Shown piece by piece: positions 1 through 24,471 of a stretch of 24,471 nt of DNA. Below the pieces are notes generated by a model that saw only the letters and a program-made list of their open reading frames with translations, was not told the DNA's origin and did not search any database. Position numbers and translations under genes: made by a program. The stretch is from IMG/VR virus record IMGVR_UViG_3300030106_005397, positions 1-24,471 of that record. One strand, given 5' to 3'. Numbering within the stretch: position 1 is the first letter of the stretch; every line of letters begins with the position of its first letter. The stretch is from a virus.

Positions 1-429
1 GGTTGGCTCAAAAGTGGCACAGCCGGGAACTGAACAATGAAAAGGGACTACGTCATCACGACGTAACCCCTTGTCTTTACTTGGTGTCCAAGAACCAGCA
101 CAACCCTACCCCCACTACGCTCCCAACGTAGCCCGCATACCATAACGGGACACCCCCACCCCCCCAAAAATACAAAACCGTGTCCCGCTATACGAAAACC
201 AACCCACAAAACACACCCATCCTCGTACATACACAGTGTTCGTAAACAACACCCAAACACCAAAACACCAACGAACACCACACCTAACTACCAGCAAATA
301 CACACCTTAGAGTGTTCGGAACAAGACTTGCTAACCGAAATGAGAATTTGCTGCGATTTCTGGAAGGGTCAGGTTTTAGGAATCGGGGTCGCCGGTTCGG
401 TTCGTGATCTTCTGTCTTCCGGGTCCCCG
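1..429. other. Non-coding, strand-asymmetric A/C-rich region
   Basis: No convincing gene is present. From about 85 to 305 the + strand is made almost wholly of A and C with few G or T, including runs of C near 153-172. Short inverted repeats occur: 49-54/60-65 (TACGTC/GACGTA), 115-119/127-131 (CTACG/CGTAG), 146-153/180-187 (CGGGACAC/GTGTCCCG, loop of 26) and 419-423/426-430 (CCGGG/CCCGG). Reading frames exist on the - strand but look like by-products of the composition. The region lies upstream of the first control region and could be a replication origin, a transcription boundary or a genome-end segment. None of these is shown directly. Confidence 0.6.
146..187. repeat. Inverted repeat flanking C/A tract
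   Basis: Perfect 8-bp arms CGGGACAC (146-153) and GTGTCCCG (180-187) enclose a 26-base C-then-A tract. The single strand could form a hairpin with an unpaired C/A loop. No function is evident. Confidence 0.4.
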
Positions 430-431
430 GT

Positions 432-523
432 AAGTAAGCACTTACTAACTTAGGTCACGTGACAGATGGTAAGTTAGCACTTACTAACTTGCGGATCGGA
501 TGTAAGTTAGCACTTACTTACTT
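432..523. repeat. Three iteron-like imperfect palindromes
   Basis: A 20-bp unit occurs at 432-451, 471-490 and 504-523, following AAGTWAGCACTTACTWACTT with one substitution between copies. The middle copy has perfect 7-bp arms (AAGTTAG/CTAACTT) around a 6-bp centre; the outer two have one arm mismatch each. Start-to-start spacing is 39 and 33 bp. The array lies 75-165 bp upstream of the promoter at 597-625, which suits binding sites for a dimeric regulator, or iterons of a replication initiator. The next gene (713-1486) or a small DNA-binding protein of this phage is a plausible ligand. That is inference. Confidence 0.75.
454..463. promoter_or_regulatory. 10-bp perfect palindrome between iterons
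   Basis: GTCACGTGAC is a perfect palindrome lying between iteron copies 1 and 2. It may be a second, different binding site. Confidence 0.35.
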
Positions 524-536
524 AGCCACCGTGTCC

Positions 537-565
537 TATTCCAAAGGGGAATACTAACCTATTCC
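537..565. repeat. TATTCC repeat cluster upstream of the promoter
   Basis: TATTCC (537-542) and GGAATA (548-553) form an inverted repeat, and TATTCC recurs in direct orientation at 560-565. The cluster ends about 30 bp upstream of the -35 box at 597, where an activator or repressor site would be expected. Confidence 0.4.
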
Positions 566-596
566 ATCTTTTCTTGCGTCATACGTAAAAAAGTAG

Positions 597-625
597 TTGA
601 CATCATATGATGGATAGTGTATATT
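597..625 (+). promoter_or_regulatory. Sigma70-type promoter for gene 713-1486
   Basis: The -35 box TTGACA (597-602) is a consensus match. A 17-bp spacer separates it from the -10 box TATATT (620-625). Transcription should start near 632, giving a leader of about 80 nt before the ATG at 713. This is the best promoter match found in the window. Confidence 0.8.
601..612. promoter_or_regulatory. Operator-like palindrome inside the promoter spacer
   Basis: CATCATATGATG is a perfect 12-bp palindrome that overlaps the end of the -35 box and most of the spacer. A protein bound here would block RNA polymerase, as in classic phage operators. Its symmetry differs from the upstream iterons, so a separate regulator is possible. 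Confidence 0.5.
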
Positions 626-683
626 GTTGTGTATCACGTTCCTTGACAACTGAATAACGAGACGCGGGCACCTCACACCAATA

Positions 684-702
684 TTGGGTTCAGTGAACCC
701 AA
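684..702 (+). promoter_or_regulatory. Leader hairpin next to the ribosome binding site
   Basis: TTGGGTTC (684-691) and GAACCCAA (695-702) pair perfectly around a 3-nt loop AGT. The 3' arm runs into the Shine-Dalgarno AAAGGAG (701-707) of gene 713-1486. There is no U tract, so it is not a terminator. It could affect ribosome access or mRNA stability, or be a DNA operator. Confidence 0.55.
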
Positions 703-712
703 AGGAGATGAG

Positions 713-1486
713 ATGCCTAACGCGAATGTAACGCAGTGGACAGCAAAGACGGCGCTTCCCGTAGCGGAGACGCCTAAGACGCTGGATGGCCTACTCGATG
801 CCGGTAGGGTGGTGGATGCCTCCGGTGCCCTGTCGTATCGGGCAGCGGCTTTGTTCCTAGCAGGTTTGTGGGAATCGGTTAAGCCGACATCGGACAAGGT
901 GCCTTTCTGCAGGAGTCCTGAGTTCGTTAAGGGAACGGCCCTCAAGGATGGCTTCCGAAGCGAACGGTCATTCTTCCGGTATCTAGCGAAAAACACCGGG
1001 CGCACAGAGGATGCTGTCAAACAGGATGCCCTACGAGCTAAAGCCTTGTTTGGTCAATCTATCGTGACCGATGACGACAAGGTCACGGTGTATCGGATGG
1101 CTTTCAGTCTTGACGGCGTTTTGGAATTATGTGGCCGAAACGATTGGATACTCAAAAACGCAGCAAAGAAGGCTATCCAGTGTTACCGAAAGGACAAGGC
1201 ACTCGCCTTGGAGATGTTCGCAGAGATAGCCGAAGTTGACGCATCGGATGCGAAAGAGATGGCAGAAATCGTGAAGGACTATTTCCCGCCGACCGCGAAA
1301 ACGTCCAAGGGCAATAAGGATGATGCAGCAGGGCAAGTTGTCGGCAAGGATGTTTCGGTGGAGGATGTAGCAACGGAGGCTATTAAGCATCTTGACAAGG
1401 CAACATATGAAATGGCAGTGAAGGTTGTTTCTCTCTTGTCGGATAGCGACAAGAAAAAGCTGAAAACAGAAATCAATAAAAAGTAA
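713..1486 (+). CDS. Hypothetical protein, 257 aa, isolated early gene
   Basis: I do not recognise this protein. The ATG follows AAAGGAG with 5-6 bases between. It appears soluble, with no signal peptide or membrane segment. Residues about 81-112 (an FFRYLAKNTGRTEDAV stretch followed by a charged helix) could be helical and DNA-binding, but no motif is convincing. Residues about 190-215 are a polar linker, and the tail is a lysine-rich helix. The gene forms its own transcription unit: promoter at 597-625, terminator at 1513-1546. The three palindromic repeats and spacer operator upstream suggest tight control, possibly by its own product. An immediate-early regulator, a replication factor or a host-takeover protein are all possible. 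Confidence 0.85.
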   Translation: MPNANVTQWTAKTALPVAETPKTLDGLLDAGRVVDASGALSYRAAALFLAGLWESVKPTSDKVPFCRSPEFVKGTALKDGFRSERSFFRYLAKNTGRTEDAVKQDALRAKALFGQSIVTDDDKVTVYRMAFSLDGVLELCGRNDWILKNAAKKAIQCYRKDKALALEMFAEIAEVDASDAKEMAEIVKDYFPPTAKTSKGNKDDAAGQVVGKDVSVEDVATEAIKHLDKATYEMAVKVVSLLSDSDKKKLKTEINKK

Positions 1487-1512
1487 GTGCCTTGCGTCTC
1501 GTTATTCAGCCG

Positions 1513-1546
1513 AAACGGTTGGGACTTTGTCCTAGCCGTTTTTTTT
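1513..1546 (+). terminator. Strong intrinsic terminator after gene 713-1486
   Basis: A 13-bp stem (1513-1525 with 1529-1541, two G-U pairs) closes a TTT loop and is followed by an uninterrupted run of eight T (1539-1546). It lies 27 bases after the stop codon of the first gene and separates it from the small-gene operon. Confidence 0.9.
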
Positions 1547-1556
1547 GTGCCCTGTT

Positions 1557-1570
1557 CTCCCGGCCGGGAG
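1557..1570. promoter_or_regulatory. 14-bp perfect GC-rich palindrome
   Basis: CTCCCGGCCGGGAG is a perfect palindrome just past the terminator, at the head of the second operon. The 1571-1682 leader has no convincing sigma70 promoter: only a TATGCT near 1630 without a -35. The palindrome may be an operator, or the site of a phage-specific promoter. Confidence 0.4.
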
Positions 1571-1682
1571 CTATCAGGGAGGACGACCAAGACGGACGAC
1601 CAGAACGGTCAAGGTGAGCGATAGTCGTGTATGCTCGAAGCGCAACCTGACGCACGACAAACCAAGAAAGGAGGTGAATCAC

Positions 1683-1979
1683 ATGGTACGTAAAGTGACG
1701 AAAGCGACACGATCGGGGCGAACATTTACGATCGACATAGACGCGGAAGGGTACAGGGAGAACGGTGACCTGGGGGTTTTGGGTTCTTATACCGCGACGT
1801 TTACGCTGGGTGCCTTGGGGCCGAATCTGGAGCGGCTGGAGCGCGTTTACCCAACATCGGGAATAGTGGACACGGTCAACGAATACTCGCACGTGAGCGG
1901 AACAGACTGCTACGCGGCGTTCCTTGAACGTTTCACCATACACGGGGACAAGAGGACGGTTAACAGGGAGGTGGGTTAG
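1683..1979 (+). CDS. Hypothetical protein, 98 aa
   Basis: The start is set by a near-ideal Shine-Dalgarno, AAAGGAGGTGA (1667-1677), placed 5 bases before the ATG; the reading frame is open further upstream but has no such site. The protein begins with a basic stretch (MVRKVTKATRSGR), then looks mixed alpha/beta. No family is recognised. It is the first gene of the small-gene operon and its site predicts high expression. Its TAG stop overlaps the GTG of a possible 20-aa membrane peptide. Confidence 0.75.
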   Translation: MVRKVTKATRSGRTFTIDIDAEGYRENGDLGVLGSYTATFTLGALGPNLERLERVYPTSGIVDTVNEYSHVSGTDCYAAFLERFTIHGDKRTVNREVG

Positions 1980-2041
1980 TGTTCTGGGAAGTCATAATTG
2001 TCACGTGCCTGCTGCTGGTGTGGGCTAAACCGAATAAATAG
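1979..2041 (+). CDS. Possible 20-aa membrane micropeptide
   Basis: A GTG start overlaps the previous stop (TAGTG). The upstream GGGAGGTGG (1967-1975) would serve as ribosome binding site. The frame encodes MFWEVIIVTCLLLVWAKPNK and ends at TAG immediately before the GGAGGA that serves the next gene. The product would be one short hydrophobic helix with a basic end, like small phage inner-membrane peptides. It fills the only gap between two genes exactly. At this length chance cannot be excluded. Confidence 0.4.
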   Translation: MFWEVIIVTCLLLVWAKPNK

Positions 2042-2052
2042 GAGGACGACCA

Positions 2053-2319
2053 ATGAGGCCGATGAGCCTAGAGGACTTCCGCCAGTTGGAGGAGGGCCAA
2101 GAAGTTTGGCTATCCTACCACGCCGTGAACAGCGGACGGTTCAAATGGCGGCACAAAGCGGTGAAGGATGACCGAGTGATCGGCCAGTTCCAGTATGCCG
2201 ACATGTCTAAGTGGTCTAGTGTTTCCGACTACCTGTATGAATCGCAGTGCCGTGGGACGCGGTGCGTTTGTCGAGGGTCGGGCGCAGAGCCAGTACACAG
2301 AGAGGGGGACGACCAATGA
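2053..2319 (+). CDS. Hypothetical protein, 88 aa
   Basis: The ATG follows TAGGAGGACGACCA. The first 65 residues look like a folded domain with aromatic residues (EVWLSYHAVNSGRFKW). The C-terminal 20 residues are richer in Cys, Arg and Gly and may be disordered. No family is recognised. The stop overlaps the next ATG (ATGA), so the two genes are probably translationally coupled. Confidence 0.7.
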   Translation: MRPMSLEDFRQLEEGQEVWLSYHAVNSGRFKWRHKAVKDDRVIGQFQYADMSKWSSVSDYLYESQCRGTRCVCRGSGAEPVHREGDDQ

Positions 2320-2552
2320 CGGAGGATATGATCCAGAAAGAGATGTCGAAGCTAAGTATTAACGAAGTCGAAAACGCTTGGAAACGAGGCAGGTACACTG
2401 ACTCACAAGTCGACGCATACGTGGAGGAATGGAACAAAGGCCCACACTTCACAAGGGCAATACGGAGCCCATTCGGGTCTAAGCGTATCCACCTTATCGA
2501 AGACGACTACGGGTTTGTTACCTGCACACTAAGAGAAACAGACACGCTTTAA
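2316..2552 (+). CDS. Hypothetical protein, 78 aa
   Basis: The start is the ATG at 2316, within GGGGGACGACCAATGA, where it overlaps the previous stop. The frame is open further upstream, but that part is antiphase to the upstream gene and has no ribosome binding site. The N-terminal half is a predicted charged helix (residues 1-45) and the C-terminal half is probably beta. No family is recognised. Confidence 0.7.
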   Translation: MTEDMIQKEMSKLSINEVENAWKRGRYTDSQVDAYVEEWNKGPHFTRAIRSPFGSKRIHLIEDDYGFVTCTLRETDTL

Positions 2553-2563
2553 AGGGGGACAAG

Positions 2564-2989
2564 ATGGGGTTTTCTGAAAAGGTAAGGGCGTTTTCGCAGG
2601 CGTTTGAAAGGAAAGCGCGAACAGATGGAAGCGAGTATGTCGTTCTTAGGGACGGCTCGCCTGATTGGATGGCGAACGCTATCCGGTCGGCTCATATGGG
2701 GTCAATGCCCTGCGACACGGTGTACGCCATGTGTCAACGTGTGGTAGATCATCTGGCAGGGTATGATGGCGAAGATATCTACGATGCACTCTACGAGTTG
2801 GAGGCCGACACCTACACGCACGATCTCAAGCAATGGCTCCTTAACGCATCGGATGCCGACTCATACGTAGAGGAGGTTATGGCGGAGGAGGGAAAGCAAG
2901 CGTACGTGTGGGAGTTACTCGCCGGGGGGCAACAGCGACACCTATACGCAATAGGTGAGCACATAATACAGGCCATAACGGAGGTATAA
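2564..2989 (+). CDS. Hypothetical phage protein, 141 aa
   Basis: The ATG follows AAAGGGGGACAAG. The protein is acidic and mostly helical. The central stretch at about residues 63-100 (VDHLAGYDGEDIYDALYELEADTYTHDLKQWL) recalls a helical domain of unknown function I associate with phage small-gene clusters; this is from memory and untested. No catalytic motif is visible and it is probably cytoplasmic. Confidence 0.75.
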   Translation: MGFSEKVRAFSQAFERKARTDGSEYVVLRDGSPDWMANAIRSAHMGSMPCDTVYAMCQRVVDHLAGYDGEDIYDALYELEADTYTHDLKQWLLNASDADSYVEEVMAEEGKQAYVWELLAGGQQRHLYAIGEHIIQAITEV

Positions 2990-3004
2990 CAAGGGGGCAT
3001 TCGG

Positions 3005-3220
3005 ATGAGCGTTCAGAAAGCAATAGAGTGTGTCGAGGAGGCGGAAATATGGCTGCGGGATGCCTTGGAGGAGTTTCCCGTGACCACGGGTAAGAGGTGT
3101 TCTCGCTGCGGTCAGTCACACTACACGACTAGGGAAACAGCGATCCATAGGGCACGTCTGTCACTTGAGGGACAAGTGCAGAAGATCAGGCGTGTCATCG
3201 ACAACCTGAAGGAGGCATAA
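3005..3220 (+). CDS. Small helical protein with a CxxC knuckle, 71 aa
   Basis: The ATG follows AAGGGGG (2991-2997). Two helices (about 1-23 and 42-70) flank a loop with C32-x2-C35 and H39, a half zinc site that may bind metal as a dimer or with H39. No family is recognised. The next ATG follows one base after the stop. Confidence 0.7.
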   Translation: MSVQKAIECVEEAEIWLRDALEEFPVTTGKRCSRCGQSHYTTRETAIHRARLSLEGQVQKIRRVIDNLKEA

Positions 3221-3221
3221 C

Positions 3222-3467
3222 ATGCCAAAGGATCTGATCACCGATCATGAGACACGGATAAGGAAGTTCTTCTTTAGGGGGATGCCAACCAACCAGTGGG
3301 CGGTGGAGGTGAGACGCACGTGGGACGATGGACACGGATACAAGGGGGACGCGTGGCGACCCGCCGCCCCCCACACATTCCCAAGCTACGAGGAAGCAGA
3401 AGCCTACCTAGAGGCGTTCAGTAACTACGGATCAATTCTCGACCTCCCCGATAGGAGGTCACGATGA
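3222..3467 (+). CDS. Hypothetical protein, 81 aa
   Basis: Ribosome binding site GAAGGAGG lies 8 bases upstream, inside the previous gene. The protein resembles a small alpha/beta fold: basic N-terminus, strand (WAVEVRRTW), then a helix with SYEEAEAYLEAF at about 54-66. No family is recognised. Its TGA overlaps the next ATG. Confidence 0.7.
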   Translation: MPKDLITDHETRIRKFFFRGMPTNQWAVEVRRTWDDGHGYKGDAWRPAAPHTFPSYEEAEAYLEAFSNYGSILDLPDRRSR

Positions 3468-3682
3468 CACATGTAACTGAGCACGACGCAGACCTCGTCC
3501 TATGCCGATCCGACTGTGGTGACGGGGGCTGGTCGCTGCACCCAGCTGGATCTACGGACGAGCAGATCGCCAGCGGGGACGCTCCCGTCCTAGTGTCGGG
3601 ACCGGCCCAGTGGGTGGACGGCGATTGGGATCGGCCCAATGCCCAGGACTACGCTTCGGCGAGAGGGGAGGGCGGGAAATGA
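3464..3682 (+). CDS. Hypothetical acidic protein, 72 aa
   Basis: The ATG follows ATAGGAGGTCACG and overlaps the previous stop (ATGA). The protein is strongly acidic (many Asp) with C14 and C18, and residues 22-50 look beta-rich. A small acidic phage protein could be a DNA mimic, but nothing specific supports this. Confidence 0.65.
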   Translation: MTHVTEHDADLVLCRSDCGDGGWSLHPAGSTDEQIASGDAPVLVSGPAQWVDGDWDRPNAQDYASARGEGGK

Positions 3683-3903
3683 ATATTATCAGCGCGACAC
3701 TGGAAATATCGGCGAAAAATACTACGTGGAAAATTTACGCGGAATGCAATACTGACGATGGAAGAGGAATACAGGAGAGTTGGGACATCGTCACGTATAC
3801 ACGCGACGATGGGGTGTCGTCGCTCCCTAATTACCTAGAGAGAGAGGTGAAGGAAGTACTGCTCAATGTTGCGCAACACATCCCGAAGGAGGGCGGGAGG
3901 TGA
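3679..3903 (+). CDS. Hypothetical protein, 74 aa
   Basis: The ATG at 3679 overlaps the previous TGA and is preceded by GGGAGGGCGGG. The open frame further upstream lies inside the previous gene. The protein has beta strands (residues 2-22 and 36-44) and a C-terminal helix. It contains a 23-bp stretch (3754-3776) found exactly again at 9284-9306. The stop overlaps the next GTG. Confidence 0.7.
   Translation: MNIISATLEISAKNTTWKIYAECNTDDGRGIQESWDIVTYTRDDGVSSLPNYLEREVKEVLLNVAQHIPKEGGR
3754..3776 (+). repeat. 23-bp exact repeat, copy 1
   Basis: This is identical to 9284-9306, some 5.5 kb away. Here it is read in frame as DDGRGIQ; at the second copy it contains the start codon and first codons of gene 9288-9563. 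A 23-bp exact match is far beyond chance in 24 kb. Confidence 0.8.
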
Positions 3904-4163
3904 CGTATAAATATACGACCGACCACAACAACAGGGCTATCGAGGTCGATGATCCTACCGCAGCCGACGAGTTAGATGTTGTGCAGACGTTCGCTAGTAG
4001 GCTTGCGCGGCGGGAGTTTGGGAAAAAGGGACGGGCCTTGACGCTACGGTGGGACTCCACCAGCGGGAAATCGTCCCTGTACGAATCGTTCCTGGGGTAT
4101 AGGTGCGGGGACGCATACTCAGGACACAACATCTGGATTTGGGTAACGAAGGAGGCCGTGTGA
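3900..4163 (+). CDS. Hypothetical protein, 87 aa
   Basis: The GTG start overlaps the previous TGA (GTGA) and is preceded by GGAGGGCGGGAG. Residues 1-30 are polar, followed by a helix (about 31-44) and a C-terminal portion rich in Gly, Trp and Tyr. No family is recognised. It is the last gene before a 103-bp gap, and its stop codon lies inside an inverted repeat (4160-4190). Confidence 0.7.
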   Translation: MTYKYTTDHNNRAIEVDDPTAADELDVVQTFASRLARREFGKKGRALTLRWDSTSGKSSLYESFLGYRCGDAYSGHNIWIWVTKEAV

Positions 4164-4190
4164 CAAACCCCACATATACAGGTTTGTCAC
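4160..4190. promoter_or_regulatory. 10-bp inverted repeat over the operon end
   Basis: GTGACAAACC (4160-4169) and GGTTTGTCAC (4181-4190) pair perfectly around an 11-base loop. The 5' arm covers the TGA of the upstream gene. No T run follows, so this is more likely an operator or an mRNA-processing or stability hairpin than a terminator. Confidence 0.5.
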
Positions 4191-4213
4191 GGGCTAGTAG
4201 GAAATCTTTTCTC

Positions 4214-4245
4214 TTGAGCACTGACGTAAGCTGACGTAAACTTAC
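4214..4245 (+). promoter_or_regulatory. Weak promoter with tandem CTGACGTAA
   Basis: CTGACGTAA occurs at 4221-4229 and 4231-4239, one helical turn apart. GTAAG (4226-4230) and CTTAC (4241-4245) add an inverted repeat. A poor promoter, TTGAGC (4214-4219), 17 bp, TAAACT (4237-4242), could start the next gene with a very short leader. The tandem sites suggest regulation of the methyltransferase gene. Confidence 0.35.
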
Positions 4246-4266
4246 AGAGGGAAGGAGGTGAATTAC

Positions 4267-4827
4267 ATGGACGTTCTTGTGGCATGCGAGACAAGCGGAG
4301 CAGTGAGGAACGCCTTTCGTGACAGGGGGCATGACGCTTGGTCTTGTGACTTGCTCCCGTCCGACAGATCGTCGGACTACCACATACAGGCTGACGCCCT
4401 TGAGGTCATACCGAGTAGGGCGTGGGACTTGGTGATTGCCCACCCGCCCTGCACACATCTGGCCGTGTCAGGGGCGAGATGGTTTAAGGATAAGATCCCA
4501 GAACAGAAGGCGGCACTGGCTTTCGTTAGGGACATTATGGACGCCATGGATACACACAGTCAGGCGTGGGCACTGGAAAATCCGGTCAGCATTATCAGCA
4601 CACGGATCAGAAAAGCCAGCCAGTATATACAGCCGTGGCAGTTTGGACACGGAGAAACCAAGAAGACAGGGCTGTGGTTGCACAACCTTCCCCTGCTGAT
4701 CCCAACACACATAGTCGAAGGGAGGGAGCAAAAGATCTGGAAGATGGGTCCATCTGAGGACAGAGGGAAAGAGAGAAGCAAAACATACACCGGCATAGCA
4801 CAAGCTATGGCGACACAATGGGGGTAG
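4267..4827 (+). CDS. C5-cytosine DNA methyltransferase-like protein, 186 aa
   Basis: The protein probably transfers a methyl group, or acts otherwise, at C5 of cytosine in DNA. The N-terminal VLVACETSG at 3-10 fits a SAM-binding motif I. HPPC (59-62) carries the candidate catalytic cysteine C62 of motif IV. EN at 104-105 fits motif VI, and QPWQFG (122-127) followed by GETKKTGLWL is typical of the short phage versions. At 186 residues it is much shorter than classical enzymes of over 300 and shows no obvious target-recognition domain, so specificity or activity may differ. The ATG is chosen for GGAAGGAGGTGA six bases upstream. It could protect phage DNA from restriction, or work with the downstream PP-loop protein. 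Confidence 0.7.
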   Translation: MDVLVACETSGAVRNAFRDRGHDAWSCDLLPSDRSSDYHIQADALEVIPSRAWDLVIAHPPCTHLAVSGARWFKDKIPEQKAALAFVRDIMDAMDTHSQAWALENPVSIISTRIRKASQYIQPWQFGHGETKKTGLWLHNLPLLIPTHIVEGREQKIWKMGPSEDRGKERSKTYTGIAQAMATQWG

Positions 4828-4829
4828 AC

Positions 4830-5102
4830 ATGCAGTATGGAGCACTAGGCCACACAGACAACGACCTGGACGAGGACGTTCGACTAGGTCGCCACACAGA
4901 GGAGGGACAAGAGATGGATCTGGATCAGTTTAGGTTCAAGAAGAATGGCAGGCCCAAGAAACCGATCGCTACCTTCAATACGGGGTGGCAGTTCTGGGAG
5001 TTCTGCAACGAGAATAGCCTCAACAAACAGCAGATCCTTCGCGCCCTAATCGACAGGTTCCTTAAGGAGCAGGGGGTTATCGTTGGAACCAAAGACCAAT
5101 GA
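4830..5102 (+). CDS. Small basic protein, possible DNA-binding, 90 aa
   Basis: Three in-frame starts compete: 4818 (overlapping the methyltransferase), 4830 (after GGGGGTAGAC) and 4914 (after GGAGGGACAAGAG, like other sites in this operon). I list 4830. The conserved-looking part is the last 62 residues: a basic FKKNGRPKKP tract resembling an AT-hook core, then helices with SLNKQQILRALIDRFLKEQG, ribbon-helix-helix- or HTH-like. It lies between the methyltransferase and the PP-loop gene and overlaps the latter by 20 bases. Confidence 0.6.
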   Translation: MQYGALGHTDNDLDEDVRLGRHTEEGQEMDLDQFRFKKNGRPKKPIATFNTGWQFWEFCNENSLNKQQILRALIDRFLKEQGVIVGTKDQ

Positions 5103-5868
5103 CCTAATCGTCGTCTGGTTTTCCTGTGGAGCCGCAAGCGCAGTTGCCGCACAGAAAACCTTGACGCGATACCCAGACTGCGAGGTGCGGGTTGTCAACA
5201 ATCCCGTGGCCGAAGAGGACGCCGACAACCAACGCTTCCTCAAAGATGTAGAGCAGTGGCTAGGGGTGCCCATAGAAACAGCCACGAACCCTAGGTATCC
5301 ATCGACATCTGCGGTGGATGTATGGGACAAGCGGAGTTACATGAGCGGCGTGGCGGGGGCACCTTGCACTGTCGAACTGAAAAAGGAAGCACGGCGCGAG
5401 TGGGAACTAGCACACAAACCAGATTGGCATGTGCTAGGCTTCACGGCCAACGAGCGGTCACGATACGACCGCTTTGTCTTGGGTGAGAGAGAGAACACCT
5501 TGCCTGTCTTGATTGACGAGGGCCTGACCAAGGACGACTGCTTCCGTTTACTAACCCGTGCGGGGCTTACTCTGCCTCGCGTATATCACCAAGGCTACCC
5601 CAACGCGAACTGTATTGGGTGTGTCAAGGCCACATCCCCCACGTACTGGAACCATGTCAGGACAATACACCCAGAAGTTTTTCAGGAACGGGCTACGCAG
5701 TCACGGTCCTTGGGTGCTAGGTTGGTCCGCGTCAGTGGAGAGAGGAGGTTCTTGGACGAGCTACAGCCAACCGACATAGGGAAGCCTATGAAATCGATGG
5801 ACATAGAGTGCGGGATATTCTGTGAGGAACGCCCTACACAGGGCGAACTTTTCAAGGAGGAAGCATGA
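5083..5868 (+). CDS. PAPS-reductase-like PP-loop protein, 261 aa
   Basis: This belongs to the adenine-nucleotide alpha-hydrolase / phosphoadenosine phosphosulfate reductase-like group. The PP-loop is SCGAAS at 14-19. The phage-type signature includes YMSGVAGAPC (C95) and FTANE (120-124). C177-x2-C180 (NCIGC) and C243-x3-C247 (ECGIFC) could together hold an iron-sulfur cluster or zinc, as in DndC and some tRNA thiolases. The reaction is unknown; sulfur transfer or nucleotide activation for DNA or RNA modification is possible. The start is inferred as TTG at 5083, with GGGGG 6 bases upstream; no in-frame ATG exists before the PP-loop. The stop overlaps the next ATG. Confidence 0.75.
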   Translation: MEPKTNDLIVVWFSCGAASAVAAQKTLTRYPDCEVRVVNNPVAEEDADNQRFLKDVEQWLGVPIETATNPRYPSTSAVDVWDKRSYMSGVAGAPCTVELKKEARREWELAHKPDWHVLGFTANERSRYDRFVLGERENTLPVLIDEGLTKDDCFRLLTRAGLTLPRVYHQGYPNANCIGCVKATSPTYWNHVRTIHPEVFQERATQSRSLGARLVRVSGERRFLDELQPTDIGKPMKSMDIECGIFCEERPTQGELFKEEA

Positions 5869-6140
5869 GCCAAGTGACGCAGTGCGACGTCTGTAAGATG
5901 GTTGCAGACGTTGACAGGCCCATCATGCAAGAGCGGTCTACCTATCTGGAGGAGGAGGGGGACGGCTCGACGTTTGAAGTGGCTGGATCGCCGATGAAGA
6001 TGAGCTACTACTTCACCCTTCCCACTGGGGAGTATTACGAACCCCAGAAGATTGACATCTGCACCCAATGCGCGGAGAAGGGATTGGAGGATGCTTTCCG
6101 CGCAGCGATTAGGACGCTTAAGGAGAAAGCTAGGTCATAA
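5865..6140 (+). CDS. Zinc-ribbon-like protein, 91 aa
   Basis: The ATG overlaps the previous TGA and follows AAGGAGGAAGC. C7-x2-C10 near the N-terminus and C66-x2-C69 (DICTQC) near the C-terminus form a probable four-cysteine zinc site around a beta-rich insert. A helix follows at about 72-90. It is coupled to the PP-loop gene and may act with it. No named family is recognised. Confidence 0.7.
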   Translation: MSQVTQCDVCKMVADVDRPIMQERSTYLEEEGDGSTFEVAGSPMKMSYYFTLPTGEYYEPQKIDICTQCAEKGLEDAFRAAIRTLKEKARS

Positions 6141-6185
6141 GTCTGCGGACAGGGCAGACATAATCACGGCACTAGGAGGAAGGAC

Positions 6186-6485
6186 ATGGAACAGATGGAA
6201 CAGATACAGATCAGCGAAGACATGAGGCGGAGCACAGTTGAGGCGGTTGGCTCCCTCACCCTATCACAGGCGAGGGATCTCATGCTGTCGGTCATCGAGA
6301 CTTCTGACGACCCGCACCTTCTGGCACAGATACACACTACGGCCACGGTAGTGGCGAAGACAGAGAAGCAAGAGCGTCGAGAGCGGATGCGCCGCAGGGC
6401 GTTTCATCCAGTAGACAATCCGCACGGGGATATGACATGGAACCGTAGCCGGGGATACACGGGAGGGACAGACTCATGGGAATAA
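6186..6485 (+). CDS. Hypothetical protein, 99 aa
   Basis: The ATG follows CTAGGAGGAAGGAC. Residues 1-70 are helical. Residues 59-71 (KTEKQERRERMRRR) are very basic, and the tail (72-99) is rich in Asn, Gly and Trp and probably disordered. It may contact nucleic acid. It overlaps the following HTH gene by 10 bases. Confidence 0.7.
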   Translation: MEQMEQIQISEDMRRSTVEAVGSLTLSQARDLMLSVIETSDDPHLLAQIHTTATVVAKTEKQERRERMRRRAFHPVDNPHGDMTWNRSRGYTGGTDSWE

Positions 6486-6676
6486 GGTCACAGAAGCAGA
6501 GGATCAAGGACGCCCTGGAATTGAGGCAGACCATCACCCCACTGGATGCCTTGCAGTGGTTTGGATGCTCCCGGCTTGCCGCCAGGATAAAGGATCTGCG
6601 GCGGGAGGGGATGGATATTGAGACAGTGTACGTCAAGAAGGGGCGTTCACGATACGCCTCATACAGGCTGAGATGA
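6476..6676 (+). CDS. Phage helix-turn-helix protein, 66 aa
   Basis: The protein resembles the short phage HTH family. RIKDALELRQTITPLDALQW (9-28), followed by CSRLAARIKDLRREG (31-45), fits a winged HTH with its recognition helix, and residues 48-66 (IETVYVKKGRSRYASYRL) form the wing. It is likely a transcription or replication accessory factor acting on phage DNA, and a candidate ligand for the palindromes at 432-612 or 4160-4245. The ATG follows GGGAGGGACAGACTC inside the upstream gene. The stop overlaps the next ATG. Confidence 0.7.
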   Translation: MGIRSQKQRIKDALELRQTITPLDALQWFGCSRLAARIKDLRREGMDIETVYVKKGRSRYASYRLR

Positions 6677-7020
6677 ACGATGTCTTCGACACAGAATCGA
6701 GTCTCTCTACAGCCCTACGGAAAGGCTATCATATCAGCCCTGCGGGTGATGGAGAAGCTACATTCCACAACCCCAATAACGGAAACACTTACACGATCTC
6801 AAACTTCCAGTGCGACTGCCCCGCCTCGACCTACGGGAAGGGCAACTGCAAGCATGAGGTCTGGTTGTCGCAGATGAGGCCATGCCCACACTGTGACAGG
6901 TATCAGCTACTATCCAAGGTGATGGTAGCCGGGAGCGACGATCCGCTCTTTGAATTTAGGTGCTCAAACGGGCACATATCCACCTGGGAACAGGTTGAAA
7001 AGGAGAGGAAGGAGATATAG
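6673..7020 (+). CDS. SWIM-type zinc finger protein, 115 aa
   Basis: C47-x-C49 with C59-x-H61 (QCDCP...NCKHEVWL) matches the SWIM zinc finger, known in proteins that bind DNA or partner proteins. A second metal site is suggested by C71-x2-C74 (PCPHC) with C97 and H101 (FRCSNGH), a zinc-ribbon-like tail. No nuclease or helicase domain is attached, so it is probably an adaptor or nucleic-acid-binding protein. The ATG overlaps the previous TGA, and the TAG overlaps the next GTG. Confidence 0.75.
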   Translation: MNDVFDTESSLSTALRKGYHISPAGDGEATFHNPNNGNTYTISNFQCDCPASTYGKGNCKHEVWLSQMRPCPHCDRYQLLSKVMVAGSDDPLFEFRCSNGHISTWEQVEKERKEI

Positions 7021-7253
7021 TGGAACATGGACCCTGTCACAATGACGAGCGGGGATGGCGGACTATAGGTAAGGCTCATTATGAACGGTGCTGGGGATAC
7101 ATCAAGCCAGCGATGCAAGACAGGGATGGCGAAGATATATGCGAGTGCGACAGGTGCGGTCAACTGTTCTACACCAAGTGGGTGAACCACGGCGGGGCTG
7201 ACGTTCCTTCACTTAGGGAGCTAGACTCAGACCCCTTTCACGCAGATGAATAG
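7020..7253 (+). CDS. Small Cys-rich protein, 77 aa
   Basis: The GTG start overlaps the previous TAG (TAGTG), with AAGGAG at 7009-7014 as binding site. A probable metal site is formed by C41, C43 and C46 (ICECDRCG), with C6 or C24 as possible further ligands. It is coupled to the SWIM protein upstream and could be its partner. No family is recognised. Confidence 0.6.
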   Translation: MEHGPCHNDERGWRTIGKAHYERCWGYIKPAMQDRDGEDICECDRCGQLFYTKWVNHGGADVPSLRELDSDPFHADE

Positions 7254-7261
7254 GAGGACAA

Positions 7262-7426
7262 GTGAGGATCAGCGTCGAACGTAGCACAAGCTTCTTGGTG
7301 GAGTTGGTGCGTGACAGGATTCCATTCAGCGTCCGGTACGATGGTGATGCTATCATCGTATCGGACATAGGGGAGGGCAACCCGGAGGGGAGTGATGAAA
7401 CCAAAGGTTGCGGGAAGAAAAGCTAG
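7262..7426 (+). CDS. Hypothetical protein, 54 aa
   Basis: The GTG start lies 4 bases after AGGAGG (7252-7257), right after the stop of the previous gene. The product looks like a small alpha/beta peptide: helix FLVELVRDRIP (11-21), strands SVRYDG and AIIVSDIG, and a charged tail. Its last 32 bases overlap the next gene. It is short but has a good binding site and fills the gap exactly. No family is recognised. Confidence 0.55.
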   Translation: MRISVERSTSFLVELVRDRIPFSVRYDGDAIIVSDIGEGNPEGSDETKGCGKKS

Positions 7427-7598
7427 AACGAATGGGGAACCCAAGAGCAGCTGCCCTTACAAACCGGGGATGGCCGCTAGTTCATGGCACTCAGGGTGGA
7501 ATGAAGCAAACGAAGAGTTGTCTCATTGGGGGGCAAAGCCATCGCCTCCCATTCGGATAAATAGGGGAGGACAAAGATGGACGAGGAAAGAGAAGTAG
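7395..7598 (+). CDS. Ribosome-modulation-factor-like small protein, 67 aa
   Basis: The first 40 residues follow the pattern of RMF and related short proteins (GRKARTNG, then CPY at 20-22, then SSWHSGWNEAN at 29-39). RMF binds the 30S subunit and drives ribosome dimerisation in stationary phase; RMF-like peptides are frequent in phages, with unclear roles. The 40-67 tail is basic and unrelated. The ATG at 7395 follows GGAGGGG at 7384-7390; a GTG one codon earlier is possible. It overlaps the Rad52-like gene by 22 bases. Confidence 0.55.
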   Translation: MKPKVAGRKARTNGEPKSSCPYKPGMAASSWHSGWNEANEELSHWGAKPSPPIRINRGGQRWTRKEK

Positions 7599-8155
7599 CG
7601 GAGAGGTATTACCTGGACAAGTTGAAAGATCCGTTCCCGATTGAGAAGGTGAAGTATCGTCAGGGTCCGGGCGGTAAGCAACTCGCCTACATCGATGCGC
7701 GAGACGTGGCCGACAGGCTGGACGAGGTCGTCGGTCAGGCTTTCTGGCAGAACAGGTATACCTGCGTCAACGGTGTTACCGTCTGCGAGATCGGACTTAA
7801 GGTGGACGGGGAGTGGGCGTGGAAGGCAGACGGCGCACCGGAGACAACGATAGAAGCGGAGAAGGGTGCGCTTTCAGACGCCTTCAAGAGAGCGGGAGTA
7901 AAGTGGGGCATTGCCCGATACCTGTATGACGATGCACCTCCACCGCCACAGGAGCAACCACAACAGGAACCCCCGGCGTGGGTAACAGATTCCGGTGGGG
8001 AACAGGGGCATACCCCCCCATCAGAGAAGCAGATGAACTACCTGAGAAAGCTCCTGTCCTCAAAATCTGAGGCAGAGCGGGACAAGTTTATGCAGGGTCT
8101 TGGACCTAACCCATCGAAACAGGACGTGTCCAAGGCCATTGACCAACTCAAATAG
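7577..8155 (+). CDS. Rad52-like single-strand annealing protein, 192 aa
   Basis: Residues about 17-117 match the Rad52/22 core: DPFPIEKVKYRQ, AYIDARDVADRLDEVVG, the glycine/alanine turn KADGAPETTIEAEKGALSDAFKRAGVKWGIARYLY. Such phage proteins form rings on single-stranded DNA and anneal complementary strands, for recombination-dependent replication and end repair. Residues 118-150 are a Pro/Gln-rich linker, and 150-192 form a helical tail that may bind a single-strand binding protein. The ATG follows GGGGAGGACAAAG. With RusA downstream it makes a compact recombination set; an exonuclease partner is not visible here. Confidence 0.85.
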   Translation: MDEEREVAERYYLDKLKDPFPIEKVKYRQGPGGKQLAYIDARDVADRLDEVVGQAFWQNRYTCVNGVTVCEIGLKVDGEWAWKADGAPETTIEAEKGALSDAFKRAGVKWGIARYLYDDAPPPPQEQPQQEPPAWVTDSGGEQGHTPPSEKQMNYLRKLLSSKSEAERDKFMQGLGPNPSKQDVSKAIDQLK

Positions 8156-8180
8156 GCAGGGGGATGGCTCACCCTCTGCC
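8155..8180 (+). promoter_or_regulatory. Hairpin preceding the terminator
   Basis: GGCAGGGGG (8155-8163) pairs with CCCTCTGCC (8172-8180), with one G-U, around an 8-nt loop. It begins at the last base of the Rad52 stop codon and sits six bases before the terminator stem. It may protect the upstream mRNA or form an attenuator with the next stem. Confidence 0.5.
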
Positions 8181-8185
8181 CTCCG

Positions 8186-8225
8186 CCCCCGCCGCCCTGT
8201 TCTGGGGTGGGGCGGTGGGGGTTTT
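8186..8225 (+). terminator. GC-rich intrinsic terminator or attenuator
   Basis: A 12-bp stem, 8186-8197 with 8210-8221 (one G-U), encloses a 12-nt loop and is followed by TTTT. It splits the recombination genes: Rad52-like upstream, RHH-like, HNH-like and RusA downstream. The T run is short, so partial read-through or antitermination is likely. Confidence 0.7.
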
Positions 8226-8246
8226 ACCATAAAGGACTGCGGCACA

Positions 8247-8507
8247 GTGGCTTACAGAGACTTTGTTGTTGAGACATACAAAGAAACAATTAAGAAAACA
8301 AGCCAAGCCATGGAGAAAAACCGGAAGCCGTATGGCGAGAACAAGCTGCCGCGCCTGTACCTCTTGGAGTTGTCAGGCGATACGGTCATCCGGGATTTCA
8401 AGCGGGTGTGTGAGGAGCGGGACCTGGTTATATCCAAGGTTGTGCGGACGATGTTGCGTGAGTTCACGGAGGAGTTCAATAACCTCCCGCCAGAAGAACG
8501 GTTCTGA
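8247..8507 (+). CDS. Ribbon-helix-helix-like protein, 86 aa
   Basis: A GTG start (VAYRDFVV) at 8247, after AAAGGA (8231-8236), keeps the gene downstream of the terminator. The frame is open further upstream through the GC-rich stem but has no binding site there; an ATG at MEKNRKPYG is another choice. The C-terminal part (about 52-78: DTVIRDFKRVCEERDLVISKVVRTMLREF) has the strand-helix-turn-helix pattern of CopG/Arc proteins. A role as a DNA-binding regulator of this sub-operon is inferred. Confidence 0.6.
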   Translation: MAYRDFVVETYKETIKKTSQAMEKNRKPYGENKLPRLYLLELSGDTVIRDFKRVCEERDLVISKVVRTMLREFTEEFNNLPPEERF

Positions 8508-8508
8508 T

Positions 8509-8835
8509 GTGAAACGTAACAAGCGGTTCGTTCAAGATGCGTGGTATCGGGACAAGGTGTTGGCACCGGAGCGTGACACGTGCGATATGTGCGGCATCAA
8601 GTTTGTGCGGGGCGACAGGATTGAGGGTCACCACACATTCGGGAAGCAGTGGAGGAAAAACTGCAAGAGCCATGAGCGCATACACGTAGACTTCAGGATG
8701 ATCAAGGTGCACTATGATTGCCACCAACAGGCACACGCCGGGGTCAACACTGACGAGGCAACCATAGAAACTCTGTTGGAGATCGTGGGCGACTGCGCCC
8801 TATCTGACCACTTGGAAAAGGCGGGGTATGTATAA
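8509..8835 (+). CDS. HNH-like zinc-binding nuclease candidate, 108 aa
   Basis: The GTG start lies just after the previous TGA (8505-8507). C25-x2-C28 (CDMCG) and H68-x2-C71 (HYDC) could bind a structural zinc. IEGHHTFG (38-45) supplies a catalytic-like HH pair, and C71-H72 with H76 follow. This order resembles HNH endonucleases used in phage recombination or packaging, but the central Asn is not obvious. It overlaps RusA by 8 bases, suggesting joint DNA processing. A non-catalytic zinc protein is the alternative. Confidence 0.55.
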   Translation: MKRNKRFVQDAWYRDKVLAPERDTCDMCGIKFVRGDRIEGHHTFGKQWRKNCKSHERIHVDFRMIKVHYDCHQQAHAGVNTDEATIETLLEIVGDCALSDHLEKAGYV

Positions 8836-9190
8836 GCTGCAATTAGAACTGAAGGGTAAGCTCCCGAAGATGAACACCTCCCACACACGGGGGAGACACT
8901 GGAGCGTGGGCCACAGAGAGGCTGAATACTGGCACAAGCGCGTGTGGGCAGAGATGCAGGGGAAGAAGCCCGATCGTCCCTTAAAACGGGCGACAGGCAC
9001 CTTCACGCGGCACTCAGCCAGGGAGCCTGACTTTGAGAACCTCGCCTACTCCTTCAAGGAGATCATCGATGCCCTCGTTAAGTTGGATATCCTGGAGGAT
9101 GACGCACCCACCAACCTGACCAGAACATACGGATGGGAGAAGGCCAAGCCATCCTCTGGCAAGGTCACCATACTACTGGAGGAAGTATGA
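8828..9190 (+). CDS. rusA: RusA-like Holliday junction resolvase, 120 aa
   Basis: RusA enzymes cut four-way DNA junctions as metal-dependent dimers. Visible family features are the KLPKMNTSHTR N-terminus, REPDFENLAYSFKEIIDALVK at 65-85 and LEDDAP at 89-94. The acidic cluster D68, E70, D81 and D91/D92 with K77 fits the active site. In E. coli RusA the second residue of the pair is Asp (D72), here Glu (E70). Its 120 aa equal the usual length. The ATG lies inside the HNH-like gene, and the stop overlaps the next ATG. It probably resolves branches made by recombination-dependent replication before packaging. Confidence 0.85.
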   Translation: MYKLQLELKGKLPKMNTSHTRGRHWSVGHREAEYWHKRVWAEMQGKKPDRPLKRATGTFTRHSAREPDFENLAYSFKEIIDALVKLDILEDDAPTNLTRTYGWEKAKPSSGKVTILLEEV

Positions 9191-9360
9191 TCAGCGAGAT
9201 CGACAAGTTCCTGGCCCCCCTGGTATACAGGGCACAGCTTCTGTGCGGGACAACCGTAGCCAAAGACATTCCTAACAAGGACAGACGATGGAAGAGGAAT
9301 ACAGGAAATACAGAGAGGAACTCGACGCACTCCACAAGGAGTACAGATTCAACCGAATAG
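9187..9360 (+). CDS. Hypothetical protein, 57 aa
   Basis: The ATG overlaps the RusA stop (ATGA) and follows GGAGGAAGT. Residues 1-35 look like a helix plus a short basic stretch. Residues 36-57 are Thr/Ser/Arg/Asn-rich and lie in the 73-bp overlap with the next gene, so they may be unconstrained. The coupling to RusA supports translation, but the long overlap argues for caution. Confidence 0.45.
   Translation: MISEIDKFLAPLVYRAQLLCGTTVAKDIPNKDRRWKRNTGNTERNSTHSTRSTDSTE
9284..9306 (+). repeat. 23-bp exact repeat, copy 2
   Basis: This is identical to 3754-3776 and spans the start codon (9288) of the next gene. In frame it reads MEEEYR. Confidence 0.8.
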
Positions 9361-9563
9361 ACAGGGTAGGCACAATCCCCAAGGACATCTTAAATAAACG
9401 GCGACACTTGTCGGGGCTGGTATACGAACATGCCCGGAAGAGGTGGCAGGCTGTGCCTGAAGACATTAAGATGCAGCTGCATTGGAGGGTGTCTGCGTTA
9501 AAAGGTAGCGTTCGATACCGCAGGCTGACACTTGTGCCAAATAAAATTCTTGACGAGGGCTGA
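9288..9563 (+). CDS. Hypothetical helical protein, 91 aa
   Basis: The ATG follows AAGGACAGACG. The protein is highly charged and helical: residues 1-20 (MEEEYRKYREELDALHKEYR) could be coiled coil, and a second helix spans about 33-60. No family is recognised. It closes the RusA-led gene run; the structured non-coding segment follows its TGA. Confidence 0.65.
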   Translation: MEEEYRKYREELDALHKEYRFNRIDRVGTIPKDILNKRRHLSGLVYEHARKRWQAVPEDIKMQLHWRVSALKGSVRYRRLTLVPNKILDEG

Positions 9564-9594
9564 CCCGTGGCCTATCTTGTCTATCGTGCGGCTG

Positions 9595-9600
9595 TATAAT
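9595..9600 (+). promoter_or_regulatory. Consensus -10 box of a candidate small RNA
   Basis: TATAAT is a perfect -10 hexamer. No good -35 lies 16-18 bp upstream (CTATCT at 9572-9577), so the promoter would need an activator or be weak. Transcription would start near 9607, leading into the hairpin and T tract ending at 9705. Confidence 0.4.
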
Positions 9601-9606
9601 TGGGAG

Positions 9607-9705
9607 ACACGTGCGAGGATATAGGTTTTAAGCCCTAGCCGACATACCTCCATGGGTTCCCTTTCTGGCCGCACAGTTAGAAAGAACGGCTAGGGTTTTT
9701 ATTTT
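9607..9705 (+). ncRNA. Candidate structured small RNA, about 100 nt
   Basis: The span runs from the predicted start after TATAAT to the T-rich tail and contains no gene. A closing stem, 9630-9641 with 9687-9698 (9 bp of CCCTAGCCG/CGGCTAGGG plus G-U and A-U pairs), encloses a 45-nt interior with an inner stem, 9661-9666 with 9679-9684 (CTTTCT/AGAAAG). The tail T5-A-T4 acts as terminator. It may be only the leader and terminator of the early operon. The presence of both a -10 box and a terminator favours a discrete RNA. Confidence 0.4.
9633..9705 (+). terminator. Terminator-like stem with T-rich tail
   Basis: CCCTAGCCG (9633-9641) pairs with CGGCTAGGG (9687-9695), followed by TTTTTATTTT (9696-9705). 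The long loop is itself folded. It ends transcripts of the upstream recombination genes and of the candidate small RNA. CCTAGCCG is shared with the 3' arm of the first terminator (1531-1538). Confidence 0.55.
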
Positions 9706-9714
9706 GTGTTGCGT

Positions 9715-9738
9715 CTCCCGCCGAAAGGCTAATGGGAG
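9715..9738 (+). other. Hairpin with GAAA tetraloop and 4-nt bulge
   Basis: CTCCC (9715-9719) pairs with GGGAG (9734-9738), and GCC (9720-9722) pairs with GGC (9727-9729) around a GAAA loop. TAAT (9730-9733) is bulged on the 3' side. GNRA loops plus bulges are typical of folded RNAs that make tertiary contacts. Confidence 0.5.
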
Positions 9739-9748
9739 GATGTGACAC

Positions 9749-9777
9749 GGGGGCAAGAAGGGGGGAATCTTGCTCCC
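9749..9777 (+). other. 10-bp hairpin with a G-rich loop
   Basis: GGGGGCAAGA (9749-9758) pairs with TCTTGCTCCC (9768-9777), with one G-U. The 9-nt loop AGGGGGGAA is almost all purine with six G in a row. It lies just upstream of the three-way junction. Confidence 0.55.
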
Positions 9778-9782
9778 AGTAA

Positions 9783-9860
9783 GGGTTGGCTCCGCTTGTT
9801 GTGGGGGAGCAACAGTTAGCGGTTTCGGAAATCCCGTAACCGTTAATGCGGAGCCAACCC
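9783..9860 (+). ncRNA. 78-nt near-perfect three-way junction element
   Basis: The stem P1 is 13 perfect base pairs, 9783-9795 with 9848-9860 (GGGTTGGCTCCGC/GCGGAGCCAACCC). P2 is 9797-9801 with 9810-9814 (TGTTG/CAACA). P3 is 9816-9824 with 9838-9846 (one G-U), then a T-T mismatch and CGG/CCG closing a 5-nt loop. Only single bases (9796, 9815, 9847) are unpaired at the junction. No T tract follows on either strand, so it is not an ordinary terminator, and no coding frame explains it. Whether it acts as RNA or as DNA is unknown. Confidence 0.6.
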
Positions 9861-9863
9861 ACA

Positions 9864-9957
9864 AATAAGAGTCGTTGCGTGGGGCTGGCGACTATAAACA
9901 AACGCCACCGGATCGGGCACGATACGCCGCACCGCTTTCCCGGCGGTTACTGGAGAG
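9864..9957 (+). other. Further structured leader before gene 9958
   Basis: AGTCG (9870-9874) pairs with CGACT (9889-9893), and ACCGC (9931-9935) pairs with GCGGT (9943-9947). GGCG (9887-9890) could alternatively pair with CGCC (9903-9906). No clear promoter is visible. The segment continues the run of hairpins that fills 9607-9893. Confidence 0.4.
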
Positions 9958-10203
9958 ATGAAACCCCAGGATGCGAAAGCTAGGGCGTCTTCTCCGGTAT
10001 ATTGTGTGGTCACGGACGCTGACCTTAAACGCCCGATCTTTGGGTGCGTGGATTGGGGGGTGCTTGTGGTTTATGCCTTGGAATCGGACTTGGAAGTGGT
10101 CTTACAGACGGAAGGACAATACGATGTCAGGAGCGTACGAGAAGTTTATCAAGACGCAAGTGAAGCAGAGTTTTTCAAGCGTGCTACAGAGAGCAGTAGA
10201 TAG
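9958..10203 (+). CDS. Possible small protein, 81 aa
   Basis: The ATG follows GGAGAG very closely (2 bases), a poor spacing. The sequence is protein-like, with hydrophobic strands (PVYCVVTDADLKRPIFGCVDWGVLVVYAL split by charged turns) and an acidic C-terminus. Its last 80 bases overlap the gene at 10124 in another frame, a long overlap for this phage. An alternative frame beginning at 9971 joins the downstream gene but gives a Trp/Arg-rich N-terminus without a binding site. No family is recognised. Confidence 0.4.
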   Translation: MKPQDAKARASSPVYCVVTDADLKRPIFGCVDWGVLVVYALESDLEVVLQTEGQYDVRSVREVYQDASEAEFFKRATESSR

Positions 10204-10444
10204 CAATCAACTTAGCAACGATGCCTGGATGCAAGCACTTAAGTGGGCAGACACTGCTTCCCTGGAAGAGATATCCAGTAAGGCTGCCAAGTGGACAAAG
10301 AGACTTGATGAACTGGAGGGTCCGCCGCCAGAGATAGATACCACCAGAGAACAGTTTATAGAGGGGTGGAGGACAACGGCAGAAAATGAGACACTGCTTA
10401 TGGATGAACTGCTAGGTAGGATCTACGATTCGATCAACTCGTAA
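10124..10444 (+). CDS. Hypothetical helical protein, 106 aa
   Basis: The ATG (MSGAYEKFIKTQVKQ) follows GGAAGGA (10110-10116), which decides this start over the open frame upstream. The protein is helical and acidic, with a predicted helical bundle and a tail TTAENETLLMDELLGRIYDSI. No family is recognised. It is the last rightward gene: its stop (TAA, 10442-10444) lies 22 bases inside the convergent endolysin gene, so the two transcripts are antisense there and no terminator separates them. Confidence 0.7.
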   Translation: MSGAYEKFIKTQVKQSFSSVLQRAVDSNQLSNDAWMQALKWADTASLEEISSKAAKWTKRLDELEGPPPEIDTTREQFIEGWRTTAENETLLMDELLGRIYDSINS

Positions 10445-10818
10445 TGAGGTAGGTCATCAAAATTATTATCCCTTACTTTCCAATCCCTATTCCAATCTCC
10501 ACCCCATCTCAGAATGACGCCATGCTGATCAGCAACGCCCATAACGTAACCAGCAAAATAATTAAAACGCTCTCTGTCAGTCCAATCGATAGGATACGGG
10601 ACCACATCCACGGCCAGAGAGGGTGACTGATTATGCCTGCTGTCAGGCCACTGAACGTGCGAACGGCCCGTTCTAAAAAGCTCATTCTGTGTTTCCTCGT
10701 CCCGGTATCCAGTTAGAACTGCACAGTCGAAAACCTTTACGACCTCATTCAACACTAGCTGAATACGGTCATCACACTCACTCAGCCTACGCAGTGAGGC
10801 GGTGCCAAATTTGGGCAT
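10423..10818 (-). CDS. M15-family peptidase endolysin, 131 aa
   Basis: The protein resembles phage D-alanyl or L-alanyl-D-glutamate peptidases (VanY/M15) that cut peptidoglycan cross-bridges for lysis. The zinc and catalytic signature is S60-R-H62 ... A69-x-D71 followed by VVPYPIDW, and D122-L-P-H125-Y-E127 near the end. Residues about 35-50 (LTGYRDEETQNELF) fit the family's R/Q substrate region. No signal peptide or membrane segment is present, so it needs the upstream holins for access. The ATG overlaps the previous TGA and follows GAGGAAA. Confidence 0.85.
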   Translation of the reverse strand: MPKFGTASLRRLSECDDRIQLVLNEVVKVFDCAVLTGYRDEETQNELFRTGRSHVQWPDSRHNQSPSLAVDVVPYPIDWTDRERFNYFAGYVMGVADQHGVILRWGGDWNRDWKVRDNNFDDLPHYELIES

Positions 10819-11189
10819 CAGATTTCCTCATTCCGCTTTGATATATATGTCTGAAGGGGGATCAGCACCGCACTCACCACTCCTGACAACAGGAGGTAGG
10901 GCGTGAAGGACCCGTCATTCAGCGAGGCTGGGATGGCTATACCCAATGCGATGAAATTGGACAGAACGGAATTCCAAGCTGATTTCGCGATAATCTTTTT
11001 ACTCTTGGCATCAATGACGCCCTTCTTCTTTTTCTGAACACGTATCAGCCTGGTGTTGCTGTAACGCAACTCCGCATTCCGGGACATCGAATCAGACAGT
11101 CCACCCCTGACGCGTTGCAACTCCTCTTCCAAATCATAGCACTTGGAGACCAACGCCCTCTGGCTCATCTGCTCGTATTTGAGGTTCAT
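10818..11189 (-). CDS. Coiled-coil membrane protein of the lysis cluster, 123 aa
   Basis: Residues 1-55 are a charged helix with coiled-coil character, then a very basic KKKK stretch (53-69). Two hydrophobic segments follow (about 74-90 and 96-115), with a short basic and acidic end. This layout suits a holin, antiholin or inner-membrane spanin part. Its place between endolysin and holin genes supports a lysis role. No named family is recognised. Start and stop overlap both neighbours (ATGA). Confidence 0.65.
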   Translation of the reverse strand: MNLKYEQMSQRALVSKCYDLEEELQRVRGGLSDSMSRNAELRYSNTRLIRVQKKKKGVIDAKSKKIIAKSAWNSVLSNFIALGIAIPASLNDGSFTPYLLLSGVVSAVLIPLQTYISKRNEEI

Positions 11190-11341
11190 TCATCAGTCTG
11201 CTCGTTCTCTGCTCCAGCCCTCTGGGCCTTCCACGCGCTCTTTTTCTCGTAGGTCCATGGGCCACCTATGACCAGCCGCATGGCCTTCACGTCATTGACC
11301 CGTTCGATCTTGCCAGTTTCTGTGTTCCGTATGCACTTCAC
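11186..11341 (-). CDS. Small hypothetical protein, 51 aa, lysis cluster
   Basis: A GTG at 11341 overlaps the TGA of the holin gene (GTGA), and the frame ends in a TGA overlapping the ATG of the next gene at 11189. The peptide (KCIRNTETGKIERVNDVKAM, then RLVIGGPWTYEKKSAWK) is charged and well composed. Its IERVND and Y-x-SK-x-WK-like pattern looks like a small virion or assembly peptide. The exact fit by overlapping codons on both ends argues strongly that it is real. It carries two lysines next to Tyr31 and a soluble tail. Confidence 0.7.
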   Translation of the reverse strand: MKCIRNTETGKIERVNDVKAMRLVIGGPWTYEKKSAWKAQRAGAENEQTDE

Positions 11342-11742
11342 TTGCGCCTCGCTACACCGCGCATCTTCTCAAATGTTCTCAGCCCACTCATGCCAAGCAT
11401 GGCCGTAACGAGTTCCATCAGATACGAGGTGTCTATAGTCGGCAACTCTGTCCCGTCACCCCACGCAATCATAGCCCACTGGGCTACAGGCTGAACGACC
11501 ATCGACCACGCAATACCAACCCCACATACCCACCCGATAAACGGTCGCCAGCCAGCAACGAAAATGGATTTGTGCTGTGCCTCTGCGGCGTTGATCTCCG
11601 TCTGGGCCAGCATCACAGAGTTAGCCGCATCGACCAACTCCTTCTCCAGGGCTTCCTTGGCCCGTGCCCTCTCGTTCCCATTAGGGATACGGTCAACAAA
11701 TTTGTTGACGATGGGGCCTACTAAGCTGGCTAGTCCAATCAT
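11338..11742 (-). CDS. Holin of the 3TM / gene-transfer-release type, 134 aa
   Basis: The family signature is visible as AEAQHKSIFVAGWRPFIGWVCGVGIAW (53-79), which enters the first main membrane segment. A further segment lies around 79-95 and another near 108-121, before a basic tail (RTFEKMRGVARRK). The N-terminal helix (residues 1-20) is weakly hydrophobic. Holins of this type assemble in the inner membrane and open it at a set time to release the endolysin. Translation is coupled to the short upstream gene (ATGA), as no clear ribosome binding site precedes the ATG. Confidence 0.8.
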   Translation of the reverse strand: MIGLASLVGPIVNKFVDRIPNGNERARAKEALEKELVDAANSVMLAQTEINAAEAQHKSIFVAGWRPFIGWVCGVGIAWSMVVQPVAQWAMIAWGDGTELPTIDTSYLMELVTAMLGMSGLRTFEKMRGVARRK

Positions 11743-11906
11743 TTGAAGAGCACGTATCCCGGCTTAGAGTCACTGCGGTCCATTCCCGGCAGAACGATGG
11801 TCTCGACATCCCTGTCAGGCCATTTGTCTTTCACCAGTTTTTGCACGGCATGGTAGACCTCATGGCGCGTTATCACGCCATGGTCCCTTTCAGGCATGAC
11901 GCTCAC
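11739..11906 (-). CDS. Small hypothetical protein, 52-55 aa, lysis cluster
   Basis: The frame starts at GTG 11906 (GTGA overlap with the previous TGA, 55 aa) or at ATG 11897 (52 aa). It ends at a TGA overlapping the holin ATG. The peptide has a helix (RHEVYHAVQKLVKDKWPDRD) and a strand-like end (VETIVLPGMDRSD, GYVLF). No signal peptide or membrane segment is present. It fits exactly between two genes, which supports it. No family is recognised. Confidence 0.65.
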   Translation of the reverse strand: MSVMPERDHGVITRHEVYHAVQKLVKDKWPDRDVETIVLPGMDRSDSKPGYVLFK

Positions 11907-12220
11907 GCCGCCGCTTTCTTGACCTTCGCCACGTCACGGTTGATGCGCTTCAGGAGCTTGGCTCCACCACCAGCCATTGCCGATCCACCGATCACGTAGT
12001 CTACCCACGGCCCTACGGAAAACGAGGACAGGTTCCCGCTGATGGCTTCGATCAGCGTCACGTCGAACACGACGCAGATGCCCACGCCAATGCCCAGCAT
12101 CATCTCGTCATACCAGCCATCGTTTTCCAGAGCACCCTTCACGTTCTCAATGGCGAACGTCACAACTGAGCTAATAAGGGTGAACTGGATGATCGTCTCA
12201 ACTGCATTTTCTAGTGCCAT
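11903..12220 (-). CDS. Membrane protein, holin-like, 105 aa
   Basis: Hydrophobic segments lie at about 8-27, 40-60 and 71-90, and the C-terminus is basic (LLKRINRDVAKVKKAAA). This size and layout match small phage holins or antiholins. A partner role to the 3TM holin downstream is likely but untested. The ATG has a strong site, AAAGGAGACGTA, inside the nuclease gene, and overlaps its TAA (TAATG). Confidence 0.65.
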   Translation of the reverse strand: MALENAVETIIQFTLISSVVTFAIENVKGALENDGWYDEMMLGIGVGICVVFDVTLIEAISGNLSSFSVGPWVDYVIGGSAMAGGGAKLLKRINRDVAKVKKAAA

Positions 12221-12606
12221 TACGTCTCCTTTATCCAGGGTTCACGCTTTCCACCATCATAGGGTCGAGCATGGCCCTCACGGATCATGAGTTTGCATAC
12301 ATCTGTGCGCTTACCGCCTTTAGTAACAAACGGCGTAGCCAATACGCGACCGAATTTGCCACGTTCATGACTCTCAAACTCTACAGCATCTGCTGATTCT
12401 AGCGTCTCTTTGAGAAAGGCTGTGGCGGCTTTGCCTAAAGCCTTCTCCTCTAGGTTGCGAGTCCTACTCTCTGGCGTATTGATGCCAGCAAACCTCAGGC
12501 GTAGCTTGATGCTTACATCGAAACCCAGGTCCGCATCTACGTCGATGGTGTCTCCATCTATTACGCGGCGAACCGTGCATCCATAGTAGAACTTACTTTT
12601 TGCCAA
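12220..12606 (-). CDS. Staphylococcal-nuclease-like protein, 128 aa
   Basis: This is a thermonuclease-type OB-fold nuclease that cuts DNA and RNA. Motifs are VIDGDTIDV (15-23), RFAGINTPE (38-46) with catalytic R38 and E46, and KFGRVLA (84-90) with R87. The residue aligned with the calcium ligand D40 of the staphylococcal enzyme is Asn (N43), which may change metal use. No signal peptide is present, so it would act in the cytoplasm or virion. The start appears to be TTG at 12606, overlapping the upstream stop by 14 bases, with no good ribosome binding site. It sits unusually inside the lysis and virion operon. Confidence 0.8.
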   Translation of the reverse strand: MAKSKFYYGCTVRRVIDGDTIDVDADLGFDVSIKLRLRFAGINTPESRTRNLEEKALGKAATAFLKETLESADAVEFESHERGKFGRVLATPFVTKGGKRTDVCKLMIREGHARPYDGGKREPWIKET

Positions 12607-12784
12607 CGGGCTTGGTCTCTGGCTCTGAAAGCATTTGGTTATATGCCTGTAGCTGGCCGATCAGATTCTGTGCCTGTGGCGATTGACTCAGCAACTGCTG
12701 GCTCACTTGGTTAAGGGCCGCCTGGATGTCATCGATTTTAGCTGTGATCTCGTCTCTGCTGGATGTCATCGATTTTAGCGTCAT
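12593..12784 (-). CDS. Small coiled-coil protein, 63 aa
   Basis: The ATG overlaps the upstream TGA. The product is a helix with coiled-coil heptads at about 10-52 (KIDDIQAALNQVSQQLL, then LIGQLQAYNQML). The start region carries a 21-bp direct repeat, so the first copy is read as LKSMTSS and the second as AKIDDIQ in another frame. An ATG inside the first copy (Met6) is an alternative start. The product may be a small virion or tail-fiber chaperone. No family is recognised. Confidence 0.65.
   Translation of the reverse strand: MTLKSMTSSRDEITAKIDDIQAALNQVSQQLLSQSPQAQNLIGQLQAYNQMLSEPETKPVGKK
12722..12779. repeat. 21-bp direct repeat, 37-bp period, at a gene start
   Basis: The 21-bp block occurs at 12722-12742 and 12759-12779, identical in both, with 16 bases between. 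The 37-bp period is not a multiple of three, so the two copies encode different residues. It looks like a recent slippage or duplication that remade the N-terminus of gene 12593-12784. Confidence 0.8.
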
Positions 12785-13002
12785 AACTGTGCTGGCTCCT
12801 CTTTCGTGCGATCAGCCCGTACCTGATAGCCTCCCGCGTCTACAGCCGCATCATAGGATGCTTGCCACCGCTTTACCTTCGCGTCGATAGCCGACTCCTC
12901 GTCTATTTTTTCGGCGTCGGAGACGTGATTCCACCACGCATCCACGTCCACGACGACGTGTCCTAAAACTGCCCGTTCCCGATCAGTTAATGCTCTGGCC
13001 AT
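12781..13002 (-). CDS. Hypothetical protein, 73 aa, after the fiber gene
   Basis: The ATG follows AAGGGA. The protein is helical with a clear pattern (AWWNHVSDAEKIDEESAIDAKVKRWQASYDAAV). The position directly after the tail fiber suggests a fiber-associated or assembly peptide. I recall similar short genes in phage fiber regions but cannot name a family. The stop overlaps the next ATG. Confidence 0.65.
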   Translation of the reverse strand: MARALTDRERAVLGHVVVDVDAWWNHVSDAEKIDEESAIDAKVKRWQASYDAAVDAGGYQVRADRTKEEPAQL

Positions 13003-13013
13003 TGTGCCATCCC

Positions 13014-14900
13014 TTACGATGCTAAAAATCCGCTGAAATGAGTATTATTCGCCGCAATATCGACTACCTGACTACCGTTGTGGACGGTCATCGTGCAGGT
13101 CACGGTGTCGCCAGCGTCCATATCTGCGAGGAAGGAACCATGATACATGCACTGACCGTTTGCGCCGGCCGATTGAAACGTGTCATTCTGGTCTGCCATG
13201 ATAGTTCTGTTGCTCGTTTTGATTTGCAGCTGTCCAATAGTATGGCTAGACGTTACGCCCGACACCTCACAGGACACGTTCAACTGATAGCGTCCCGTAA
13301 CAGGAGCAGTAAACGTATCACTAGCGAAGTCGCCGCCTTGGTCGAAAACTTCGGTGTCAAAGTCTATGGTGGCCTCTGTCCCGTTGCCGGTGACATTGCT
13401 GTCCGTGGAACTGTTCCGAGCTAAAAAAGCGGGGTTGGAGGGTTTCGTGACTGCCCCATCACTGTCGATACGCATTCGTGCACTTGCGGCTTCACTAGCA
13501 CCGGTCGCAAAAACCAGGTCTGTCGAATTGTTATCGGCGGCGAACGTATCATCGGCTTCTGCGTAAATGCTTGCGCCAACCAATATGGCATCGGTTCCCG
13601 ACTCTTCGACGGGAGCAACAAAATCGATCTGGCCGAGCTTGTCGCCATCTACAACCGTGAGTTCTCCCGTAGACAGCCGTAATGTTCCCGCCCCTGCGGC
13701 TGTAGCACCCCGAATCTCTAGACGATTCTGATCCTCATCCCACAGGGAAAATGCACCCGCAGCGGCACCGAAAAATTGGACATCATATCCGGTGTCATCA
13801 ACGCCAACTGTGACCGTTCCCGCCGCAGTAAGGGCGGCGGTTGCCAATGTCCCGCCAGCAACTGTCAGGGTATTCGATGAGTGCGTGAGCGTTACGTCTC
13901 CAGCGTGGAAATCAACAACACTACCAGACGCGAGAAACAGGTCAGACCACGCAGTTCCAGAAACCCCAAGAGCAGACCCGTCATTTGTCGCTGGTATGAC
14001 ATTGCTTGCCGTGATTTTTACATCAGCAGAACCAGCGGCAATCGCAAGGTCTGTAGCATCCCACTTGATTGAAGCATCGTCTGCGTCACCGAATTGTACA
14101 GGAGCATTGTCGGCAAGGTCTATGACCGATCCGGTCAGCACGTTCAGGCTATTGGCCGTGATCGTGAAGTCATCGGCCCCCGCCACTTCGATGGAAATGG
14201 TGTCATCTGCGCTGGCCCTGATGCTCGTATCGTTGTCTGTGTCGAGATCGATGCGGTTACCGTTTGCCACCATGTCGATGTCGCCACTAACCAAAAGCGA
14301 ATCCGCATCTTCGTCCCACAGCATATACTTGCCACTAGTCGCACCGAAGAACTTCACATCGTGTCCGGTGTCATCGACGCCAACTGTCACTGGAATTGTA
14401 AACGTAGCAGCAGCCCCTGACAGAGTTAGCACCTCTGCTTCAGACGCATTTACCACAGTCTTGAAACTGAACTCACCATCTTCAGAACTGGCAGAGTCAT
14501 CAAGACATAGCACATCAAGAGAGGCAAACACCGTCTGGTTGTCTGACGCATCGGGCATCTTGAAGTCTATGCCTACACCAGACGAGTTGTCGGTCATCTG
14601 GGCACCATCGCCAGGGTCCCACTCTAGCGTCAGGTTCGTCTGTATGCTCCCGGCGGCGTTATCTGTATCCTTAATCGTAACACCGCCAGTATTTATCATC
14701 GCACCAGAGAAAGTCTTGGCACCGCTAATTGTCTGTGTCTCATCCATGGTGACAATGCCGTCACTGCTAGATGAGTCTACATTAGCCTTGTCAATCTGGC
14801 CGTTTACCAACGTGGCAATAGTCGTTGGGTTAGCATTCCAGTTTGTTGCTGTCGGCGTCTGACCAGCAATGAAAGTGTATGGCAGTGTGATTGTTCCCAT
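13014..14900 (-). CDS. Tail fiber with C1q-like receptor-binding tip, 628 aa
   Basis: The N-terminal 80 residues (YTFIAGQTPTATNWNANPTT, then TISGAKTFSGAM) are the usual virion-attachment start of such fibers. Residues about 80-480 are Asp-, Ser- and Gly-rich beta repeats that suit a trimeric beta shaft. Two long repeats beginning VTVGVDDTG (about 168-205 and 361-397) share FFGA and LWDED. The last 130 residues (FLARNSSTDSNVTGNG, DTFTAPVTGRYQLNVSC, GSFLADMDAGDTVTCTM) are a C1q/TNF-like jelly roll, which likely binds a bacterial surface receptor. RBS AGGAGAG lies inside the previous gene. Confidence 0.8.
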   Translation of the reverse strand: MGTITLPYTFIAGQTPTATNWNANPTTIATLVNGQIDKANVDSSSSDGIVTMDETQTISGAKTFSGAMINTGGVTIKDTDNAAGSIQTNLTLEWDPGDGAQMTDNSSGVGIDFKMPDASDNQTVFASLDVLCLDDSASSEDGEFSFKTVVNASEAEVLTLSGAAATFTIPVTVGVDDTGHDVKFFGATSGKYMLWDEDADSLLVSGDIDMVANGNRIDLDTDNDTSIRASADDTISIEVAGADDFTITANSLNVLTGSVIDLADNAPVQFGDADDASIKWDATDLAIAAGSADVKITASNVIPATNDGSALGVSGTAWSDLFLASGSVVDFHAGDVTLTHSSNTLTVAGGTLATAALTAAGTVTVGVDDTGYDVQFFGAAAGAFSLWDEDQNRLEIRGATAAGAGTLRLSTGELTVVDGDKLGQIDFVAPVEESGTDAILVGASIYAEADDTFAADNNSTDLVFATGASEAASARMRIDSDGAVTKPSNPAFLARNSSTDSNVTGNGTEATIDFDTEVFDQGGDFASDTFTAPVTGRYQLNVSCEVSGVTSSHTIGQLQIKTSNRTIMADQNDTFQSAGANGQCMYHGSFLADMDAGDTVTCTMTVHNGSQVVDIAANNTHFSGFLAS

Positions 14901-14901
14901 G

Positions 14902-17766
14902 CTACCGCTCTCCTAGTTGTTGACGCAGTTTGGCTTTGGCTGTACGTGCAGCATCGCGCTCTGCATAAATACGAGCACGTTTACGACCTTCTACATCTAG
15001 AGTCATGGGCTTAATGCCTGTAACTTCAGAGGTCAAGAAGTCTTTAAATTGTTCCTCGCCTTTCTTAAACCTTTCCATGCCACGCAAAACTCTGGCAGCA
15101 GGCGGAGCTAACGTATCCAAAGCATATCGCATCCGCTTTGTTAATGACGTTACCTCGTCCCTCTCTCCAGGGAACCGTTCGATTTCGCGACCTAAGAAAT
15201 AAGAATATGGCCGCTTACCTGTCAGTTCCATAGGAAGCTTGATAGCAGGGGTAAGGCTACCAACAAAATCATCCCACCCCATTCTATTTAAATCCTGGAA
15301 CGGTAGGTTGGGGTTTAAGTATGTTGCCTTGCCTTTCTTCTTTATGGGAAGACGGGTAGCAAACATTTCTTCATAGTAGTCAGGCTCGTAAACACCTTCA
15401 AATTCCTGAGATATCTGCTCAAGGTTATTTTTAATCTTGGGGATCTGCATATACCACAAGCCCCTGTCTTTATACAGCGGCTTGGTAAACATAGACTCAA
15501 TCTGAAGAGGTATGTTCTTCCTCATCCAAGTGTAGAAAGGGATAACGCTCTTCAAAATATCCCGCTCAAAAGGTGTCAAGTCTTCATAGTCGAACAGATA
15601 CTTTTTGACGCTGGCAGCAGCCTCTTGCATTGCGTGTGCTTCTTTTTCGGTGTCTGACAAGTTTTTAAGGATGTCATCCTTTTCTATCTTTGCCAGAGTC
15701 TGTTCTTTCTTTGTTACGTAATGGGCGATCCTTGCATTGTTTTCCATGATCTGCCCCATCTGCCTGTTTGCTGCCATCACGCGAGTAGACAGAATGCGAC
15801 CAGGGATACTATACCGTTGAATGTCACGCCCCAACTCGACGCCGATTACGCCACGGCCTACAACACCTAGCCCCCGCATTTCAGCATAAAGTTTATGATT
15901 CTCTCTAAGTTGTTTATCTGAGATATTTTTAATATCCCGAAACCTTCTTGGCATACCACTGGCAAACTCCGCAGATATTTCCCCAACAGACCGTTGGATT
16001 TCTGCGGCCCTTGCATATCCTCCGTAGACGCCACCTACAGCATTGTTAAAACCATTAGACCACATATTCCGCATGTGGTATCCAAGGCTAAACAATGCCC
16101 CGCCTTTCCACAGTCCCTGCCAATCCCTTATCGTAGTAAACAGCTTGTCGAAGCTTTCGTTATTTGAAAACAGCCGCTGACCTTTTTCAAGGTCTTCTAC
16201 AATGGCAGAGGGAAGCATATACCAATCCCCCTTGCCCTTGTTGAGTTCCCTGAAATCGTAGCCCTTTTCAAAAACTCTTTGGAGTGCTTCGGGAGGATCG
16301 CCACCCGTCTTCTTCCACTTTTTAATCAAGGGGAAAACGTGCGCCCACCGATTATTTTCTCCTGCAACAGAAGCAAGGTCAATGGCAACGTCACTTTTGA
16401 AAACAGCCTCAATAAGTCGTCGCGATGTCCGAGCCTTTACTGACTCGTTCGACCTCATTGTCATCAGCTTTTTAATATCAAGTTCTATATCAGGCAGTCC
16501 CGCATTCAGCGCATCTTCCACTGTGTTGTAATTTCGCTCATACTGGAAAGGCTGCTTTGTTTCGTAGATAGATTTCTTCGGCACACCTTTTCTGGTTAAT
16601 TTCTGCCCAGCCGTAGTGCGTAAGGGAATATAGCCTAGGCCACCCTGGCTTTTTGAAAACTTCTTAAACTGAGCTTCATCTAGAAGCCCCCATTCTAAAT
16701 CTGTTTTAGCAATATCTTCGTCGAAGAAATCCAACACTTCCGTTGCTTTACGGATAACCTCTTGGCGTCTAGTTGGATCTTTTATTCCAGTAGCTACCGT
16801 CTGGTCTAAAGCCTTAACAAAATAGTCGTCACGCAGTAAGCGGTCTAACTCAGCCCTGCCTTTGCCTGCGTGAAGGGCAATAAGACGAAGCTCGTTTTCA
16901 GTAAGGCCAGACGTAAGTTCCTGTATCGCTAACCCAAAAGCATCTTCTTCTTCTGTTGCTTTTTTAAATGCCCTAGCAACCTGATCGGTATAACCTTCTT
17001 TTATCCCTCTTTCAGTTATACCAAAATCCCCACCGAACATATCATCAGAAAAACGGTCACGGCGCAGCAAGCTTAAATCACTGAACCGTTGCACACCTTG
17101 AGGCCTGAACGCTGCCTGCCTTATTTTATAGCCCGGAGAAAGAGCAGTGCCCAAGGTATCTTTAAGGCCGATGCCAGCCCTTGCAATGCCTCCTAGTCGA
17201 GAGTCTTCTCGCATCGCAGCGGCAGCAATTCGGGGAGCTACTGTTTTGCTAGTTATAAGTCCAGCTTTGGCTGCCCATCCACCAATAGGCAGGTAACTAA
17301 GTGGATCTATAGCTACATCCAAAGCAAAGCCTGCAATAGCCTGGCCCCAGGTTGCTTCGTCGCCGAGCCTCTCTGTTAATAGTTGGCTACCGCTTTTTAA
17401 GCCTTTGTATTTCCTGTCTTCGCTTTGAACAAACTGCTTGGCAGCTTCCGACAATGCTTGAGCAGGATCTCCTGATCCACGATAAATCTCATACGTATAG
17501 CCTAAAGCCGCCCTTCCGGGGCGGCCCAAGAGATCGAACGTCTTGGTCAGAAAACCTTCTTCTGGATTAAGCTCTTCATCCATCAGGTCTTCTTGCCCAA
17601 GCTTACGGAGAGCCTTGCGGACGCTTTCGGCTTCTGTGATGCCACCCTTCATGCTTGCGATCTGATATCTAGACAGACCGGGGATGCGGGGTAAGTCACC
17701 TATACTGGTAGACCTAGATTGACGTTTGGGTCCACCAGCAAAGCCGCTGCCAAAGCCGTTAGCCAT
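14902..17766 (-). CDS. Large internal virion protein, LPD38-like, 954 aa
   Basis: The sequence resembles the 'large polyvalent protein-associated' group (LPD38-like) found in phage virion proteins: FSLGYHMRNMWSNGFNNAVGG at about 558-578 and the SVIPFYTWMRKNIPLQIESM segment near 738-757. The rest is charged and helical; residues 1-25 are Gly-rich. No enzymatic motif is seen. It is probably carried in the capsid and ejected with DNA, or forms part of the ejection channel. Other options are a tape-like or scaffold role. The ATG overlaps the previous stop (TAATG). Confidence 0.65.
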   Translation of the reverse strand: MANGFGSGFAGGPKRQSRSTSIGDLPRIPGLSRYQIASMKGGITEAESVRKALRKLGQEDLMDEELNPEEGFLTKTFDLLGRPGRAALGYTYEIYRGSGDPAQALSEAAKQFVQSEDRKYKGLKSGSQLLTERLGDEATWGQAIAGFALDVAIDPLSYLPIGGWAAKAGLITSKTVAPRIAAAAMREDSRLGGIARAGIGLKDTLGTALSPGYKIRQAAFRPQGVQRFSDLSLLRRDRFSDDMFGGDFGITERGIKEGYTDQVARAFKKATEEEDAFGLAIQELTSGLTENELRLIALHAGKGRAELDRLLRDDYFVKALDQTVATGIKDPTRRQEVIRKATEVLDFFDEDIAKTDLEWGLLDEAQFKKFSKSQGGLGYIPLRTTAGQKLTRKGVPKKSIYETKQPFQYERNYNTVEDALNAGLPDIELDIKKLMTMRSNESVKARTSRRLIEAVFKSDVAIDLASVAGENNRWAHVFPLIKKWKKTGGDPPEALQRVFEKGYDFRELNKGKGDWYMLPSAIVEDLEKGQRLFSNNESFDKLFTTIRDWQGLWKGGALFSLGYHMRNMWSNGFNNAVGGVYGGYARAAEIQRSVGEISAEFASGMPRRFRDIKNISDKQLRENHKLYAEMRGLGVVGRGVIGVELGRDIQRYSIPGRILSTRVMAANRQMGQIMENNARIAHYVTKKEQTLAKIEKDDILKNLSDTEKEAHAMQEAAASVKKYLFDYEDLTPFERDILKSVIPFYTWMRKNIPLQIESMFTKPLYKDRGLWYMQIPKIKNNLEQISQEFEGVYEPDYYEEMFATRLPIKKKGKATYLNPNLPFQDLNRMGWDDFVGSLTPAIKLPMELTGKRPYSYFLGREIERFPGERDEVTSLTKRMRYALDTLAPPAARVLRGMERFKKGEEQFKDFLTSEVTGIKPMTLDVEGRKRARIYAERDAARTAKAKLRQQLGER

Positions 17767-19541
17767 TACTGAGTACTAGCTCCAAAAGTGTTTGAAAAGC
17801 TGGCATTGCCCTGCATTGAGCGTGCTCGCGCATTTTCATACTGTACAATTCTACGTTTTTCGTCATCAGAAAGTCCTTCCCACTCTTCATCTTTCATGTG
17901 GGGAGGTTTAATAGGTTCATCTTCTAATGGACCCATATCTTCTGGACGCAACCCTGCTATTTGGGCAAGCATATCATCTTGTTCACGGCCTGCGGGAGGA
18001 ACCCTAGGCGTCATACCAGGAATTTCATAAAGACGATCCGCAGCCCCATCACCATCTCTATCACTAGGAGTCGGCGAAACTGGTATTCTTGCTACGCCTT
18101 GAGTAAGCGGATCGATACCTCCGGGGGGTGCCTGCTCTTCTGGAGACATCGGCGTCATACGATTTTGCAACAATGCCTGACCTTCAGGAGTGTCAATAAA
18201 GTCAACTCCCTCTGGCTCTTCATAGGTTGGCGGTGCTCCCTCTATCTGTCCACGGGCATCACCAAACGCTTTGGCTCTTTCTCTCAAGAATGCCGCAGAA
18301 ACAGCGTCTTTCGACGGGTCGTCTTGAAACCTCTCTGGCATTCCCTGACCATCAAACAGCCCTTCAATGTCCTGATCTGTCGGCGTCATATCAGGAATAG
18401 CTTCAGGTTGCTCTCCAGGAACTCCGGTCATTGGAAGTTCAGGACGCTGTTCGGGAGTTGTAGGCTTAGGACGGACAAAATCAAGACCACTAGGATCTCC
18501 TATCCGCTGATCCGTTACTACATCTGTTTTATCCCTTCTTGCTGGAGCAAACTGATTAGCCAGTTCAGGCATAATTTGATCCAACTGCGGATCTTCTGGC
18601 ATCATATCAGGAATAGCTTCAGGCTGATCTTCGGGAACTCCCGTCATTGGAAGTTCAGGACGCTGTGCCGATTCAGGATCTGCCTCTTCGCCTCTTGGAC
18701 CGAAAATACTTCTTTTTCTAAAACTTGGACCTCTTCCAGGGACAGGAACTAGTCTAGGACGCCGCCTTGATCTTGGCGTTCCCTCGTCTTCTGATTCTTC
18801 TTCTTGTCCCGGCATGGGAAGCTGAAGTCCAGGTTGAGGCTCTTCAGGAGCCGAAGGCTCTTCAGGCGTTGTAGGCGTTTCATCTGGCTCTTCTGGAGGC
18901 GGCTCTCCAAAAGTATTTTCATAAGCATTAAATAGCGTAGGTATTGCCATACTTAAAAGCCCCGCCGCAAGGCCCATCCACCCTGGTTTTTTAGAAAGAG
19001 TCGGGAGCAATTTTTTAACCGCTCCCGGCAAAGCTTTAGGTGAACCCGCTGCCAACGAAGCACCACCTACAGGCACAAAAGGCCTACGAAAACGAGGGCC
19101 AACTGCTTTTGTTTCGCCGCCCATAACAGGGCCGGTATGAACAGCAGATTTAGGAAGAGTAGACCCACGTTTAGCAACGGCTCTTCGCGTAGCAACGGCT
19201 CTTCGCGTTGCGGGGGGGCCACCAATAGTTGCTGGACCTTTTTCTGGAGCCATAAACTTTCTGGCTGGAGCAACAACAGTTGCCAAACCAAGAGCACCAA
19301 AAAGCTCTGGCCCAAATGTTTCTTCTATAGAAGAAAGAGCAGAACCTAAAATACTTTTTTCTTCATCTGAAGTTTCAGGGTCTTGTATAGCTTCTGTTAT
19401 TTCTTTGGCCTGCCTTCTTGCTTCTTGCTGGCCCGTTTCGGTGGAAGTAAAGTGATCGAGCAATTCACTTGCTCCATACCATAAACCTGTTTTTGCAGCG
19501 AGTTTTCCTGCACCCGCTAAAAGTGCTAATGGTGCTGGCAT
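17766..19541 (-). CDS. Pro/Glu-rich virion protein with repeats, 591 aa
   Basis: Residues 1-205 are a folded-looking part with hydrophobic stretches (about 79-92 and 190-204) and two tandem ATRRAV copies. From about 210 to 540 the protein is low-complexity, rich in Pro, Glu, Asp and Gly. An exact-type repeat RPELPMTGVP...QPEAIPDM occurs at 294-315 and 366-387, 72 residues apart. SDRDGDGAADRL (493-504) fits a thrombospondin-3 or EF-like calcium loop (D494, D496, D498, D502). It is probably a flexible internal or ejected virion protein. No enzyme domain is seen. Ribosome binding site AGGGG. Confidence 0.65.
   Translation of the reverse strand: MPAPLALLAGAGKLAAKTGLWYGASELLDHFTSTETGQQEARRQAKEITEAIQDPETSDEEKSILGSALSSIEETFGPELFGALGLATVVAPARKFMAPEKGPATIGGPPATRRAVATRRAVAKRGSTLPKSAVHTGPVMGGETKAVGPRFRRPFVPVGGASLAAGSPKALPGAVKKLLPTLSKKPGWMGLAAGLLSMAIPTLFNAYENTFGEPPPEEPDETPTTPEEPSAPEEPQPGLQLPMPGQEEESEDEGTPRSRRRPRLVPVPGRGPSFRKRSIFGPRGEEADPESAQRPELPMTGVPEDQPEAIPDMMPEDPQLDQIMPELANQFAPARRDKTDVVTDQRIGDPSGLDFVRPKPTTPEQRPELPMTGVPGEQPEAIPDMTPTDQDIEGLFDGQGMPERFQDDPSKDAVSAAFLRERAKAFGDARGQIEGAPPTYEEPEGVDFIDTPEGQALLQNRMTPMSPEEQAPPGGIDPLTQGVARIPVSPTPSDRDGDGAADRLYEIPGMTPRVPPAGREQDDMLAQIAGLRPEDMGPLEDEPIKPPHMKDEEWEGLSDDEKRRIVQYENARARSMQGNASFSNTFGASTQ
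18384..18666. repeat. 67-bp imperfect repeat, 216-bp period
   Basis: Blocks 18384-18450 and 18600-18666 are nearly identical. The 216-bp period is 72 codons, so the reading frame is kept, giving the repeated RPELPMTGVP/QPEAIPDM peptide. Confidence 0.8.
19173..19208. repeat. Tandem 18-bp duplication
   Basis: AGCAACGGCTCTTCGCGT occurs twice without a gap (19173-19190, 19191-19208). It is in frame and gives the doubled ATRRAV peptide of the 591-aa protein. This is a probable recent slippage. Confidence 0.85.
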
Positions 19542-19549
19542 ATTATCCC

Positions 19550-20452
19550 CTATCTAGGCCCTTGCCCTAAAATTCCACGCTTAACATTACTTAAGTATTC
19601 TAAATTCAAATCTGGAAGTCCCCCAATTCCAAGCAACCCCCCTGCCAACGCACCTGCCGCTTTCGCACCCCCCCTTACATAGGGATTAGGAACCTTACCT
19701 AATACTGAAGCAATTCCTTTTACGATACCTGCGCCTGAAGCTCCACCTGCAACTCCACCACCCAAAACTGCTGCACCAGTTTGAATATTCCTTCCCGCCT
19801 TAAGACCCTGATCTACAGCATCTTCTACTAAGGCTATTTGATTATTGTATTCAGCGGTAGAAATCACACCTGACTGCTCAAGCTGCCTCAGTTGCGTCAT
19901 CAACTCTCTACTTTTTTCTACACGTTCTTCTCTGTCAGGAAGCTCTGCAATCCTGGCGATTGCCTGTTGTATCCCTTGGCGTCCAGTAATAGCCGATCTG
20001 CCCGGAGCAACGCCACCCGGAGTAGCACCTCCCGCTGCCGTAATACTAGAATCAAGCCCACGGTATGCAGGTCTGGACATGACCCTTCTTTCAGCCCGTT
20101 GATACTTTTGTTCTGGCGTAAGCAGATCGTATTCAGGTCCGGTCATAGTTGCCACTAGCGTAGCAATATCCGTTTCTGCATCCCGAAGTTTTGTATACTC
20201 TTCCTCCCGCTTTAGACGCAGACCTCGACCAATCTCCTGAGACGTTCGACTTAAAAGTTCTGGCCGAGCATTACGATAGTAACCTTTATTGAGCTTGTTC
20301 ATTATGTCACCATAGTCTGCGGTAACCGAAGCCCTCATAAGGTCTTTGGCAAGTTCCCTTTCGGAATTTTCCTCACGCGCCTGAGCATATTGCTGAACGC
20401 CGTACGACGCCGTTCTTCCTAGGTTTGCAAGAGTAGATAAATCTAGTGGCAT
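19550..20452 (-). CDS. Helical virion protein with Gly/Ala-rich membrane segment, 300 aa
   Basis: Residues about 20-140 are charged helices. A Gly/Ala/Pro linker follows (140-155), then another helix region (157-215). Residues 220-285 are Gly/Ala-rich and hydrophobic (AAVLGGGVAGGASGAGIV, AAGALAGGLLGIGG), able to insert in membranes. This suits an ejected internal protein that helps DNA cross the envelope. No family is recognised. RBS AGAAGGG is set rather far upstream. It lies between two other internal-protein genes. Confidence 0.65.
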   Translation of the reverse strand: MPLDLSTLANLGRTASYGVQQYAQAREENSERELAKDLMRASVTADYGDIMNKLNKGYYRNARPELLSRTSQEIGRGLRLKREEEYTKLRDAETDIATLVATMTGPEYDLLTPEQKYQRAERRVMSRPAYRGLDSSITAAGGATPGGVAPGRSAITGRQGIQQAIARIAELPDREERVEKSRELMTQLRQLEQSGVISTAEYNNQIALVEDAVDQGLKAGRNIQTGAAVLGGGVAGGASGAGIVKGIASVLGKVPNPYVRGGAKAAGALAGGLLGIGGLPDLNLEYLSNVKRGILGQGPR

Positions 20453-20456
20453 AGTA

Positions 20457-23400
20457 TTAAGCCCTTCTGGATCTTCCCCATTTATTGAGATCGATACCGC
20501 TGTTACCTACGCTTGATGCCAACGACATCGTAATAAATTCTTCGCGAGAAATTTTGCCCTCTTCATATTGCTTTGCCCACAGCTTGTCTTGTTTTTCTAC
20601 ATCCGCCCCCCTGTAATGCGAAGACCGTCTAAAGGCTAAAGAGTTTTTGCCTTCATAGGGGATATTTAGTCGCTGCGCTATCTCATCAAGAATTGGCTTA
20701 CTGACCTTGTCTCTAGGCGTAAAACCTTTTTGGAACAACACATCTAATATAGCTGGATGCCAAGAAGACTCAATTTGGCGGTCGTTATGTCCGCTCATTC
20801 CTATACCAAGAGCCGCTGATATACCCGAAATACCCGCGCCTATTGCAGCACCTATTCCAGTTCCAATAACAGGAACAACAGATCCTATTGCGGCTCCCTG
20901 AGAAGCACCTTTTGCAATAGAGCCAAGAGCACCGGGAAGGACTTCTCCAGCAACTTCTCCCGCCGCCAAGAATCCAGCAGCCTGTTTCATCTTTGATGGG
21001 TCAAACCACTTCGGCGGTTTTGTTGCTGCCATCTGGTCAAGAATTTCTTTATCGGTAAACCCTTGTGCCCTTAATTGAATTGCTCCTGGGTCGGTTCCAA
21101 TATTAAAGTCTTTGGGTATTTGTACGATGTCGCCAGCGGCATTTTTGTACTGGAACATGCCCTCGACAACAGTGCCGTCGTCATTGTAAACGTTTGAGAA
21201 ATCTGCGTCTTTAAGACCCGGAATATTACGGAGTGTTTGGGGAACGTTATAAATATCCTGACCCCACGATGGTGTTCCTGTTCCCGGCCCCGCGCCTGCC
21301 CCTGGCTGTCCATCGCCACCAAAAAGACCACCGACAAGATTAAATCCGTCAGGACCAAGCATATTCATGACGCCCTGGAAGAGTGCTCTTTGGTCAGCAG
21401 ATTTGATGCTTTGCTCAAGCTGTTTTATTTTGAATTCAGATTCAGATTTTGAAATTTCAAGCCCTGCAACATTAATGAGCTTGTCGATGTTGTCTCTTAT
21501 TCTCTCATCAGACTCTCTACGTATTCTGGATTGCTCTGCTAGAACCTTGCCTTTGAATTCACCGATCGCAGCCTGTGCATCTCCAGACTCCAACCCGACA
21601 AGGCCAAGTCTATTCAGGTCTTCCAGTAGCTGCTCTTGTGCCCGTTCAGCCTCAGTTGACAACTGATTTAAATCATCAGCGGCAATGTTGTCGATGCCGT
21701 CTTGTGTCTCCGAGGCGTCTCTTAGATACGTGACAATATCATTAATTGTATCGTCCGTATCTGGCATCACTGGCTTTGTAGCAGTTTCTGCAAATTGCTC
21801 TGGGCCTTCTTGGGTAAATACCCTTGGGGTGCCGTCGATGTCTAAATCTGTATTGTCATCAAAGCCATCGTTATCAGCATCTACCCATCCTGAAGGAATA
21901 CCTTCGTCTACTCCTGGGCCTTGCCGTGCTTGCCAATTGCTGTCACCCCCCTGCTGCGACCAAGCTTGCTGTGCTGCCTGAATATCTTCTTCGTTAAGGC
22001 CGCGATTCTTCCACTGCATCAACGTTTTTGTATAAGTATCCCCATCTCCTGATTGAGCAAGAAGCGGAAGTTGCGTACTTAGCCACTCAGAAAACTCGTC
22101 TTGAAGAACCCCATACTCAGCTTCCTCAAGGCGAGTTGTTGCATTAGCAATTAAAGCAGACACTTCATTGGGAGTGTACCCCTCTTGGAGAAGCTGTGCG
22201 CGAGTAGCGTCTTCATCAAATGTGCCAGACTGCATTTGGTTAAAGGTGGTATCACCAGCCGCTATCCCTTCTGTTGCTTCTTTTCTGGCCTCTTGAATGA
22301 TGCGTTCTACTTGTTCAGGGGTATACCCTTGATCTGCTAACGCAGTTCGCAGGTACGGCTCTCCCGTTGCGGGGTCATAGTCTTCAAACCCCATCTGGGT
22401 GGCTATTGATCCAATAACCTCTCTAAAGGGATCTTGGGTTAAACCAACATCTCCCTCGCCAACTTCTTGATCTGTTACTTCTCCTGGCGGATCACCAGCG
22501 GCAAGGGGAGGTGGAACGGGTTTGGCTAAAGGAGGATTAAGGATGGTATTAACAACGCCCTTAATATGCTCTTTGTTGTTGCGAGAAAGAAGTTCTTCAG
22601 GGATAGAATCCAAGTATTCAAGATTAAGAATGCCTTGACCAGATGCTATTGATTGAGCAACGGCATTTACATTTTCACCTGTCCACTTGCCTCGCAGAAT
22701 ATTTCCTAACTCTGGCGTGGCATCAAGCTGGTCTATTACATAGTCCCTGTATGACTTGTGTGGCGCAGCAAAAGCTTTATTGCGCTGATCATCACTAAGG
22801 CCCTGAAGGTATGTTTTGTATCCATCTAAATGTTGCTGATAATATTGTTCTGAAGGAGCTTGCCCATACCTAGTTCTCTGGTCACCCAGAGTAGATATCA
22901 TCGACTCAATATTAGAATTAATTTGTTGATCTATAGGGTCTACTGGGGGAGGAGGGGCAAAGCTCTGCCCGAATTGTAACTGGTCATCAAAGTTTATGAT
23001 GCCGTCTTGATTGTAATCAAAGTTGACATTAAAATTTGGATCGCCCTGACTAGAACCAAATGCCGCACTAAACATCGCACTTTGACTTTTAGCCTCTTCG
23101 CTAGGGAAAGAGGGACCAGGAGGCTGGCCTTGCTGTCCAGGGCCTGAAGGTTCTTGTACCGCCCCAGGAGATGGCGGAGGGGGAGGAGGGGCCATTGATG
23201 CTACTCCTCCCGTATGTGTTACTCCTCCGGTTGCGGGGTCATACTGATACTGCATCCCTCCAGCTTGGCCAGTTTCGACGAGCTTATTGGTAATATCCTC
23301 TATACCATTTGAGCCAAGATCGGCACCGCTATCAGGCGTCCAAACAAGGTTTCCTTGGGCATCATCCCTAAAACTCCCTGGCTGGCCGTGCCATTGAACT

Positions 23401-23462
23401 TTTCGCCCTTTATAGGGAGCGGCAGCTGCTCGATTAAATTTTGTTCTATCAACACCGTTCAT
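20457..23462 (-). CDS. Very large virion protein with EF-hand-like and glycine-zipper parts, 1001 aa
   Basis: Residues 87-125 are Pro/Gln-rich. D149-x-N151-x-D153-G-x-I-N157-x2-D160 is a canonical EF-hand or dockerin-type calcium loop, and D528-x-D530-x-D532-G with D536 and D539 a second, thrombospondin-3-like one. Short helical modules with G(Y/F)Tpeq at about 374-394, 423-443 and 798-812, plus RGLNEED at about 487, look like repeated UBA-type units. Residues 605-695 are coiled coil. Residues 828-888 are a glycine-zipper hydrophobic stretch (VVPVIGTGIGAAIGAGISG). Probably ejected or internal, with membrane-active and calcium-stabilised parts. RBS AAAGG. Confidence 0.65.
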   Translation of the reverse strand: MNGVDRTKFNRAAAAPYKGRKVQWHGQPGSFRDDAQGNLVWTPDSGADLGSNGIEDITNKLVETGQAGGMQYQYDPATGGVTHTGGVASMAPPPPPPSPGAVQEPSGPGQQGQPPGPSFPSEEAKSQSAMFSAAFGSSQGDPNFNVNFDYNQDGIINFDDQLQFGQSFAPPPPVDPIDQQINSNIESMISTLGDQRTRYGQAPSEQYYQQHLDGYKTYLQGLSDDQRNKAFAAPHKSYRDYVIDQLDATPELGNILRGKWTGENVNAVAQSIASGQGILNLEYLDSIPEELLSRNNKEHIKGVVNTILNPPLAKPVPPPLAAGDPPGEVTDQEVGEGDVGLTQDPFREVIGSIATQMGFEDYDPATGEPYLRTALADQGYTPEQVERIIQEARKEATEGIAAGDTTFNQMQSGTFDEDATRAQLLQEGYTPNEVSALIANATTRLEEAEYGVLQDEFSEWLSTQLPLLAQSGDGDTYTKTLMQWKNRGLNEEDIQAAQQAWSQQGGDSNWQARQGPGVDEGIPSGWVDADNDGFDDNTDLDIDGTPRVFTQEGPEQFAETATKPVMPDTDDTINDIVTYLRDASETQDGIDNIAADDLNQLSTEAERAQEQLLEDLNRLGLVGLESGDAQAAIGEFKGKVLAEQSRIRRESDERIRDNIDKLINVAGLEISKSESEFKIKQLEQSIKSADQRALFQGVMNMLGPDGFNLVGGLFGGDGQPGAGAGPGTGTPSWGQDIYNVPQTLRNIPGLKDADFSNVYNDDGTVVEGMFQYKNAAGDIVQIPKDFNIGTDPGAIQLRAQGFTDKEILDQMAATKPPKWFDPSKMKQAAGFLAAGEVAGEVLPGALGSIAKGASQGAAIGSVVPVIGTGIGAAIGAGISGISAALGIGMSGHNDRQIESSWHPAILDVLFQKGFTPRDKVSKPILDEIAQRLNIPYEGKNSLAFRRSSHYRGADVEKQDKLWAKQYEEGKISREEFITMSLASSVGNSGIDLNKWGRSRRA

Positions 23463-23471
23463 AATGAGCCT

Positions 23472-24471
23472 TTAAGTAACCCCGGCTTGTGGTTTTCTCA
23501 TACGTCCAATGGGCTTGTAGACTGCTGTAGCACGGCGAACGCTAATCTCTTCGCTGGCATTAGCATTCTGGTACTGCAACTGAACAACGGGATCGTATCC
23601 TGTTAGATCAGTATCCTCAATAGCGACAAGATCATCGGGGGCAATAGACGATTCTCCAATGACAAAAGAGCCTATCGCATCGAACCCGCCGCCCTGATTA
23701 AACGTCGTTGTTACTCCTACAATTCCCGGCGATGAATAGGTGATGCTGACTTCATAGTTGCCAAGAATATCAAAGCTGTTTCTTACAAACAGCCACCGTA
23801 GCATAACGTCTTGCCCCATAGCAGGGGATGCGGCTGTCTTGAAATAAGAGTTTATTGCTTTGACTGTAGTGCCGTCTGTGTCGTTGAGGCCGTCTTCATG
23901 CTTATAGAGAAAGCCATCGGCCTCATCTCCTGACACAGGAACATTGTCTACAAGACCAGCAGAGGTAATGGAACTATTGAGTCCCGCATCCCACGGAGGG
24001 TAGAATATTCCTCGCAAGTAGTCATAGACGATGATATGATTCATTGTCGTCTGTGTCGTACCATACGGCACGTAAAACCAGACTTCGTTTTTTTGTTCGT
24101 ATGCAATGGCAAAGCTTTTACTCAAGCGCGAGGTATTGATGCTATCCCAATACCGATCTCCATCCAGGCGTCCTGAGATTTTAATACTGTCTACGCCATT
24201 GAAAGCGTAGATGCCGTCCTTCCTGATGTATAGCTGTATCTCGCCACTACCGGGAACTCTTACCGTAACAAGAGATCTGTTAGATACGGTCCCTGCATTT
24301 GTAAGTGGCGTCCTGTTAAATGGTAAAACAGCATTTCCTGTAGGCTTTAGGCCAAAGATAGTATCCTTGGTGTGGACTGCCAGCATCGTCCCAATCTTCT
24401 TGAGGCCCGTTACTTCAGACCCAAAATCATAGTATCCATCGGCGTCCCACGTAGTAATGTCTGAAACATCG
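23472..24471 (-). CDS. Beta-rich head-tail or tail structural protein, 5' end off window
   Basis: The frame stays open to the right edge of the window, so the N-terminus is missing; at least 332 residues remain. The sequence is all-beta with repeated blade-like pieces (TIFGLKPTG, IRKDGIYAFNGVDSIKI, WFYVPYG, IIVYDYLRGIFYPPW), suggesting a beta-propeller. Such proteins occur in podovirus tails and as DNA-stabilising or hub proteins after the portal, in the spirit of P22 gp10-like proteins, but no specific match is certain. The TAA stop lies inside the AAAGG of the next gene. Confidence 0.65.
   Translation of the reverse strand, partial: DVSDITTWDADGYYDFGSEVTGLKKIGTMLAVHTKDTIFGLKPTGNAVLPFNRTPLTNAGTVSNRSLVTVRVPGSGEIQLYIRKDGIYAFNGVDSIKISGRLDGDRYWDSINTSRLSKSFAIAYEQKNEVWFYVPYGTTQTTMNHIIVYDYLRGIFYPPWDAGLNSSITSAGLVDNVPVSGDEADGFLYKHEDGLNDTDGTTVKAINSYFKTAASPAMGQDVMLRWLFVRNSFDILGNYEVSITYSSPGIVGVTTTFNQGGGFDAIGSFVIGESSIAPDDLVAIEDTDLTGYDPVVQLQYQNANASEEISVRRATAVYKPIGRMRKPQAGVT

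Follow-up and report, generated by a model that had tools for sequence, protein, structure and literature searches.

What lies in the stretch of DNA on which two oppositely directed gene clusters of this virus converge? In the window (the whole stretch analysed, a 24,471-base virus record), plus-strand genes for a Rad52/Erf-like annealing protein (7577-8155) and a RusA-like resolvase (8828-9190), followed by an ORF at 9288-9563, lie to the left of a non-coding stretch, and minus-strand genes for an endolysin (10423-10818) and a holin (11338-11742), together with large ORFs, converge on it from the right of a single plus-strand gene, orf107. An earlier note on this DNA had described positions 9607-9893 as a non-coding block between early and late regions. 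Both parts of this description are borne out: the block falls within the non-coding stretch between the ORF at 9288-9563 and orf107, at the junction of the plus-strand early cluster and the minus-strand genes, and its small ORFs, including minus-strand frames of 78 and 74 aa, matched no family in a protein family search. ARAGORN found no tRNA in the block. Among the early genes, the window also carries a PAPS-reductase-like auxiliary gene at 5083-5868 on the plus strand (phrog_424, E 8e-42).

The block had been proposed to be a structured RNA, and its folding supports this. The five helices listed in the earlier note are all present, among them the 12-bp helix 9630-9641/9687-9698, as are the GAAA loop and bulge of the hairpin placed at 9715-9722/9727-9738, although the real helix is longer (9706-9722/9727-9748). 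The plus strand of 9600-9900 folds at -134.8 kcal/mol (z -5.75), with none of 100 shuffles as good, and the minus strand reaches z -4.27. When the whole window was cut into 250-nt tiles, two plus-strand tiles at this locus scored z -6.1 (rank 1 of 162) and -4.3 (rank 5), so that the strongest plus-strand folding of the window lies within this block. Of the 98 pairs on the plus strand, 15 are G-U; read from the opposite strand these turn into A-C mismatches, which argues for an RNA made from the plus strand. Rfam gave no match. Other strongly folding plus-strand tiles, at window 15901-16150 (z -5.3, and -4.4 on the minus strand) and 18901-19150 (z -4.8), lie inside large genes.

Three features had been overlooked: a three-way junction inside 9630-9698, a U tract at 9696-9705 and a promoter at 9550-9578. 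With these added, the locus reads as follows, where L013 and L112 are loci of two other phages described below and helix A is a predicted pairing between the leader and the top of P1b.

9550-9578 (+): predicted sigma70-type promoter; -35 TTGACG (9550-9555, overlapping the last codons of the upstream ORF), 17-nt spacer, -10 TATCTT (9573-9578)
9585-9629 (+): leader of the predicted RNA, its start inferred from the -10 element; it opens with GUGCGGCUG (9586-9594), which supplies the 5′ strand of helix A
9630-9698 (+): P1 stem (9630-9641/9687-9698), enclosing hairpins P1a and P1b
9646-9649/9654-9657 (+): P1a hairpin, inside P1
9661-9669/9676-9684 (+): P1b hairpin, inside P1; covaries with L013
9666-9674 (+): UGGCCGCAC, top of P1b; would pair with 9586-9594 as the 3′ strand of helix A
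9696-9705 (+): U tract TTTTTATTTT after P1, read directly; a U-rich tail is also present in L013 and L112
9706-9748 (+): H2 hairpin (9706-9722/9727-9748) beyond the U tract, bulged and capped by a GAAA loop; a hairpin stands at the matching place in L013
9749-9777 (+): H3 hairpin (9749-9758/9768-9777) with a G-rich 5′ strand; the L013 equivalent is a GGGGGUAAG hairpin
9783-9860 (+): H4 three-way junction, z -7.5; form not conserved in L013
9870-9893 (+): H5 short hairpin (9870-9878/9884-9893), z -2.4; form not conserved in L013
10124-10444 (+): orf107, first gene 3′ of the block and candidate for read-through control; homologue at the same place in L013

A long G+C-rich stem with a U tract behind it makes an intrinsic terminator, which divides the 290-nt block at 9705. 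As modelled, 9550-9705 is a transcription unit of promoter, leader and P1 running into the U tract, whose own promoter and terminator are predicted to define an RNA of ~120 nt from ~9585 to ~9705. H2 to H5 are a block separate from this unit, beyond the U tract, of which H2 and H3 recur in L013. A single RNA of ~290 nt, as first proposed, is thus not supported; the second option then offered, a small RNA followed by a separate element, fits a terminator at 9705 with hairpins from 9706 to 9893 after it. The TATAAT from which the block had been thought to start is present at 9595-9600 but has no equivalent in L013, and 9550-9578 is the promoter instead.

Only one contig, L013, was found to share the gene order of the window (RusA 77% and orf107 59% identical). 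Folded alone, its intergenic region gives the same run of modules: P1 enclosing two hairpins, then H2 and H3 with more hairpins behind them. When MAFFT aligned it blind with the window, the letters of the P1 stem were kept and seven inner P1b pairs remained paired, four by substitutions in both partners. The two P1 strands are identical (11/11 and 9/9), whereas in the helix A strands just 2/8 and 3/8 positions match. A third element, in L112, lies 3′ of that phage's RusA gene and was first picked up merely as a promoter-plus-terminator unit; a DnaD-like helicase loader gene begins just beyond its U tract. In the window and in L013 the next gene after the element is orf107, which in the window starts ~420 nt beyond the U tract with other hairpins in between. 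The hexamer pattern and 17-nt spacer of the promoter recur in L013 (TTGAC, TATCTT) and L112, and the succession seen here of promoter, intrinsic terminator and codirectional gene is one that attenuators show. Two of the three elements found (window, L013, L112) come from phages that share synteny, and the three sequences are too diverged for MAFFT to produce a good joint alignment. Covariation, suggested earlier as a check on the RNA, is seen across the three phages for the first ~120 nt; H4 and H5 do not take the same form in L013.

Searches beyond these loci were negative. The P1 motif occurs in 0 of 14 inspected endolysin relatives (L002-L004, L011-L048), five of which have other genes at that place, and 80 loci of SNase relatives yielded no additional element. 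Two RusA relatives (L007 and L115) have structured intergenic DNA of another kind and no matching element, and a RusA search of genome contigs returned none. The pattern CCTAGCCG-N-CGGCTAGG had 59 matches in viral contigs, seemingly by chance except for L077, which is the L013 contig, and the P1 pattern had a single match in genome contigs, in a MAG, with neither promoter nor pairing. In the phage otherwise closest to the window (L008), positions 4583-4695 (+) hold a promoter (TTGACA-17-TTAAAA), a short hairpin RNA and a terminator, upstream of a terminase-like gene. L112 also has two intergenic copies (3261-3330 and 4370-4440) of a hairpin whose stem is CTTACAGATAA...TTATCTGTAAG.

The leader also has a potential partner inside the terminator. 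In the window, the predicted start of the transcript, GUGCGGCU (9586-9593), is complementary to GGCCGCAC (9667-9674) at the top of the inner hairpin P1b; the corresponding leader:loop pairs are GAACCCAC:GUGGGUUC in L013 and CGCCGUGA:UCACGGCG in L112. The complementarity is 8 bp in each of the three, with unrelated letters, and leader shuffles gave p 0.023 for the window, 0.00015 for L013 and 0.004 for L112. Because the pairing in the window is modest on its own (p 0.02-0.03), the claim rests on its replication in L013 and L112. For an RNA ending before the 3′ strand of P1, helix A is predicted with a mean probability above 0.97 in all three phages; in full-length ensembles its probability is 0.59 in the window, 0.68 in L013 and 0 in L112, where the full-length RNA is predicted to be entirely in the terminator form. 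In L013 and L112 the complementarity extends into the 3′ strand of P1b, which makes helix A and P1b mutually exclusive there. An alternative helix competing with the terminator is thus predicted in all three, and a pseudoknot holding both helices may form instead.

We then formulated the element as a descriptor: a promoter matching at least 9 of 12 positions, P1 of at least 10 bp, a U tract, and at least 7 paired leader:loop bases. Applied to 4.83 Mb of phage DNA (both strands counted), it keeps exactly the elements of the window, L013 and L112, and it keeps none in controls made from four block shuffles and one reversal of the same 4.83 Mb. Because the thresholds were set after the three elements had been seen, the absence of control matches counts for more than the recovery of the three. 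With the pairing requirement dropped, 21 unique promoter-hairpin-U-tract arrangements remain, among which these three have the strongest pairing between leader and inner hairpin. Separately, a phage related to the window's (L119) has at 8387-8560 (+), directly before a portal-like gene, a strong promoter and two tandem terminator hairpins complementary to each other (UGUGCAG:CUGCACA); this is possibly a late-operon attenuator, a weaker analogue that we do not count as a member.

The reading we tentatively prefer, to which we give close to even weight, is that the left unit is a conditional terminator of the phage, an RNA switch that would also yield the ~120-nt RNA. Transcription would start near 9585, and the 5′ end of the RNA would first pair with the segment ~80 nt downstream, forming helix A. 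As the 3′ strand of P1 emerges, P1 and its three-way junction could form and would have to displace helix A; once P1 has formed, the U tract would halt transcription near 9705 and release the short RNA. Where helix A persists, the polymerase would read through the second hairpin block into orf107 or, at the L112 equivalent, into the helicase loader gene. The same plan written in quite different letters in two other phages makes a selected RNA switch likelier than a random fold. Computation, and recurrence with different letters in three phages, support the predicted promoter, P1/P1b, terminator and helix A; from these we infer that helix A and P1 would compete in the cell, that read-through would be regulated and which genes would respond. 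Several points weigh against the switch: the modest significance of the pairing in the window, the all-terminator prediction for full-length L112 RNA, the ~420 nt with other hairpins that separate orf107 from the U tract in the window, and the small set of three elements, two of them from phages alike in gene order.

Alternatively, the RNA might be a stable small RNA acting in trans, with its 5′ end in a pseudoknot with the P1b loop and its 3′ end held by P1; it could act on further transcripts, such as that same leader in an infecting relative, as in immunity of the P4 CI or P1/P7 C4 type. Its own promoter and terminator would suit such an RNA, and the linker of 20-40 nt between helix A and P1 is probably long enough for both to coexist. 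Identical P1 strands beside diverged helix A strands, a changing pair on a constant frame, form the pattern expected of a specificity determinant, and in the heteroimmune C4 RNAs of P1 and P7 just such a pair determines specificity. However, a second antisense target downstream was not significant in any of the three phages (p 0.30, 0.51 and 0.35), no C4 or other sRNA family of Rfam matched, and in L013 and L112 the pairing runs past the loop into P1b. We consider a trans-acting RNA unlikely, though worth keeping in view. In a bolder form, an antisense segment and its target would sit together on one RNA, and this rapidly changing pair would determine which relatives are silenced by switching a three-way-junction terminator; this would be an RNA-only code for superinfection immunity and a phage RNA family that has not been described. 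Because a second downstream target was not found (p 0.30-0.51), this immunity reading stays a minority hypothesis, and we hold it to be doubtful.

A plain intrinsic terminator of early transcription, with the leader:loop complementarity incidental and the later hairpins a spacer, would explain why P1 and its U tract form a good terminator at the end of the plus-strand early cluster, and the modest significance of the pairing in the window suits it; what makes it rather unlikely is that all three phages have a promoter of identical spacer length immediately upstream, and that the complementarity recurs with different letters. The consecutive hairpins up to 9893 and the similar run in L013 would accord with the single large RNA proposed earlier, which we judge improbable given the U tract that follows P1 and the differing form of H4 and H5 in L013. 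Least probable, to the point of being very hard to credit, is a DNA-level or minus-strand feature such as an origin, a packaging site or a late-operon terminator: inverted repeats do stand where the gene clusters converge, but the G-U pairs, the stronger plus-strand z score and a U tract on the plus strand only all speak against it. Leader-peptide attenuation was rejected, as the short ORFs differ between the phages.

Attenuators and the late leaders of lambda type (PR′/6S RNA) consist of a promoter, a leader, competing helices or a leader terminator, and genes. The present element has the same layout, but a three-way junction sits within its stem, it has no known leader peptide, ligand or antiterminator protein, and the late genes of the window, unlike those behind the lambda-type leaders, face the opposite way. 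Closest in mode of action are P4 CI/seqA, P1/P7 C4 and IsrK, but the tests made do not place the element among these. The CI RNA of P4 causes termination by pairing with two sites, seqA upstream of it and seqC downstream (PMC4825925). Here too an RNA segment is complementary to the upstream part of its own leader, with a presumed termination effect ahead of replication genes, but no significant second site of the seqC type was found downstream, the antisense segment is contained within the terminator stem, and there is no sign of a processed separate RNA. Both c4 antisense RNA and c4-a1b1 appear among listed motifs (PMC2864571); the partner of C4 is ant mRNA, which it binds in the region of the ribosome binding site (PMC12197685). 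Like C4 (RF01695), the element would be a small phage RNA with a loop complementary to sequence near its own promoter and with pair sequences that differ between relatives; it departs from C4 in that one complementary segment was found and in its predicted end at an intrinsic terminator, and the RF01695 model gave no match, whether at the gathering threshold or at E values of up to 5. IsrK of prophage Gifsy-1 occurs both as a short RNA that ends at a terminator and as an mRNA made by read-through (PMC4825925). The element resembles it in that one promoter would give a short terminated RNA and perhaps a longer read-through transcript, with alternative structures; in sequence and gene order the two are unrelated.

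Since the 5′ end has an internal partner, an HDV-like fold was also considered; it was rejected on two grounds, the position of that partner within P1b and the lack of any model match. Models of HDV-like and hammerhead ribozymes matched neither the window nor the L112 element. Away from that element, the L112 contig (IMGVR_UViG_3300025282_000212) carries an HDV-like self-cleaving ribozyme at 49-121 (+) (Rfam HDV-F-prausnitzii, 49.8 bits), and L119 (contig IMGVR_UViG_3300030117_007074), whose endolysin is 92% identical to that of the window, carries a Type II hammerhead ribozyme at 1739-1805 (-) (59.5 bits). Outside the hairpins and upstream of orf107, two blocks of primary sequence are conserved between the window (9918-9940 and 10013-10068) and L013, reading CACGATA..., CGGACGCTGAC...GCGTGG.TTGGGGGG; they are possibly remnants of a small coding frame. 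A search with a pattern for the conserved block upstream of orf107, whose gap bound was one base short of L013, returned no match.

RNA elements that exist as structure alone are hard to spot in environmental phages, since the sequence changes under a fold that is kept. The rule of a promoter followed by a 5′ end complementary to a loop inside the terminator held in three diverged phages with no false positives in the controls, and lends itself to a scalable search. If the proposed switch is real, it would be a control point at the level of RNA in phages known only from metagenomes, resembling the classical immunity RNAs of P4 and P1.
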